A stretch of DNA of 64,000 bases from Caulobacter sp. 73W (GTDB lineage Bacteria; Pseudomonadota; Alphaproteobacteria; Caulobacterales; Caulobacteraceae): NCBI RefSeq assembly GCF_041021955.1, contig NZ_CP158375.1, positions 3,646,501 to 3,710,500 on the forward strand, written 5' to 3'. Shown here in pieces: positions 1 through 64,000 of the stretch. The notes beneath the pieces were generated by a model. That model ran no database searches. It worked only from the letters and a program-made list of their open reading frames with translations, and had not been told where the DNA came from. The position numbers and the translations under genes are program-made. Each line of letters opens with the position of its first letter. Position 1 is the first letter of the stretch.

Positions 1-478
1 GGCTGCACGGCGGCGGGCAGGAGCGGGGCCGTCGCGGCGGCACCGAGAACGTCCCCGGCATCGCCGGCTTCGGCGCGGCGGCGGCCGTGGCGGTCACCGA
101 GATCGACGCGTTCGAGGCCCAGGCGGCCTGGCGCGACGCCTGCGCCGCGCGCGTGAAGGCGGCGGGCGCGGTCGTTCTGGGCGAGGGGGCGGCGCGTCTG
201 CCCCAGACCCTTTGTTTCGCCGGCGAGGGTTTCTCGTCGGAACTGCAGGTCATGACCCTGGATCTTTCCGGGGTGATGGTCAGCGCGGGCGCGGCCTGCT
301 CTTCCGGCAAGGTCAAGGCGAGCCGCGTGGTCGAGGCCATGGGACGGGACGATCTCGCCCCCTACGCCATCCGCGTCAGCGGGGGCTGGGCCACGACCGA
401 AGAGGATTGGATCAAGTGCGGCGACGCCTGGCTTCAGGCCTGGGAGCGCTTCGGCGCCCGTCGTCGGGAGGTTGCGTA

Positions 479-479
<1 letters not shown>
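1..479 (+). CDS. Cysteine desulfurase, IscS/NifS type (5' end outside window)
   Basis: Open from the window edge (frame begins at base 3), so the PLP-lysine half is missing. The visible part holds the family motif [14 protein letters not shown] and, near the C-terminus, [10 protein letters not shown], which carries the catalytic cysteine that takes sulfur from L-cysteine as a persulfide. The AACSSG context is typical of class I (IscS/NifS) desulfurases, unlike the SufS-type enzyme encoded at 3728. Its stop overlaps the sufB start (TAATG), so it is the first visible gene of the SUF operon and may supply sulfur to SufBCD. Family certain; exact role inferred. Confidence 0.9.
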
Positions 480-1948
<1,469 letters not shown>

Positions 1949-1950
1949 TT

Positions 1951-2697
1951 ATGCTTTCGATCAACAATCTCCGCGCCTCGGTCGAGGACAAGGAAATCCT
2001 CAAGGGCCTGACGCTCGACGTTCCGGCGGGCGAAGTGCACGCCATCATGGGGCCGAACGGCGCGGGCAAGTCGACCCTGTCCTACGTGCTGTCCGGCCGT
2101 GGCGGCTATGAGGTGACCGACGGTTCGGCGAGCCTGAACGGCGAGGACCTGCTGGCCCTGGAGCCTGACGAGCGGGCGGCCAAGGGTGTGTTCCTGTCCT
2201 TCCAGTATCCGCTTGAAATACCTGGTGTTCCGGCTCTGACCTTCCTGCGCACGGCGCTCAACGCCCAGCGCAAGGCGCGCGACGAGGACGAGGTCGCGGC
2301 GCCGGCGTTCCTGAAGCTGGTGCGCGAGAAGGCCGCCGAGCTGAAGATCGATTTCGAGATGCTCAAGCGCTCGCTCAACGTCGGTTTCTCCGGCGGCGAG
2401 AAGAAGCGCATGGAGATCCTGCAGATGGCGATCCTGCAGCCCAAGCTGCTGATCCTGGACGAGACGGACTCCGGTCTCGACATCGACGCGCTGCGCATCG
2501 TCTCCGAAGGCGTGAACGCCATGCGCGCGCCCGACCGCGCCATGCTGGTCATCACCCACTACCAGCGCCTGCTGGACCACATCAAACCCGACCGGGTGCA
2601 TGTGCTGTCGGCCGGCCGCATCGTCGCTTCCGGCGGCCCCGAGCTGGCCCTTCAGCTCGAGGCCGAGGGTTACGACAAGTACGCGAGCGCCGCGTGA
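1951..2697 (+). CDS. sufC: Fe-S assembly ATPase SufC
   Basis: ABC-type ATPase of the SufBC2D complex; ATP binding drives the conformational change needed for cluster assembly. At 248 residues it has the usual size. Walker A GPNGAGKST is at residues 34-42, the ABC signature appears as GFSGGEKKR, and Walker B as LLILDETDSGLD, typical of SufC. No membrane segment, as expected for a soluble non-transporter ABC protein. It overlaps sufD by 4 bases (GTGA). Confidence 0.97.
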   Translation: MLSINNLRASVEDKEILKGLTLDVPAGEVHAIMGPNGAGKSTLSYVLSGRGGYEVTDGSASLNGEDLLALEPDERAAKGVFLSFQYPLEIPGVPALTFLRTALNAQRKARDEDEVAAPAFLKLVREKAAELKIDFEMLKRSLNVGFSGGEKKRMEILQMAILQPKLLILDETDSGLDIDALRIVSEGVNAMRAPDRAMLVITHYQRLLDHIKPDRVHVLSAGRIVASGGPELALQLEAEGYDKYASAA

Positions 2698-3728
2698 GCG
2701 TCTCACAAGCCATAGCGGCCGGCGACGTCGCCCTGCTGCCGTCGCGGCGGGACGAGGACTGGCGCTGGACCGATCTGCGCGGTCTGATCCGCGCCATGCC
2801 GCCGGTCTCGCCGGCCAGCGACCGCCAGTTTGAAACCGGCGCCTTCGGCGACGGCGACGTTCTGCTGGTCAACGGCGTGGTCCGCGGCGACGTGAAGGCC
2901 CTGGTCGTTCCAGCGGGCGAGCGGCGGACCGTGCGCCTGCGCGTCATCGCCGACACCAGCCAGACCGCCCACGGCGCCGACCTGAGCATCTGGGTGGGCG
3001 AGGGCGGCGAGCTGACCCTGCTGGAGACCTACGAAGGTCTCGGCGAGGGTTATCTGACCGAGACACGCCTGAACCTCAGCGTCGAAGCCGGCGCGCGGCT
3101 TGAGCGGATCGTGCTGGCGGCCGACGCGGCTGACGCCGTGGCGGTGAGCACCGCCACCGTCGTTCTGGCCGAAGGCGCTCGTTTCGAGCAGACGACCCTG
3201 ACCACCGGAGCCCGTCGCCAGCGCCTGGAGACCCGCATCGCCCACCCGGGCCACGGCGCGACCGTCCGCATGGACGGCGGCTACCTGCTGGACGGCCAGC
3301 GTCACGCCGACCTGACCACGGCGGTCGCTCACGAAGGTGTCGGCGGCGAAACCAGCCAACTGACCAAGGGCATTGTCCGCGACCAGGCGCGCGGCGTGTT
3401 CCAAGGCCGCATCGTGGTGGAGAAGGGCGCGGACAAGACTGACGCCCGCATGGGCCACCACGCCCTGATCCTTTCGGAAAAGGCCGAGATCGACGCCAAA
3501 CCGGAGCTGCTGATCTTCGCCGACGATGTCTCCTGCGCGCACGGCAATACGGTCGGCGCCTTGGACGAGGACGCCCTGTTCTACGCCCGCCAGCGCGGCA
3601 TCCCGGACGCCCAGGCCCGCGCCATGCTGGCCGAGGCCTTCGTCGGCGAGGTGGTCGACCGCATCGCCAACGACGAAGCCCGCGAAGTGGCCCGCCATTG
3701 GGTCGCCGCGCATCTGGGAGCCGTCTGA
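2694..3728 (+). CDS. sufD: Fe-S assembly protein SufD
   Basis: SufD (344 aa) is the SufB paralogue that completes the scaffold and helps iron entry. The C-terminal third has the conserved motif SCAHGNTVGALDEDALFY and RGIPDAQARAML, typical of SufD. The start is GTG inside the sufC stop (GTGA); no ATG nearby fits better. Its own stop overlaps the sufS ATG (TGATG). The N-terminal half is divergent, as usual in this family. Confidence 0.95.
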   Translation: MSVSQAIAAGDVALLPSRRDEDWRWTDLRGLIRAMPPVSPASDRQFETGAFGDGDVLLVNGVVRGDVKALVVPAGERRTVRLRVIADTSQTAHGADLSIWVGEGGELTLLETYEGLGEGYLTETRLNLSVEAGARLERIVLAADAADAVAVSTATVVLAEGARFEQTTLTTGARRQRLETRIAHPGHGATVRMDGGYLLDGQRHADLTTAVAHEGVGGETSQLTKGIVRDQARGVFQGRIVVEKGADKTDARMGHHALILSEKAEIDAKPELLIFADDVSCAHGNTVGALDEDALFYARQRGIPDAQARAMLAEAFVGEVVDRIANDEAREVARHWVAAHLGAV

Positions 3729-4945
3729 TGTCCTTCGACGCCGAGGCGATCCGCGCCGAGTTCCCGATCCTGTCGCGCCAGGTCAACGGCAAGCCGCTGG
3801 TCTATCTGGACAGCGCCGCCAGCGCCCAGAAGCCGCGCGCCGTGATCGAGGCGATGACCCGGGCGATGGAGTATTCCTACGCCAACGTGCATCGCGGCCT
3901 GCACACCCTGGCCAACGAGACGACCGACGCCTACGAGGCGGCGCGGGCCAGCGTCACGCGCTTCATCAACGCCGAAAGCGCCGACAACATCGTCTTCACC
4001 AAGGGCGGGACCGAGGCGATCAACCTCGTGGCCTCTGGCCTTGGCGCGACCATCCAGGCCGGCGACGAGATCATCATCTCCCAGGCCGAGCACCACGCGA
4101 ACATCGTGCCCTGGCACTTCCTGCGTGAACGGCAGGGTGCCGTGCTGCGCTGGATCCCGGTGCTGGACGACGGCACGCTGGACATGGAGGCCTACAAGGG
4201 CCTGCTGAACAGCAAGACCAAGGTCGTCGCCGTCGGCCATATGTCCAACGTCACGGGCGTGATCAATCCGGTGGCGGAGATCGTCCGCCTTGCCCGCGAG
4301 GCCGGCGCGGTCACGGTCATCGACGGTTGCCAGGGCGTGGTTCACCTGCCCGTGGACGTGCAGGCGATCGGCGCGGATTTCTACGCCTTTTCGGCGCACA
4401 AGCTCTATGGCCCCACGGGCATCGGCGCGCTTTACGGGCGCACCGAGGCGCTGGCGTCCCTGCGGCCCTACCAGGGCGGCGGCGAGATGATCGGCGTCGT
4501 GTCGATGGACCGCATCACCTACGCCGAGCCGCCGCATCGGTTCGAGGCCGGCACCCCGCCCATCATTGAGGCCATCGGCTTCGGCGCGGCGGTGGATTGG
4601 ATGAGCCGGTTCGACCGGGCCGAGATCGCCGCCTACGAGCGCAGGCTGTACGACCGCGCGGTCGAGCGGCTGGCCGGCCACAACTGGCTGCGCATCATCG
4701 GCGGCGCCGAGGAGAAGGGGGCCATCATGGCCTTTACCGTCGAGGGCGCGCACGCCCATGACGTGGCCCAGATCCTCGACCGGCACGGCGTCGCCGTGCG
4801 CGCCGGCACCCACTGCGCCGAGCCTCTGATGGCCCGTTTCGGGGTCACTTCGAGCGCTCGCGCTTCCTTCGCCCTATATAACACCGAGGCCGAGGCCGAC
4901 GTCTTCGTCGACGCCCTGGTCAAGGCCCACAGTTTGTTCGGTTAG
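3728..4945 (+). CDS. sufS: Cysteine desulfurase SufS
   Basis: PLP-dependent class II cysteine desulfurase supplying sulfur to the SUF scaffold. The 405 residues include the PLP-lysine motif FSAHKLYGP (Lys225) and the catalytic Cys363 in RAGTHCAEPLM, positions nearly the same as in E. coli SufS. The start at 3728 overlaps the sufD stop; the frame is open further up to 3698 but lacks family similarity there. No sufE lies in this window, so the sulfur acceptor is either elsewhere or a domain not seen here. Confidence 0.97.
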   Translation: MSFDAEAIRAEFPILSRQVNGKPLVYLDSAASAQKPRAVIEAMTRAMEYSYANVHRGLHTLANETTDAYEAARASVTRFINAESADNIVFTKGGTEAINLVASGLGATIQAGDEIIISQAEHHANIVPWHFLRERQGAVLRWIPVLDDGTLDMEAYKGLLNSKTKVVAVGHMSNVTGVINPVAEIVRLAREAGAVTVIDGCQGVVHLPVDVQAIGADFYAFSAHKLYGPTGIGALYGRTEALASLRPYQGGGEMIGVVSMDRITYAEPPHRFEAGTPPIIEAIGFGAAVDWMSRFDRAEIAAYERRLYDRAVERLAGHNWLRIIGGAEEKGAIMAFTVEGAHAHDVAQILDRHGVAVRAGTHCAEPLMARFGVTSSARASFALYNTEAEADVFVDALVKAHSLFG

Positions 4946-4952
4946 ACGACCC

Positions 4953-5303
4953 ATGGACGACGCAGCACCCGCCACCACCGCCTTGCCCCAGGCTGAACTC
5001 GACCGGCTCACCGATCAGCTGATCGAGAAGCTGAAGACGGTGTTCGACCCGGAAATCCCGGTCGACATCTATGAACTCGGCCTGATCTACAAGGTCGACG
5101 TTTCCGACGACAAGGACGTCAAGATCGACATGACCCTGACCGCGCCGGGCTGCCCGGTGGCCGGCGAAATGCCGGGCTGGGTCCAGGACGCGGTGATGGA
5201 GATCCCGGGCCTGAAGTCGTGCCATGTCGAACTGGTGTTCGAGCCGCCGTGGGACCAGTCGCGCATGTCGGACGAAGCCAAACTCCAGCTGAACATGTTC
5301 TAA
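4953..5303 (+). CDS. sufT: SufT-type MIP18/DUF59 Fe-S maturation protein
   Basis: A 116-residue MIP18-family protein. The motif DPEIPVDIYELGLIY at about residues 31-45 and TAPGCPVAGEMP with the conserved cysteine are diagnostic. Family members (SufT, the bacterial relatives of CIA2/MIP18) help mature Fe-S proteins. Position between sufS and sufA, 7 bases after sufS, supports this role. Soluble, with no signal peptide. Confidence 0.92.
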   Translation: MDDAAPATTALPQAELDRLTDQLIEKLKTVFDPEIPVDIYELGLIYKVDVSDDKDVKIDMTLTAPGCPVAGEMPGWVQDAVMEIPGLKSCHVELVFEPPWDQSRMSDEAKLQLNMF

Positions 5304-5307
5304 GGCC

Positions 5308-5697
5308 ATGGAACTCGCAGCCCGCCCCCGTCGCCCCCGTCCCAAGGTCGTCACCCTGAGCGACCGCGCCGCCGCGCGCGTCCAGGAGATCATGGCCAAG
5401 GCCGAGAAGCCCTATGCGGGCCTGCGCGTCGGCGTGAAGAACGGCGGCTGCGCCGGCCAGGAATACATCTTCGAATACGCCGAGGATCGCGCCCCGCTGG
5501 ACGAAGTGGTTGAGGACAAGGGCGTCACCATCCTGATCGACGCCAAGGCGGTGCTGTTCCTGGTGGGCACGGAGATCGACTACGAGACGACCAAGCTGTC
5601 GTCCAAGTTCGTCTTCCACAATCCGAACGAGACCGACGCCTGCGGTTGCGGCGAGAGCGTCACCATCATCCCGCAGTCCGTCGAAGAACAGGCATGA
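5308..5697 (+). CDS. sufA: A-type Fe-S carrier SufA
   Basis: HesB/IscA-family carrier that takes clusters from SufBCD to target proteins (129 aa). The three conserved cysteines appear as NGGCAG at mid-protein and DACGCGES at the C-terminus. The N-terminal 12 residues are Arg/Pro-rich and not part of the fold. The gene lies 4 bases after sufT and its stop overlaps the next ATG (ATGA), so the SUF transcript probably continues into non-SUF genes. Confidence 0.93.
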   Translation: MELAARPRRPRPKVVTLSDRAAARVQEIMAKAEKPYAGLRVGVKNGGCAGQEYIFEYAEDRAPLDEVVEDKGVTILIDAKAVLFLVGTEIDYETTKLSSKFVFHNPNETDACGCGESVTIIPQSVEEQA

Positions 5698-6089
5698 CCG
5701 CCCCGTATTTCGGCTCCTGCCACTGCGGGGCCGTGAAGTTTCGCGTGGACGTCGAGCCGGACGAGCTGACCACCTGCGACTGCTCGATCTGCATCAAGAA
5801 GAACGCCCTGATGACCAAGGTGCATGAAAGCGCCCTGACCATCCTGGAGGGCGAGGACAAGCTGTCCCTGTACCAGTGGAACACCAAGCGGGCGCAGCAT
5901 CGTTTCTGTTCGGTGTGCGGCATCTACACCTTCCATCGGAAGCGGTCGGCGCCGGATCACTACGGGATCAACATCTTCTGCCTGGACGACTTCGATCCCT
6001 CGACCCTGCCGGTGCGAGCCACCGAGGGGGAGAACATGACGGTCGAAAGCACCGATCCCCGCCCTGAGTGGCCCGGGCCGCGGGTGTGA
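5694..6089 (+). CDS. GFA/CENP-V-fold zinc protein
   Basis: A 131-residue protein with the cysteine pattern of the glutathione-dependent formaldehyde-activating (GFA) family: GSCHCGAVKF near the N-terminus, CDCSIC about 25 residues later, and FCSVCGIYTF. These bind two structural or catalytic zinc ions. True substrates of most members are unknown; S-hydroxymethyl-glutathione formation is shown for only a few. It is translationally coupled to sufA (ATGA) and to the glycosyltransferase after it. Start chosen from the overlap; the upstream frame to 5646 lies within sufA. Confidence 0.88.
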   Translation: MTAPYFGSCHCGAVKFRVDVEPDELTTCDCSICIKKNALMTKVHESALTILEGEDKLSLYQWNTKRAQHRFCSVCGIYTFHRKRSAPDHYGINIFCLDDFDPSTLPVRATEGENMTVESTDPRPEWPGPRV

Positions 6090-7042
6090 CCTCGATCCTC
6101 GTCTATTCGATGGGGGAGGTGATCGGCGACGGGCTGATCAAGCTGCCCTTCATCGCCGGTCTTCGGGCCGCCTTTCCCGACGCGCGGATCACCTGGGCCG
6201 CGGCCAAGGGCGACACGGTCTATGCCGGGCCGCTGAAGGCGGTGGTGCAGGGCTATATCGACGAGATTCTGACCGACGGCCCGACCGGCGATGCGCCAGG
6301 CGACATCCTGCCGTGGGTGAAGCCGTTCGGCGGCCGCAAGTTCGACCTGGTCATCGACACCCAGGAGAACCTGCGTCGCAGCCTCGTCGCCCGCCGGACC
6401 GGCCGCCGCTATGTGGGCAAGCCGTCGAAGGGCTGGCCCGAGGCGGTGACCGCGCGCCTGGGCGTCCTGCTGTCCATGGCCACGAACGGGCAGGGGGCGC
6501 CGCGCCCCATCACCCTGACCAATCCCGACGCCCTGGCCGCCGCCCAGATTCTGCTGCCCTTCGGCCCGACCTATGTGGGCTTCGCCCCCGGCGCCGGCGG
6601 GCAGGAGAAGCGCTGGCCGCTGGAGCGCTATCTGTCCCTGGCGATCCAGCAGCAGCAGGCCGGGCGGACCCCTGTCTTCTTCTTCGGCCCCGACGAGGCG
6701 ACCGACGCCAAGGCCGCGCGCCTGGCCGTGCCCGACGCCCTGTTCCCGGAAGCCGACCGCAAGGACGTGTTGACCCATGTGAAGGGGCCGCTGCTGGTCA
6801 TCGCCCTGGCGTCGCGCCTGGCCGCGGCCGTGGCCAACGACGCGGGCCCGGGGCACATGCTGGCGGCCGGCGGCGCGCCGCTGCTCAGCCTCCAGAAGGA
6901 TCGCCGCAAGGCGGTGAAGTTCCGGCCCGCCGCCCGCGCGCTTGAAGTTCTGGTCGCCGAAGACTACGGGCAGGACATGGCCGCCTTGCCGCTCGACGCT
7001 GCGTCGGCGGCGCTTGAGGCGCTTCTGTCGAAAGGTTCCTGA
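6086..7042 (+). CDS. Glycosyltransferase family 9 (heptosyltransferase-like)
   Basis: A 318-residue GT-B glycosyltransferase. The N-terminal SMGEVIGDGLIKLPF followed by LRAAFPDARITW is the GT9 signature, and the C-terminal half has VANDAGPGHML, the nucleotide-sugar binding region. Family members transfer heptose or related sugars to lipopolysaccharide core at the inner membrane. I chose the GTG that overlaps the previous stop (GTGA), the pattern of this operon; a GTG at 6068 is in frame and possible. The acceptor and donor cannot be read from the sequence. It directly precedes a DUF6165 gene. Confidence 0.88.
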   Translation: MTSILVYSMGEVIGDGLIKLPFIAGLRAAFPDARITWAAAKGDTVYAGPLKAVVQGYIDEILTDGPTGDAPGDILPWVKPFGGRKFDLVIDTQENLRRSLVARRTGRRYVGKPSKGWPEAVTARLGVLLSMATNGQGAPRPITLTNPDALAAAQILLPFGPTYVGFAPGAGGQEKRWPLERYLSLAIQQQQAGRTPVFFFGPDEATDAKAARLAVPDALFPEADRKDVLTHVKGPLLVIALASRLAAAVANDAGPGHMLAAGGAPLLSLQKDRRKAVKFRPAARALEVLVAEDYGQDMAALPLDAASAALEALLSKGS

Positions 7043-7437
7043 TGGCGATCATGGCCCCGATCTCGGCCGGCGAGCTGGTGGACAAGATCACCATCCTGCG
7101 CGTGAAGGCCGAGCGGATCGGCGACCCCGCCAAGGAGGCCAACGTCCGCAAGGAACTGGCCATGCTGGAGGCGATCGCGGCCCAGGCCCTGACGGATGCG
7201 TCGGCGCTGGCGGACCTGACCGCCCAGCTGCAGGCCGTGAACGCGGCGCTGTGGGACATCGAGGACGGCAAGCGCGACTGCGAGCGCCGTCAGGATTTCG
7301 GCCCGCAGTTCGTCAGTCTCGCTCGCTCGGTCTACATCGAGAACGACCGCCGGGCGGCCATCAAGCGGTCGATCAACGCCGCCGCCGGCTCCGACATCGT
7401 CGAAGAGAAGAGCTACAAGCCGTACCTCGCGGGATAG
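7042..7437 (+). CDS. DUF6165 family protein
   Basis: A 131-residue soluble protein starting APISAGELVDKITILRVKAERI, then helical, with IENDRRAAIKRSINAAAGS and a short EEKSYKPY tail. I recognise this as the DUF6165 type, which has no assigned function. It overlaps the GT9 stop by one base (TGATG), so the pair is co-translated. The link suggests a role in the same glycan step, perhaps as a partner of the transferase, but this is inferred only from gene order. Confidence 0.85.
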   Translation: MAIMAPISAGELVDKITILRVKAERIGDPAKEANVRKELAMLEAIAAQALTDASALADLTAQLQAVNAALWDIEDGKRDCERRQDFGPQFVSLARSVYIENDRRAAIKRSINAAAGSDIVEEKSYKPYLAG

Positions 7438-7594
7438 CAGACGGCGCTGGGATGCGCCCTATGCGTGTATCACCGTTCATCGAACGCTTCCCGGTCGCCC
7501 TTAACCCGTCGTTTGCCCTCTGGAGTTAAGTTGGAGGGAGAGGTCGTGCGCCCCGCGCCCGGCCGACGACGGTTCTTGAGGGAAGTGGCGAGAT

Positions 7595-8650
7595 ATGTCG
7601 GCTGAGGTTGAAGCCAAACTGCGCGGCCCCGAGGCCATCAAGCTCGCTCGCCGCGCCTTGGAGCTGATGGAATCCCATCACATCTGGCCGACGCCGCTCA
7701 ACTACGAAGTCTGCATCAACTACGTGGCCGATCCGCAGAGCGATCTGGCCCGCGACTTCGAGGTCCTGCTGGCTTCGGGCGAGACGGTCACGGATATCGC
7801 CATCGAGACTCTGGCCAGCAAGCATCTGGCCAAGGCGCGCCTGAACGAACAGATCCGCGACGCTGGCGACCTGCTCGGCCGTGAACTGGAACTGGTCGCC
7901 AAGGCGATCAAGCAGGCCCGCCGTTCCACCGCCGCCTACGGCGAGACCCTTGAAGGGGCCAGCAAGCACCTTGGCGAGCATACGGACGGCGCCACCCTGC
8001 GCCTGCTGGTCGATCAACTGGCCACCGCCACGCGCCGGGCGCGCAGCGAGACCGAGGCGCTGGAAAACCGTCTGACCGAATCCACGGCCGAGGTCGAGCG
8101 TCTGAAGGAGCACCTGGAGCAGGTGCGCCGCGACGCCACGACGGACGGTCTGACCAACCTGGCCAATCGCAAGGCCTTCGACGAAGAGCTGGAGCGCGCC
8201 TGCGCCGAGGCCAAGGAGGCGGGCACGACCCTGTCCCTGGCCCTGCTCGACATCGACCATTTCAAGGGGTTCAACGACACCTGGGGTCACCAGACGGGCG
8301 ATCAGGTGCTGCGATATGTCGCCAGCGTCATCGGCCGCGTCGGCGCCCCGCCGCGCTTCGCCGCCCGTTACGGCGGCGAGGAGTTCGCCATGATCTTCCC
8401 GCGCGAGGACGCGGCGACGGTGACGGCGACCCTGGAGGAGATCCGCCTGGAGATCTCGTCGCGGATGCTGAAGCGTCGCTCGACCAACGAGGACCTGGGC
8501 ACGATCACCATCTCGGCAGGCCTGGCCGAGCTGCAGGCCGAAGAGCCGTCGCACAGCCTGATGGAACGCGCCGACTCCGGTCTCTATGCGTCCAAGCGCG
8601 CCGGCCGCAACCGCGTGACCAACGCCGAAAACCTGTCGGCCGCCGCCTGA
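7595..8650 (+). CDS. GGDEF diguanylate cyclase
   Basis: A 351-residue cytosolic protein. The N-terminal ~175 residues are helical with a probable coiled coil (about 150-178) and no recognisable sensor or membrane segment. The GGDEF domain starts at DGLTNLANR (184-192) and has an active-site GGEEF at 260-264, so c-di-GMP synthesis from two GTP is expected. The position of the inhibitory RxxD I-site holds APPR, so product inhibition is probably absent. It is transcribed alone, 157 bases after the SUF operon tail. Confidence 0.93.
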   Translation: MSAEVEAKLRGPEAIKLARRALELMESHHIWPTPLNYEVCINYVADPQSDLARDFEVLLASGETVTDIAIETLASKHLAKARLNEQIRDAGDLLGRELELVAKAIKQARRSTAAYGETLEGASKHLGEHTDGATLRLLVDQLATATRRARSETEALENRLTESTAEVERLKEHLEQVRRDATTDGLTNLANRKAFDEELERACAEAKEAGTTLSLALLDIDHFKGFNDTWGHQTGDQVLRYVASVIGRVGAPPRFAARYGGEEFAMIFPREDAATVTATLEEIRLEISSRMLKRRSTNEDLGTITISAGLAELQAEEPSHSLMERADSGLYASKRAGRNRVTNAENLSAAA

Positions 8651-8686
8651 TTTTTCCTCTGGCGTTACGCTAGGGCCGGTTTCTAA

Positions 8687-8709
8687 CGTCCTCTCCAAAA
8701 GGGAGGACG
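8687..8709 (+). promoter_or_regulatory. Hairpin over the Shine-Dalgarno of the hydratase gene
   Basis: CGTCCTCTCC (8687-8696), loop AAAA, GGGAGGACG (8701-8709): nine pairs with one bulged T at 8694. The right arm is the ribosome-binding site for the ATG at 8714. There is no T-run after it, so it is not an intrinsic terminator of the GGDEF gene. It could lower or condition translation of the hydratase. Confidence 0.5.
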
Positions 8710-8713
8710 ACCC

Positions 8714-9514
8714 ATGACGGACGCAAGCACCAAGGTCAGATTCGAGCTCGTCGACGGGGTGGCGGTGATCACCCTGACTGATCCCGCGACCCTGAACGCC
8801 GCCAGCATGGAGATGGCCGAACAACTATCGGCCGCCCTGAACCAGGCGTCGGAGACGGCGCGCGCGGCGCTGCTGACCGGCGAGGGCAGGGGGTTCTGCT
8901 CCGGCGCCAATCTGTCGGGCGGCGGGACTGCCGGGCGGCCCATCGACGACGACGGCAAACCCGACGTCGGGGCGTCCTTGGAGAAGGTCTACAACCCGCT
9001 CGTCACCCAGTTCCGCGACCTGCCCATCCCCATCGTCACGGCGGTGAACGGCGCGGCGGCGGGTATCGGCTGCTCGCTAGCCCTGTTGGGTGACATCATC
9101 GTGGCGGCGGAAGGGGCGTACTTCCTGCAGGCGTTCCGGCGCATCGGCCTGGTGCCCGACGGCGGCTCGACCTATCTGCTGCCCCGCCTGGTGGGCAAGG
9201 CGCGGGCCATGGAGATGGCCCTGCTGGGCGACAAGATCCCGGCGAAGACGGCGTTGGAGTGGGGCCTGATCAACCGCTGCGTGGCCGACGCCGAGCTGAT
9301 GCCGACGGCCATGGCCCTGGCGATCGAACTGGCCAACGGTCCTGCCGCCCTGGGTCATATCCGCAAGCTGATGTGGGACAGTCTCGACGCCGACTGGAAC
9401 GACCAGCTGGACGCCGAGCGCAGAACGCAAAAAGCCGCCGGCAAGACCGACGACTTTCTGGAAGGCGTGGCCGCATTCTTGTCGAAGCGGCTCGCCAGTT
9501 TCAAGGGCCGCTAG
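8714..9514 (+). CDS. Enoyl-CoA hydratase/isomerase (crotonase family)
   Basis: A 266-residue crotonase-fold enzyme acting on enoyl-CoA thioesters. The CoA-binding and oxyanion region GRGFCSGANLSGG and the second oxyanion segment NGAAAGIGCSLAL are clear. The catalytic region reads GLVPDGGSTYLLPRL, with Asp where classic hydratases have Glu, as in PaaG-like isomerases, so isomerase activity is as likely as hydration. It stands alone; the convergent helicase gene ends 3 bases after its stop. Confidence 0.9.
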   Translation: MTDASTKVRFELVDGVAVITLTDPATLNAASMEMAEQLSAALNQASETARAALLTGEGRGFCSGANLSGGGTAGRPIDDDGKPDVGASLEKVYNPLVTQFRDLPIPIVTAVNGAAAGIGCSLALLGDIIVAAEGAYFLQAFRRIGLVPDGGSTYLLPRLVGKARAMEMALLGDKIPAKTALEWGLINRCVADAELMPTAMALAIELANGPAALGHIRKLMWDSLDADWNDQLDAERRTQKAAGKTDDFLEGVAAFLSKRLASFKGR

Positions 9515-9517
9515 GGC

Positions 9518-11146
9518 CTAGTCTTCGGCATCCACGGCCGCCGCGCGGGGCGGGGCGCGCATCAGGAAGGCGGGAACGTCGGCGCCGAAGCCGACCACGC
9601 GGCGGTCATCGTCGTCGCGCGGCAGCCGCGGGGCCTTCACGCCGCCACGGCTGGAGCGCGGACCTTCCGCTTCCGGCTGCGGGCGGGCGTCGCGACGGTT
9701 GTCGGCGCGGCCGCCACGGTCGCGTTCGGGACGTTCGCTGCGCTCGGGGCGTTCAGCACCCTCGGCGCGTTCCGGCGCCTCGACCCGTTCCGGGCGATTG
9801 CGGCTGCGCTCGCGGCGCGGCTTGGGTGCGCTTTCGGCGGCGTTGACGGTGTCCACGACCTCGGTCGCCTCGACGGCTTCCACCGGAGCGGCGTTCTCGC
9901 TCGAACGGCTGCGGCCACGGCCGCCGCGCTCGCCACGGTCACGATCACGACCGCCGCGTTCGCGGCCACGGCCGGACTTTTCGCTAGGACGACGGTCGTC
10001 CTTGGCTTGGCTCCAGTCGAGCTCGACCACGGCTTCGTTCGGGGTCTTGCCGATCAGCTTCAGGACCTTGTCCAGGCCCTTGTCGTCCGACGGCGTGACG
10101 ATCATGAACGCCTCGCCGGTGCGGCCGGCGCGGCCGGTACGACCGATGCGGTGCACGTAGTCGTCGGCGTGGTGCGGCACGTCGTAGTTGAAGACATGGC
10201 TGACTTCGGGAATGTCCAGGCCGCGCGCGGCGACGTCAGAGGCCACCAGCAGCTTCAGATTGCCGGCGCGGAAGTCGGCCAGGGTCTTCATGCGCTGCGA
10301 CTGGTCCAGGTCGCCGTGGATCGGCGCGGCGTCCAGGCCGTGGACCTTCAGCGACTTGGCGACGATGTCGACTTCGGTCTTGCGGTTGCAGAACACGATG
10401 CCGTTCTTCACCTCGGACCGGCTGATCAGCTCGCGCAGGGTCATGCGCTTGGCCTTCGGGTCCGACAGCGGGATGCGCGCCAGGTACTGGGTGATGTTGT
10501 CGTTCGTGGTCGCGGGCTTGGCGACTTCGATACGGGTCGGGTTGTTCAGGAATTGCTTGGTCAGCCGGGTGATTTCCGGCGGCATGGTGGCCGAGAAGAA
10601 CAGCGTCTGCTTCTTCGGCGGCGTCATCTTGAAGATGCGCTCGATGTCCGGGATGAAGCCCATGTCCAGCATGCGGTCGGCTTCGTCGACGACCATGATT
10701 TGCACGCCGGTCATCAGCAGCTTGCCGCGCTCGAAGTGGTCGAGCAGGCGGCCCGGGGTGGCGATCAAAACGTCCACGCCGCGGTCCAGCTTCTTTTCCT
10801 GGTCGCCGAACGACACGCCGCCGATCAGCAGGGCCCAGGACAGCTTGGTGCCCTTGGCGTACTTCTCGAAGCTGGCGGCCACCTGGTCGGCCAGTTCGCG
10901 GGTCGGGGCGATGACCAGGGCGCGCGGCATGCGGGCCTTGGCGCGCCCGGCGGCCAGCCGGTCGATCAGCGGAAGGGTGAAGGCGGCGGTCTTGCCGGTG
11001 CCAGTCTGGGCGATGCCGAGGACGTCGCCGCCGGCAAGGGCCACGGGAATGGCTTGGGCTTGAATGGGTGTAGCGGTGGTATAGCCGGTGTCGGCGACCG
11101 CTTGCAGGGTCGTGGGGCTCAGCCCCAGGTCAGAAAATTCTGTCAT
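9518..11146 (-). CDS. rhlE: DEAD-box RNA helicase, RhlE type
   Basis: A 542-residue ATP-dependent RNA helicase for ribosome assembly or RNA turnover. It has the Q motif (ATPIQAQAIP), Walker A AQTGTGKT (46-53), PTRELA, VDEADRMLDMGF, SAT, and HRIGRTGRAG of motif VI. RecA-like domains fill about 370 residues. The rest is a long disordered tail rich in Arg, Gly, Glu and Pro, common in RhlE proteins and likely to bind RNA nonspecifically. Single gene with its own upstream region (11147-11302). Confidence 0.94.
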   Translation of the reverse strand: MTEFSDLGLSPTTLQAVADTGYTTATPIQAQAIPVALAGGDVLGIAQTGTGKTAAFTLPLIDRLAAGRAKARMPRALVIAPTRELADQVAASFEKYAKGTKLSWALLIGGVSFGDQEKKLDRGVDVLIATPGRLLDHFERGKLLMTGVQIMVVDEADRMLDMGFIPDIERIFKMTPPKKQTLFFSATMPPEITRLTKQFLNNPTRIEVAKPATTNDNITQYLARIPLSDPKAKRMTLRELISRSEVKNGIVFCNRKTEVDIVAKSLKVHGLDAAPIHGDLDQSQRMKTLADFRAGNLKLLVASDVAARGLDIPEVSHVFNYDVPHHADDYVHRIGRTGRAGRTGEAFMIVTPSDDKGLDKVLKLIGKTPNEAVVELDWSQAKDDRRPSEKSGRGRERGGRDRDRGERGGRGRSRSSENAAPVEAVEATEVVDTVNAAESAPKPRRERSRNRPERVEAPERAEGAERPERSERPERDRGGRADNRRDARPQPEAEGPRSSRGGVKAPRLPRDDDDRRVVGFGADVPAFLMRAPPRAAAVDAED

Positions 11147-11255
11147 GTCTCGCTAGGTCTGGGTTCGAAACCGCCCGTGCTTGGGCGAGCGGGCGGCGCG
11201 GATTCGCCAGACCTGTCTCGAACTGATCGCCGCATATAAGAAACCCTGCGACGAA

Positions 11256-11282
11256 GTCAAGTAATCGCTTTGATTGCTTGAC
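11256..11282 (-). terminator. Inverted repeat between otsA and the helicase gene
   Basis: GTCAAGTAATC (11256-11266), 5-base loop, GATTGCTTGAC (11272-11282): 11-base arms with one mismatch. It lies 20 bases past the otsA stop on the - strand and about 110 bases before the helicase start. It lacks a T-run, so it may be a weak or Rho-assisted terminator of otsBA, or an operator for the helicase. Confidence 0.45.
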
Positions 11283-11302
11283 CTCGCCGCATGCACGCAG
11301 AA

Positions 11303-12706
11303 TCACGCGGCGGGCGCGATCCGGGCCTTGGGTTCGAGACCCGCCAGGGCTTCGACGAAGCTTTCCCGCCAGGCGATGACGTCGTCGCGCCGCACGCCCT
11401 CGATCAGGCTTTTCCAGCGGCGGATGCGTTCCTCGCGCGGCATGGCCAGGGCCCTGCGGATCGCGTCGGCCACGTCCTCGCGGCTGAACGGATTGACGAT
11501 CAGGGCGTCCTTCATCTGCGCCGCGGCCCCGGCGAAACGGGACAGGATCAGCACGCCGGGATCTTCCGGGTCCTGGGCGGCCACGTACTCCTTGGCCACC
11601 AGGTTCATCCCGTCGCGCAGGGGCGTCACCAGGCCCACATGGGCGGCGCGGTAGATGCCGGCCAGCTCGTCTCGCCGGTAAGGGCTGTTCACATAACGTA
11701 GGGGCACCCAGTCGAAGGTCGCGAACTGGCCGTTCACCCGGCCCGACACCGCATCCAGTCGGTTGCGCAGGTCCTGATACGCCTCGACCCCGCCGCGGCT
11801 GACGGTGGCGATCTGCAGCAGGAAGACCTTCTCGCGCGCCTCCGGCGTATCGGCCAGGAACCGCTCATAGGACAGGAAGCGCTCTTCCAGCCCCTTGGAG
11901 TAGTCCAGTCGATCGACGCCGATGATCATCTGGCGGCCGGCCAGGCTTTCGCGCATGCGCTCGAAGCTCTCCTGGGCGGCGGTGCTGCCGGCCGCGTCCT
12001 CGAAGTCGCCCACGTCGATGCCGATGGGGAAGACGCCCAGGCGCGTGTGCTTGCCGAAGGCGAAGGCGTCGCCGTTGGGCATCACCTCGCCGTCGGCCTC
12101 GTTGATGATGTAGCCCGCCAGCGCCGCCTGGAACGCCTGGGCATGGGTGCCGACCAGGTCATAGTCGAACAGCGACGCCACCAGCTCCGGATGGCGGGGC
12201 AGGGTGGCCAGCAGCTGCCGGGCCGGCCACGGGATGTGAAGGAAGAAGCCGATCCGGTTCTTCACGCCCAGGCGGCGCAGCTCCCGCCCCAGCGGGATCA
12301 GGTGATAGTCGTGGACCCAGATGATGTCGTCCGGCTGGATCAGCGGGCGGAGCGCCTCGGCGAAGCGGGCGTTCACCCGGCGATAGCCTTCGCCGAACGG
12401 ACGCTCATAGGCCGTCAGGTCGATGCGGTCGTGGAACAGCGGCCACAGGGTCTTGTTGGCGTAGCCGTTGTAGTACTCCTCGATGTCCTGCGGCTCGAGA
12501 TCGACCTTGGCGACGGTGACGCCGTCGATGCGGTCCAGTTGCAGGTGGCCGGTGTACTTCTCGGTGGTCTGGCCGCTCCAGCCGAACCACACGCCCTGAT
12601 GCTCGCGCAGGGACGCACCGATGGCCATGGCCAGGCCGCCTGTGGCGCTGGCCCCGGTCTCGCTGGAGAACTGGACGCGGTTGGAGACGACGATCAGGCG
12701 GCTCAT
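11303..12706 (-). CDS. otsA: Trehalose-6-phosphate synthase OtsA
   Basis: Family 20 glycosyltransferase (467 aa) making trehalose 6-phosphate from UDP-glucose and glucose 6-phosphate. It begins SRLIVVSNRV, typical of OtsA, with WFGWSGQT, VHDYHLIPLG and GVDRLDYSKGLEERF, the last being part of the sugar-phosphate/UDP-glucose site. The late motif DGMNLVAKEY is also present. It overlaps otsB by 4 bases and is translated after it. Trehalose serves as osmo- and desiccation protectant; induction by the general stress response is likely but not shown here. Confidence 0.96.
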   Translation of the reverse strand: MSRLIVVSNRVQFSSETGASATGGLAMAIGASLREHQGVWFGWSGQTTEKYTGHLQLDRIDGVTVAKVDLEPQDIEEYYNGYANKTLWPLFHDRIDLTAYERPFGEGYRRVNARFAEALRPLIQPDDIIWVHDYHLIPLGRELRRLGVKNRIGFFLHIPWPARQLLATLPRHPELVASLFDYDLVGTHAQAFQAALAGYIINEADGEVMPNGDAFAFGKHTRLGVFPIGIDVGDFEDAAGSTAAQESFERMRESLAGRQMIIGVDRLDYSKGLEERFLSYERFLADTPEAREKVFLLQIATVSRGGVEAYQDLRNRLDAVSGRVNGQFATFDWVPLRYVNSPYRRDELAGIYRAAHVGLVTPLRDGMNLVAKEYVAAQDPEDPGVLILSRFAGAAAQMKDALIVNPFSREDVADAIRRALAMPREERIRRWKSLIEGVRRDDVIAWRESFVEALAGLEPKARIAPAA

Positions 12707-13479
12707 GCGGCGGCTCCCTGATGGTCCAGAAGGCTGTCTTCCAGCCAGCGCAGCACGGCGTCGGGACCCGACAGGCCGAACGACGCGCGAGTGGGGCGGC
12801 TCTCGCCGACCAGGATGCCGAAGCCGCCCTGGTCGACGGCTTCGCGGAAGCCGTCCTCGTCGGTCAGGTCATCGCCTACGAACACCGGCGTCGCGCCCAG
12901 GAAGGGGCTGCGGGCCATGAAGGCGGCGACGGCGTCGCCCTTGGTCGCGCCGGGCGTACGCAGCTCGACGACCAGATGACCGTCCTGGACCTTCAGGCCA
13001 TAGGCCGCGCCCACGCGCTCGGCGAGGTCGAGGCAGGCTTCCCGCGTCTCGGGGGCCAGGCGGTAGTGCAGAGCGACGCCCAGGGCTTTCGGCTCCACCA
13101 GCAGACCCTTCTGGGTCTGGGCGAAGGCGTCGAAGGCCTCGATGGCGTCCGCCAGCGAAGGGTGCGCCTCGGCCATGCGGGTTTCGCCGCCGTGGCGGAA
13201 CTCCAGGCCGTGGGTGCCGGCCAGGCAGGGTGTGCAGTCCTCGAGAATGCGGTCGAGATCGGCCATGGCGCGGCCGCTGACCACCGCGAGGCGACCGTCC
13301 AGGCGCCCGCACAGGCGGCGCAGCAGGTCGTTGCGATAGAGGTTGGGGCCGACGTCCGTCGGCTTCGGTTCGAAATGGGCGAGCGTGCCGTCCAGATCGA
13401 GGAAAAGCGCCGTCCTCGAAAGTTCGAGGGGCGCGGGATGCATATCGGTCAAAACAATCTCTGGCTTTTCAGCGGCCAT
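12703..13479 (-). CDS. otsB: Trehalose-6-phosphate phosphatase OtsB
   Basis: HAD-family phosphatase (258 aa) that removes the phosphate from trehalose 6-phosphate. HAD motif I is FLDLDGTLAHFEP (Asp nucleophile and Asp acid/base), motif II VVSGR, and the late motif VFVGDDLTDEDGF binds magnesium. It is the first gene of the otsB-otsA pair, so the pathway's last enzyme is translated first. The region upstream (13480-13771) holds no gene. Confidence 0.95.
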   Translation of the reverse strand: MAAEKPEIVLTDMHPAPLELSRTALFLDLDGTLAHFEPKPTDVGPNLYRNDLLRRLCGRLDGRLAVVSGRAMADLDRILEDCTPCLAGTHGLEFRHGGETRMAEAHPSLADAIEAFDAFAQTQKGLLVEPKALGVALHYRLAPETREACLDLAERVGAAYGLKVQDGHLVVELRTPGATKGDAVAAFMARSPFLGATPVFVGDDLTDEDGFREAVDQGGFGILVGESRPTRASFGLSGPDAVLRWLEDSLLDHQGAAA

Positions 13480-13593
13480 GGCGTCCCCTGGGCGATGGTT
13501 GCTGCACGCGCCGGACTTACCGGCTTGGTGAACGCCCTAGATGGGGATTGGAGCCCTGCGACCCAAATAAACGTAATGTGAGGGCATATGAGC

Positions 13594-13618
13594 GGAACCA
13601 TACATCCGCTGATGAGTT
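13594..13618 (+). promoter_or_regulatory. Possible EcfG/SigT-type promoter in the otsB-parE gap
   Basis: GGAAC at 13594-13598 and GTT at 13616-13618 with a 17-base spacer match the GGAAC-N16/17-GTT pattern of alphaproteobacterial general-stress sigma factors. It points away from otsB into 13620-13771, where no + strand gene is visible. It could drive a short RNA or be chance. Confidence 0.25.
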
Positions 13619-13630
13619 GCCGCTCAATCC

Positions 13631-13649
13631 AGCGATCTTGAAGATCGCT
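13631..13649. repeat. Perfect short palindrome in the otsB-parE gap
   Basis: AGCGATCTT, one central G, AAGATCGCT: 9-base perfect arms. The 1-base centre is too short for a good RNA loop and fits a dimeric DNA-binding protein site better. About 150 bases upstream of otsB. Confidence 0.45.
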
Positions 13650-13700
13650 CTATGTCGCCGGATATATTGACGAACTTCGTCTCCACCGAACGATAGTCTG

Positions 13701-13739
13701 AAAAACGAAAGCGCCGCAACTCGATGTGAGCGCGGCGCT
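13701..13739 (-). terminator. Intrinsic terminator of parE
   Basis: On the - strand: stem AGCGCCGC / GCGGCGCT (13739-13732 and 13717-13710) with a 14-base loop, followed by TTTCGTTTTT. It begins 33 bases after the parE stop. It separates parE from otsBA. Confidence 0.75.
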
Positions 13740-13771
13740 ATCTGCGTAAGATTTAATCGATGTTCTGACGC

Positions 13772-15871
13772 CTAGACGTCCAGGTCATCGGCCGCGAACT
13801 CGGCGTTCTCCTGAATGAATCGGAAGCGCAGCTCCGGCTTGCGACCCATCAGGGTCTCCACCAGCGACTCCACCGACTCTTCCGAACGGGGCAGGGTGAC
13901 GCGCGCGAGCGTGCGCACCGCCGGGTCCATGGTGGTTTCCTTGAGCTGGGCGGCCATCATCTCGCCCAGGCCCTTGAAGCGGCCGATCTCGGGCTTCTTG
14001 TTCTTGAAGTCCGTGGCCAGCAGCTCGTCCTTGTGGGCGTCGTCGCGGGCATAGACCGTCTTGCCGCCGTGGCTGATGCGATAGAGCGGCGGCAGGGCCA
14101 TGTAGAGCTTACCCTGCCGGATCATGTCCGGCATGGTCCGGTAGAAGAAGGTGATCAGCAGGGATGCGATGTGGGCGCCATCGACGTCGGCGTCCGTCAT
14201 GATGATGATGCGCTCGTAGCGCAGGTCTTCCTCGCGGTACTTGTTCCCGCCCTGGGCGCCCAGGGCCAGCATCAGGTCCGACAGTTCCTTGTTGGCGACC
14301 AGCTTGTCGCCCGTGGCGCTGGCCACGTTCAGGATCTTTCCGCGCAGGGGAAGGATCGCCTGGGTCTTGCGGTTGCGGGCCTGCTTGGCGGAGCCGCCGG
14401 CCGAGTCACCCTCGACGATGAACAGCTCCGCGCCGTCCACGGCCGTGCCGGAGCAGTCGGCCAGCTTGCCCGGCAGGCGCAGCTTGCGCGTGGCGCTGGC
14501 CCGCTGGACTTCCTTGTCCTTGCGGCGCTTCAGGCGTTCCTCGGCGCGCTCGACCACGAAGTCCAGCAGGGCGCGGGCGGCCTTGGGGCTGCCGGTCAGC
14601 CAGTGGTCGAACGGGTCGCGCAGGGCGTTCTCGACCAGACGCTGGGCGTCGCTGGACGACAGCTTTTCCTTGGTCTGGCCCTGGAACTCCGGATTGCGGA
14701 TGAACACGCTGATCAGCGTGCCCGCCTGGGCGATCACGTCGTCGGCGGTCAGGATGCCGCCGCGCTTCTCGCCGATCAGTTCGGCATAGGCCTTCAGGCC
14801 GCGCACCAGCACCGCGCGCAGGCCGGACTCGTGGGTGCCGCCCTCGGGGGTCGGCACGGTGTTGCAGTACGACTGGATGAAGCCGTCAGCCTCGCCGAAC
14901 CCGCGCGGGGTCCAGGCGATGGCCCATTCCACGGCGCCGGCTTCCCCCTGGCGCTCGATGCGGCCGGCGAAGGGCTCGGGCGTGACTGTTTCCAGCCCCT
15001 TGGTCCGTTCCGCCAGGAAGTCGGCCAGGCCGTTGGGGAAGTGGAACGTCGCCTCGGCGGGGGTCTGGTCGTGGATGCGCGACGGGTCGCACTTCCATTT
15101 GATCTGCACGCCGCGGAACAGATAGGCCTTGGAGCGGGCCATGCGGTACAGGCGCACCGGCTTGAAGATCGCGCCTTCGCCGAAGATCTCGGCGTCGGGC
15201 AGGAATTTCACCGCCGTGCCGCGCTTCTTGGACGGGGCGACCTGCTGCAGCGGGCCGACGGGCTTGCCGCGCGAGAATTCCTGGCGGTGCTCGAAACCGT
15301 CGCGCCAGACGGTGACCTCGAGGATTTCCGACAGGGCGTTGACGACCGACGCGCCGACCCCGTGCAGACCGCCGGAGGTCTCGTACGCCTTGCCGCTGAA
15401 CTTACCGCCCGCGTGCAGGACGGTCATGATCACTTCCAGCGCCGACTTGCCGGGGTGCTTGGGGTGCGGGTCCACGGGCATGCCGCGGCCGTCATCCTTC
15501 ACCGTCAGGGCGCCGTCGGCGTCGAGGATCACCTCGATCAGCTTGGCGTGGCCGGCGACCGCTTCGTCCATCGAGTTGTCGAGGACTTCGGCGAACAGGT
15601 GGTGCAGGGCGCGCTCATCGGTGCCGCCAATGTACATGCCGGGACGCTTGCGGACCGGCTCCAGGCCTTCCAGCACCTCGATGTCGGCCGCCGAATAGCC
15701 GCTGCTGGGCGCGGGGGCGCTGGCGGCGGGAGCGGGGGCTGGAGACGGGGCGGGAGCCGCGGCGGCGGGCGCTGGCGCTTGCGCGGGCGCGGGCTCGCGG
15801 GCCGGCAGCGGGTTGGCTGGCGGCGGGCTCAGGGCGTCGTCGAACAGAGAGCTTTGGGGAGACTGGGACAT
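13772..15871 (-). CDS. parE: DNA topoisomerase IV subunit B ParE
   Basis: ATPase subunit of topoisomerase IV (699 aa), which decatenates daughter chromosomes with ParC. The GHKL ATPase domain shows EVLDNSMDEAVAG, DDGRGMPVD and TSGGLHGVGASVVNALS; the TOPRIM domain shows FIVEGDSAGGSAKQ and MTDADVDGAHI. The C-terminal GRFKGLGEM is also standard. The first ~55 residues are a Pro/Ala-rich low-complexity extension before SAADIEVLEGLEPVRKRPGM, where the family usually begins; the start at 15871 has no better downstream candidate. Confidence 0.96.
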   Translation of the reverse strand: MSQSPQSSLFDDALSPPPANPLPAREPAPAQAPAPAAAAPAPSPAPAPAASAPAPSSGYSAADIEVLEGLEPVRKRPGMYIGGTDERALHHLFAEVLDNSMDEAVAGHAKLIEVILDADGALTVKDDGRGMPVDPHPKHPGKSALEVIMTVLHAGGKFSGKAYETSGGLHGVGASVVNALSEILEVTVWRDGFEHRQEFSRGKPVGPLQQVAPSKKRGTAVKFLPDAEIFGEGAIFKPVRLYRMARSKAYLFRGVQIKWKCDPSRIHDQTPAEATFHFPNGLADFLAERTKGLETVTPEPFAGRIERQGEAGAVEWAIAWTPRGFGEADGFIQSYCNTVPTPEGGTHESGLRAVLVRGLKAYAELIGEKRGGILTADDVIAQAGTLISVFIRNPEFQGQTKEKLSSSDAQRLVENALRDPFDHWLTGSPKAARALLDFVVERAEERLKRRKDKEVQRASATRKLRLPGKLADCSGTAVDGAELFIVEGDSAGGSAKQARNRKTQAILPLRGKILNVASATGDKLVANKELSDLMLALGAQGGNKYREEDLRYERIIIMTDADVDGAHIASLLITFFYRTMPDMIRQGKLYMALPPLYRISHGGKTVYARDDAHKDELLATDFKNKKPEIGRFKGLGEMMAAQLKETTMDPAVRTLARVTLPRSEESVESLVETLMGRKPELRFRFIQENAEFAADDLDV

Positions 15872-15945
15872 TTGGATGGAAGTCTAGGCGATTCGAGCCG
15901 GCTTCCTTAGGCGCTGCATGACGTATGGGGCAAGCGCCGCCGTTT

Positions 15946-16089
15946 TTCTCCTGCCCCGCTTGCGGGGAGGGGGACCATGCGAAGCATGGTGGAGGGGGCG
16001 CTAGCTGAGGTTCAGCAGGACGCCCCCTCCGTCTCGTCACTATCGTGCCGATCCACCTCCCCCGCACGCTTCGCTACGGGGAAGGAGAA
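15946..16089. repeat. Dispersed inverted-repeat element (REP/BIME-like)
   Basis: Two C/G-rich arms face each other between parE and the amidohydrolase operon. The left arm starts TTCTCCTGCCCCGC and runs to GGTGGAGGGGGCG; the right arm is a variant in reverse, GACGCCCCCTCCGTC to GGGGAAGGAGAA. Smaller hairpins such as CCATGC/GCATGG sit inside. This layout is typical of intergenic repeats scattered in Caulobacterales genomes. It codes for nothing I can support. Confidence 0.65.
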
Positions 16090-16094
16090 GAGCC

Positions 16095-17453
16095 CTAGTA
16101 GGCGCGGGGATAGGCCCCGGCCGGTCGGGCGTAGCGGTCACGCAGCTTCAGGCCGCGATATTCCGTCGGCTGCTGCTGGCCGCCCACGAAGACGGCGGTC
16201 GGCCAGGTGGTGGTCTCCAGCGGATCGCCGTTCCAGACGACGACGTCAGCGGTCTTGCCGACTTCCAGCGTGCCGACCGAGGACATGCCCCAGATCTTGG
16301 CCGGAACGGCCGTCACCGAAGCCAGGGCCGCCTGGTAGGGCATGCCGTTGGCCACCGCGAGGCCAGCGTTCAGACGCTGCAGACGCAGGTTGTTGAAGTC
16401 GCGCGAGCCGGTGATGGCGACGGCGACCCCGGCGGCCTGCAGCCGGGCGGCGTTGTCCAGGCGCGAAGCCAGGGTCTCGAAGCTGTCGGGCAGGTCGGCC
16501 TGGGTGTCGATGATCACCGGCACGCCGGCCTTGGCGATGTCGGCGGCCGCGATCCAGCCCTCTTCAGCGCCTTCGAGGATGATCTTCACCTTCTCCTCGG
16601 CCGCCAGCTTGAGCACCTGGCGGATGTCGGAGGCGCGGCGGACGCGGACCAGCAGCGGGGTCTTGCCCTCGATCACCGGGATCAGCGCTTCGAGGTCGAT
16701 GCGCGACAGACCGAAGTCACGGGTCGCCCCCTTTTCGAAGGCCGAACGGTTGCGGGCGAAGGCGCGGGCGTCCTCGAACGCCGACTTCACCAGCACGATC
16801 GCCGCCCCGCGAGAGCCGCCGGCCGCGCGGGCCCCGGCCTGGCCGAGGTCGAGCGCCACGGCCACCTTGGCCTTGGTGACGATGTCGGTGTCGCCGGCCG
16901 CCAGGCGGATCAGGGCGGCCTGCCCCGCGAACAGGCGCGGATCGCCGTCGCCGGCGCGGCCCGCGGTGTAGTTCTGCAGGGCTTCCAGTTCAGCGTCGCC
17001 GTCGTCGCGGTGCGCGCCGCCGCCACCGCCCGAAAGGGTGGGGGTGATGGCCGCGCCGGTGACGCCGCCGTCACGCGCCAGGGCGATGACCGGCGAGTCC
17101 GGGTTGATGCTGTAGGCGATGTCGAAGCCGGCCGACATCTCGGTTCCCGACCCATCGTCCCGCGTTTCGCGGACGCCGCCGATTTCCGAGGCGCCCAGGT
17201 TGCTGGACGGCGCGATCAGGCCGGGGGTCACGACCCCGCCCTTGGCGTCGATGACGCGGGCGCCCGAGGGGACCGACACGTTCGCGCCCACGGCGGTGAT
17301 CTTGCCGTCGGTCAGGACGATGACGCCCGACGCGATGGTCCCGGCCGCCGCCACCGTTTCGATCTTGGCGTTGGTGATGGCCACGGTCTCGGCCGAGGCC
17401 GCCGTGGTCAGGGCGAGGGCGCAGGCGCCCCCGAAAAGCATGGTGCGGATCAT
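16095..17453 (-). CDS. Secreted amidohydrolase-fold protein lacking metal ligands
   Basis: A 452-residue protein with a signal peptide (about residues 1-21, ending TTAASA). It has the amidohydrolase fold of imidazolonepropionase-like enzymes, with the usual C-terminal LEVGKTADVVVWNGDP. The metal-binding HxH after strand 1 is missing: the site reads PGLIAPSSNLG (residues 78-87), where its operon partner has PGVIDAHSHLG. It is therefore probably not a normal hydrolase and may be a structural partner of the upstream gene product, with which it overlaps by 4 bases. Periplasmic; substrate unknown. Confidence 0.88.
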   Translation of the reverse strand: MIRTMLFGGACALALTTAASAETVAITNAKIETVAAAGTIASGVIVLTDGKITAVGANVSVPSGARVIDAKGGVVTPGLIAPSSNLGASEIGGVRETRDDGSGTEMSAGFDIAYSINPDSPVIALARDGGVTGAAITPTLSGGGGGAHRDDGDAELEALQNYTAGRAGDGDPRLFAGQAALIRLAAGDTDIVTKAKVAVALDLGQAGARAAGGSRGAAIVLVKSAFEDARAFARNRSAFEKGATRDFGLSRIDLEALIPVIEGKTPLLVRVRRASDIRQVLKLAAEEKVKIILEGAEEGWIAAADIAKAGVPVIIDTQADLPDSFETLASRLDNAARLQAAGVAVAITGSRDFNNLRLQRLNAGLAVANGMPYQAALASVTAVPAKIWGMSSVGTLEVGKTADVVVWNGDPLETTTWPTAVFVGGQQQPTEYRGLKLRDRYARPAGAYPRAY

Positions 17454-18907
17454 TGGTGGAACGCCCCTTCACCCGGCTGGCCGAGTTCGAAATCAGACTT
17501 GGGCTGATACTGCGGATCGTTGCGATCGTAGGCGAGGCCGCCGTCAATGAAGACCTTCTCGGCCTTGGCGTAGACGCTGAACGGGTCGCTGCTCCACAGG
17601 ACCACGTCGGCGGCCTTGCCGGCGACCAGGCTGCCGGTCTTGTCGCCGATGCCCAGGGCCTTGGCCGGGTTGGCGGTGATCCAGGCGATGGCTTCGGCGC
17701 GGTTGATGTTCATGCCGATGCGGTTGCCCGCCGCCATGGCCAGGGCCGCCTCCTGATTGAGGCGCTGGGTCATGATCGGATCGTCCGAGTGGATGACGGT
17801 GCAGGCGCCGGCCTTGTAGGCGATGGCCGCGTTGGCGTCGATGCCGTCCAGGCTCTCCATCTTGAAGCCCTGCCACGACGCCCAGGTGGCGAAGCAGACG
17901 TCTTCCTTGGCGAGCAGGTCGCCGACCTTGTAGGCCTCCACCGCGTGGTGGAACATGGTCGTGCGGTAGCCGAATTCCTTGCCGATATCGATCATCACGG
18001 CCATCTCGTCGCCGCGATAGCAGTGGTTCTGCACCAGGATCTCGCCGTTCAGCACGCCCATCAGGGTGTCGAGCTGCAGGTCGCGCTTGGGCGCGTCGGC
18101 CTTCTCGCCCTTTTCGACCTTGGCGCGGTAGTCGTCCCACTTGCGCTTGTAGTCGGCGGCGTTGATCCACGCCGCGCGATAGCCGGCCACGTTGCCCATG
18201 GCCGTCGACGGCGCGCGGCTGCGGCCGCCGTAGACCCGCTTGGGGTTCTCGCCGCAGGCCATCTTCACGCCGTAGGGCGCGCCGGGAAACTTCATCCCCT
18301 GCATGGTGTGCGAGGGCACGTTCTTCAGCGTCACCGAGCGGCCGCCGAACAGGTTGGCCGAGCCCGGGAGGATCTGCAGGGTGGTCACCCCGCCGGCGCG
18401 GGCGCGGTTGAAGCCCGGATCATGCGGCCAGACCGAGTGCTCGGCCCACACCTGTGCGGTGTTGGGGTCGGTGACTTCGTTGCCGTCCGAACGGGCCTGC
18501 ACGCCGGGCGAGGAATAGACGCCCAGGTGGCTGTGGGCGTCGATGACGCCGGGGGTCACCCACTTTCCCTTGCCGTCGATCACGGCGACGTCCGCCGGGA
18601 CCGCGGTGCCGGCGCCGCCGACCGAAACGATCTTGCCGCCGGAGAAGAAGACGACGCCGTTCTCGATCTGCTGGCCGGTGGCCGTCAGCACCGTCGCGCC
18701 GACGATGGCCGTGGCCCGGCCGGGCAGGGGCTTGTAGGTCGAGGCGAAGGGCGCTGCGCCCGCCGACGGATCAAGGCCGGCCGGCAGCGGCTTAGTCACC
18801 ACCTTTTCGGCGGGCTTGGCCGCGGGCTTCGCCGCCTGCGCGTAGGCGCTGGACGCGCCGGCGAACGCCAGCCCCGTCAGCATGGTCGCGGCCAGCGCCG
18901 CCCTCAT
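17450..18907 (-). CDS. Secreted metal-dependent amidohydrolase
   Basis: A 485-residue periplasmic amidohydrolase with a clear signal peptide (about 1-24, GASSAYAQA) and a Lys/Ala/Pro-rich linker. Metal ligands are intact: HSH at residues 125-127 in GVIDAHSHLG, later HNHC-like and FHHAVEAYKV histidines, and ACTVIHSDDPI with the catalytic Asp. Relatives act on cyclic amides or peptides; the substrate is unknown. An open frame extends upstream to 19090, but only the ATG at 18907 gives a signal peptide. It leads a two-gene operon with the degenerate paralogue. Confidence 0.9.
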   Translation of the reverse strand: MRAALAATMLTGLAFAGASSAYAQAAKPAAKPAEKVVTKPLPAGLDPSAGAAPFASTYKPLPGRATAIVGATVLTATGQQIENGVVFFSGGKIVSVGGAGTAVPADVAVIDGKGKWVTPGVIDAHSHLGVYSSPGVQARSDGNEVTDPNTAQVWAEHSVWPHDPGFNRARAGGVTTLQILPGSANLFGGRSVTLKNVPSHTMQGMKFPGAPYGVKMACGENPKRVYGGRSRAPSTAMGNVAGYRAAWINAADYKRKWDDYRAKVEKGEKADAPKRDLQLDTLMGVLNGEILVQNHCYRGDEMAVMIDIGKEFGYRTTMFHHAVEAYKVGDLLAKEDVCFATWASWQGFKMESLDGIDANAAIAYKAGACTVIHSDDPIMTQRLNQEAALAMAAGNRIGMNINRAEAIAWITANPAKALGIGDKTGSLVAGKAADVVLWSSDPFSVYAKAEKVFIDGGLAYDRNDPQYQPKSDFELGQPGEGAFHQ

Positions 18908-19091
18908 AAAGCTACTCAATGTCGCCCCCTCCAGGAAAAGGTGGGGCGAAATCGAGACCAGTTTCCGTATACGATCAAGCGATATCGCTGTTTCGCGGAC
19001 GCTAAAGCGACGGTTTGTCCCCAACATTGCGAAAGCTTCATGTCGGCCCTCATTCCCGGATCTGGGATCGCATGATACCTTGCAAGACAAG

Positions 19092-19454
19092 ATGACTTAC
19101 GAAGCAAAATCCGAAGCCGCCGAAACCCGGCGTGCGCAACTGCTCAAGGGGCTGGCTGAGCTGGCCTTGCTGAGCGTGCTGAAGGCGCGCGCGCACTACG
19201 GCCTGGAAATCCTGGACCGGCTCAGGGGCGAGGCTGGGCTGAACCTGGCGGAGGGGACGATCTACCCGCTGCTGCACCGCCTGGAGAAGGCGGGCCTGAC
19301 CAGGGCCGAGTGGCGGATCGAGGAGGGCGGCGCCCGTCCTCGGAAATACTACGCGCTGACCGAAATAGGGCGCGCCGAACTTGTCGAACAACAGGCCGAG
19401 TGGACGCGTGTCAGCGCCAGTCTCGGCGGCTTTCTGGAAAGGGGTGGGGAATGA
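19092..19454 (+). CDS. PadR-family transcriptional regulator
   Basis: A 120-residue PadR winged-helix protein: LLKGLAELALLSVLKARAHYGLEIL is too long to quote further, then EGTIYPLLHRLEKAGL (recognition helix and wing) and PRKYYALTEIGR. PadR dimers repress targets and often respond to small ligands or to a membrane partner. It is divergent from the amidohydrolase operon and overlaps the next gene (ATGA). The frame is open upstream to 18882 but the family N-terminus fits the ATG at 19092. A short palindrome CTTGCAAG at 19079-19086 lies just upstream and might be an operator. Confidence 0.92.
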   Translation: MTYEAKSEAAETRRAQLLKGLAELALLSVLKARAHYGLEILDRLRGEAGLNLAEGTIYPLLHRLEKAGLTRAEWRIEEGGARPRKYYALTEIGRAELVEQQAEWTRVSASLGGFLERGGE

Positions 19455-20014
19455 CTTACGCCAACAGCAATCCCGAGGTGGAAGCGTGGCTTCGCAAGCT
19501 GGGCTGGGCGCTGGCGCGGATGCCGTCGCCGGAGCGCGAAGGGATCATCGATGAGACCCGCACCCATATGTACGAGCGCCTGGCGAGGGGTCTGACGCCC
19601 GTCCAGGCGGTGGAGGGGTTCGGCACGCCTGACGCCTATGCTCGCAAATTCATGGACGAGATGGACCTGTCCGGCGCCCTGGGCTCACAGCGCGGCGGCG
19701 ACCTGCTGGGCGCTATCGCCCGCCGGGTGCATCGCAGCCTGATCGCCCTGGTCGCCTTCGTGGCGGTCTTGTGCCTGTTCTGTCTGGCCGCTGGTGGGGC
19801 CGTGGCCATGGTCATGGAGGTGGTCGATCCCGTCCACACCGGCCTGTGGGTCGGCGAGGCCGGCTTCTTCATCGGCACGAACGACGACCCGAGCCGGGCC
19901 AAGGACATCGCGGGCGACAAGATTTACGTGGTGGGCGCGGCGCTGATCGCCGCCTCCTACGTCTTCGGCCGGCTGATCCTGCTGGGCGCGGTCCGGGCCC
20001 TGGCCCGCCGCTGA
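19451..20014 (+). CDS. HAAS-domain membrane protein, PadR partner
   Basis: A 187-residue inner-membrane protein. Residues ~8-65 form a helical HAAS/DUF1700-like signalling domain (ALARMPSPEREGIIDE, then GLTPVQAVEGFGTPDAYA). Two hydrophobic segments follow, about 98-122 and 157-178, with a short external loop rich in Asp and Gly. HAAS proteins are typically encoded beside PadR regulators, as here (4-base overlap), and are thought to relay envelope state to them. The ligand is unknown. The upstream frame to 19310 lies inside padR. Confidence 0.85.
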   Translation: MTYANSNPEVEAWLRKLGWALARMPSPEREGIIDETRTHMYERLARGLTPVQAVEGFGTPDAYARKFMDEMDLSGALGSQRGGDLLGAIARRVHRSLIALVAFVAVLCLFCLAAGGAVAMVMEVVDPVHTGLWVGEAGFFIGTNDDPSRAKDIAGDKIYVVGAALIAASYVFGRLILLGAVRALARR

Positions 20015-20018
20015 CGAA

Positions 20019-20046
20019 AAAGGCCCGCGGATCGCTCCGCGGGCCT
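20019..20046. terminator. Bidirectional terminator between the HAAS gene and glnA
   Basis: AAGGCCCGCGGA, loop TCGC, TCCGCGGGCCTT: a 12-base perfect stem. On the - strand it is followed by TTTCG, giving a good glnA terminator; on the + strand it is followed by CTGTCTT, a weaker tail. It serves both convergent genes. Confidence 0.85.
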
Positions 20047-20072
20047 TCTGTCTTCCGGCTAAGCGGTTGTGC

Positions 20073-21482
20073 TTAGCACTTGTAGTACATGTCGAATTCG
20101 ACCGGGTGCGGGTGCAATTGCAGGCGCATCACTTCTTCCATCTTCAGCTCGATGTAGCTGTCGATGAAGTCGTCATCCATGACGCCGCCCTTCTTGAGGA
20201 AGGCGCGGTCCTTGTCGAGGGCTTCCAGAGCCTCGCGGAGCGAGCCGCAGACTTCCGGGATCTTCTTCTGCTCGCGGGGCGGCAGGTCGTACAGGTTCTT
20301 GTCGGCGGGCGCGCCCGGATCGATCTTGTTCTCGATCCCGTCGAGGCCGGCCATCAGCAGTGCCACGAAGGTCAGGTAGGGGTTGCCCATCGGGTCGGGG
20401 AAGCGGGCTTCCAGACGCTTGGCCTTCGGGCTGTCCACGTGCGGGATGCGGATCGACGCCGAGCGGTTGCGCGACGAATAGGCCAGCTTCACCGGGGCTT
20501 CGTAGCCCGGCACCAGGCGCTTGTACGAGTTCGTCGTGGAGTTCGAGAACGCGTTGATCGCCTTGGCGTGCTTGATGATGCCGCCGATGTACCACAGGCA
20601 CAGGTCCGACAGGCCGGCGTACTTGTCGCCGGCGAACAGCGGCTTGCCGTTGCCCCAGATCGACTGGTGGACGTGCATGCCCGAACCGTTGTCGCCGAAC
20701 ATCGGCTTGGCCATGAAGGTGGCCGTCTTGCCGTAGGCGTGGGCCACGTTGTGGATCACGTACTTATAGAGCTGCAGGCGGTCGGCCATGGTGACCATGG
20801 TGTCGAACTTCAGGCCGAGCTCGTGCTGGGCGGGCGCCACTTCGTGGTGGTGCTTTTCCGGCTTCATGCCCAGCTCGCCCATGACCGCCAGCATTTCGCC
20901 GCGCAGGTCCTGGCCGCTGTCGATCGGGTTCACCGGGAAGTAGCCGCCCTTGGGCCCCGGGCGGTGGCCCATATTGCCTTCCGGATAGGCGCGGCCCGTG
21001 TTGGTCGGCAGTTCGACCGAGTTATAGGAGTAGCCGGTGTTGTGGGGCGAGGTGTCCCACTTCACGTCGTCGAAGATGAAGAACTCGGCTTCCGGGCCGA
21101 AGTAGACGGTGTCGCCCACGCCCGACGACTTCACGTAGCTCAGCGCCTTCTTGGCGATGGAGCGCGGGTCGCGGTTGTACGGCTCGTTGGTGTCGGGGTT
21201 CAGCACGTCGCAGAACAGGCACAGCGTGGTCTGCTGGTAGAACGGGTCGATGTAAGCGCTTTCCAGGTCCGGACGCAGCTTCATGTCGGACTCGTTGATC
21301 GCCTTCCAACCGGCGATGGACGAGCCGTCGAACATCGTGCCGTCGTTGAGGAAGTCCTCGTCGACCAGGTCGATGTCGAAGGTGACGTGCTGCATCTTGC
21401 CGCGAACGTCGGTGAAGCGGACGTCAACGTATTTGACTTCCTTTTCCTTGATCTCGGAAAGGATCTTCTGGGCCGTGCTCAT
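20073..21482 (-). CDS. glnA: Glutamine synthetase type I
   Basis: ATP-dependent ligase forming glutamine from glutamate and ammonia; 469 residues, the same as the enterobacterial GSI-beta enzyme. Conserved parts include DGSSIAGW near residue 52, [24 protein letters not shown] and the NRSASIRIP active-site segment. The adenylylation tyrosine is present (Tyr398 in NLYDLP), so GlnE control is expected. Ribosome-binding site AGGGGA precedes the ATG. Downstream of glnB with a 39-base gap, a common alphaproteobacterial operon. Confidence 0.97.
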
Positions 21483-21521
21483 GCGTTATCCCCTTTGAGC
21501 TCTTAGTGCAGTGGGCCGTCG

Positions 21522-21887
<366 letters not shown>

Positions 21888-21959
21888 TCATTACATGGGC
21901 GCGACGGAGCACAGGGCGGGGCGCGGCCACAAGGGCCCAGGCTTACGAATCCTTACCGC

Positions 21960-21996
21960 CTGCCTCAGAAGCTTCATATGCATGAAAATGAGGCAG
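21960..21996. promoter_or_regulatory. Inverted repeat upstream of glnB
   Basis: CTGCCTCA (21960-21967) and TGAGGCAG (21989-21996) are perfect 8-base arms around an AT-rich 21-base centre containing TCAT/ATGA. It lies about 100-135 bases upstream of the glnB start, in the range for an activator site such as NtrC, though the sequence does not match the NtrC consensus I know. Also 96 bases upstream of the divergent thiolase-like gene. Confidence 0.4.
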
Positions 21997-22091
21997 CGCG
22001 AGCCCGCCTTTTGTGCATGCCGAAATCCGCCTTGTGAACGGCCGTTCGGCCCCTAGGATCGAGGTCAGACAGGGGCGGAAGGGTAGTCAGG

Positions 22092-23633
22092 ATGCTGGAA
22101 GACACGCCGGTTCTTATCGGTTCGGGCCAATTCACGCATCGCGGCTCGGCGGCGGATTCACCATCACCGCTCGAACTGCTGAAGATTGCGGCGAAATCAG
22201 CCGCCTCCGACGCCGGCCTTTCGGAGGCTGATCTTGCCGGGATCGACGCTTTGGCGGTCGTCGGTTTCTCGATCGATGCGCCGGGCGGCCTCTCGCGCCT
22301 GCCGGTTCCGCGTCTGCTTAACCCTCCGGCCAGTCTGGCGCGTGCTCTCGGCGCGGCGCCTGCTGTCCATATGTACACATATACCGGCGGCAATACGCCT
22401 CAGATGCTGGTCAATCAGTTCGCCGAACGGATCAGCCGCGGCGAGGTTGAACTGGGCCTGGTCGCCGGGGCGGAGTTCCTCGGCTCGCTGATGAAGCGGC
22501 TTAAGGGCGGGCTGGGCTTTGGGCCGGACTGGAGCGACGACGTCGCCGAAGCCCCGAACATGGTCGGCGATCCCCGGCCTGGCGCGACTGAGCACGAGGA
22601 AGCGCACGGTCTGGCCTTTCCCACCAACACCTATCCGCTGTTCGAGAACGCGTTGCGAGCCAGGGACGGACGCTCGATCCCAGAGCACCAGCAGCGGATC
22701 GGCGAGCTGTTCGCGCCCTTCACCCGCGTGGCCGCGGGCAATCCCAACGCCTGGTTCCCGGTCGAACGCTCCGCCGAAGAGCTGATGACCGTGACGCCGG
22801 CCAATCGTCTCGTCGGCTTTCCCTATCCGAAATACGTCAACTCGATCCTGGAGGTGGACCAGTCCGCCGCCGTCCTGATCGCCAGCGTCCGCAAGGCGCG
22901 CGAGCTGGGCGTGCCCGAGGATCGCTGGGTCTTCCTGCACGGCTGCGCTGATGCGGCGGATCTGTGGAACCTGCTGGACCGGCAGGACTACCATTCCAGC
23001 CCGGCCATCCGCCTGACGGGGGAGCGGGCGCTGGGCATGGCCGGGATCGACCTGGCCGACATCGACCTGTTCGACATCTATTCCTGCTTCCCGTCCGCCG
23101 TGCAGATCGCGGCGGAGGAGTTGGGCCTGTCCATCAACGATCCGCGCGGCCTGACGGTGACTGGCGGCCTGCCGTACTTCGGCGGCCCCGGGAACAACTA
23201 CGCCATGCACGGGATCGCGGAGATGATGAGCCGTCTGCGCGCGCGGCCGGGCGCCTATGGCCTCTGCACCGCCAACGGCTGGCACCTGACCAAGCAGTCG
23301 GTCGGCGTCTATTCGACCCGGCCGGTCGAGGGGGCCTGGAAGCGGGAAGATCCGAAGGTCATCCAGGCCCAGGTAGACGCCCTGCCGCATCCGCCTGTTG
23401 TTGAACGGCCGCAGGGGCGGGCTGCGATCGAGACCTACACCGTCATCCACTCACGCGAAGGCTATCGTATGGGCATCGTCATCGGCCGGGACGAGAAAGG
23501 GCGTCGCTTCGTCGCCAACACCCCCGAGGACGAGGCGACCCTGCGCGGGCTGGAGGCGGTGGAGTCCGTCGGCCGCTCCGGGACCGTCGGCCCGCATCCC
23601 GACGGCGTGCGCAACCTCTTCGTTCCGGACTGA
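22092..23633 (+). CDS. Thiolase-like protein (acetyl-CoA acetyltransferase family)
   Basis: A 513-residue thiolase-superfamily protein with an extra C-terminal OB-like domain (about 400-513). Late-domain landmarks: DIDLFDIYSCFPSAV in place of the usual NEAFA region, then GGLPYFGGPGNNYAMHGI and GLCTANGWHLTKQS, which keeps a cysteine. The place of the nucleophilic cysteine reads YTGGNTPQM (about residues 98-106), with none present. Typical thiolysis is thus doubtful; relatives in actinobacteria and alphaproteobacteria are annotated as acetyl-CoA acetyltransferases or SCPx-like. It starts a three-gene cluster. Confidence 0.85.
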   Translation: MLEDTPVLIGSGQFTHRGSAADSPSPLELLKIAAKSAASDAGLSEADLAGIDALAVVGFSIDAPGGLSRLPVPRLLNPPASLARALGAAPAVHMYTYTGGNTPQMLVNQFAERISRGEVELGLVAGAEFLGSLMKRLKGGLGFGPDWSDDVAEAPNMVGDPRPGATEHEEAHGLAFPTNTYPLFENALRARDGRSIPEHQQRIGELFAPFTRVAAGNPNAWFPVERSAEELMTVTPANRLVGFPYPKYVNSILEVDQSAAVLIASVRKARELGVPEDRWVFLHGCADAADLWNLLDRQDYHSSPAIRLTGERALGMAGIDLADIDLFDIYSCFPSAVQIAAEELGLSINDPRGLTVTGGLPYFGGPGNNYAMHGIAEMMSRLRARPGAYGLCTANGWHLTKQSVGVYSTRPVEGAWKREDPKVIQAQVDALPHPPVVERPQGRAAIETYTVIHSREGYRMGIVIGRDEKGRRFVANTPEDEATLRGLEAVESVGRSGTVGPHPDGVRNLFVPD

Positions 23634-23637
23634 CCCC

Positions 23638-24201
23638 ATGATCCGCATGATCCGACACGGCAAGCCGGCCTCCACCTGGGGCGGAGCGGATGACGATCCG
23701 GGCCTGGACGAGGTCGGGCAGGCGCAGGCGCGGGCCGCCGCCGAGGCGTTGATGGCCTTGTCGCCAGCCGAGCGGCCGACCCGCGTGATCAGCTCGCCGC
23801 TGCGCCGCTGCCGCGAGACGGCCCAACCCTTCGCCGACGCTTTGGGCATGGCGATGGAGATCGATCCGCGCGTTGGCGAAATCCCGACGCCGAAGGCGCT
23901 GACTGGCGAGGAGCGTCCCGGCTGGTTGCGCGCCGCCTTCGGCGCCCGCTGGGGCGAAATCGAGGGGGATCTGGACTACGCCGACTGGGCCGCGGGCGTC
24001 GCCGCGGCGGTCGCAGAGTACGAGGGCTGCGCGGTCTTCAGTCATTTCGTGGCCCTGAACGCGGCGGTGGGCACGGCGATCGGCGATGATCGCGCCGTGG
24101 TCTTCCGCCCCGATCACGCCTCGATCACCGTGTTCGAGATCAAAGACGGACGGCTTCGCCTGGTTGAACAGGGAGCGGAGGCGTCCACTCAGGTATTGTG
24201 A
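23638..24201 (+). CDS. Histidine phosphatase family protein
   Basis: A 187-residue member of the phosphoglycerate-mutase-like branch. The phosphohistidine motif is at the very start (MIRHGK, His7), SSPLRRCRETA supplies the next Arg, Glu82-region GEIP follows, and the second His is in VFSHFVALN. Substrate unknown. The open frame begins at 23398 inside the previous gene; the ATG at 23638, 4 bases after the thiolase stop, is the one that places RHG correctly. Overlaps the next gene by 4 bases. Confidence 0.9.
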   Translation: MIRMIRHGKPASTWGGADDDPGLDEVGQAQARAAAEALMALSPAERPTRVISSPLRRCRETAQPFADALGMAMEIDPRVGEIPTPKALTGEERPGWLRAAFGARWGEIEGDLDYADWAAGVAAAVAEYEGCAVFSHFVALNAAVGTAIGDDRAVVFRPDHASITVFEIKDGRLRLVEQGAEASTQVL

Positions 24202-25052
24202 CCGTCATGGCCGACATGCTCCGCAACGATCCCGACCTCTGGCTGCCGCTCTTTCCGTGGCCGCCCGCCGATGCGCACAAGCACGCCCGGGGGCGAATGG
24301 TCGTTGTCAGCGGCGACGCCTGGAGCACCGGAGCCCCGCGGCTGGCGGCGCGGGCGGGCCTGCGGATCGGGGCGGGCGTAGTGACCATGCTGTCGCCGAC
24401 CGAGGCCCTGGCTTCGCACGCCGCTCACCTGGAGGCGGTCATGCTGCGCGGCTTCGAAGAGCCGGGTCAGTTGGCGGAACTGGCCGAAAGCGCCGACGCT
24501 GCGGTGATCGGCCCGGCGGCGGGGGTAGGGGAGCGCACGACGCTCAACCTCTTCGCCCTGACGGCCACCGGCGTGGCCCTGGTCATCGACGCCGACGCCC
24601 TGACCAGTTTCCAGGAAGATCCAGACAACCTGTTCTCAGTCCTTGACCGCGACGACGTGCTGACGCCGCATCCGGGTGAGTTCGGGCGGCTGTTTCCGGG
24701 CCTGCTGGAAGAGAAGGGCCGGGAAGAGGCGGCGCGTGAGGCGGCTGCACGGGCCGGCGCGGTGGTGATACTCAAGGGGCCAGAGACGGTGATCGCGGCG
24801 CCCGACGGGCGGGCGGCCGTAAACCCGAACGGTTCGCCCTGGCTGGCGACGGCGGGAACGGGCGACGTGCTAGCCGGCTTCTGCGCCGGCCTGATCGCTC
24901 AGGGCATGCCCAGCTTCGAGGCGGCCTGCGCGGCGGTCTGGCTGCATGCTCAATGCGCAGGCGCCTTTGGTCCGGGTTTGATCTCCGAGGACCTTCCGAA
25001 CCTGGTTCCTGCCGCCCTGAATGCGCTGTTCGTCGCAAAAGTCGGGCGATAG
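24198..25052 (+). CDS. nnrD: ADP-dependent NAD(P)H-hydrate dehydratase
   Basis: A 284-residue ribokinase-fold enzyme repairing hydrated NADH/NADPH. Motifs: RGRMVVVSGDAWSTGAPRLA near the N-terminus, TPHPGEFGRLFPG in mid-protein, ILKGPETV and GTGDVLAGFCAGLIA with the catalytic Asp. It corresponds to the dehydratase domain only; the epimerase (YjeF N-terminal) domain is absent and must be encoded elsewhere. GTG start overlapping the previous stop (GTGA); an ATG at 24207 is possible. Confidence 0.93.
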   Translation: MTVMADMLRNDPDLWLPLFPWPPADAHKHARGRMVVVSGDAWSTGAPRLAARAGLRIGAGVVTMLSPTEALASHAAHLEAVMLRGFEEPGQLAELAESADAAVIGPAAGVGERTTLNLFALTATGVALVIDADALTSFQEDPDNLFSVLDRDDVLTPHPGEFGRLFPGLLEEKGREEAAREAAARAGAVVILKGPETVIAAPDGRAAVNPNGSPWLATAGTGDVLAGFCAGLIAQGMPSFEAACAAVWLHAQCAGAFGPGLISEDLPNLVPAALNALFVAKVGR

Positions 25053-25098
25053 CTGCGATAGCGTCGATTATCGACCGTCGGTCTCTGGACATCTTCAG

Positions 25099-25114
25099 TG
25101 CAGTTGTTACTGCA
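25099..25114. promoter_or_regulatory. Inverted repeat upstream of the small exported protein
   Basis: TGCAGT, TTGTT-type centre of four bases, ACTGCA: perfect 6-base arms 39 bases before the ATG at 25153. Size and position suit a repressor operator or promoter element; no known family assigned. Confidence 0.35.
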
Positions 25115-25152
25115 TTCGCCGACGCTCGTTATCTCTCTGGACCGGAACCCCT

Positions 25153-25368
25153 ATGTCGCTTCTGATCGCCTTGCTCGCCGCCGCCTCGACCGCCGCCGCC
25201 CAACCCGCCGAAAGCCAAGTCGCACAGGACAAGCCCGCCGCTGAAAAGCCGGCCGAGAAGAAGGTGAAGATGGTCTGCGCGAAGGTCGAAACCCCGGGCG
25301 CCCGTGTGGCCAAGAAGGTCTGCCGTCCGGCGACCGCCGAAGAGCTGGCCGAAGCGGCCGGCAAGTAG
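25153..25368 (+). CDS. Small exported protein with paired cysteines
   Basis: A 71-residue protein with a short signal peptide (residues 1-16, LLAAASTAAA) and a Lys/Glu/Ala/Pro linker. The mature C-terminus has VCAKVETPGARVAKKVCR, two cysteines 16 apart that probably form a disulfide in the periplasm. Small proteins with this C...TGxR...C pattern are common in Caulobacterales and Sphingomonadales and have no function assigned that I know. The longer frame from 25021 has no signal peptide. Confidence 0.75.
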   Translation: MSLLIALLAAASTAAAQPAESQVAQDKPAAEKPAEKKVKMVCAKVETPGARVAKKVCRPATAEELAEAAGK

Positions 25369-25399
25369 CGCCATACTCGTCTAGGAAGAGCGGTTCTAG

Positions 25400-25432
25400 C
25401 TTCCGCAACTCGCGGAAGTTGAAGCGGTTTTT
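25400..25432 (+). terminator. Probable terminator after the small exported gene
   Basis: CTTCCGC, loop AACTC, GCGGAAG (25400-25418), then TTGAAGCGGTTTTT. The T-run starts 9 bases after the stem, farther than ideal. It separates the small gene from the TonB receptor gene. Confidence 0.5.
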
Positions 25433-25514
25433 CAATTCTTCGAGAGTGCGTCAGTCGTCGTCGCAACGACACTGAAGTCACGCGCGGCTGTCACATGCGG
25501 CGCCTATAGCCCCC

Positions 25515-25527
25515 GTTGCATTGCAAC
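25515..25527. promoter_or_regulatory. Palindrome across the TTG start of the TonB receptor
   Basis: GTTGCA, T, TGCAAC: perfect 6-base arms with a 1-base centre. The TTG start at 25521 lies inside the right arm. TTGCA/TGCAA dyads resemble LacI-family operators; binding here would block early elongation or initiation. Confidence 0.4.
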
Positions 25528-28139
25528 AATGGGGGCGCAAATGGCGCGGAATTTCACGTCTCAGAAGTCTCGTCGCCGGCCTTCTGGCCGCTAGCGCCCT
25601 GTGCGCGCCGTCGATGGTCCGCGCCCAGGAGGCGACCGACGTCGATGAAGTGATCATTACCGGCCAGCGCAAGGCTCAGAGCGCCGCCATCGCGGTGAAG
25701 CGCGAGAACTTCGCCGTCGCAGACGTCATCTCCGCCGACGACATCGGCAAGATGCCGGACCACAACACCGCCGCCGCCCTGCGCCGCATCCCGGGCATCT
25801 CGGTGATGGAAGACCAAGGCGAGCCGCGCTTCCCGGTCGTGCGCGGCCTGCGCTCCACCTACAACCGCACCACGGTCGATGGGGCCATCGTCTCGTCGGT
25901 GGACGAAAGCGGCCGCACCGTGCCGCTCGACATCGTGCCTTCGGTCATGGTCGGCCGTCTGGAAGTCGTCAAAACGGTGACGCCGGACAAGGACGGCAAC
26001 GCCATCGGCGGCGCCATCGACGTGAAGACACGCAGCGCCTTCGACGCCGACGGCCCGTTCGTCAGCGCCATCGCGTCCTATGGTCATTATGAGCGTCACG
26101 GCGACGTTCGTAACGACAAGGCCAACTATCGCGCCGCCTTCGCGGCCGGCACCACCTTCGGCGCCGACAACGAGTGGGGTGTGGTGATCGGGGCTTCGCA
26201 GGAGCAGCTCGACTACGACATCCCGCAGCTGGAATTGCAGGCGCCTTCGGTGCGCGAGTACACCGCGGCCGGCGCGCCGGTGAACTCGGGCGATCCGCGC
26301 GGCAACGGCATCCAGGTGCCGACCTTCCAGCGCTTGTTCTGGTACAACAACACCAAGCAGCGCAGCGGCGTGAACGGCAAGATCGAGTACCGCCCAAACG
26401 ACGACATGCACTGGGAGGCCTCGGCGCTATACGCCCGCATGGAGGATGATGAGGAGCGCATCGAGTTCCGCATCGAGCCTCTGGGCAACGTCGCCAGCCA
26501 GACCCAGACCAGCGGCGCCTTCGCCCGCGGCCGCGGCGTGATCCAGCTGAACCAGCCGATCACCAAGCGCGAGATCGCCTTGGCCCGCACCGGCTTGGAC
26601 TGGAACCTGAACGCCCAGTGGACCGCCACCGGCGACCTCGTCTACTCGCAGGCGCAGCTCGAAGTGCCGAACCACTCGGTGGAGTTCCGCACCGTCGATG
26701 CGGCCGGCGCCAACTACGGCTTCACCTACGACACGACCAACCCGATGTTCCCGGTCTTCACGCCGGTGAACGACGCGGCGATCCGCAATCCCGCGAACTA
26801 CAATCTGCAGCAGCACCGCGACGCGCTGACCGAGACGGAAGAGAAGGCCTTCCAGGGCCGCTTCGACCTGGCCTTCGACCAGGGCCTGGACGACCGGAAC
26901 TTCAAGGCCAAGTTCGGCGGCGTGATCCGCTCCAGCAAGCGGCAGTTCGCCGACTCCCAGATCAACTACCGCGCTGGGACCGGCTTCAACTACACACTGG
27001 CCGAGGTCGATGTTGCGGGTCCGAGCCAGCTGATCGCCGGCCGCTACCTGCTGTCGCCGCGCATCGGCGCGAAGGAGGCGATGGACTTCTTCAACGCCAA
27101 CCGCTCGCGCTTCACGACCGCCGTCACCGTGCCGACCGGCAACTACGAGGTGAAGGAAGACGTCTACGCCGCCTACGGCCAGGCCAGCTACAAGTTCGGC
27201 GACGTCACGCTCCTGGGCGGCTTGCGCTACGAGCGCACCGAGGTTGAATCCGACGCCACCCGCTCCAGCGGCGGTGTGCTGAGCCCGGTCAGCAACTCGG
27301 GCGGCTATGACAGCTTCATGCCCAGCGTCCATATGCAGTGGGACGTGCGCCCGGACCTGATCGTCCGCGCGGCTTGGACCAACACAATCGGCCGTCCGGA
27401 CTTCGGCTCGCTGGCCGCCAGCGAAGCCATCAGCTTCGACGGCAGCCAGCCGACCGTGTCTCGCGGCAATCCCGGCTTGAAGCCGCGTGAGAGCGAAGGC
27501 CTCGATCTGTCGGTCGAGTTCTATCCGCGTGACGGCCTGATCTCGCTGGCCCTGTTCTCCAAGGACATCAAGAACGAGATCTTCACGCTGTCGGGCGTGG
27601 AGAACCTGGACATCGGGCGCGGCGTGGAAGCGGTCCTGGTCTCGACCCCGCGCAACGCGGAGTCGGCCAAGATCAAGGGCGTCGAGTTCGCCGTGCAGCA
27701 GGCCTTCACCTTCCTGCCGTCGCCGTTCAACGGCTTCGGCTTCAACGGCAACGTCACCTGGCTGGATACGGAGTTCACCTTCCTGACCGCCACCGGTCCG
27801 CGCGTCACCGGCCTGTTCCAGCAGCCGGAGATCACCACCAACGAGTTGATCTACTACCAGCGCGGTCCGTTCGAGGCCCGGGTGTCGCACAACTACATCG
27901 GCGGCCAGTTGGAGACGATCAACGACACGATCCCCAACGCCGACCAGTACTGGAAGGGCCGTCACCTGTTCGACGCCAGCGTCTCCTGGCGCCTGACCGA
28001 CAACGTGACCGTGTACGCCGAGGGCCAGAACCTCTCGAACACCGGCCGCCAGGAAGTGACCGGCCCTGGCCGTCGCTACCTGCAGGAGTGGGCGAACTAC
28101 GGCCGGACCTACTGGGTCGGCGCGGCGATCAACTTCTGA
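25521..28139 (+). CDS. TonB-dependent receptor
   Basis: An 872-residue outer-membrane receptor for energised uptake. The signal peptide covers about residues 1-35 (LVAGLLAASALCAPSMVRAQ), followed by a TonB-box-like VDEVIITGQR, the plug (DDIGKMPDHNTAAALRRIPG, then VRGLRSTYNRTTVDG) and a 22-strand barrel ending in an aromatic residue (AAINF). The plug resembles the receptors with GLRSxYNxxxxDG found in carbohydrate- or peptide-uptake systems of Caulobacterales and Xanthomonads. The only start that keeps the signal peptide is TTG at 25521. Substrate unknown; no transporter beside it. Confidence 0.92.
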   Translation: MQQWGRKWRGISRLRSLVAGLLAASALCAPSMVRAQEATDVDEVIITGQRKAQSAAIAVKRENFAVADVISADDIGKMPDHNTAAALRRIPGISVMEDQGEPRFPVVRGLRSTYNRTTVDGAIVSSVDESGRTVPLDIVPSVMVGRLEVVKTVTPDKDGNAIGGAIDVKTRSAFDADGPFVSAIASYGHYERHGDVRNDKANYRAAFAAGTTFGADNEWGVVIGASQEQLDYDIPQLELQAPSVREYTAAGAPVNSGDPRGNGIQVPTFQRLFWYNNTKQRSGVNGKIEYRPNDDMHWEASALYARMEDDEERIEFRIEPLGNVASQTQTSGAFARGRGVIQLNQPITKREIALARTGLDWNLNAQWTATGDLVYSQAQLEVPNHSVEFRTVDAAGANYGFTYDTTNPMFPVFTPVNDAAIRNPANYNLQQHRDALTETEEKAFQGRFDLAFDQGLDDRNFKAKFGGVIRSSKRQFADSQINYRAGTGFNYTLAEVDVAGPSQLIAGRYLLSPRIGAKEAMDFFNANRSRFTTAVTVPTGNYEVKEDVYAAYGQASYKFGDVTLLGGLRYERTEVESDATRSSGGVLSPVSNSGGYDSFMPSVHMQWDVRPDLIVRAAWTNTIGRPDFGSLAASEAISFDGSQPTVSRGNPGLKPRESEGLDLSVEFYPRDGLISLALFSKDIKNEIFTLSGVENLDIGRGVEAVLVSTPRNAESAKIKGVEFAVQQAFTFLPSPFNGFGFNGNVTWLDTEFTFLTATGPRVTGLFQQPEITTNELIYYQRGPFEARVSHNYIGGQLETINDTIPNADQYWKGRHLFDASVSWRLTDNVTVYAEGQNLSNTGRQEVTGPGRRYLQEWANYGRTYWVGAAINF

Positions 28140-28153
28140 TCCTCGCCTGAATG

Positions 28154-28181
28154 AGCCCGGCGCTTGCCTCGGTGCCGGGCT
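28154..28181 (+). terminator. Hairpin after the first TonB receptor gene
   Basis: AGCCCGGC (28154-28161) and GCCGGGCT (28174-28181) enclose a 12-base loop, 14 bases past the stop. No T-run follows, so it may act with Rho or only stabilise the 3' end. It precedes tRNA-Leu by 24 bases. Confidence 0.5.
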
Positions 28182-28205
28182 TACCCTAAGTCGCTTCGCG
28201 AACCT

Positions 28206-28290
28206 GCGGATGTGGCGGAACTGGTAGACGCACTGGATTTAGGTTCCAGCGCCGAGAGGCGTGGAGGTTCGAGTCCTCTCATCCGCACCA
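28206..28290 (+). tRNA. tRNA-Leu (anticodon UAG)
   Basis: An 85-base gene with the acceptor stem GCGGATG / CATCCGC, the D-arm region GGCGGAACTGGTAGACGC, anticodon stem CTGGA / TCCAG around TTTAGGT (anticodon TAG), a long variable arm (class II) and T-arm GAGGTTCGAGTCCTC. The CCA end is encoded (28288-28290). It reads CUA and other CUN codons. Confidence 0.97.
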
Positions 28291-28307
28291 TTCCCCGAAT
28301 TTCGGGC

Positions 28308-28329
28308 GCCGCCGTCAGCGGCCTTTCTT
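28308..28329 (+). terminator. Terminator of tRNA-Leu
   Basis: GCCGC, loop CGTCA, GCGGC (28308-28322), then CTTTCTT. A second hairpin CCCGAA/TTCGGG lies just before it. Starts 18 bases after the tRNA. The rest of the gap to 28560 holds no gene that I can support. Confidence 0.6.
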
Positions 28330-28560
28330 CTCAACATCTCCAACCGCTTACCCAGCTTGGCCTTGCGCATCGCGCGGGCTGCGACGGCCCGTAGGTCAAG
28401 GTTGCGCTGCGGGTAAGCTATGTGACGATGACTTGAAGCGTCGCTTTGTCTTACCTGGAAAATTTAAGCCGAACCGGCCCAAAACGCCGGAGTGTGGGCA
28501 TTTCGACACTGTCGCAGAACATTCATTTTTGCGTTACGGCGGTGTCACAGGGCTCTTCTA

Positions 28561-28585
28561 GGTCTCCCCCAACTCACTGGGGACC
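28561..28585 (+). promoter_or_regulatory. Leader hairpin over the RBS of the second TonB receptor
   Basis: GGTC-T-CCC (28561-28568) can pair with GGGGACC (28579-28585): seven pairs with one bulged T and a 10-base loop. The right arm contains the GGGGA ribosome-binding site for the ATG at 28590. Possible translational control. Confidence 0.4.
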
Positions 28586-28589
28586 CACC

Positions 28590-30971
28590 ATGAAGCTCAA
28601 ATCCTATCGCCGTCACATCCTCGCAACGGCCGCAATGCTCGCCGTTCCGGGCCTGGCATTCGCTGAAGTCGCCGCCGAAGCCGGCGCTGACGCCGCCGCG
28701 GATCAGGGCGTCCTGGTCGACGACCTGATCGTCACCGCGACCAAGCGCGAGACGAACCTGCGCGAAACCCCGATCGCCATCGCCGTCATCGGCGCCGAGA
28801 CGATGAAGGCCGCTCAGGTCCAGTCGCTTCTCGACATCGCCAGCAGCGTTCCCACCCTGCGTATGACCACCTTCGAGTCGCGCTCGACCGCGCTGACCGT
28901 CGGCATCCGCGGCATCGTGCCGAACGACGCCAACCAGCCCGCCCGCGAGCAGGGCGTCGGCGTCTATCTGGACGGCGTCTATCTGGGCCGCCAGCAAGGC
29001 CTGAACGCCGGCATCCTCGACCTCGAGCGCATCGAAGTCCTGCGCGGCCCGCAAGGCACGCTGTTCGGTCGTAACACCGAAGGCGGCGCGGTCAGCATGG
29101 TCACCCGCCGCCCGACCGGCGAGTACGGCCTGCGCGCCACCGCCGGCGTCAGCAACTTCAACGGCTACAACGCCGACGCCCACCTGGATCTGCCTGAGAT
29201 CGCCGGCGTCAGCATCAAGATCGACGCGGCCCTTCAGCACCGCGACGAGACCACCAAGAACCCGATGGAAGGCCAGCTGGGCTGGAACTACCTTGATCGC
29301 GAAGGCCTGCGCGTCTCGGCGATGTGGCGCCCGATCGAGGGCTTCGAAGCCCTGTACGCCTACGACACCGCCCGCAGCGAATCGACGCCGTTCCTCAGCC
29401 AGCTGGTGAACTACAATCCGCTGGGCCTGCCGGTCTCGACCGTGTTCCCGCGTCCGAGCGGCACGATCTCGCCGCTGCCCCCGGGCATCGGCGTGCACCC
29501 CGACCGCCAGAAGGTGGCTGACGCGGGCGTTCCGCAACAAGCCAGCATCGACGAGATCTCGGGCCACTCGCTTCACATGAAGTACGAAGTGAACCCGAAC
29601 CTGGAAATCCGCTCGATCACCGCCTTCCGCGAAGTGTGGGTTGAGCAGTACGACAACGCTGGCGGTCCGAACCGTCCGCCGGTGTTCCAGCCGAACGCTC
29701 CGGAAGGCAACTCGGCGCGCAACTTCTCGCGCTACAGCCTGTCGGACATGGAACAGTTCCAGCGCAGCCAGGAGTTCCAGTTCGTCGGTTCGGCCTTCGA
29801 GGATCGCCTCGATTACGTCGTCGGCCTCTACTACTTCAACGAAAAGGCCTGGGAAGAAGCGGCGACGCCGAGCACCCTGACCTACGTCGGCTCGAACGGT
29901 AACTACGTGGTCCGTGATCCGAAGACCGCCGGCATCACCCGCGGCTTCCGCGCCATCGACCGCGGCAGCGTGGCCAAGTCGACCAGCAAGGGCATCTACG
30001 TCCACACGGTCTACAACCCGCCGATCCTCAACGACCAGATGAAGATCACCCTGGGCGGCCGCTACACCTCGGACGACAAGGAAGGCACGCTCTACAAGGT
30101 CAGCAACACGGCGCGTAACTTCCAGTTCGAACTGGAAGAGAACCGCTTCGACCCGACCGTGACCATCGGCTTCGACGTGACCCCGGACATCAACGTCTAC
30201 GGCACGTTCTCGACCGGCTACCGCGCCGGCGGCGCCAACTCGCGCTCGCTGTCCTACGCGCCCTTCGAGTTGGAAGAAGTCGAAAGCTTCGAAATCGGCC
30301 TGAAGGCGCTCCTGCTGGACCGCTTCAACGTCAACCTGGCGCTGTTCGACATGAACCGCACCAACACCCAGATCGAGTTCACCCTGGTTGCTCCGGACCC
30401 CGTCACGGGCAACACCCGCAACACGGTGGAAACGGTCAACGCTCCGGGCACCAGCGACATCCGCGGTCTCGAGTTCGACGTCTCCGGTCGCATCACCGAG
30501 AACCTGCGCGCCAGCTTCGCCTACGCCTACACCGAGACGAACGTTCCGGACGCCCGCAACCCGTTCCCGGCCTCGGCGAACTGCCCGGCCTGCGGCACGA
30601 TCCAGCCGGTGTACATCATCTACACCCCCAAGCACGCGCTCAGCGGCTCGCTGGACTATGTGCAACCGCTGGAATTCGCGGACCTGCGCCTGCACCTGGA
30701 CGCCAACTTCTCGACCGGCACCCAGAGCTTCGAACAGTCGCCGGAAAAGACCGACGACGCCTTCGTGGTCAACGCCCGCGCCTCGCTCGCCAACTGGCAA
30801 GTGGCTGAAGGCCAGAACATCACGGTGTCGGTCTGGTCGCGTAACCTGCTCAACAACGACTACATCTACCGTCGCTCGACGGAAGGTCGTTCGGGCTCGA
30901 ACGCCATCGGCGACTACGCCAACTTCAACGAGCCCCGGACCTTTGGTCTGGAAATCAGCCTGAAGTACTAG
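28590..30971 (+). CDS. TonB-dependent receptor
   Basis: A 793-residue outer-membrane receptor. Signal peptide about 1-27 (MLAVPGLAFAEV), TonB-box-like DDLIVTATKRE, plug with TPIAIAVIGAETM, GVYLDGVYLGRQQ, LERIEVLRGPQGTLFGRNTE and GGAVSMVTRRP, then a barrel ending GLEISLKY. This plug type (RGPQGTLFGRN) is common among the many Caulobacterales and Sphingomonad receptors for plant-derived or xenobiotic nutrients; the ligand cannot be named. The frame is open up to 28446, but only the ATG at 28590 gives a signal peptide with a ribosome-binding site. Confidence 0.93.
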   Translation: MKLKSYRRHILATAAMLAVPGLAFAEVAAEAGADAAADQGVLVDDLIVTATKRETNLRETPIAIAVIGAETMKAAQVQSLLDIASSVPTLRMTTFESRSTALTVGIRGIVPNDANQPAREQGVGVYLDGVYLGRQQGLNAGILDLERIEVLRGPQGTLFGRNTEGGAVSMVTRRPTGEYGLRATAGVSNFNGYNADAHLDLPEIAGVSIKIDAALQHRDETTKNPMEGQLGWNYLDREGLRVSAMWRPIEGFEALYAYDTARSESTPFLSQLVNYNPLGLPVSTVFPRPSGTISPLPPGIGVHPDRQKVADAGVPQQASIDEISGHSLHMKYEVNPNLEIRSITAFREVWVEQYDNAGGPNRPPVFQPNAPEGNSARNFSRYSLSDMEQFQRSQEFQFVGSAFEDRLDYVVGLYYFNEKAWEEAATPSTLTYVGSNGNYVVRDPKTAGITRGFRAIDRGSVAKSTSKGIYVHTVYNPPILNDQMKITLGGRYTSDDKEGTLYKVSNTARNFQFELEENRFDPTVTIGFDVTPDINVYGTFSTGYRAGGANSRSLSYAPFELEEVESFEIGLKALLLDRFNVNLALFDMNRTNTQIEFTLVAPDPVTGNTRNTVETVNAPGTSDIRGLEFDVSGRITENLRASFAYAYTETNVPDARNPFPASANCPACGTIQPVYIIYTPKHALSGSLDYVQPLEFADLRLHLDANFSTGTQSFEQSPEKTDDAFVVNARASLANWQVAEGQNITVSVWSRNLLNNDYIYRRSTEGRSGSNAIGDYANFNEPRTFGLEISLKY

Positions 30972-31023
30972 GGATCGAAGGGCTGGATCGCTTCGGCGAT
31001 CCGGCCCGGCCCCCTCGACCCTG

Positions 31024-31060
31024 AACGCCGGTAGGCCGAATGGCCGCCGGCGTTTTGCGT
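31024..31060 (+). terminator. Intrinsic terminator of the second TonB receptor gene
   Basis: AACGCCGG (31024-31031) pairs with CCGGCGTT (31047-31054); an inner GGCC/GGCC stem extends it. The tail reads TTGCGTTT. Confidence 0.75.
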
Positions 31061-31275
31061 TTCGGCGCGCGGGAGGGGAGGGCGCGGGTCTCCCGCCGCG
31101 GTCATTTCGCCGCCATGGCGGCGTTTTCCCGCTTGTTCCGCCGCATAAAGTCGGGCTTGGCCCGGAAGCCCGCGCATGACATAAGGGCGACCTTCGCGCC
31201 GCCGCGCGGGCGCACCGTGTCCACGGGGCCTCGACGGCGGCGCTGCTGTTTCATCCCGATAGGCGGACGTAAGGG

Positions 31276-31288
31276 ACGTGTTTCACGT
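31276..31288. promoter_or_regulatory. Palindrome upstream of tig
   Basis: ACGTG, TTT, CACGT: perfect 5-base arms ending 26 bases before the tig ATG. Suited to a dimeric regulator; no family assigned. Confidence 0.35.
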
Positions 31289-31314
31289 TCGCCTGTCCGA
31301 GACTTGAGAAGACA

Positions 31315-32679
31315 ATGTCCATGCAGATCGTTGAAAAGTCGGGCGAAGGCCTGAGCCGCGTTTATGGCGTCACCGTTCCGGCCGGCGAACTCGCCACGCG
31401 CCTCGACGCCCGCATCAAGGAAGTCGCCCCGCAGATGAACGTGAAGGGCTTCCGTCCCGGCAAGGTGCCGACGGCCCACGTTCGTCGCCTCTATGGCAAG
31501 GCGCTGATGGGCGAAGTCATCGAGCAGGCGCTCAACGAAACCACCCAGAAGGTGCTGGACGACAACAAGCTGCGTCCTGCCGGCCAGCCGGACCTGAAGC
31601 CAGAATCGGACATGGACAAGGTCATCGCCGGCGGCGAAGACCTGACCTTCGAACTGGCCGTCGAAATCATGCCCGACTTCGAGCCGATCGACGTGACGAC
31701 CCTGGAGCTGAAGCGTCCGGTCTACGCCCCGTCGGACGAAGAAGTCGAAGAGGCCCTGGCCGAACTGGCCAAGCAGGCCCGCACCTATGAGCCGCGCAGC
31801 GGCAAGTCGGTTAAGGCCAAGGACGAAGACCAACTGCTGATCAACTTCGTCGGCAGCATCGACGGCGTCGAGTTCGAAGGCGGCAAGGCCGACGACGCCG
31901 AGCTGGTCCTGGGTTCGGGCCAGTTCATCCCGGGCTTCGAAGAACAACTGGTCGGCTCCAAGGCCGGCGACGAAGTCACCGTGAAGGTGCAGTTCCCGGA
32001 AGCATACCAAGCCGCTCACCTGGCCGGTAAGGACGCCGAGTTCGCCGTGACGGTGAAGGAAGTCCGTGCTCCGGTCGACGGCAAGGCCGACGACGCCCTG
32101 GCCGAGCGCCTGGGCCTGAAGGACCTGGCTTCGCTGACCGACCTGCTGCGCAAGAACCTGGCCGACCGCTACGCCGCCAGCTCGCGCTTCAAGCTGAAGC
32201 GCGCTCTGCTCGACGCGCTGGACACCAAGCACGACTTCCCGCTGCCGCCGCGCATGGTGGACGCCGAGTTCGCCGGCATCTGGCAACAGGTCCAGGCTGA
32301 CAAGGAACGTGGCGGCCTGCCGGAAGAAGATGCCGGCAAGTCGGACGAGCAACTGCAGACCGAATACCGCAAGATCGCCGAGCGCCGCGTGCGCCTGGGT
32401 CTGGTGCTGGCCGAGATCGGCCGCAAGCACGACGTCTCGGTCTCGGACCGCGAACTGATGGAAGCCATCCGCCGCGAAGCGATCCAGTACGGCGCCCAGG
32501 CCCAGCAGGTCATGCAGTTCTACCAGCAGAACCCGAACGCCCAGGCCCAGGTCCGCGCGCCCCTGTACGAAGACAAGGTCGTGGACCTGATCTTCGACAA
32601 GGCCAAGGTGACCGAAGAGTTGGTGTCCAAGGAAGAGCTCCTCCAGGACGACGACCTGCCGGAAGGCTACAGCGCCTAA
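31315..32679 (+). CDS. tig: Trigger factor
   Basis: Ribosome-bound chaperone and peptidyl-prolyl isomerase (454 aa). The N-terminal domain has the ribosome-docking signature GFRPGKVP at residues 45-52. The FKBP-like domain is around 155-245 ([31 protein letters not shown]), and the helical C-terminal domain is acidic. An ATG at 31321 is a second start option. Located before the clpP gene as in most proteobacteria, with a thioesterase gene between. A terminator follows. Confidence 0.97.
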
Positions 32680-32706
32680 AGATCACGCGTTCGACGCGAT
32701 CTTCTC

Positions 32707-32740
32707 AGGGCGGTCTCCGAAAGGAGGCCGCCCTGTTTCA
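32707..32740 (+). terminator. Intrinsic terminator of tig
   Basis: AGGGCGGTCTCC, loop GAAA, GGAGGCCGCCCT (32707-32734) with one mismatch, then GTTTCATTT. It separates tig from the thioesterase gene. Confidence 0.75.
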
Positions 32741-32761
32741 TTTCCAGCTTTCGAGTTTTCC

Positions 32762-33133
32762 ATGACCGCACTCCTGACCGACATGGTCTTTCCCGGCGAC
32801 GCCAATCACCACGGCACCCTGTTCGGCGGCGTGGCCCTGGCGCGGATGGACAAGGCGGCGTTCATCGCCGCCACCCGCCATGCCCGGCTGACCTTCGTCA
32901 CCGCCTCGTGCGAACGCATCGATTTCATCAACGCCGCGCGAGTGGGCGAGGTGGTCGAGGCCTTCGCCACGGTGGTGAGGGCGGGGCGCAAATCCCTGAC
33001 TGTCGAGGTCACCCTGGAGGCCGAATCCCTGCTCAGCGGAGACCGCCGGGTCTGCGCCCGGGGGCTGTTCCACATGGTCGCCACCGACGCGCCGGAGGGC
33101 TATGCGATGCCTCCCGTTAAGGACGCCGCCTAA
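32762..33133 (+). CDS. Acyl-CoA thioesterase (hotdog fold, YciA-like)
   Basis: A 123-residue single hotdog domain hydrolysing acyl-Co[21 protein letters not shown] carries the catalytic Asn/His...Asp region of the YciA/BACH branch, followed by [18 protein letters not shown] and [19 protein letters not shown]. The length is minimal for the family. It lies between the tig terminator and clpP, 110 bases before the latter. Confidence 0.9.
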
Positions 33134-33243
33134 AAAGCCGCGTGCGCCCGCCTTGCATAAGCGCGAGGCGCACGCGATATCGGGAAGGACGGCGGCGCAA
33201 CGGGCGTCGATGCGCCGCCCACCAATTCTATGAAGGGCATTCC

Positions 33244-33873
33244 ATGCAAGATCCCATGACCATGATGAGCGGTTTGGTCCCCATGGTCGTCGAGCAGTCG
33301 AGCCGCGGTGAGCGCGCGTTCGACATCTTCTCGCGCCTGCTGCGTGAGCGGATCATCTTCCTGACCGGTCCGTTCGAAGACGGCATGGCCAGCCTGATCT
33401 GCGCCCAGCTTCTCTTCCTGGAGTCCGAGAACCCCAAGAAAGAGATCGCCATGTACATCAATTCGCCGGGCGGCGTGGTGACGTCGGCGCTCGCGATCTA
33501 CGACACCATGCAATACATCAAGAGCCCGGTCTCGACGGTGTGCATGGGCATGGCCGCCTCGGCCGGTTCGCTGATCCTCGCCGCCGGCGCGGCCGGTCAG
33601 CGCATCAGCCTGCCGAACGCCCGCATCATGGTGCACCAGCCGTCGGGCGGCTTCCGCGGTCAGGCCTCGGACATCGAGCGCCACGCCGAGGACATCATCA
33701 AGACCAAGCGCCGCCTGAACGAGATCTACGTCAAGCACTGCGGCCGCACCCTGGAAGAGGTCGAGCGCACCCTGGACCGCGACCACTTCATGAGCGCCGA
33801 GGAGGCCCTGGCCTGGGGCCTCGTCGACCAGGTGGTCGAGACCCGCGACGTGGCTGAGGCCGTGAAGGGCTAA
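33244..33873 (+). CDS. clpP: ATP-dependent Clp protease proteolytic subunit
   Basis: Serine protease (209 aa) forming the tetradecameric chamber used with ClpX and ClpA; in Caulobacter it degrades CtrA and other cell-cycle factors. Catalytic triad Ser106 (GMAASAGSL), His131 (IMVHQPSGG) and Asp180. The N-terminus [20 protein letters not shown] is processed in this family. The frame is open to 33142, but the ATG at 33244 fits. clpX is not in the following sequence: the next gene is ampR on the other strand, unlike the usual clpP-clpX order. Confidence 0.97.
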
Positions 33874-33900
33874 GCCCTTCCGTCATCGGAACAAGGATCG

Positions 33901-33930
33901 AGCCTCCCCAGCGATGGGGAGGCTTTTTCT
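33901..33930 (+). terminator. Intrinsic terminator of clpP
   Basis: AGCCTCCCC, 6-base loop, GGGGAGGCT (33901-33924), then TTTTCTTT. It ends just at the ampR stop on the opposite strand. Confidence 0.85.
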
Positions 33931-34800
33931 TTAGGCGGCGCCCTGTTCCATCAGCCACTCGCGAAACGCCCGCATGGCGCTGGTGGTCTGTTTGGACTTG
34001 AGCCGGGTCAGCCAGTAGCGCCCCGTGGAGACGGCAGTCTCGAAGGGCTGGATGATCCGCCCCTGGGCCAGCTCCCGCTCGAACATCATCGGCGGGGCCA
34101 GGGCGACGCCGAAGCCCTGCATGGCCGCCTCGACCATCACCCACGAGCTGTCGAACACCGGCCCCCGGATGTGGGAGCCGTCGACGCCCGCGGCGGCGAA
34201 CCAGTCGGGCCAGTCGGCGGAGCGGTAGGAGCGCAGCAGGGTCTCGCGGGTCAGGTCCTGGGGCGTCGCCAACCTGGCGGCCGTGACGGGGTCGCAGAGG
34301 GCCGACATGGGCGCGTCGAACAGCGGCTCGGCGTTGGTGCCGTGCCAGGCGCCGTCGCCGAAGCGGACGGCGTAGTCCAGGCCCTCCGCCGCGATGTCGA
34401 CGCGGTTGTTATTGGTCATCAGGCGCAGGTCCACGAAGGGGTGCGCCTCGGCGAAGGCCTGCAGGCGGGGCAGCAGCCATCCCACCGCGAAGGTGCCCAC
34501 CGCGCCGACGGTCAGCACCTCGCGCACCCGGCCGCCCTCGAACCGCTCCATGATGTCGCCGATGCGGTCGAAGCTGTCGGTCAGGGACGGCAGCAGGGCC
34601 AGCCCCTCGTCGGTCAGGGCCAGGCCGCGCGGCAGGCGGCGGAACAGGGTCGCGCCGAGGCGTTGCTCCAACCCCTTCACCTGGTGGCTGACGGCCGCCT
34701 GGGTGACGCACAGCTCGATAGCGGCTCGCGTGAAGCTGAGATGTCGGGCCGAGGCCTCGAAGGCGCGCAGGGCGTTGAGCGGCAGGTGAGGGCGTGTCAC
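33931..34800 (-). CDS. ampR: LysR-type beta-lactamase regulator AmpR
   Basis: A 289-residue LysR-family regulator. The N-terminus TRPHLPLNALRAFEASARH, then LSFTRAAIELCVTQAAVSHQ, is that of AmpR; the effector domain has TVGAVGTFAVGWLLP, NNNRVDIAAEGLDYAVRFG, ALCDP and FDSSWVMVEAAMQG, all AmpR landmarks. AmpR senses muropeptides (anhydro-MurNAc peptides against UDP-MurNAc-pentapeptide) and switches the divergent beta-lactamase gene. I chose the GTG at 34800 because it gives the family start MTRPHL; a TTG at 34812 is less likely. It may also repress itself. Confidence 0.93.
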   Translation of the reverse strand: MTRPHLPLNALRAFEASARHLSFTRAAIELCVTQAAVSHQVKGLEQRLGATLFRRLPRGLALTDEGLALLPSLTDSFDRIGDIMERFEGGRVREVLTVGAVGTFAVGWLLPRLQAFAEAHPFVDLRLMTNNNRVDIAAEGLDYAVRFGDGAWHGTNAEPLFDAPMSALCDPVTAARLATPQDLTRETLLRSYRSADWPDWFAAAGVDGSHIRGPVFDSSWVMVEAAMQGFGVALAPPMMFERELAQGRIIQPFETAVSTGRYWLTRLKSKQTTSAMRAFREWLMEQGAA

Positions 34801-34810
34801 ATCTCGACCC

Positions 34811-34819
34811 AAATTTAGC
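34811..34819. promoter_or_regulatory. AmpR-like operator element
   Basis: AAATTTAGC on +, that is GCTAAATTT on -, as I recall the core of the AmpR site upstream of Enterobacteriaceae ampC. It lies 10 bases before the ampR start and 82 bases before the bla start, within the 100-base divergent region. Confidence 0.5.
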
Positions 34820-34900
34820 TAATGGCTCCGCCGACTTATCATCGTTTGTGGCCGGCGGTCTCCCTGCGCAATCTGCGCCGCGACAGAGGGAGTTTCACCC

Positions 34901-35773
34901 ATGATCGACCGTAGAAATCTGATGATCGGCCTGAGCCTTGGAATCGCCATGACGGCGACCGGGGCCGCCTTCGCGGCGCCGGCTGGCATTATCCAGCGTA
35001 TCGCTGAGCTGGAGCGCAAGAGCGGCGGCCGGCTTGGCGTGGGCGTGCGAAATGCGGCGACCGGAGAGGTCTGGGGCCATCGCCTGGATGAGCGGTTCGC
35101 CATGTGCAGCACCTTCAAGGCGCTGCTGGCGGCTCAGGTTCTCAGCCGCGTGGATACGGGCAAGGAGACCCTCGCCCGCCGCATCCCCGTCCAGAAGGCC
35201 GACCTCGTCACCTACTCACCCGCCGTCGAGAAGCGCGTGGGCGGGACGATGAGCATCGCCGAGTTGTGTCAGGCGACCGTCACCCTCAGCGACAATGCGG
35301 CGGCCAACCTGCTGCTGCGCGACACGGGTGGTCCGGCGGGCCTGACGAGCTTCCTGCGATCTGTGGGGGACGGGGTCACCCGTCTCGACAGGCGGGAGCC
35401 GGAGTTGAATGTGGTGATCGGCGGCGACGAGCGCGACACCACCACACCCGCCGCCATGGCCGGCACCCTCAACCGGCTGGTGCTCGGCAACGCCCTGTCG
35501 GCCAAGTCGCGCGAGCAGTTGAAGACCTGGCTGATCGCCAACACCACGGGTGACGCGCGCATCCGCGCCGGGGTGCCGGATGACTGGGTCGTCGGCGACA
35601 AGACCGGGACCTGGGACGGCGGGGCGACAAACGACGTGGCAATCCTGTGGCCGCCCAAGGGTGGGCCGATCATCCTCACGGTCTTCTACGATGGGTCCGC
35701 GGCCAAGCTGGATGCCCGCAACAGCGTCATCGCCAGCGCGGCGAGGATCGTCGCCTCGGTCTATTCGGGGTAA
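34901..35773 (+). CDS. bla: Class A beta-lactamase
   Basis: A 290-residue serine beta-lactamase whose own numbering coincides with Ambler numbering: Ser70 and Lys73 in CSTFK, Ser130-Asp131-Asn132, Glu166 in REPELN, Lys234-Thr235-Gly236. Arg220 is present, as in L2- and KPC-like groups. Cys69 is present but position 238 is Trp, so the carbapenemase-type Cys69-Cys238 disulfide cannot form. The signal peptide (1-26) starts IDRRNLMIG, a twin-arginine-like motif, so Tat export is possible. Divergent from ampR, so inducible by cell-wall stress. Spectrum cannot be predicted. Confidence 0.95.
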   Translation: MIDRRNLMIGLSLGIAMTATGAAFAAPAGIIQRIAELERKSGGRLGVGVRNAATGEVWGHRLDERFAMCSTFKALLAAQVLSRVDTGKETLARRIPVQKADLVTYSPAVEKRVGGTMSIAELCQATVTLSDNAAANLLLRDTGGPAGLTSFLRSVGDGVTRLDRREPELNVVIGGDERDTTTPAAMAGTLNRLVLGNALSAKSREQLKTWLIANTTGDARIRAGVPDDWVVGDKTGTWDGGATNDVAILWPPKGGPIILTVFYDGSAAKLDARNSVIASAARIVASVYSG

Positions 35774-35799
35774 GCGGAGGGATCGAAACGAGGTCCCCC

Positions 35800-36525
35800 A
35801 TGCACGCCGTGCTCTGCGCCATCCCGGAAGAACTGTCGGCCCTTCGTCAGCAGCTTCATGTGAACGAACGGCCTAGCCGCCACGGCGCGACCCAGGTCTG
35901 GACAGGTGAGCACGGCGGCCGTCCGGTCGCCCTGGCCATGGCCGGGGTCGGCAAGGTCAATGCGGCGGCCGCGGCGGCCGTGCTGCTGGACCGCTACGAG
36001 GCTTCAGCCCTGATCTTTTCCGGCGTCGCGGGCGGTTTGAACCCCGCCTTCGGCGTCGGATCGGTTCTCCTGGGCGAGAGGCTGGCGATCCACGACTTCG
36101 GCCTGATCGCCGATCGGGCGTTCGTGCGGACGGCATCGGGCATCAACCCCATCGGCGCGCCGATGCTGGAGGCGGTGACGCCGGTGCGCGTGGACGTTCA
36201 GGCGACTCTGGGTCGGCTTCGCGACGCCGTGGCGGGCCGGATCGACGCACCAGTGGCCCTAGGCTCGCTCATCACCGCCGACTATTTCCTCAACTGCGCA
36301 GCCACGCGCGACGACCTGCACGCGGCCTTGGGGGCGGACGCCATCGACATGGAGTCGGGCGCCGTGGCTCAAGTGGCCGCCGCCTGGGGCGCGCCGCTCT
36401 ACGTCATCCGGACCCTGTCGGATCAGGCGGGGGACGACAGCCACTTGAGCTTCGCCCAAATGGCCGCCATGGCCGCCCGCAACAGCGCGCTGTGTGTCAG
36501 CGCGTTGCTGGAAATCCTGATCTAG
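35800..36525 (+). CDS. MTA/SAH nucleosidase-like phosphorylase
   Basis: A 241-residue member of the PNP/MTAN superfamily. HAVLCAIPEELSAL, MAGVGKVNAAAAAA and FSGVAGGLNP shape the nucleoside pocket; the late AIDMESGAVAQVA supplies Glu, and RTLSDQAGDD the catalytic Asp, both typical of 5'-methylthioadenosine/S-adenosylhomocysteine nucleosidases. A role in SAM by-product salvage is likely. Starts 27 bases after bla, with which it might be co-transcribed. Its stop overlaps the topA stop on the other strand by CTAG. Confidence 0.88.
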   Translation: MHAVLCAIPEELSALRQQLHVNERPSRHGATQVWTGEHGGRPVALAMAGVGKVNAAAAAAVLLDRYEASALIFSGVAGGLNPAFGVGSVLLGERLAIHDFGLIADRAFVRTASGINPIGAPMLEAVTPVRVDVQATLGRLRDAVAGRIDAPVALGSLITADYFLNCAATRDDLHAALGADAIDMESGAVAQVAAAWGAPLYVIRTLSDQAGDDSHLSFAQMAAMAARNSALCVSALLEILI

Positions 36526-39170
36526 GCCTCGGCGGCCTTCTTCTTCGGAGCGGCCTTTTTGGCCGGAGCCTTCTTGGCGGCCGGCTTTTTCGCGGCGGGC
36601 TTCTTGGCCGCGGCCGCCTTGGGCTTGGCTTCGGCCTTCGGCTTGGCGGCCTTCTTCGCTGGCTTCTTGCCGCCGCCCTTGGCCTCGCGTTCCGCCAGCA
36701 GTTGGACCGCGACCTCAAGGGTCAGGTCCTGCGGGTCGGTGCCGCGGGGCACGTTGGCGTTGGTGGAGCCGTGCTTGATGTAGGGACCAAAGCGGCCCGA
36801 CAGCACCTTCACCGGCGCGCCGTCGGCCGGGTGGACGCCCAGGTCCTTCAGAGCCGCCGCGGCCGCGCGGCCACGTCCGCCGCCGGCCCGCTTTTCAGCC
36901 AGGACGGCGACCGCGCGGTTCAGGCCGACCTCGAAGACCTCGTCGGCGCTGTCCAGGTTGGCGTAGGTGCCGTCGTGCTGCACGTACGGACCAAAGCGGC
37001 CCAGGTTGGCGACGATGGGCTTGCCGTCCTCGGGGTGGTTACCGACTTCACGCGGCAGGGACAGCAGGCGCAGGGCCTTGTCGATGTCGATGGTCGCCGG
37101 GGCCCAGCCCTTGGGAATGCTGCCGCGCTTGGGCTTCTCGCCCTCGGCGGCGCCCATTTCTTCGACATAGGGGCCGAAGCGGCCGACCTTAAGCCACACG
37201 GCCTGGCCGGTCGCCGGATTGATCCCCAACTCCTTGTCGGCGGCCTGCTCCTCGCCTTCGCCCTCGGAGGTGGCGATGGGGCGGGTGAAGCGGCATTCCG
37301 GATAGTTCGAGCAACCGATGAAGGCACCGAACTTGCCGGTCTTCAGGCTCAGGCGGCCGGTGCCGCAGGTCGGGCAGGCGCGCGGGTCCGTGCCGTCGCC
37401 CTTGTCCGGGAAGATGTGCGGGCCGAGCGCGTCGTTCAGGGCGTCCAGCACGTGGGTGGTGCGCAGTTCGCTGATCTGGCCGACCTGGGCGTGGAAGTCC
37501 TTCCAGAACTCGCGCAGGAAGTCCTTCCAGTCGAGATCGCCGGACGAGACGAGGTCGAGCTTTTCCTCCAGCGCGGCGGTGAAGTCGTACTCCACGTAGC
37601 GCTCGAAGAACTGCTCCAGGAAAGCGGTGACTAGGCGGCCCTTGTCCTCGGGGATGAAACGCTGCTTCTCCATGCGGACATAGGCGCGGTCACGCAGCAC
37701 GGTCAGCACCGAGGCGTAGGTCGACGGACGCCCGATGCCGAGCTCTTCCATCTTCTTGACCAGGCTGGCTTCGGAATAGCGCGGGGGCGGTTCGGTGAAG
37801 TGCTGGTCAGCGCGGGCTTCGCGCACCTGGGCGGCGGCGCCTTCGTTGATGATCGGCAGACGGCCGCCATCCTCGTCGGCCTCATCGTCGCGGCCTTCTT
37901 CATAGACCGCCAGATAGCCCGGGAACTGCACCACTTGGCCGGTGGCGCGCAGGCCGGTCTTGCCGTCGGCGCTGTCGAGGTCGACGGTCGTGCGCTCGAT
38001 CCGGGCGCTTTCCATCTGGGAGGCGATCATCCGCTTCCAGATCAGCTCGTACAGGCGGCCGAGATCGGCCTCCAGGCGCAGGGAGCCGGGGTTGCGGGTC
38101 AAGGACGTCGGGCGGATCGCCTCGTGCGCCTCCTGGGCGTTCTTGGCCTTGGTCTTGTAGATGCGGGCCGTCTCGGGGACGTAGTCGGCCCCATAGACGT
38201 TGCCGATGACCTTGCGCGCCTCATCCAGCGCTTCCGGCGCGGCCTGCACGCCGTCGGTACGCATGTAGGTGATCAGGCCGACGGTCTCGCCGCCGATGTC
38301 GATGCCTTCGTACAGCTTCTGGGCGGCCTGCATGGTGCGCTGGGCCGAGAAGCCGAGCTTGCGGGCGGCTTCCTGCTGCAGGGTCGAGGTGGTGAAGGGC
38401 GGGGGCGGGGAGCGCTTGCCCGGCTTCTTCTCGACCGCCGTCACCTTGAAGGAGGCGGCCTGCACGGCGGCCTTGGCCGTGGAGGCGCTCGCCTCGTTGG
38501 GCAGGTCGAACTTGGTGAGCTTCTTGCCCTCGTGCTTGACGAGGCGGGCCAGGAACGGGTCAGCGCCGGCGGTCACGTCCGCCTCGACCGTCCAGTATTC
38601 CTGGGTCTTGAAGCGCTCGATCTCCAGCTCCCGGTCCACGACCAGGCGCAGGGCGACCGACTGCACGCGGCCGGCCGAGCGCGAGCCCGGCAGCTTGCGC
38701 CACAGCACCGGCGAGAGGGTGAAACCGACCAGGTAGTCCAGGGCGCGGCGGGCCAGGTAGGCCTCGACCAGCTCCATGTCGATCTGGCGCGGATGGCGCA
38801 TGGCCTCCGACACGGCGCTCTTGGTGATCGCGTTGAAGGTGACGCGCTCGACGGCCTTGTCCTTCAGCACCTTCTTTTTCTGGAGCACTTCCAGGACGTG
38901 CCAGCTGATGGCCTCGCCTTCGCGATCCGGGTCAGTGGCCAGGATGAGGCGGTCGGACTTCTTCACCGCTTCGGCGATGTCCGACAGGCGCTTGGCGGAC
39001 TTGGCGTCCACATCCCAGAGCATGGCGAAGTCATCGTCAGGGTTCACCGAACCGTCCTTGGACGGCAGGTCGCGGACGTGACCGTAGGACGCGAGGACCG
39101 TGTAGTCGGAGCCCAGGTACTTGTTGATGGTCTTGGCCTTGGCCGGGCTTTCGACGACGACGACGTTCAT
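36522..39170 (-). CDS. topA: DNA topoisomerase I
   Basis: Type IA topoisomerase (882 aa) relaxing negative supercoils. TOPRIM domain: VVVESPAKAKTINKYLG with Glu8 and DPDREGEA (80-87). Active-site Tyr302 in TYMRTDG. A single C4 zinc ribbon CPTCGTG...CSNYPECRF is followed by three RFGPY repeats, and the last ~65 residues are a Lys/Ala-rich histone-like tail, typical of alphaproteobacterial TopA. The frame is open to 39254, but MNVVVVESPAKAK at 39170 is the family start. It is likely transcribed from within or after the dprA region. Confidence 0.96.
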   Translation of the reverse strand: MNVVVVESPAKAKTINKYLGSDYTVLASYGHVRDLPSKDGSVNPDDDFAMLWDVDAKSAKRLSDIAEAVKKSDRLILATDPDREGEAISWHVLEVLQKKKVLKDKAVERVTFNAITKSAVSEAMRHPRQIDMELVEAYLARRALDYLVGFTLSPVLWRKLPGSRSAGRVQSVALRLVVDRELEIERFKTQEYWTVEADVTAGADPFLARLVKHEGKKLTKFDLPNEASASTAKAAVQAASFKVTAVEKKPGKRSPPPPFTTSTLQQEAARKLGFSAQRTMQAAQKLYEGIDIGGETVGLITYMRTDGVQAAPEALDEARKVIGNVYGADYVPETARIYKTKAKNAQEAHEAIRPTSLTRNPGSLRLEADLGRLYELIWKRMIASQMESARIERTTVDLDSADGKTGLRATGQVVQFPGYLAVYEEGRDDEADEDGGRLPIINEGAAAQVREARADQHFTEPPPRYSEASLVKKMEELGIGRPSTYASVLTVLRDRAYVRMEKQRFIPEDKGRLVTAFLEQFFERYVEYDFTAALEEKLDLVSSGDLDWKDFLREFWKDFHAQVGQISELRTTHVLDALNDALGPHIFPDKGDGTDPRACPTCGTGRLSLKTGKFGAFIGCSNYPECRFTRPIATSEGEGEEQAADKELGINPATGQAVWLKVGRFGPYVEEMGAAEGEKPKRGSIPKGWAPATIDIDKALRLLSLPREVGNHPEDGKPIVANLGRFGPYVQHDGTYANLDSADEVFEVGLNRAVAVLAEKRAGGGRGRAAAAALKDLGVHPADGAPVKVLSGRFGPYIKHGSTNANVPRGTDPQDLTLEVAVQLLAEREAKGGGKKPAKKAAKPKAEAKPKAAAAKKPAAKKPAAKKAPAKKAAPKKKAAEA

Positions 39171-39335
39171 GCGGAAATGGCGACTTTCAAGGAGGCAGGG
39201 GCGGGAGGACCCGAGCGAGCCGGGAAAGTGGGGGCGTGGAACCCGTTCTGTCAACGCGTGCGACGTCGCGTCAAGGTTTACAACCCTTGGGGGCGAAGAT
39301 AGCGTTTAGCGTAGGGGTTGAGTGGGGAGTTGGGA

Positions 39336-39536
39336 ATGGGGGCATCCGCCGTGGGTCCTGATACGCCGCCGGAGAGCGTGGAGGCGTATATAGAGGAGAT
39401 GCTCGGCGAACTCAGTGTGATGGCGGCCCGACGGGGGCATCGTCACCTGGCCTCACTCCTTCAGATGGCCGCGCTGGAAGCGGCGCGAATGGCTTCGGAT
39501 GTCGAGGACGCCGCGGCCCTACGGCCGGCTGACTAG
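39336..39536 (+). CDS. Small conserved protein, function unknown
   Basis: A 66-residue acidic helical protein: VEAYIEEMLGELSVMAARRG, then HLASLLQMAALEAARM. The pattern YIxxMLxELxxMAxxxG...LAxLLxMAxxEA recurs in small alphaproteobacterial proteins of unknown role. The ATG at 39336 has GGGGAG 9 bases upstream; an in-frame TTG at 39318 is less likely. Its last 18 bases overlap the 3' end of dprA on the other strand. It is divergent from topA, 165 bases away. Confidence 0.75.
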   Translation: MGASAVGPDTPPESVEAYIEEMLGELSVMAARRGHRHLASLLQMAALEAARMASDVEDAAALRPAD

Positions 39537-40631
39537 GCCGCCAGCAGAAATCTCAGCCCGACCGGCGAGGACTAGCTCCACCAGCGCGGCCAGCACCAGG
39601 GGCGCCGGTTCGCCCACCGCCCGGATCAGGTCGTCCCGCGAGATCGCCGTGGGCGACAGCAGCGCTTCCACCTTGCCGCGCAAGCGGTCAGCCGCGGCGT
39701 CCAATGCGCGCTGGTCGAGCGGCGGTCCCGCATATCGGGGCCGGTCGTTCTCACCGAGGGAGCGGACTCCCTCCAGCGTCCGCAACACGTCCTCCACGCC
39801 CTCGCACAGCGCCGCGCCTTGCCGAATCAGGTCGTTGGTCCCCTTCGCCCGGGGATCCAGGGGCGAGCTCGGCACGGCGAACACCTCGCGTCCCTGTTCG
39901 GCCGCCAGGCGGGCGGTGATCAGCGAGCCGGACTTGAGCTCCGCCTCAACCACCACCACGCCCAGCGACAGGCCGGCGATGATGCGGTTGCGGCGGGGGA
40001 AATCCTTCGCCTGGGCCCGCTGGCCCGGACGGCTTTCCGAGACGATGCAGCCCTCCGCCGCGATGCGGGCGTGCAGGTCGGCGTGTTCGGGGGGATAGAT
40101 GTCGTCGATCCCGCCGCCCAGGACGGCGACGGTGCCGCCGGCGAGGCTGCCTTCATGCGCCGCGCCGTCGATGCCGCGCGCCGGACCCGAGACGACCACA
40201 TGCCCCGCCTTGCTCAGATCAACCGCCAGGGCGCGGGCGAACCGCTGGCCGGCTGCCGATGCGATGCGCGCGCCCACGATGGCGATGCTGGGACGGTTGA
40301 GCAGTTCGACGCGCCCCAGGGTCCAGATCAGGGGCGGCGGCGGATCGAGCGCCCCGAGGCGGCGAGGATAGGTGGGCTCGCACGCGGCCAGAAGGTGCGC
40401 GCCAAGCCGATCGCCGGCCGCCAGCTCATCCTCGGCCTGGGCGACGGTGGGAATGGTCAGGGGATTGATGCGTCCGCCCCGCCGGGCGAGGTCGGGCAGG
40501 GCGGATAGTGCCGCATCGGCCGAGCCGAAGCGCACGACAAGCTGTTCGAAGGTGACGGGGCCGACGTTCTCGGTGCGTGACAAGCGCAGCCAGGCGACTC
40601 TTTCTCGGTCGCTCAGCGGCCCCTGGGTCAT
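39519..40631 (-). CDS. dprA: DNA processing protein DprA
   Basis: A 370-residue protein that loads RecA on incoming single-stranded DNA during transformation. The Rossmann-like core has IAIVGARIASAAGQRFA, VVSGPARGIDGAAHEG, AVLGGGIDDIYPPEH, FPRRNRIIAGLSLGVVVVEA and SGSLITARLAAEQGREVFAVP. A winged-helix (DML1-like) domain ends the protein (about 300-370). The long open frame to 41240 is antisense to no family; the true ATG at 40631 overlaps the plsY stop. Part of a pyrB-pyrC-plsY-dprA run. Confidence 0.95.
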   Translation of the reverse strand: MTQGPLSDRERVAWLRLSRTENVGPVTFEQLVVRFGSADAALSALPDLARRGGRINPLTIPTVAQAEDELAAGDRLGAHLLAACEPTYPRRLGALDPPPPLIWTLGRVELLNRPSIAIVGARIASAAGQRFARALAVDLSKAGHVVVSGPARGIDGAAHEGSLAGGTVAVLGGGIDDIYPPEHADLHARIAAEGCIVSESRPGQRAQAKDFPRRNRIIAGLSLGVVVVEAELKSGSLITARLAAEQGREVFAVPSSPLDPRAKGTNDLIRQGAALCEGVEDVLRTLEGVRSLGENDRPRYAGPPLDQRALDAAADRLRGKVEALLSPTAISRDDLIRAVGEPAPLVLAALVELVLAGRAEISAGGLVSRP

Positions 40632-41263
40632 TCGGCCTTCTTGTCTTTCTTCGAGCCGATCTTCGGCTCCTGGCCCTTCAGCAGGCGGCCGATGTTCTCG
40701 TGGTGGCGGATGAACACTAGCACGGCCATGAACACCGTCAGGCCGACCATCGGCCAGCCCCGGTCGGTGGCCAGGGCGAACAGCGGGGCCAGGGCCGTGG
40801 CCGTCAGGGCGGCCAGGGACGAGATGCGGAAGATGAAGGCCATGGCCAGCCAGGTGATGGCCGCCAGCACGCCCACGGGCCACGCGGCGGCCAGCAGCAC
40901 GCCGTAGAAGGTGGCCACGCCCTTGCCGCCCTTGAACTTCAGCCACACCGGGAACAGGTGGCCGAGGAAGGCCGCGCCGCCAGCCAGGGCGACCATGACG
41001 GCGCTGTCGTTGGTCAGCCGGTGGGCCAGGAACACGGCCAGCACGCCCTTGCCGGCGTCGCCCAGCAGGGTGATCGCCGCCAGGTCCTTGCGGCCGGAGC
41101 GCAGGACGTTGGTCGCCCCGATGTTGCCGGAACCGATGTTGCGGATGTCGCCCGCGCCGCCCAGGCGGGTGGCGATCAGGCCGAACGGGATCGAGCCGAG
41201 CAGGTAACCGCCGACGACCACCAGTCCGAGGGTGAGCCACACGGCTCCAGCCAGGGATTCCAC
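40628..41263 (-). CDS. plsY: Glycerol-3-phosphate acyltransferase PlsY
   Basis: A 211-residue inner-membrane enzyme that uses acyl-phosphate to acylate glycerol 3-phosphate, the first step of phospholipid synthesis. About five membrane helices. Active-site motifs: GSIPFGLIATR with GDIRNIGSGNIGATN, GKGVLAVFLA and KGGKGVATFYG, plus late FIRHHENIGRLLKG. Lys-rich C-terminal tail. 63 bases after the pyrC-like gene. Confidence 0.97.
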   Translation of the reverse strand: MESLAGAVWLTLGLVVVGGYLLGSIPFGLIATRLGGAGDIRNIGSGNIGATNVLRSGRKDLAAITLLGDAGKGVLAVFLAHRLTNDSAVMVALAGGAAFLGHLFPVWLKFKGGKGVATFYGVLLAAAWPVGVLAAITWLAMAFIFRISSLAALTATALAPLFALATDRGWPMVGLTVFMAVLVFIRHHENIGRLLKGQEPKIGSKKDKKAE

Positions 41264-41326
41264 CTTACGACTCTCCGATAACCCGGTTCATGTGAGGACG
41301 AGCCCGTCCCGATTGCAAGGCTGAGC

Positions 41327-42628
41327 TTATTGCTGCGCCTGGTGCACGATGCGCCCTTCGACAACGGTCGTCAGCACCCGTCCTTGCAGGCGGCGACCGT
41401 CGAAGGGCGAGTTCTTGGACTTGGACAGCAACTTGTCGGCGTCGATGACGACCGGCGCGTTCAGGTCGGCCAACACCAGGTCCGCCGGCGCGCCGACGGC
41501 CAGGCGGCCCGCCTTCAGGCCGATCAGATCAGCCGGTTTCACGGTGACCGCCGCGATCAGGTCGATCAGCGGGATGCGGCCCTCATGATGCAGGGCCAGC
41601 AGGGCCGGCAGCAGGGTCTCCAGACCCACGGCGCCCGGCGCGGCCTCGTCATAAGGAAGGCGCTTGTCTTCGGCGGGAGCAGGGCTGTGGGCCGACACCA
41701 CCACGTCGATCAGGCCCGAGGCGAGGGCCTCGATAAGGGCCTGACGGTCGTCCTCGCCGCGCAGGGGCGGATTGACCTTGGCGAAGGTGCGGTAGTCGCC
41801 GATGTCCAGTTCGTTGAAGGACAGGTGGTTGATCGACACCGTGGCGGCGACCTTCACACCCTTGGCCTTGGCTCGCTTCAGGCTCTCCAGCGCGTCGGCG
41901 CAGGTGATCTGGTCGACCAGCAGCTTGGAGCCGGTGGCCTCGGCGAGAGCCAGGTCGCGCTCCAGCATGATGCGTTCGGCATAGGGCGACACGGACGGCA
42001 AACCCATACGGCCGGCGAACTCGCCGCCGATGGCCGCGCCGCCCTTGGACAGCCACGGGTCGACCGGGCGGTGCGCCACCCACAGGTCGAAGGCCTTGGC
42101 GTAGGTCAGGACGCGCTGGAACACCTTGGAGTTGACGATGGGGCGGTCGGCGTCGGTGACATAGACGCAGCCGGCTTCGCGCATCAGGCCCAGCTCGGCC
42201 ATCCGCTCGCCGCCCAGGCTGCGGGTCGCCGCACCGGCCGGATAGACATGCACCAGCTCCACGTCGCGGGCGCGGCGCAGGATGAAATCGACCATGGCCG
42301 GATCATCGACGGCCGGGTCGGTGTCGGGTTGCACGACCATGGAGGTCACGCCCCCGGCCGCGGCGGCGCGCGAGGCGGACTTCAGGGTTTCCTTGGGCTC
42401 CGAGCCGGGCTCGCCGGTCTTCACCCGCAGATCGACCAGGCCGGGGGCCAGCATGGCGCCGGCGGCGTCGATCACCTGCACGTCGTCGGGCAGCTTCAGC
42501 TCGCCGCCCTGAACCACCTGGGCGATCACGCCGTCCTTGGTCAGCAGGGCGCCGGGGCCGTCATAGCCGCTGGCCGGATCGACCAGGCGGGCGTTGATGA
42601 TGGCGATGGGGCGAGCGGTCGTGGCCAT
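41327..42628 (-). CDS. pyrC: Inactive dihydroorotase homologue (PyrC'/PyrX type)
   Basis: A 433-residue dihydroorotase-family protein next to pyrB. The metal-binding DxHxHxREPG motif is changed to DLRVKTGEPG (residues 66-75), with both histidines lost, and the later Asp region reads VVSAHSPAPAED. It cannot be a normal dihydroorotase. In pseudomonads an equivalent pyrC' encodes a non-catalytic subunit that stabilises aspartate transcarbamoylase; the one-base overlap with pyrB fits that role. A real dihydroorotase must lie elsewhere. The symbol follows common annotation; pyrX would be more exact. Confidence 0.9.
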   Translation of the reverse strand: MATTARPIAIINARLVDPASGYDGPGALLTKDGVIAQVVQGGELKLPDDVQVIDAAGAMLAPGLVDLRVKTGEPGSEPKETLKSASRAAAAGGVTSMVVQPDTDPAVDDPAMVDFILRRARDVELVHVYPAGAATRSLGGERMAELGLMREAGCVYVTDADRPIVNSKVFQRVLTYAKAFDLWVAHRPVDPWLSKGGAAIGGEFAGRMGLPSVSPYAERIMLERDLALAEATGSKLLVDQITCADALESLKRAKAKGVKVAATVSINHLSFNELDIGDYRTFAKVNPPLRGEDDRQALIEALASGLIDVVVSAHSPAPAEDKRLPYDEAAPGAVGLETLLPALLALHHEGRIPLIDLIAAVTVKPADLIGLKAGRLAVGAPADLVLADLNAPVVIDADKLLSKSKNSPFDGRRLQGRVLTTVVEGRIVHQAQQ

Positions 42629-43605
42629 CAGGCGTTCTCCAGCCGGGCGGCCAGCGAGGCGAGGACGGCCATGCGCATGGCCACGCCCATCTCCACCTGG
42701 TTCTGGATCAGGCTGACTTCAGGATCGTCGGCCACTTCGGAGTCGATCTCGACCCCGCGGTTCATGGGGCCGGGGTGCATGACGCGCACGCCCGGCGCGG
42801 CGAAGGCCAGCTTCTCGCGGTCCAGGCCCCAGAAGCGGAAATACTCGCGGGTGGAGGGGACCAGCGCCCCCTGCATCCGCTCTAGCTGCAGGCGCAGCAT
42901 CATGACCACGTCGGCGCCGGCGATGCCCTTGCGGAAGTCGTGATGGACCTCCGCGCCCCAGCGGTCGGCGGCCGACGGCATCAGGGTCGGCGGGCCGACG
43001 AGGCGGACATGGGCGCCCAGGGTGTTGAGCAGGGCGACGTTCGAGCGCGCCACCCGGCTGTGCAGGATGTCGCCGCAGATCGCCACGGTCAGGCCGGAGA
43101 CGCGTCCGAAGGCGCGGCGGATCGACAGGGCGTCCAGCAGCGCCTGGGTCGGGTGCTCATGCTGGCCGTCGCCGGCGTTGATCACGCTGCAACCGACCTT
43201 CTGCGACAGCAGCGAGGCGGCGCCGGACGAGGCGTGGCGCACCACCAGCAGGTCGGGCTGCATGGCGTTCAGGGTCACGGCGGTGTCGATCAGGGTCTCG
43301 CCCTTGGCCACCGACGAGGTCTTGGGGTTCATGTTGACCACGTCCGCGCCCAGGCGCTTGCCGGCCAGCTCGAACGAGCTTTGCGTACGGGTCGAATTCT
43401 CGAAGAACAGGTTCATCAGCGTCCGACCCTTGAGTAGGTCGAGCGTCTTGTTGGTCTGTCGGTTCAGAAGGACGAACTGGTCGGCCAGATCCAGCAGATC
43501 CGCCGCCTGCACGGCGTTCAGATCGCCGGCCGACAACAGGTGCCGGCTGTGGAAGGGGAACATGCGATCTGTGATCGCCTCGATACCTTGCGCGCTGGCC
43601 GTCAT
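42628..43605 (-). CDS. pyrB: Aspartate carbamoyltransferase catalytic subunit
   Basis: A 325-residue enzyme joining carbamoyl phosphate and aspartate, the first committed step of pyrimidine synthesis. Carbamoyl-phosphate site [12 protein letters not shown] (residues 67-78), [22 protein letters not shown], and aspartate site [11 protein letters not shown]. No pyrI nearby; the pyrC-like protein may be its structural partner. A hairpin just before the ATG may affect translation. Confidence 0.96.
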
Positions 43606-43608
43606 GAG

Positions 43609-43625
43609 CCCGCCTTCTAGGCGGG
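43609..43625 (-). promoter_or_regulatory. Hairpin 3 bases before the pyrB start
   Basis: On the - strand: CCCGCC, loop TAGAA, GGCGGG, then CTC and the ATG at 43605. The weak ribosome-binding site (AAGG) falls in the loop and right arm, so the stem would limit ribosome access. Confidence 0.5.
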
Positions 43626-43648
43626 TTCGTTGGAGAAGGGAAGTTGGC

Positions 43649-43755
43649 CGTGCGTCCTTCGAGACGCCGCTTTGCGGCTCCTCAGGATGACGAATTCAGA
43701 AGCAACCCACGCTCGTCATGCTGAGGAGCGCCATCGGCGCGTCTCGAAGCACGCA
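43649..43755. repeat. Dispersed inverted-repeat element
   Basis: The left arm CGTGCGTCCTTCGAGACGC ... CTCCTCAGGATGACGA (43649-43692) and right arm TCGTCATGCTGAGGAGC ... GCGTCTCGAAGCACGCA (43713-43755) mirror each other across a 20-base centre. Units with CTTCGAGACGC and CTCAGCATGACG are widespread intergenic repeats in Caulobacterales. It fills the ruvX-pyrB gap. Confidence 0.7.
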
Positions 43756-43756
43756 T

Positions 43757-44224
43757 CTAGACCGCCCGCAGCCGCTCCAGCGCCCCTTGCAGGATCCAGA
43801 CGGCCGCCAGCTTGTCGACCACCTCGCCCCGGCGCTTGCGGGTGACGTCATGCTCGTCGATCAGCATGCGGTTGATGGCCATGGTCGACATCCGCTCGTC
43901 CCAGAAGGCGATCGGCAGGTCGCGGAAGCGGAACAGATTGCGGGCGAAAGCGCGGTTGGACTGGCACCGCACGCCCTCGGTCCCGTCCATGTTCACCGGT
44001 AGGCCGATGACGATTCCCGCGGCGTTGCGGCCATCCATGATCTTGAACAGGGCGTTGGCGTCGTCGGTGAACTTGCCCTTGTGGAGCGTCTGAACCGGGC
44101 TGGCGACGGTTCGGGTGGCGTCGCTGACGGCCACGCCGATGGTCTTCTCCCCCAGATCCAGGCCGATGATCGGCGCGTAGGCGGGAAGGGCGGCGGGCAG
44201 GTCGATTAGGTCCAGAACGGGCAT
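43757..44224 (-). CDS. ruvX: Holliday junction resolvase-like RuvX (YqgF)
   Basis: A 155-residue RNase H-fold nuclease needed for pre-16S rRNA 5' processing. IIGLDLGEKTIGVAVSDA carries the first catalytic Asp, VIGLPVNMDG and FWDERMSTMAINRML the Glu, and RRGEVVDKLAAVWIL the last Asp. Divergent from gatC across 83 bases. Confidence 0.94.
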   Translation of the reverse strand: MPVLDLIDLPAALPAYAPIIGLDLGEKTIGVAVSDATRTVASPVQTLHKGKFTDDANALFKIMDGRNAAGIVIGLPVNMDGTEGVRCQSNRAFARNLFRFRDLPIAFWDERMSTMAINRMLIDEHDVTRKRRGEVVDKLAAVWILQGALERLRAV

Positions 44225-44307
44225 GTCTCTGTAATAGCGGCATCCGCACGCTTGAAACCAGCCGTTACCGCGAGTAACCCCTGCCGTTCGAATTCAAGGA
44301 GAGGCCC

Positions 44308-44595
44308 ATGGCCATTGACGCCGCGACTGTCCGCAAGGTCGCCCGGCTCGCCCGCATCGCTGAACCGGAAAACCGGATCGAGCCGCTCGCCCAGGAGCTG
44401 AACGGCATCATGCAGTGGATCGAGCAGCTGGCCGAGGTCGACACCGATGGTGTCGAGCCCATGACCTCGGTGGTGGCCCAGGCCCTGCCGCTGCGCGCCG
44501 ACGCCGTGACCGACGGCGGCGACGCCGCTGTCGTGACCAAGAATGCTCCGAAGTCCGTCGACGGCTTCTTTGTCGTCCCGAAGGTGGTGGAATGA
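44308..44595 (+). CDS. gatC: Asp-tRNA(Asn)/Glu-tRNA(Gln) amidotransferase subunit C
   Basis: A 95-residue GatC, the small subunit that wraps GatA and Gat[37 protein letters not shown] and VEPMTSV are typical. Its stop overlaps the gatA ATG (ATGA). AAGGAGAGG upstream is a strong ribosome-binding site. Confidence 0.96.
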
Positions 44596-46067
44596 CCGCG
44601 CTTACCTCCCTGACCCTGAAGGCCGCGCTCGACGGTCTGAAGGCCAAGCAATTCTCGTCCGTGGAGCTGACCAAGGCGCACATCGCCGCCGTGGAAGCCG
44701 CGCGTCCGCTGAACGCTTTCATCCTGGAGACTCCGGAGGCCGCTCTGGCCTCGGCCGAGGCCTCCGACGCCCGTCTCGCCAAGGGCGAGGGCGGGGCCTT
44801 GGAAGGCGCGCCGCTGGGCATCAAGGACCTGTTCTGCACCAAGGACGTCCGCGCCACGGCCTGCTCGAAGATCCTGGGGAACTTCGTGCCGCCGTACGAG
44901 AGCACGGTGACGTCCAACCTGTGGCGTGACGGCGCGCTCATGCTGGGCAAGCTGAACATGGACGAGTTCGCCATGGGCTCGTCCAACGAGACCAGCGCCT
45001 TTGGTCCGGTGGTGAACCCCTGGCGCCTGTCGGGCTCCAACAAGTCCCTGACCCCCGGCGGCTCGTCGGGCGGTTCGGCCGCGGCCGTGGCCGCCGACCT
45101 GTGCCTGGGCGCGACCGCGACCGACACCGGCGGCTCGATCCGCCAGCCCGCCGCCTTCACCGGCACGGTCGGCATCAAGCCGACCTACGGCCGCTGCTCG
45201 CGCTGGGGCGTGGTCGCCTTCGCCAGCTCGCTGGACCAGGCCGGCCCGATCGCCAAGACGGTCGAGGACGCCGCCATCCTGCTGAAGTCCATGTCGGGCC
45301 ATGACGCCAAGGACTCCACCAGCCTCGACATCGAGGTGCCGGACTTCGCCAGTTTCGTCGGCAAGTCGGTGAAGGGCCTGCGCATCGGCGTGCCCAAGGA
45401 ATACCGCGTCGACGGCATGCCGGCCGAGATCGAGAAGCTTTGGCAGGACGGCATCAACTGGCTGAAGGAAGCCGGCTGCGAGATCGTCGAGGTCTCCCTG
45501 CCGCACACCAAGTACGCCCTGCCGGCCTACTACATCGTGGCTCCGGCCGAGGCGTCCTCGAACCTGGCCCGCTACGACGGCATGCGTTACGGCCTGCGGG
45601 CCGAGGGCGGCAACCTCACCGAAATCTACGAGAACACCCGCGCCGAAGGCTTCGGCGCCGAGGTGAAGCGCCGCATCCTGATCGGCACCTATGTGCTGAG
45701 CGCGGGCTATTACGACGCCTACTACCTGAAGGCGCAGAAGGTCCGCCGGCGCATCGCCGACGACTTTGAGCAGGCCTGGCAAAAGTGCGACGCCCTGCTG
45801 ACCCCGACGGCCCCATCGGCGGCTTTCGGCCTGGGCGAGAACAGCAATGACCCGATCGCCATGTACCTGAACGACGTCTTCACGGTGACGACGAACCTGG
45901 CCGGCCTGCCGTCCATGAGCGTCCCGGCCGGTTTGGACGCCCAGGGCCTGCCGCTTGGCCTGCAGATCATCGGCCGTCCCCTGGACGAAGGCACGGTGTT
46001 CAGCGTCGGCGGCGCGATCGAGAAGGCGGCGGGCTTCGCCGGCAAGAAGGCGGAGCGTTGGTGGTAA
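44592..46067 (+). CDS. gatA: Asp-tRNA(Asn)/Glu-tRNA(Gln) amidotransferase subunit A
   Basis: The amidase subunit (491 aa) releasing ammonia from glutamine. Ser-cisSer-Lys triad: Lys78 in GIKDLF, the [13 protein letters not shown] stretch (157-169) with the cis-Ser, and nucleophile Ser182 in [10 protein letters not shown]. The usual open frame from 44415 includes gatC out of frame; the ATG at 44592 is the real start. Needed because the genome presumably lacks GlnRS or AsnRS. Confidence 0.97.
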
Positions 46068-46068
46068 G

Positions 46069-47559
46069 ATGACTGAGACCTTCACACTCAAGGGCCGCAC
46101 CGGTGACTGGGAGATCGTTCTCGGTCTCGAGGTCCACGCCCAGGTGGCGTCCAACTCCAAGCTGTTCAGCGGCGCGGCCGTCGGCTTCGGCGCGGGTCCG
46201 AACGAGCAGGTCTCGCTCGTGGACGCGGCCATGCCCGGCATGCTGCCAGTGCTCAACAAGTTCTGCGTCGAGCAGGCGGTCCGCACGGGCCTGGGCCTGA
46301 AGGCGCAGATCAACCTGAAGAGCCGCTTCGACCGGAAGAACTACTTCTATCCGGACCTGCCGCAGGGCTACCAGATCAGCCAGTTCGAGTTCCCGATCGT
46401 GGGCGAGGGCGAAGTGACCGTCGATCGTATCGACGGGTCCAGCTTCACCGTGCGCATCGAGCGCCTGCACCTGGAACAGGACGCCGGCAAGTCGATCCAC
46501 GACCTGGATCCGAAGGCGACCTATGTCGACCTGAACCGCTCGGGCACGGCGCTGATGGAGATCGTCAGCAAGCCGGACATGCGCTCGCCGGAAGACGCCG
46601 CCGCCTATGTGAAGAAGCTGCGCGCCATCCTGGTCACGCTGGGCACCTGCGACGGCGACATGGAGAAGGGCAATCTTCGCGCCGACGTGAACGTCTCGGT
46701 CTGCCGCCCCGGCGACTACGAGAAGTTCCGCGAGACGGGCAGCTTCAAGCATCTCGGCACGCGCTGCGAGATCAAGAACGTCAACAGCTACCGCTTCATC
46801 CAGCAGGCCATCAACTACGAGGCCCGTCGCCAGATCGAAATCCTCGAGGACGGCGGCAAGATCGACCAGGAAACCCGCCTGTTCGATCCGGGCAAGGGCG
46901 AGACGCGGTCGATGCGTTCCAAGGAAGAGGCGCACGACTATCGGTATTTCCCCGATCCGGACCTGCTGCCGCTGGAGATCGATCCGGCGTGGGTGAAGGC
47001 GATCGAGGCCGGCCTGCCGGAACTGCCGGACGCCAAGAAGGCGCGCCTGATGGGCGACTACGGCCTGTCGGCCTATGACGCCTCGGTGCTGACGTCGGAC
47101 GGCGACGTGGCGGCCTTCTTCGAGGAAGCGGCCAAGGGCCGCGACGCCAAGCTGGTGGCCAACTGGACGCTGAACGACCTGATGGGCCGTCTGGGCAAGG
47201 ACGGGCTTGAGATCACCGCTTCGCCGATCAGCGCCGCGGACATCGGCGCCCTGGTCGCCCTGATCGAGGACGGCACCATCTCGGGCAAGATCGCCCGGAC
47301 GGTGTTCGACCACATGTGGGCGGGCGAGGGGGCTCCGGCCGCGATCGTCGAGAAGCACGGCCTGGTCCAGATCACCGACACCGGCGCCATCGAGGCGGCG
47401 GTGGACAAGCTGATCGCGGCCAATCCCGACAAGGCGGAAGCCGTGAAGGAAAAGCCGCAGGCCATCGGCTGGTTCGTCGGCCAGGTCATGAAGGAGACCG
47501 GCGGCAAGGCCAATCCGGCCGCCGTCAACGACATCCTGAAGGCGAAGCTGGGGCTCTGA
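46069..47559 (+). CDS. gatB: Asp-tRNA(Asn)/Glu-tRNA(Gln) amidotransferase subunit B
   Basis: A 496-residue kinase subunit that phosphorylates and transamidates the mischarged t[15 protein letters not shown] at the N-terminus, [45 protein letters not shown] and [14 protein letters not shown] are conserved. The last ~150 residues form the helical YqeY-like tail domain. One base separates it from gatA; a strong terminator follows. Confidence 0.97.
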
Positions 47560-47585
47560 TCTCCCCGCTTCATCAGGCAAGTAAA

Positions 47586-47621
47586 AACGCCCCGGAGAGC
47601 GATCTCCGGGGCGTTCTTCTT
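47586..47621 (+). terminator. Intrinsic terminator of gatCAB
   Basis: AACGCCCCGGAGA, loop GCGA, TCTCCGGGGCGTT: 13 perfect pairs (47586-47615), then CTTCTT. 26 bases after the gatB stop. Confidence 0.85.
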
Positions 47622-47676
47622 GAGAGAATTCGACGACTGAATCGTAGCGAATTCAGAGACTAAACGGTGACTTCGA

Positions 47677-48162
47677 CTACCTCGTGATGATGTCGAAGAT
47701 CAGGCCCGAAGCGGCGGCCGCCAGCAGGTAGTCGTTGCCGGCCTGATACCAGTAGTAGCCCCGCGGCGGCGCCCGCAGACCGTAGCGGCCGTAGTCGTAG
47801 ATGCGGTGGTCGCGGTAGTACGGCGGCAGGTAGCCGCCCTGACGCCAGGACGAGTAGCCCACGCTGAATCCCGGGCGGCCGTAGTAGGCCGACGGCGGCG
47901 GGCCGTAGAAGAAGCGGTTGTTCCAGTAGTAGCCGTTGTGGCGCCCGCGATCCCAGCGCCCGCTGTCGCGGTAGCCCTGGCGATAGCCGCGGTCGTAGTT
48001 GCGGCGGTCATCGCGGTATTCACGACGCCATTCGCGGCGGTCGCGCCGATCGTCCCAGCGGTCGCGCTCCCAGCGGGGCTGGGCGGCGACCTCGGTCGCC
48101 GTCACGGCGATGGGGCCGGCCACAGCGGCGGCTGCGGCGAGGGTCAGCAGCAGCTTTTTCAT
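47677..48162 (-). CDS. RcnB-family periplasmic protein
   Basis: A 161-residue exported protein with a signal peptide (1-27, TATEVAAQ). The middle is Arg/Asp/Tyr-rich low complexity (about 28-95); the C-terminus GGYLPPYYRDHRIYDY and YGLRAPPRGYYWYQAGNDYLL is the RcnB-type domain. E. coli RcnB takes part in nickel/cobalt homeostasis, but most relatives are uncharacterised and may have other envelope roles. Strong ribosome-binding site (AAGGAGAGG). Confidence 0.85.
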   Translation of the reverse strand: MKKLLLTLAAAAAVAGPIAVTATEVAAQPRWERDRWDDRRDRREWRREYRDDRRNYDRGYRQGYRDSGRWDRGRHNGYYWNNRFFYGPPPSAYYGRPGFSVGYSSWRQGGYLPPYYRDHRIYDYGRYGLRAPPRGYYWYQAGNDYLLAAAASGLIFDIITR

Positions 48163-48325
48163 CGGTGACCTCTCCTTGTGCTAGGCGGCGGGGGCCGCGT
48201 CATTCGATGACGCCAAAATGGCAAGGGCCGCCTGAACCCCACCTGAACACGATCGTCAGCAACCGGACTTGCGGCGAAAGCCGCCATCGCCATGTTGAAG
48301 CGGCATGACAATCAGGAGCGCGCGC

Positions 48326-49051
48326 ATGGCTGGCGAGATCGAGCTGCACTACTGGCCCACGCCGAACGGCTGGAAGATCTCCATCGCCCTGGAGGAGATG
48401 GGCCTGCCTTACCGGATGATCCCGGTGAACATCGGCAAGGGCGACCAGTTCGAACCCGGCTTCCAGGCCATCAGCCCCAACGGCCGCATGCCCGCCATCG
48501 TCGATCCCGACGGCCCGGACGGAAAGCCGGTCTCGATCTTCGAGTCCGGCGCGATCCTGCAGTACCTCGCCCGCAAGAGCGGCCAGTTCTACGGCGCGAA
48601 CGCCCGCGACCAGATCGAGATCGACCAGTGGCTGTTCTGGCAGGTCGGCGGCCTGGGCCCCATGGCCGGCCAGACCCACCATTTCCGCCAGTACGCCCCG
48701 GCCATGATCCGAGACCAGCGGCAGGTCGCCTATGGCGCCATCCGCTACACCAACGAGACGCACCGCCTGTACGGCGTGCTGAACAAGCGCCTGGCGGATC
48801 GGGACTTCATCGCCGGCGACTATTCCATCGCCGACATGGCGTCCTGGCCCTGGGTCGTGCCCTGGAAGAACCAGGGAATCCAGATCGACGAGTTCTCGCA
48901 TCTGAAGGCCTGGTTCGAGCGGGTGGGCGAACGCGCCGCCGTACAGACCGGCTACAAGCTGGGCGCGGAACTGCGCAATGCGGCCCTGGCGAACGCCGGC
49001 AAGGCCGGCGATCAGGCCCGCAGCGTCCTGTTCGGCCAGCGAGCGCGCTAG
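48326..49051 (+). CDS. Glutathione S-transferase (YfcG/YghU-like)
   Basis: A 241-residue Nu-class-like GST. The N-terminal thioredoxin fold begins LHYWPTPNGWKISIALEEMG, whose Thr/Asn replace the usual Tyr/Ser, as in disulfide-bond reductases YfcG and YghU; NGRMPAI and FESGAILQYLA form the glutathione site. The C-terminal domain has IAGDYSIADMASWPW. The ATG at 48326 has AGGAG 5 bases upstream; one at 48305 is in frame but weaker. Confidence 0.9.
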   Translation: MAGEIELHYWPTPNGWKISIALEEMGLPYRMIPVNIGKGDQFEPGFQAISPNGRMPAIVDPDGPDGKPVSIFESGAILQYLARKSGQFYGANARDQIEIDQWLFWQVGGLGPMAGQTHHFRQYAPAMIRDQRQVAYGAIRYTNETHRLYGVLNKRLADRDFIAGDYSIADMASWPWVVPWKNQGIQIDEFSHLKAWFERVGERAAVQTGYKLGAELRNAALANAGKAGDQARSVLFGQRAR

Positions 49052-49159
49052 AATCGTGACGGATTAAGGTGTTCCGCGGTTAACCCTATGTTCAGCGACC
49101 CACGTCTTTGCTGAGCCTGACGGATGCCAGAAGGGCGTCCTGAACAAGGGACTGGGATC

Positions 49160-49435
49160 ATGCTGGCGAGCATGGACATGGAAATGGTCGGGGAAATTCC
49201 TCTGCCGACCGCGGAATCCACCGGCGATGAGCTGTTCCGGATGGGGCTGCTCTATTCGACGGGGCAGGGCGGCGCGCCGCTCGACTACGTTTCGGCGCAC
49301 ATGCTGTTCAATCTGGCCGCCATGCGCGGTTCAATGGAAGCCAAGGTGTACCGCAAGGAGCTGAGCGCCGAGATGGACACCGACGAGGTGGCCGAGGCCC
49401 AGCGCGCCGCGCGCGAGTGGCTGCAGCAGGCCTGA
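49160..49435 (+). CDS. Sel1-like small protein
   Basis: A 91-residue soluble protein. GDELFRMGLLYSTGQGGAPL, DYVSAHMLFNLAAMRGS and EAKVYRKELSAEM resemble two Sel1/TPR-like helical repeats, too short for a full solenoid. Function unknown; likely protein binding. ATG at 49160 has AAGGGA 8 bases upstream. A CtrA-like half-matched site TTAA-N7-TTCA sits at 49080-49094. Confidence 0.75.
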   Translation: MLASMDMEMVGEIPLPTAESTGDELFRMGLLYSTGQGGAPLDYVSAHMLFNLAAMRGSMEAKVYRKELSAEMDTDEVAEAQRAAREWLQQA

Positions 49436-49512
49436 TCGGGCCGCTGACCTGACCGCCGATGGCCGCCGCGGCATCTGTCGCGGTGAACGAGACGATTTTC
49501 GCCTCGCGCGCG

Positions 49513-49539
49513 TTGCAACACCGTCGCGAACACGCTATC
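49513..49539 (+). promoter_or_regulatory. Probable promoter of tRNA-Ser
   Basis: TTGCAA (49513-49518), 15 bases, GCTATC (49534-49539), close to the alphaproteobacterial housekeeping pattern TTGAC / GCTANA; it ends 18 bases before the tRNA. Confidence 0.4.
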
Positions 49540-49557
49540 GGGACCAACCCCAAGCGG

Positions 49558-49648
49558 GGAGACGTGGCCGAGTGGCTGAAGGCACCGCTTTGCTAAAGCG
49601 ACATACCTCTAAAGGGTATCGAGGGTTCGAATCCCTCCGTCTCCGCCA
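49558..49648 (+). tRNA. tRNA-Ser (anticodon GCU)
   Basis: A 91-base class II tRNA with acceptor stem GGAGACG / CGTCTCC, D-arm TGGCCGAGTGGCTGAAGGC, anticodon loop TTGCTAA (anticodon GCT), a long variable arm ACATACCTCTAAAGGGTAT and T-arm GAGGGTTCGAATCCCTC. CCA is encoded. It reads AGC and AGU. Confidence 0.97.
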
Positions 49649-49698
49649 GCTTGGGGAAATCTCCATCCAGAAGCTTTTCGACCGGCGCTAGTCGCCGT

Positions 49699-50835
49699 CT
49701 ACGCGCCTCGCGATGAGGCGCGGTCGCCGCGGCGTCGCCAGCGCAGGATCCCGGTGGTGAACAGCGCCAGCGGCGCGAACCCCACGATCACTCCCAGAAT
49801 CCGCGTGGCCAGGCCGCCGACCGATGCGTCGTGCAAGGGGCGTAGCCAGTTGCTGACCGTGGTCGAGGCCGTGCCGTTGCGGGCGTCGTGCACCGCCAGG
49901 ACCGTGCCGGAATACTGGTCCACGAAGACGAAGCTGTAGGGGAAGCGGTGGGTCGGATCGCCGGGGACCTGGGCCCGCACCCGGAACACGCCGTCGCCTG
50001 GGCCGGGGACATCGACCCAGGCTAACCGAGCGTCGGGCAGGGCGGCGTGGGCGGCGGCGAGCGCACGGCTGACGGGGACCTGTGTCCCGCTGGCCGTGGT
50101 CGAGGCGGGGGAGGGCACGGGAACCACCGGCGCGATGATCCTGTCGAGCAGCCAGTTCTTTTCCGCCGGCAGGCCGAGCAGCGCGCCGGTGCCGGACAGG
50201 ATCAGCAGCAGGAAAAGGCTGCCCAGGCCGATCAGCTTGTGCAGGTCGTAAAGCCGCCGGATCGGCGAGGCGCGGGGCTTGTAGGCGATAGCCTTGCGCC
50301 AGCTGCCCCGCGGCCACCAGACCACCAGCCCGGTCAGCAGCAGGAACAGGGTGGCGACGCCCAGCCAGCCGACCACGATGTTGCCGACCGCTCCCGCCAG
50401 CAGGTTTCGGTGAACGTCGTAGAAGAAGGTCATGAGGTAGTCGCCCCACACGGCCTCGCGCAGCACCTGGCGGCCGTCAGGGCTGATCCAGACCATCAGC
50501 GGATCGGGGCCGGTATGGTGGTCGTGTCCTTCGCTCGGCGGATAGTAGCGGGCGGGGATGGCGCCCGGCTTTCCGGTGACCTCGAACGACCACTTGCCGG
50601 TCTCGCCCGGCCATTTGGCCTGGACCGTCCTGAGCGCCTCATCCCAGACGGGGGAGGACCAGCCGGGGGCCGACTGGTCCGTCTGGCCGCGAATGCCCGG
50701 GTGAAGCAGGCTGTCGATCTCGATGTAGAAGACCAGCAGCGAGCCCGTGAAGGCGATCACCACGAACGGCAGGCCGAGGATGAGCCCCAGCCACAGGTGA
50801 ACCTGTCGAAGGATCGATCGAACTTTCTGGTTCAT
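49699..50835 (-). CDS. PepSY-associated membrane protein (PiuB-like)
   Basis: A 378-residue inner-membrane protein with about four helices: 13-35 (LWLGLILGLPFVVIAFTGSL), ~145-165, ~195-217 and ~335-358, and two PepSY-like periplasmic regions. Histidines in VHLWLGL and DLHKLIGLGS may bind heme, and this family is proposed to reduce ferric siderophores in the periplasm. It lies 23 bases after a siderophore-type TonB receptor, a standard pairing. Confidence 0.9.
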   Translation of the reverse strand: MNQKVRSILRQVHLWLGLILGLPFVVIAFTGSLLVFYIEIDSLLHPGIRGQTDQSAPGWSSPVWDEALRTVQAKWPGETGKWSFEVTGKPGAIPARYYPPSEGHDHHTGPDPLMVWISPDGRQVLREAVWGDYLMTFFYDVHRNLLAGAVGNIVVGWLGVATLFLLLTGLVVWWPRGSWRKAIAYKPRASPIRRLYDLHKLIGLGSLFLLLILSGTGALLGLPAEKNWLLDRIIAPVVPVPSPASTTASGTQVPVSRALAAAHAALPDARLAWVDVPGPGDGVFRVRAQVPGDPTHRFPYSFVFVDQYSGTVLAVHDARNGTASTTVSNWLRPLHDASVGGLATRILGVIVGFAPLALFTTGILRWRRRGDRASSRGA

Positions 50836-50858
50836 GCCCCGGCCCCCTCGTCTGATCG

Positions 50859-53012
50859 TCAGAACTTGCGCGACAGCGACAGTTCGACGGTGCGCGGCGC
50901 GCCGACGAAGACGAGATAGGACGAATAGCCCGACCAGTCGGCGTAGAGCGTGTCGGCCAGATTGCGGCCGCGCAGGGTGAGCGTTCCGAAGGCCGCGTCC
51001 CAGCTGACAGAGGCGTCGAGCACGGTGAAGGCGTCCACCTTCACCGTGTTGGCGTTCGACGTGTAGAAGGCGCCGTTGTGGCGAAGCGCTCCGGTGAACG
51101 TCAGGGGAAGCGAGTTGGGCGCATAGGTGACCACTAGGTCGGCCAGGCGTTCTGGCACGTTGGGCGGCCGATTGCCGGATCGGTCGGCGCCGCCGGCCTC
51201 GATCAGTTCATCGAACTCGGCCTCCATCGCGGTGGCGCCGAGCTCGACCCGCCATTCGTCGGTGACCGCCCAGTCCAGCGACAGTTCGACCCCGCGCGAG
51301 GTCTGGCTGCCGCCCTGGATGGTGATCGCCGGGTTGGAGGGATCGCGGGTCAGGATGTCGTCCTGGCGGATGTCGAACACCGAGGCGGTGATCTGCAGCC
51401 GGTCGTCCAGGGCCAGGGTCTTGAAGCCGATCTCGTAGGACTTGCCCATGCTGACGTCGAAGGCGGCGTTGGCCGCGCTCATGAACAGCAGGCCGCTGAT
51501 CGGGGTCGCGGCGCGGGTGAACTGGCCATAGACCTGGGTCTTGGGGCGCAGGCTGTAGACCGCCCCGACGCGCCAGGAGACAGGGTCATAGTCCTGGGCG
51601 TAGGTGGAGGCGGCGCCGCTGATGACGCTGAGCACGCGGCGGTCCAGGCTGAAGTCGTCCACGCGGGCGCCGGCGACCAGCAGCAGCTTCGGCGTCAGGT
51701 TGAAAGCGTCCTCGACGAACACCGCGCGCGACTTCACATCGGCCCACACATCCTGGCGGGTGGCGAAGTTGGCCGGGGTGTCGGCTGGGAACGGGCCGCG
51801 CGCCGGGGCGTAGGGGTCGACTGACGTCGTGGTCCCGAAGCGCCGGACGGTGAAGAAGTCCGTTCCGCTGAACTCGACGCCCAGGGTGAACCGGTTGCGG
51901 CGTCCCGCCAGCGTCCCGTCATAGGCGGCGTGAAGGCGCTGGTTCCAGACCTGATGGTCGTGGTCGATCAGCGAGGTGAGGCGGTCGATACGGCCCGTGG
52001 CGGCGTTGAAGCTGTAGTCGTCGGAGTCGCGCCACTGCCGGTCGGAATCGTACCAGCTGGTGTCGCTGACGATCCGCCAGGCGTCGTTGAGCTGATGCTC
52101 CGCCCGGGCCCGCAGCCAGACCGACCGCGAATCCATGAGGCCGTCCTCGACGTCGTAGTTGCGGTCGCGAAGGGCCTTATCGAACACCAGGCCGGCGGAG
52201 CCCGAGACCAGGTCGGTCGGGCGCTGGTCCCTGGCGGCGGGCACCAGCGGCGTGCCGTAATAGGCGCTGGAGAACTCGTCCTCGAAATAGTCCGCCGACA
52301 GCGTCACCGACAGGCGGTCGGAAGGCTTCAGAAGCACCGCGACATTGGCGCCGAAGCTGTTTGACGCCGTGTCGTCGACCCAGCCGTCCGATCGGGAATA
52401 GACGAGGTCGGCGCGGACGGCGGCGCGGTCGCCGATCGGGGCGTTGAGGTCCCCGGCGATGCGATAGGTATCGAGGCTGCCGACGCTGCCGAAGACCTCG
52501 CCGAACATCTTGCCCAGCACGGGGCGACGCGGGACGAAGTTGATGGCGCCGGCTAGGGCGCCTTCGCCCGACGTCACCGAGGCCGGGCCCTTGATCACCT
52601 CGACCCGCTCGAACGACCAGGCGTCCCAGTTGCGCACCCCGACGTCGGAGTTGGGCATGCGAACGCCGTCATAGAGGTAGTTCACCGCGCGGTGGAAACC
52701 GCGCATGGACACCGAGCCGACCGAGCCGGGCAGGTTGCCCGAGGCGACGCCGGGGGCGGCGTTCATCGCCTCGATGGCGCTGCGCAGGCCCTGGATCTGG
52801 AAGTCCTCTTGGGTGAGGACGTCGATGGCAGCGGGGGTCTCGCGTTCGGTGAGGCCCAGGCGGCCGGTGACCTCGGCCTTGGTCTGCATCTGGCGGCCGG
52901 TGACGATGACGCCCTCGACCGAGGTGGGCGCGTCGCCGAGCGCATCAGCGTGGCAGACGGCGGGGAGAGCAGCGCCGATCAGGGCGCTGGAAGCAAGCAG
53001 AAGGGATTTCAT
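50859..53012 (-). CDS. TonB-dependent siderophore receptor
   Basis: A 717-residue outer-membrane receptor. Signal peptide 1-22 (LIGAALPAVCHA), TonB-box-like EGVIVTGRQ, plug with ETPAAIDVLTQEDF, SMRGFHRAVNYLYDGVR and RVEVIKGPASVTSGEGALAG, as in FhuE/FpvA-type siderophore receptors, then a barrel ending ELSLSRKF. The PepSY gene after it supports ferric-siderophore uptake. The frame is open to 53375 but lacks a signal peptide there. Iron control is expected; no clear Fur box found. Confidence 0.92.
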   Translation of the reverse strand: MKSLLLASSALIGAALPAVCHADALGDAPTSVEGVIVTGRQMQTKAEVTGRLGLTERETPAAIDVLTQEDFQIQGLRSAIEAMNAAPGVASGNLPGSVGSVSMRGFHRAVNYLYDGVRMPNSDVGVRNWDAWSFERVEVIKGPASVTSGEGALAGAINFVPRRPVLGKMFGEVFGSVGSLDTYRIAGDLNAPIGDRAAVRADLVYSRSDGWVDDTASNSFGANVAVLLKPSDRLSVTLSADYFEDEFSSAYYGTPLVPAARDQRPTDLVSGSAGLVFDKALRDRNYDVEDGLMDSRSVWLRARAEHQLNDAWRIVSDTSWYDSDRQWRDSDDYSFNAATGRIDRLTSLIDHDHQVWNQRLHAAYDGTLAGRRNRFTLGVEFSGTDFFTVRRFGTTTSVDPYAPARGPFPADTPANFATRQDVWADVKSRAVFVEDAFNLTPKLLLVAGARVDDFSLDRRVLSVISGAASTYAQDYDPVSWRVGAVYSLRPKTQVYGQFTRAATPISGLLFMSAANAAFDVSMGKSYEIGFKTLALDDRLQITASVFDIRQDDILTRDPSNPAITIQGGSQTSRGVELSLDWAVTDEWRVELGATAMEAEFDELIEAGGADRSGNRPPNVPERLADLVVTYAPNSLPLTFTGALRHNGAFYTSNANTVKVDAFTVLDASVSWDAAFGTLTLRGRNLADTLYADWSGYSSYLVFVGAPRTVELSLSRKF

Positions 53013-53118
53013 AGCGGATCCTTCGGCGCACGCGGCGCCGTGACTGAACAGGCAACGACCCCAGCAAGCCGTGGTTCGGCTTGCGGGTTCAGACGCGGCT
53101 CGCGCGCCTGGGCTCAGA

Positions 53119-53535
53119 TCAGTCGGGAAGGAGGCCCGCGGGCGGGCAGGGGCGGGCCGGAAAGGCCGCGTCCGGGAGAGACGGCGGGCTCCGCGGCCGG
53201 GGGGCGCTGGCGAAGGCCAGGCGTTCGACGGGCGCGACGCCGACGAGGGCTGGGGCTTCAGCGGCCGCGCCCTGGCCCGCGAACAAGCAGGGCGGCTGGT
53301 GCTTGAGCTTGGCGTCGTCGCCCTGGTCGTCGCCCAGATCGACGACCGCGCCCGGATCAATGGTAAGGGCCCCATGGCCGGTACAGATCACCAGCGGGAA
53401 GGGCAGCTCGTTCCGAGGCTCGGTCGAGATCATCATCCCGGCCGGGATGGTGATCTTCAGCGCAACCGCGATCATCGCCAGCGTCAGGCAGACGTGGCGC
53501 CAGAGGAGTCCGGCAGGGATTCCGCGATTGGTCAC
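53119..53535 (-). CDS. DUF2946-like small protein
   Basis: A 138-residue protein: one N-terminal hydrophobic segment (about 10-32, VCLTLAMIAVALKITIPAG), then PFPLVICTGHGALTI, HQPPCLFAGQGAA and a Pro/Arg-rich tail. The spaced Cys/His pattern is typical of DUF2946-type proteins often near TonB receptor and metal genes. Probably exported or membrane-anchored. It lies between the regulator (46 bases) and the TonB gene (106 bases) on the same strand. Function unknown. Confidence 0.75.
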   Translation of the reverse strand: MTNRGIPAGLLWRHVCLTLAMIAVALKITIPAGMMISTEPRNELPFPLVICTGHGALTIDPGAVVDLGDDQGDDAKLKHQPPCLFAGQGAAAEAPALVGVAPVERLAFASAPRPRSPPSLPDAAFPARPCPPAGLLPD

Positions 53536-53581
53536 GCGGCGCTGCTAACGCAAGCCGAGCCGCAAGTCACGTCCCGTGCGC

Positions 53582-55000
53582 TCAGGTGATGAACGCGAAC
53601 GGGGAGACGGGCTTGTTCATCTCGTCGACCAGCAGGGTGCGGTTGATCGGCGCGGCGGCGCGCTGCGGGCAGACCGGACGCTCACAGATCCGGCAGGCGG
53701 GGCCGACCTCCGTCACCGTCGGGCCGGCGAGGTCGAGGCCGCGCGCATGGACCAGCTTCGAGGCGTATTTCAGCTCGCATCCCAGACCGATGGCCAGCTC
53801 GTCCTCCTGGCCGGAATGCAGGCCGGCCACCCGGCGCACGGTGCGGGCCAGGGTGAAATAGCGCTCGCCGTCCGGGGTCTCGATGATCTGGGTGATCGTG
53901 CGGCCCGGGGTCTTGAAGCTGTCGTGGACGTTCCAGCGCGGGCAGGTGCCGCCGAACCGCGAGAAGGGAAAGGCGCCGGCTGCGAACCGCTTGGAGATGT
54001 TTCCCGCCGCATCGACGCGGACCATGAAGAACGGCACGCCCCGGCTGCCGGCGCGGCCCAGGGTTGTCAGCCGCTGGGCGGCCTGTTCGAAGCTGATGCC
54101 GAACCGGGCGCGGACCCGTTCGATGTCGTAGCCGCTGGTTTCCATCGCCTCCAGGAAAGGGGCGTAGGGGGTCATGATCGCGGCGGCCAGATAGTTGGCC
54201 AGGAAGACCTTCAGCAGCTGGCGCGTGGCGCGGTCCGGCGGGCTGAAGCGATCGGCCATGGCGTTGAGCTCGGCGCCGTGCTCCAGCAGTCCCAACTGAT
54301 AGGCCATGGCGAAGGTGCGGCTGGCCGAGGACAGGGTCTCCGACACCATCAGGCGTTTGCGGTGGTGGTCGTAGCGGCGCAGCGAGGCGCTCATCACCTC
54401 GGCCGGCATGACCTTGGTCTGGACGCGATGCTCCTGCTGCAGCCGCTGGCGCAGGGAAGCGGCGAGGTCGTGGGGCTCCGCCGCCAGCGTCTTGCTGATC
54501 GCCTCGGCGGCGGCTTCCAGTTCCTCGAAATAGTTGCGGTGGGAGGCGGCCAGGTCGCGGACCCAGTCGGTGGGCTGCGAGGCGCCGGCGACGGTCTCGC
54601 CGTTGCGCTCCACCGCGCCCAGGTCGATGAGCCGGCCGCGATCCAGATAGCCGCGATAGAGGCGCATGATCGCCTCGGCCACGTCGGGCGAGGCCTCGAG
54701 CAGTTCGGCGATGTCGTGCCGGCTGACGCGGAGGTCGGCGAACATGCTGTCGGAGAACACCTCCTCCAGCCCCGCGCCGCCGCCGGGATCGTCCGCCGAC
54801 AGGGAGCGCAGGTCGATGTCGAACGCCTCGGCCAGCCGCAGCAGAACCTGGGCGGTGACCGGCCGCTGGTTGCGCTCCAGCAGGTTCAGGTAGCTGGCGG
54901 AGACGCCCAGCTGTTCCGCCGTCGCGGCCTGGGTCAGGCCGAGGTCGCGGCGCAGTCTGCGCAGTCGTCCGCCGAGGAAGAGTTTCTTGTCGCCGGCCAT
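53582..55000 (-). CDS. RamB/ScfR-type regulator of acetate/glyoxylate genes
   Basis: A 472-residue short-chain-fatty-acid regulator. HTH (XRE) at about 10-65: LGLTQAATAEQLGVSASYLN. An IrrE/DUF955-like domain occupies the middle and a DUF2083-type C-terminus has CPRWNVHDSF and CRICERPVCPQ, a cysteine cluster that may bind metal or sense redox. Relatives (RamB, MccR, ScfR, PrpR) control isocitrate lyase, malate synthase or propionate genes. Divergent from aceA, so it probably regulates 55141-58595. Confidence 0.92.
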   Translation of the reverse strand: MAGDKKLFLGGRLRRLRRDLGLTQAATAEQLGVSASYLNLLERNQRPVTAQVLLRLAEAFDIDLRSLSADDPGGGAGLEEVFSDSMFADLRVSRHDIAELLEASPDVAEAIMRLYRGYLDRGRLIDLGAVERNGETVAGASQPTDWVRDLAASHRNYFEELEAAAEAISKTLAAEPHDLAASLRQRLQQEHRVQTKVMPAEVMSASLRRYDHHRKRLMVSETLSSASRTFAMAYQLGLLEHGAELNAMADRFSPPDRATRQLLKVFLANYLAAAIMTPYAPFLEAMETSGYDIERVRARFGISFEQAAQRLTTLGRAGSRGVPFFMVRVDAAGNISKRFAAGAFPFSRFGGTCPRWNVHDSFKTPGRTITQIIETPDGERYFTLARTVRRVAGLHSGQEDELAIGLGCELKYASKLVHARGLDLAGPTVTEVGPACRICERPVCPQRAAAPINRTLLVDEMNKPVSPFAFIT

Positions 55001-55001
55001 G

Positions 55002-55033
55002 TGTCACCGTGTAAAGAATTTACACTAGTGACA
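55002..55033. promoter_or_regulatory. Nested operator between the regulator and aceA
   Basis: TGTAAA, GAA, TTTACA (55010-55024) sits inside TGTCAC ... GTGACA (55002-55007 and 55028-55033). The inner dyad extends to GTGTAAA/TTTACAC. It begins 2 bases before the regulator ATG, suiting autorepression, and lies 108 bases before aceA. Confidence 0.65.
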
Positions 55034-55140
55034 GAGTAAAATCATTTCTAGTTGGCTTCAATAGGTTCGCCAGCCGCCGTCCGTCTCGCCAAGGTCGTGT
55101 CCACAAGAGGCCGCCTTGAGCGCCAGCAAGGGACGACGAG

Positions 55141-56760
55141 ATGACGACGCGCAAAACCTATGCCGAGCACCGCGATGAACTGCTTCGCCGCTATCCGTCG
55201 GCCGTGACGCCGGGCGGCGTCGCGATCGACGACATCATCCAGCTGCGCCTGCAGAACACCTTCCCCACGCACCTGGACATCGCGCGGGCCATGGCCCCGG
55301 TCATGCGGGCGGACATGGCGGCCTATGACGCGGACTCGTCGAAGTTCACCCAGTCGCTGGGCTGCTGGTCGGGCTTCCACGCCCAGCAGATGATCAAGTC
55401 GGTCAAGCGCCTGCGCGGCACGACCAAGGGGGCTTATGTCTATCTGTCCGGCTGGATGGTCGCCGGCCTGCGCAATCGCTTCGGCCACCTGCCGGACCAG
55501 TCGATGCACGAGAAGACCTCGGTCGTCGATCTGATCGAGGAGATCTACGTCTCGCTGCGCCAGGCCGACGAGGTCGCGGTCAACGACCTGTTCAAGGCCC
55601 TGAAGCAGGCGCGGGAGGACGGCGACGCCGTCGCCCAGCAGGCGGCGATCAAGGCCATCGACAACTTCGAGACCCACGTCGTCCCGATCATCGCCGACAT
55701 CGACGCCGGCTTCGGCAACGAGCACGCGACCTATCTTCTGGCCAAGGAGATGATCAAGGCCGGCGCCTGCTGCCTGCAGATCGAGAACCAGGTCTCGGAC
55801 GCCAAGCAATGCGGCCACCAGGACGGCAAGGTCACGGTCCCGCGCGAGGACTTCATCGAGAAGCTGCGCGCCTGCCGCCTGGCCTTCGAGGAGCTGGGCG
55901 TCGACGACGGCGTCATCGTCGCCCGCACCGACAGCCTGGGCGCGGGCCTGACCCAGAAGGTGCCGGTCAGCCAGTCCGAAGGCGACCTGGCCGCCGACTA
56001 CATCAAGTGGCTGAAGACCGAACCGATCACCACGGATGCCCCTCTGCGCGAGGGTGAGCTGGCGATCTACAAGGACGGCGACTTCGTCCGGCCGGTGCGC
56101 ATGCCCAACGGGCTGTTCGCCTTCCAGGAAGGCTCGGGCCGCGCCCGCGTGGTCGAGGACTGCATCGCGTCGCTGACCGAGGGCGGCGCTGACCTGCTGT
56201 GGATCGAGACCGACACGCCGAACGTCGACGAGATCGCGGCCATGGTCGCGGAGATCCGCCAGGCCGTTCCGAACGCCAAGCTGACCTACAACAACTCGCC
56301 GTCGTTCAACTGGACCCTGAACCTGCGCAACCAGGTCCGCGCCCAGTGGGTGGCCGAGGGCAAGATCCATCCGGACAGCTATCCCGAGGGCGCGTCCCTG
56401 ATGTCGGCGGAATTCGACGGCACGGACCTGGGCCGCGAGGCGGACGAACGCCTGGCCCGCTTCCAGGTCGACATCGCCGCCCGGGCCGGGGTGTTCCACA
56501 ACCTGATCACCCTGCCGACCTTCCACCTGACGGCCAAGAGCATGGACGAGCTGTCGCGCGGGTACTTCGGCGAGGATCGCATGAAGGCCTACGTCAACTC
56601 GGTCCAGCGCGAGGAAATCCGTCGGGGCGTCTCGGCCGTGAAGCACCAGCACGAGGTCGGCTCGGACCTCGGCGACACCTTCAAGGAGATGGTCGCCGGC
56701 GAGCGCGCCCTGAAGGCCGGCGGCCACGGCAACACCATGAACCAGTTCGCAGCAGAGTAG
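55141..56760 (+). CDS. aceA: Isocitrate lyase
   Basis: A 539-residue enzyme splitting isocitrate to glyoxylate and succinate. The active-site loop reads DAKQCGHQDGK, the KQCGH variant of the longer ICL subfamily (as in Pseudomonas) in place of KKCGH. VVPIIADIDAGFGNE and QIENQVSD bind magnesium and substrate; TYNNSPSFNW follows. First gene of an aceA-small gene-aceB run, used on acetate or fatty acids. Confidence 0.96.
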   Translation: MTTRKTYAEHRDELLRRYPSAVTPGGVAIDDIIQLRLQNTFPTHLDIARAMAPVMRADMAAYDADSSKFTQSLGCWSGFHAQQMIKSVKRLRGTTKGAYVYLSGWMVAGLRNRFGHLPDQSMHEKTSVVDLIEEIYVSLRQADEVAVNDLFKALKQAREDGDAVAQQAAIKAIDNFETHVVPIIADIDAGFGNEHATYLLAKEMIKAGACCLQIENQVSDAKQCGHQDGKVTVPREDFIEKLRACRLAFEELGVDDGVIVARTDSLGAGLTQKVPVSQSEGDLAADYIKWLKTEPITTDAPLREGELAIYKDGDFVRPVRMPNGLFAFQEGSGRARVVEDCIASLTEGGADLLWIETDTPNVDEIAAMVAEIRQAVPNAKLTYNNSPSFNWTLNLRNQVRAQWVAEGKIHPDSYPEGASLMSAEFDGTDLGREADERLARFQVDIAARAGVFHNLITLPTFHLTAKSMDELSRGYFGEDRMKAYVNSVQREEIRRGVSAVKHQHEVGSDLGDTFKEMVAGERALKAGGHGNTMNQFAAE

Positions 56761-56772
56761 GGAGCACGCACC

Positions 56773-56997
56773 ATGGAACTGCAATTTTCCCCCACGCCGA
56801 TGCCTGATTCCAGCGACGAGCAGCGCGCCGTCCACCGCGTCGCCGAGGCGGTCCACCGCCTCAACGAAGCGGTTCGCCGCGCCACGGAAGCAGGCTATTC
56901 CGTCGAACTGGTGCGGACCTCCCGCATCCACGACGGAGCGGGCAACTGGGGCGACCAGATCGTCCCGACCGTTCGTGGCGCGACCGCCGCGTCCTGA
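56773..56997 (+). CDS. Small protein between aceA and aceB
   Basis: A 74-residue soluble protein I do not recognise. Residues ~15-45 are helical (EQRAVHRVAEAVHRLNEAVRR), then EAGYSVELVRTSRIHDGAGNWGDQIVPTV. It has no signal peptide or cysteines. 12 bases after aceA and 17 before aceB, with GGGAG upstream, so it is surely in the operon. It might bind or tune one of the glyoxylate enzymes; this is inference. Confidence 0.8.
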   Translation: MELQFSPTPMPDSSDEQRAVHRVAEAVHRLNEAVRRATEAGYSVELVRTSRIHDGAGNWGDQIVPTVRGATAAS

Positions 56998-57014
56998 TCT
57001 TCGGAGAGCCAAGA

Positions 57015-58595
57015 ATGCCCCTGGACCACGCCGCCCATCATCAAATCGTCGGCCCCGTCGAAGGCCGCGCCGCCGAAGTGCTCACGCCCGAAGCGATCAG
57101 CTTCGTGGCTGACCTTCACCGCCGCTTCAACGCGCGGCGCAAGGCGCTGCTGGAGGCCCGCCAGGCCCGTCAGGCCCGCTTCGACGCGGGCGAGCTGCCG
57201 GACTTCCTGGCGGAGACGGCCGAGGTGCGGGCGGCGGACTGGGTGGTCGCCCCGCTGCCGGCCGACCTGCTGGACCGTCGGGTGGAGATCACCGGGCCGG
57301 TCGACCGCAAGATGATCATCAACGCGCTGAACAGCGGCGCGAAGGTGTTCATGGCCGACTTCGAGGACGCCACGGCGCCGACCTGGGACAACGTCGTCTC
57401 CGGCCAGGTGAACCTGAAGGATCGCTGGGCCGGCTCGCTGTCCCACACCGATCCGAAGTCGGGCAAGTCCTACGCCCTGGGGGCGAACCCGGCCGTCCTG
57501 CTGGTGCGGCCGCGCGGCTGGCACCTGCCGGAGCGGCACATGGAGGTGGATGGCGAGGCTGTCAGCGGCGCGCTGTTCGACTTCGGGCTCTACGTCTTCC
57601 ACAACGCCCACGCCGCTCTGGCGCAGGGTTCGGGGCCTTACTTCTATCTGCCCAAGCTGGAGAGCCATCTCGAGGCGCGGCTGTGGAACGACGTCTTCGT
57701 CCACGCCCAGCAGGCGCTCGACATCCCGCAGGGTTCGATCAAGGCCACCGTGCTGATCGAGACCATCCCCGCGGCGTTCGAGATGGACGAGATCCTCTAT
57801 GAACTGCGCGAGCATGCCGCCGGTCTGAATTGCGGCCGCTGGGACTACATCTTCTCGTTCATCAAGCGCCTGGGGCGGCGGGCCGAATTCCTGACCCCCG
57901 ACCGGTCGGCCATGGTCATGGGCAAGGCGTTCCTCGGCGCCTATTCGCTGAAGCTGATCCAGACCTGCCACCGCCGCGGCGCCTTCGCCATGGGCGGCAT
58001 GGCGGCCCAGATTCCGGTCAAGGACGACCCGGCCGCCAACGCCGCCGCCTTCGATCGCGTGCGGGCCGACAAGGAGCGTGAGGCCAACGCCGGCCACGAC
58101 GGCACCTGGGTGGCGCATCCGGACCTGGTTCCGGTCGCCCTGGAGGTGTTCGACCGCGTGATGCCGCAGCCCAACCAACTGGACCGCAAGCTGGAGGACG
58201 TGCGCATCAGCCAGCAGGAGATGCTGCAGCTCCACGACGGGCAGCGTTCCGAAGCCGGCGTGCGCGAGAGCATCCGGGTCGGCGTCCGCTATACCGAAGC
58301 CTGGCTGGCCGGGCGGGGCGCCGTGCCGCTGTACAACCTGATGGAGGATGCGGCGACGGCCGAGATCTGCCGCACGCAGCTGTGGCAGTGGGTGCGCCTG
58401 GGCGCGCGGCTGGACGACGGCCGCCTGATCGACCGGGCCCTGTTCGACCAGCTGCTGGCCGAAGAGGTCGCCGAGATCCAGGCCCGCTTCAAGTCGGAGC
58501 GCCTGGACGCGGCGGTCGACCTCTTCTCGCGGATGGTGCTGGCGGAGGAACTGGAAGAGTTCCTGACCCTGCCGGCCTATGAACTGATCGTCTGA
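57015..58595 (+). CDS. aceB: Malate synthase A
   Basis: A 526-residue malate synthase of the short A type (GlcB is ~720). RRVEITGPVDRKMIINALNS, FMADFEDATAPTWDN and LLVRPRGWHLPERHM are conserved, with Arg for glyoxylate and a later LIETIPAAFEMDEILYELR holding the magnesium Glu. SGLNCGRWDY-type AAGLNCGRWDYIFS and GGMAAQIPVK also present. Completes the glyoxylate shunt with aceA. Confidence 0.96.
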   Translation: MPLDHAAHHQIVGPVEGRAAEVLTPEAISFVADLHRRFNARRKALLEARQARQARFDAGELPDFLAETAEVRAADWVVAPLPADLLDRRVEITGPVDRKMIINALNSGAKVFMADFEDATAPTWDNVVSGQVNLKDRWAGSLSHTDPKSGKSYALGANPAVLLVRPRGWHLPERHMEVDGEAVSGALFDFGLYVFHNAHAALAQGSGPYFYLPKLESHLEARLWNDVFVHAQQALDIPQGSIKATVLIETIPAAFEMDEILYELREHAAGLNCGRWDYIFSFIKRLGRRAEFLTPDRSAMVMGKAFLGAYSLKLIQTCHRRGAFAMGGMAAQIPVKDDPAANAAAFDRVRADKEREANAGHDGTWVAHPDLVPVALEVFDRVMPQPNQLDRKLEDVRISQQEMLQLHDGQRSEAGVRESIRVGVRYTEAWLAGRGAVPLYNLMEDAATAEICRTQLWQWVRLGARLDDGRLIDRALFDQLLAEEVAEIQARFKSERLDAAVDLFSRMVLAEELEEFLTLPAYELIV

Positions 58596-58603
58596 GCGGA
58601 CGC

Positions 58604-58636
58604 GACGGGAGCGGCGGCGCTGCTCCCGTCCTTTTC
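58604..58636 (+). terminator. Intrinsic terminator of the aceA-aceB operon
   Basis: GACGGGAGC (58604-58612), 9-base loop, GCTCCCGTC (58622-58630), then CTTTTCC. 9 bases after the aceB stop. Confidence 0.8.
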
Positions 58637-58655
58637 CGAGTTGGCCTTTCCGTCG

Positions 58656-61100
58656 TCAGGCGCCGCCGAACCGCTTGGTCAAGACCACGCTGACCGTGCG
58701 GGGGCTGGGCGGGTTGTTGAAGGGATCAAAGCCCAGAACGCCGTCGACCACGGTCGGCGGCCTTTGGGTGAAGGCGTTGGCAACGACGATCTGAAGCTCG
58801 CTGTCGGCAAGCCAGGGCTTGTTTGACCGGACGCCCAGATCGAAACCGACGAACAGGGCGGTGGTCGTGAAGGAGCCGAGCTTGCGCGGTGTGCGGCCGG
58901 CGCGATTGTCGGTGAAGCCGTCCACATAGTTCACCACCGCGCCGACCGAGAAGCCGTCGCGTCCCCAGAGGGCCGTGCCGTTGAGGCGCAGGTCGGAGGG
59001 CTGGGCGTAGCCGTCGAGGCGAGAGATGGCTTCGCCGCCCGGCGCCTTCAGATCCAGGTTGAGGATGTACTGGCCGGTGATCTTGAAACTGGCCTGGCCA
59101 TCGAACAGCGGCCTGTCATAGGCGAGGTCGAAATCGAAACCGTCGGTGGATTCGACGCCGAAGTTCTGCGCCCGAATGTCGGCGATCACCTGCACCTGGG
59201 ACAGGATGTCCAGCGGCACGGCCGCAGCGTTGTCGTACAGGACCAGCTCTCCGCCGGCCACGAAAGGCAGGTTGGATGAGAAGCGGCGGAAGACGGCGGG
59301 GTTGTTCACGACCTGCCGCACCTGCTCCAGACTCGGCTTGGCGACATTGAAGACCTGCATGTCCTTCAGCATCGCGGCGTCGTCTTGCGAGGGGACGCCC
59401 ACCCGGCCGGATATCTTGATCCGGTAGTAGTTGGCCTTGACCATCAGGCCGGGCGCAAAGCTGGGGGCATAGTCGAAGCCGACCGTGAACGTGTCGGCGT
59501 CCTGGGTGCGAAGATCGGGATTGGCGCCGGCCCGGTACAGAACCACGGCGTTGCCCGCGGCCAGGGCGGGGTTCTGATCCGCGGGGTTGAGAAATCCGTA
59601 CCGATTATCCCAGAAGCTGACCTGCTCGGCGATGCCGATGGTGTCCCGGAAGCGCGGCACAAGGAACGAGCGCGCATAGGTCCCGCGAAGGGCCAGGGAG
59701 CGGTCGATCTGCCAGCGCAGCCCGATCTTCGGAGCCAGGGCCTCGTCGGCGCCGATGTCCTCGTAGCGGGCGGCGGCGGACAGGGTCAGCGCCCGCATGA
59801 GCGGGAGGTTCTGCTCTGGCCCGATGACGGGGACGTTCAACTCGCCAAAGACCGACTTCACCTTCCGCGTCGCGCCGTTGCGGTTGAAGAAGATCGTCGC
59901 GTCCGTCCACAGCTTCTCGGATCGGAACTGCGCGCCGCCGGCGGCCAGGACCGGGCCGGCCGGCAGGGTGAAGAGGGCGGTCTGGCCGGTGAGGTCGGCG
60001 ACGAACAGCGTGTTGGTGTAGCGCCGGGCGCTGGCCAGGCGAGGACCCGTGAAGGCTTGGCTCTTGCTGCGGTTGCGGTGGTAGTCGAGGTTCAGGTCGA
60101 TGGAGGTCGCGCCTTCGCCCTGCCAGCGCGCGCCGTTGTAGACGGAGTAGCCGCTCGTCATGGCCTTGAAGTGGCGATTGCTCCGCGGCTCATCGACATA
60201 GATCTGGCGGGCGTCGCGGTCGCGCTGGAAGGTCGAGGCGTCGGACCAGATGGTGAAGTGGCCGAACCGCTGCTTGAAGCCGGCATAGAGCCCGCCAAGA
60301 TCCTCACCCGGCAGCTGGGTGATCTGCAGCTCGTGGCCAGAGACCATGATCGGCTCGTCCACGAAGGGCGAGCGCGACTGGTACATGGCCATGCCGTAGA
60401 CCTCGCCGCTGTCCCAGGATTGGCCGCCCAGCACGCTGGCCTCCCAGTTGCCCGCGCCGGTCTGGGTTGTGGCCGAGCCGCGCAGGCGGACCTCGACGCC
60501 GTCGGGCGCGTCGCGGGTGACGATGTTGACCACCCCGGCCACCGCGTCCGCGCCATATGTAGCCGAAGCCCCGTCCGGGATGATGTCGATGCGCTTGATG
60601 AGCGCCGAGGGGATGACCGAGACGGTCGGTGCTTCGACCATGCCGACCGCCGGCAGGCGACGGCCGTTCAGCAAGGTCAGGGTCGCATCGGACGCCAGGC
60701 CTCGCAGAGAGAAGCTCGCGAAGCCGTCGAACTGGTTGTAGGCCGTGCCCCGCCCCAAGGTGGAGCCGACCTGCGCGGCGCTGCTGCCGAAGTCGCTCAG
60801 ATCACCCGTGAAGTTCTGCGGGATGGTCAGCATGTACTCCGACACCGAACCCGCGCCGGAGTGGACGATGTCGGCCTGGCCATGGGTGAAGAGGGGGCTG
60901 GCCATGTACTCCTTCGGCAGGCTGCGGATCAGCGAACCGGTGACGACGAGGGCGTCGACATCGCCTTCCTCATCGGGTGCGGACGCCGCTTGCGGGCGAC
61001 CCGTCGCGCGCGAAACTTCCCGAGCGTCCTGGGCTGAGGCTCCCGCGGCCCCGCTGATCAAGGACGCTGCTGCAAACCCACTGACGATGAAACGACGCAC
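58656..61100 (-). CDS. TonB-dependent receptor, possibly for zinc
   Basis: An 814-residue outer-membrane receptor. Signal peptide 1-23 (LISGAAGASA), TonB-box-like VDALVVTGSLI, plug with SLRGLASDATLTLLNGRR, IKRIDIIPDGASATYGADAV and AGVVNIVTRD, barrel ending VLTKRFGGA. This plug type (LLNGRR...YGADAVAGVVN) usually marks generic nutrient receptors, but a Zur-like box just upstream suggests zinc limitation induces it, like ZnuK/ZnuL of Caulobacter. No Znu transporter in the window. Confidence 0.92.
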   Translation of the reverse strand: MRRFIVSGFAAASLISGAAGASAQDAREVSRATGRPQAASAPDEEGDVDALVVTGSLIRSLPKEYMASPLFTHGQADIVHSGAGSVSEYMLTIPQNFTGDLSDFGSSAAQVGSTLGRGTAYNQFDGFASFSLRGLASDATLTLLNGRRLPAVGMVEAPTVSVIPSALIKRIDIIPDGASATYGADAVAGVVNIVTRDAPDGVEVRLRGSATTQTGAGNWEASVLGGQSWDSGEVYGMAMYQSRSPFVDEPIMVSGHELQITQLPGEDLGGLYAGFKQRFGHFTIWSDASTFQRDRDARQIYVDEPRSNRHFKAMTSGYSVYNGARWQGEGATSIDLNLDYHRNRSKSQAFTGPRLASARRYTNTLFVADLTGQTALFTLPAGPVLAAGGAQFRSEKLWTDATIFFNRNGATRKVKSVFGELNVPVIGPEQNLPLMRALTLSAAARYEDIGADEALAPKIGLRWQIDRSLALRGTYARSFLVPRFRDTIGIAEQVSFWDNRYGFLNPADQNPALAAGNAVVLYRAGANPDLRTQDADTFTVGFDYAPSFAPGLMVKANYYRIKISGRVGVPSQDDAAMLKDMQVFNVAKPSLEQVRQVVNNPAVFRRFSSNLPFVAGGELVLYDNAAAVPLDILSQVQVIADIRAQNFGVESTDGFDFDLAYDRPLFDGQASFKITGQYILNLDLKAPGGEAISRLDGYAQPSDLRLNGTALWGRDGFSVGAVVNYVDGFTDNRAGRTPRKLGSFTTTALFVGFDLGVRSNKPWLADSELQIVVANAFTQRPPTVVDGVLGFDPFNNPPSPRTVSVVLTKRFGGA

Positions 61101-61124
61101 GACTGATGCCCCCAGAATGATTCT

Positions 61125-61137
61125 GTTATGTTATAAC
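61125..61137 (-). promoter_or_regulatory. Zur-like box
   Basis: GTTAT, GTT, ATAAC: the alphaproteobacterial Zur pattern GTTATnnnATAAC as I recall it. It is 24 bases before the receptor start on the - strand, a repression-ready position. Confidence 0.55.
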
Positions 61138-61266
61138 GTCCTATTTCTGGGATTGAGCCGATGTCAACCGACGTGGGCATGGCAAGTCGGGCGCACGCGC
61201 GGATTGCGCGTCGCCTGACGAGGACTGCATTTCGGGGAGGCAGAGCGGCGCGCTGAGGCGCAGGCG

Positions 61267-61521
61267 CTAGGCGGCGGGGCCGGCTTTGCCGAACCGGAAC
61301 TCAGCCGCCAGGCTGGTCAGGGCGGCGAGGGTGAAGCCGGCGGTGACGAAGCAGGCGGGGCAATGGCCGGCGAACGCGAAGGCGTCCTGCGGCGAGGCGC
61401 ACAGCGGTCCCGCCATCAGGCGCGGCGCGGCCTGCCAGAACGCGACGGTCCAGCTGACGACCGACGCGGTGGCGAACCACGGGGTGAGCTGGCGGGGAAG
61501 TTGGGCGTGGATCGCCGGCAT
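61267..61521 (-). CDS. Small membrane protein divergent from ccoN
   Basis: An 84-residue protein I do not recognise: two hydrophobic segments, about 14-34 (TPWFATASVVSWTVAFWQAA) and 58-77, with HCPACF (a CxxC) between. The CxxC could bind heme or a metal or form a disulfide, but this is unproven. ATG at 61521 has GGGAG 6 bases upstream; the frame is open to 61587. Divergent from ccoN and close to the FixK box, so it may be a cbb3-linked protein. Confidence 0.65.
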   Translation of the reverse strand: MPAIHAQLPRQLTPWFATASVVSWTVAFWQAAPRLMAGPLCASPQDAFAFAGHCPACFVTAGFTLAALTSLAAEFRFGKAGPAA

Positions 61522-61573
61522 TGGGGACTCCCAGGAGGACGCCCCTACATTCACCAGTGGGCCGAGCTCGGCT

Positions 61574-61587
61574 TTGACAAGGATCAA
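61574..61587 (+). promoter_or_regulatory. FNR/FixK box upstream of ccoN
   Basis: TTGAC, AAGG, ATCAA differs from TTGAT-N4-ATCAA by one base. It centres 63 bases before the ccoN ATG, suiting activation under low oxygen. Confidence 0.75.
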
Positions 61588-61643
61588 TGTGGGTTGGGGG
61601 CCATCATGAGACTCGGCGGTGAGGTTCGCTCAACGGAGTCCGA

Positions 61644-63311
<1,668 letters not shown>

Positions 63312-63318
63312 GGTTCCG

Positions 63319-64000
63319 ATGTCTCACTGGAAACACCACGCCAAGTTCGAACGGCATTCGCTGCTGCTCGTCCTCGGCATCGTCGTGGTCGTCTCGATCG
63401 GCGGCCTTGTGGAGATCGCTCCGCTATTCTGGCTGAAGAGCACGGTCGAGAAGGTGGAGGGCGTTCGTCCCTACACCCCGCTCGAACAGGCCGGGCGCGA
63501 CATCTATGTCCGCGAGGGCTGCTACGTCTGCCACTCGCAGATGGTTCGTCCCCTGCGTGACGAGGTCGAGCGCTACGGCCACTACAGCCTGGCGGCCGAG
63601 AGCATGTACGACCACCCCTTCCAATGGGGCTCCAAGCGCACGGGCCCCGACCTGGCGCGCGGGGGCGGGAAGTACTCGGACGCCTGGCACCGCGACCACC
63701 TGATCGACCCGCGCTCGGTCGTGCCAGAATCCGTCATGCCGCCCTACAAGTTCCTGGCGGAGAAGGAGCTCGACTACCACGACATCGGCGATCGCATGAG
63801 GGCGCTGCGCGTGGTGGGGGCGCCCTACAGCGACGAGGACATCGCCAAGGCCAAGCAGGACCTGCAGGCCCAGGCCGACCCCTACTCGGCCGACGCCATC
63901 GATCTGCGCAAGCGCTACGGCGACAAGGTGGTCAACCGCGACTTCGACGGCGATCCCAACAAGATCACCGAGATGGACGCCGTCATCGCCTACCTGCAGA
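63319..64000 (+). CDS. ccoO: Cytochrome cbb3 oxidase subunit II (3' end outside window)
   Basis: The 227 visible residues show an N-terminal anchor (13-33) and a single c-type heme motif CYVCH (68-72) with the axial Met region SVMPPYKF. It carries electrons from CcoP to CcoN. The frame runs off the window edge without a stop; GGTTCCG before the ATG is a weak ribosome-binding site. ccoQ and ccoP probably follow outside. Confidence 0.97.

Follow-up and report, generated by a model that had tools for sequence, protein, structure and literature searches.

The glyoxylate shunt genes of Caulobacter sp. 73W raise the question of what is made by an open reading frame of 74 codons that lies between aceA and aceB, the genes for isocitrate lyase and malate synthase A, respectively. 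From the DNA letters alone, this frame had been predicted to encode an unrecognised protein that may be a new regulator or an assembly factor of the shunt. The window, which is the whole stretch of 64,000 nucleotides that was analysed, contains the following features around this frame.

53582..55000, minus strand: ScfR/RamB-type regulator gene, divergent to aceA, with HTH, IrrE-like and ScfR C-terminal domains (PF09856, 3.4e-63)
55009..55025, no strand assigned: palindrome GTGTAAAGAATTTACAC in the scfR-aceA intergenic region with two TTTACA boxes, a candidate ScfR operator
55141..56760, plus strand: aceA, isocitrate lyase of the 539-aa PRK06498 type (NF005074, 884 bits; cut-off 446)
56761..56772, plus strand: 12-nt gap from aceA to the small gene with a GGAG ribosome-binding sequence, identical in locus L023
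56773..56997, plus strand: 74-aa SMc00767-like gene, open reading frame from ATG to TGA, matching NF050174
56998..57014, plus strand: 17-nt gap from the small gene to aceB, containing GGAGAG and of the same length in L023
57015..58595, plus strand: aceB, malate synthase A (TIGR01344, 864 bits; cut-off 594.5)

The small gene and its family

As the original prediction had it, the frame at 56773-56997 of the plus strand is tightly spaced between its neighbours, starting 12 nt past the aceA stop and ending 17 nt ahead of the aceB start, and the names given to these neighbours were confirmed by their matches to NF005074 and TIGR01344. The GGAG ribosome-binding sequence is located at 56761-56764, and 8 nt separate its end from the ATG of the small gene. 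The nearest named record is that of Caulobacter segnis (99% over the small protein), and both gaps are equal in length in the C. segnis locus, L023.

In comparisons with 22 homologs, the NG86 dN/dS values of the small gene ranged from 0.07 to 0.45, indicating purifying selection in all 22 comparisons. Third codon positions were also richest in changes in each of the 22 pairs. Because of these dN/dS values and the matches found in 20 of 61 related genomes, the 74-codon frame is, on comparative grounds, a real and conserved gene. Its short length and the lack of a Pfam family would fit a non-coding or spurious frame. Given the purifying selection, the retention of the gene in distant alphaproteobacterial families and its match to a curated NCBIfam model, however, we give this explanation virtually no chance, and a chance frame was rejected as refuted by conservation. 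A phage origin of the small gene was also considered and rejected, as no match was found at E ≤ 0.1 among 50,697 phage records.

A Pfam search with the 74-aa protein identified no family at E ≤ 1. The protein was matched by the NCBIfam model NF050174, named "SMc00767 family acetate metabolism repressor," from residue 13 to 67 and over profile positions 12-66 of 66, with an E value of 1.7e-24 and a score of 85.8 bits. Thus, the protein is not unrecognised. As its score is under the equivalog cut-off of 95 bits, it is filed here as an SMc00767 homolog of unproven function rather than as an equivalog. The NF050174 match of the control genome, that of Caulobacter vibrioides, was also below the cut-off. 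All 17 members of alignment A1, including the protein of Sinorhizobium meliloti, matched NF050174, and none of them matched another NCBIfam family at 1e-3. The identity between the window protein and the S. meliloti protein was 53% over 53 residues, and the 74-aa protein is, as judged by sequence, of common descent with S. meliloti SMc00767.

The literature search found SMc00767 named only within reference lists, among the matches listed. A 2007 J Bacteriol paper on aceA, SMc00767 and glcB of S. meliloti is said to describe SMc00767 as a 240-bp open reading frame downstream of aceA. Its mutants were reportedly affected on acetate, it was reportedly proposed as a repressor of aceA, and its conservation in other alphaproteobacteria is said to have been noted.

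Similar to the window gene, the 240-bp SMc00767 gene (CP090106.1) is found directly after aceA, and an scfR-like gene is divergent to aceA. The two proteins are also alike in length (79 vs. 74 amino acid residues), and their conserved cores are homologous. Different from the window gene, which follows an isocitrate lyase of the 539-aa type, SMc00767 follows one of 429 aa, and the two lyases are only about 28% identical. Moreover, aceB comes at once after the small gene in the window, whereas no malate synthase was annotated or found in the 8.2-kb locus of S. meliloti. The scfR-like gene of this locus (L050, about 907-2309) matched in two frames or pieces with no annotated CDS, and it is either a broken gene or the product of a sequencing error.

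Judged by its position, CCNA_01842 of C. crescentus NA1000, which is annotated as a hypothetical protein downstream of aceA, is the same gene as that of the window. CCNA_01842 and aceA are described as forming an operon in C. crescentus (PMC4551563). Of the predicted "new regulator" of the shunt, "regulator" agrees with the name of the family, an acetate-metabolism repressor, while "new" is not supported in view of the curated model and CCNA_01842. The find is thus largely an ordinary one, a homolog with conserved gene order, for which equal function is not claimed because its score is under the equivalog cut-off.

Distribution and gene neighborhoods

The 20 related genomes with the small gene, own genome included, were all among the 37 genomes of the window's genus. 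aceA was present in the same 20 of these 37 genomes, and the small gene adjoined aceA in all 21 same-genus aceA copies (Fisher p = 6e-11 for the co-occurrence, the related genomes being not independent). One genome of the genus, G002, had two copies of aceA plus the small gene, on contigs C1 and C2, and the aceA match of C1 was flagged with one TAG stop. Of the 24 genomes from the same order, eight carried aceA, and a profile search in which every candidate was scored found no small gene in any of the eight. The best candidate in them had an E value of 0.037 and was not near aceA. Their aceA was 58-77% identical, and scfR was beside the operon in at least four of them. Thus, the pathway can do without the small gene.

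Strong matches to the small-protein profile (E ≤ 2e-25) were found in at least 5 of the 385 genomes of the class sample, own genome included, and each of the other four genomes possessed an isocitrate lyase over the family cut-off. The matches of another 11 of the 16 matched class-sample genomes were weak (E 1.4e-4 to 0.0083) and likely due to chance, and they were excluded from the counts. For instance, the weak match L060 was inside an open frame of 219 residues, and the resemblance covered 26 residues only. In the phylum sample, at least 15 of 299 genomes, own genome included, had the small gene, and all were of the same class. Both counts are minimum values, since no more than 15 or 19 candidates per genome were scored initially in these two samples. 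In addition, homologs were found in 20 plasmid records from Rhizobium, Sinorhizobium, Shinella, Aureimonas and Microvirga as well as in Stappia and Paracoccus. The search for homologs that the original prediction had suggested thus revealed conservation beyond close relatives, such as in Stappia, Paracoccus, Rhizobium and Microvirga. A second match in genome G013 (L022, contig C21) was 39% identical with an E value of 5e-5 and is either a stray hit or a distant paralog; neither isocitrate lyase, malate synthase A nor scfR was found in its 1.5-kb flanks.

The regulator gene divergent to aceA was the only PF09856 match at E ≤ 1e-10 in its own genome. Its product scored 414 bits against NF038139 (RamB), which is under the cut-off of 700. 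All 20 Caulobacter-type loci (L023-L042) contained scfR together with the genes for the 539-aa lyase and malate synthase A. The small gene was found beside the gene for the 539-aa lyase in Caulobacter, Stappia, Paracoccus and Microvirga, and beside that for the 429-aa lyase in Sinorhizobium, Rhizobium, Shinella, Aureimonas, G222 and G379. The latter lyase gene was directly upstream of the small gene in 12 of the 14 non-own loci of the phylum sample. The loci of Stappia and Paracoccus also contained scfR, and malate synthase A was not found in the flanks examined. Among S. meliloti (in two frames), Rhizobium, Shinella, Aureimonas, G222 and G379, scfR was identified in five of the six, in G379 only as a stretch of 27 residues at the locus edge. 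It was also found in all three widely fetched loci of the 12 phylum-sample loci with the 429-aa lyase. Mapping the lyase types onto a tree built from 19 small proteins required three (539-aa type) or four (429-aa type) changes, with 3-4 changes in the bootstrap. No branch of this tree was starred, and three end branches were long. The tree suggests that small proteins have swapped their lyase partners.

In four genomes, G325, G624, G480 and G111, aceA did not adjoin the small gene. In three of them, scfR and the small gene form a divergent pair that is not separated by aceA (L088, L106 and L107 of G325, G624 and G480, respectively). In G325, the small gene is flanked on one side by the divergent scfR and on the other by a malate synthase G gene, which it precedes, and aceA is about 2.4 kb from the small gene on the opposite strand. 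In G624, aceA is on the far side of scfR from the small gene. G480 has a single ScfR match (E ≤ 1e-10), which is beside the small gene, and its single isocitrate lyase gene is on another contig. The small gene of G111 (L091, 4070-4303) stands alone and scored 111 bits against NF050174, over the cut-off; the locus that holds both scfR and aceA is about 764 kb away. In the 8.2-kb locus of Microvirga, aceA and the small gene are adjacent and no scfR was found. Thus, the link with ScfR is broken at two loci, those of Microvirga and G111.

These neighborhoods bear on the possibility that the small protein is a binding partner of isocitrate lyase, or of malate synthase, that influences how active the enzyme is or how it assembles. 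In most loci, the small gene comes immediately after aceA, and this position, the strict co-occurrence of the two genes in the window's genus and the place of the small gene ahead of the malate synthase G gene in G325 are consistent with such binding. However, two lyases that are only about 28% identical are accompanied by the small gene, which argues against an assembly factor dedicated to one enzyme. Moreover, aceA is not adjacent in the four genomes described above, and all eight same-order genomes with an aceA that is 58-77% identical do without the small gene. Binding to an enzyme is therefore considered improbable, and the assembly factor of the original prediction is unsupported. As the small protein tracks the pathway and its regulator and not one enzyme, a regulatory role is favored over assembly.

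TTTACA boxes and the proposed role

The scfR-aceA region of the window contains two TTTACA boxes vs. a shuffle mean of 0.05, and a near-identical copy of the palindrome GTGTAAAGAATTTACAC is found in L023 of C. segnis. At least one TTTACA box without this palindrome was present in 18 of the 19 other Caulobacter-type loci. Picked by eye from most of the regions and then counted on either strand, TTTACA occurred 19 times in 11 scfR-aceA or scfR-aceB regions (in 8 of the 11; shuffle mean 1.1, maximum 6), 10 times in the three scfR-small gene regions of G325, G624 and G480 (shuffle mean 0.7, maximum 4) and 23 times in 20 Caulobacter-type regions (in 19 of the 20; shuffle mean 1.4, maximum 6), with two loci counted in both the 11-region and the 20-region sets. 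The three counted regions outside the choice by eye, those of Shinella, Microvirga and Aureimonas, contained 4, 4 and 0 boxes, respectively. Two further regions, likewise outside the choice by eye and scanned with no shuffle control, yielded six boxes (scfR-aceA region of G111) and two boxes (scfR-aceB region of G053). TTTACA was absent from the regions of Paracoccus, Stappia and Aureimonas, from the 200 nt upstream of the lone small gene of G111 and from all 20 gaps between the small gene and aceB.

Similar to the window regulator, RamB of Paracoccus denitrificans, a class-2 member of the ScfR family, has a C-terminal domain of family PF09856, and its gene adjoins the shunt operon. Different from the 74-aa protein, RamB is a full-length HTH regulator. 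The operon there is aceB-aceA, and the part of the source available makes no mention of a small gene in it (PMC10370305). On acetate, the class-2 RamB of Paracoccus is an activator of the shunt operon, and it has been proposed to act as a repressor on succinate; it binds to two boxes as well as to CoA-ester intermediates of the ethylmalonyl-CoA pathway (PMC10370305). The two boxes of class-2 RamB are reported to have an 18-bp spacer, and this spacing was sought here. G624 and the Rhizobium loci L052 and L108 contained TTTACAA-type direct repeats at 17-18 bp, and none were found in the window. Upstream of the distant aceA of G480, two TTGTAAA-N4-TTTACAA palindromes were identified. We infer that ScfR binds the TTTACA boxes.

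AlphaFold2 with 23 sequences predicted a helix at residues 15-39 and a hairpin with strands at 43-53 and 59-68 (mean pLDDT 85.1, pTM 0.61), and the mean pLDDT of the other four models ranged from 70 to 77. The protein is predicted to have a small helix-plus-beta-hairpin fold. Seven of the 10 invariant columns of A1 (N31, A37, G41, E45, R48, R51, H53, G57, D61, and P65) are in the hairpin. Foldseek identified no match among solved structures at E ≤ 1, the best E value being 1.5. The best VIA-align row was GnsA (4xo2), whose Z of 5.3 (rmsd 4.1 over 58 residues, 10% identity) is below the meaningful level of the tool. A profile search of solved structures gave implausible partial matches only, of which the best (0.0012) covered 26 residues and was to a formylmethanofuran dehydrogenase subunit. 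The predicted model thus has no convincing match among solved structures, and this absence is no proof of a new fold.

The small protein might itself bind to the aceA promoter and repress it independently of ScfR. The NF050174 family is named a repressor, the invariant N31, R48, R51 and H53 could contact DNA, and DNA-binding MADS proteins with a helix plus hairpin were among the weak structural rows at Z 2.3-2.8. These rows, however, are under those of GnsA and cyanase (Z 3.1-3.6) and far from a meaningful Z, and Foldseek, as mentioned above, provided no match. Nor was there a usable Pfam match, the best being HVO_2928_N (0.0083, in 2 of 17) and, in the search for HTH domains, HTH_15 (0.041, in 4 of the 17 members of A1). 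Furthermore, ScfR, whose gene is divergently beside the boxes, would explain the TTTACA boxes equally well. Thus, direct repression is regarded as unlikely.

Tentatively, and with confidence a little short of even, we propose that the small protein is a negative feedback co-regulator of shunt expression, tempering aceA via the ScfR/RamB-type regulator. A co-regulator of ScfR is favored because scfR is a recurrent neighbor, in three lineages without aceA between, and because the boxes are found on both kinds of promoter. The aceA transcript probably also serves for the synthesis of the small protein, which should therefore become more abundant as aceA expression increases. It would then dampen the transcription of aceA, its target being either the ScfR/RamB-type regulator itself or the complex of ScfR with DNA, at the TTTACA boxes upstream of aceA. 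In this scheme, the repression of aceA is based on the family name and the literature, while the action through ScfR, the binding of the boxes by ScfR and the feedback logic are the inferred steps.

A broader form of this proposal, possible but to us rather doubtful, is that the SMc00767 family is a dedicated small partner of ScfR/RamB, the two proteins making up a sensing module, and is not itself a repressor of the aceA promoter. It would usually provide feedback within the aceA operon, and in some lineages a divergent scfR-small gene pair would control aceA in trans via TTTACA palindromes. The literature search found no small partner of ScfR described, among the matches listed. In Paracoccus, an ScfR-type regulator determines when the glyoxylate shunt is switched on (PMC10370305). 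The ScfR gene family adjoins shunt genes in most loci examined here. If the 74-aa protein tunes ScfR, it would provide the brake that is lacking between acetyl-CoA status and the glyoxylate shunt, and the acetate phenotype reported for S. meliloti would become a simple protein-protein question. If it does not, the protein would be an ordinary homolog of a known acetate-metabolism protein. The partnership of the small protein with ScfR is the one testable lead.

The gap between the small gene and aceB

The gap between the small gene and aceB is 17 nt in the window and L023 vs. 47-268 nt in the other 19 of the 20 Caulobacter-type loci. Eight of these 20 loci have a perfect stem of at least eight pairs in this gap. 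In C. crescentus, aceB is reported as not co-transcribed with aceA-CCNA_01842 (PMC4551563). Different from this separate aceB, the 17-nt gap of the window suggests that aceB is co-transcribed with the small gene, so that aceB may have changed from being transcribed separately to being transcribed jointly. In the window lineage, aceA, the small gene and aceB would therefore probably form one three-gene operon.
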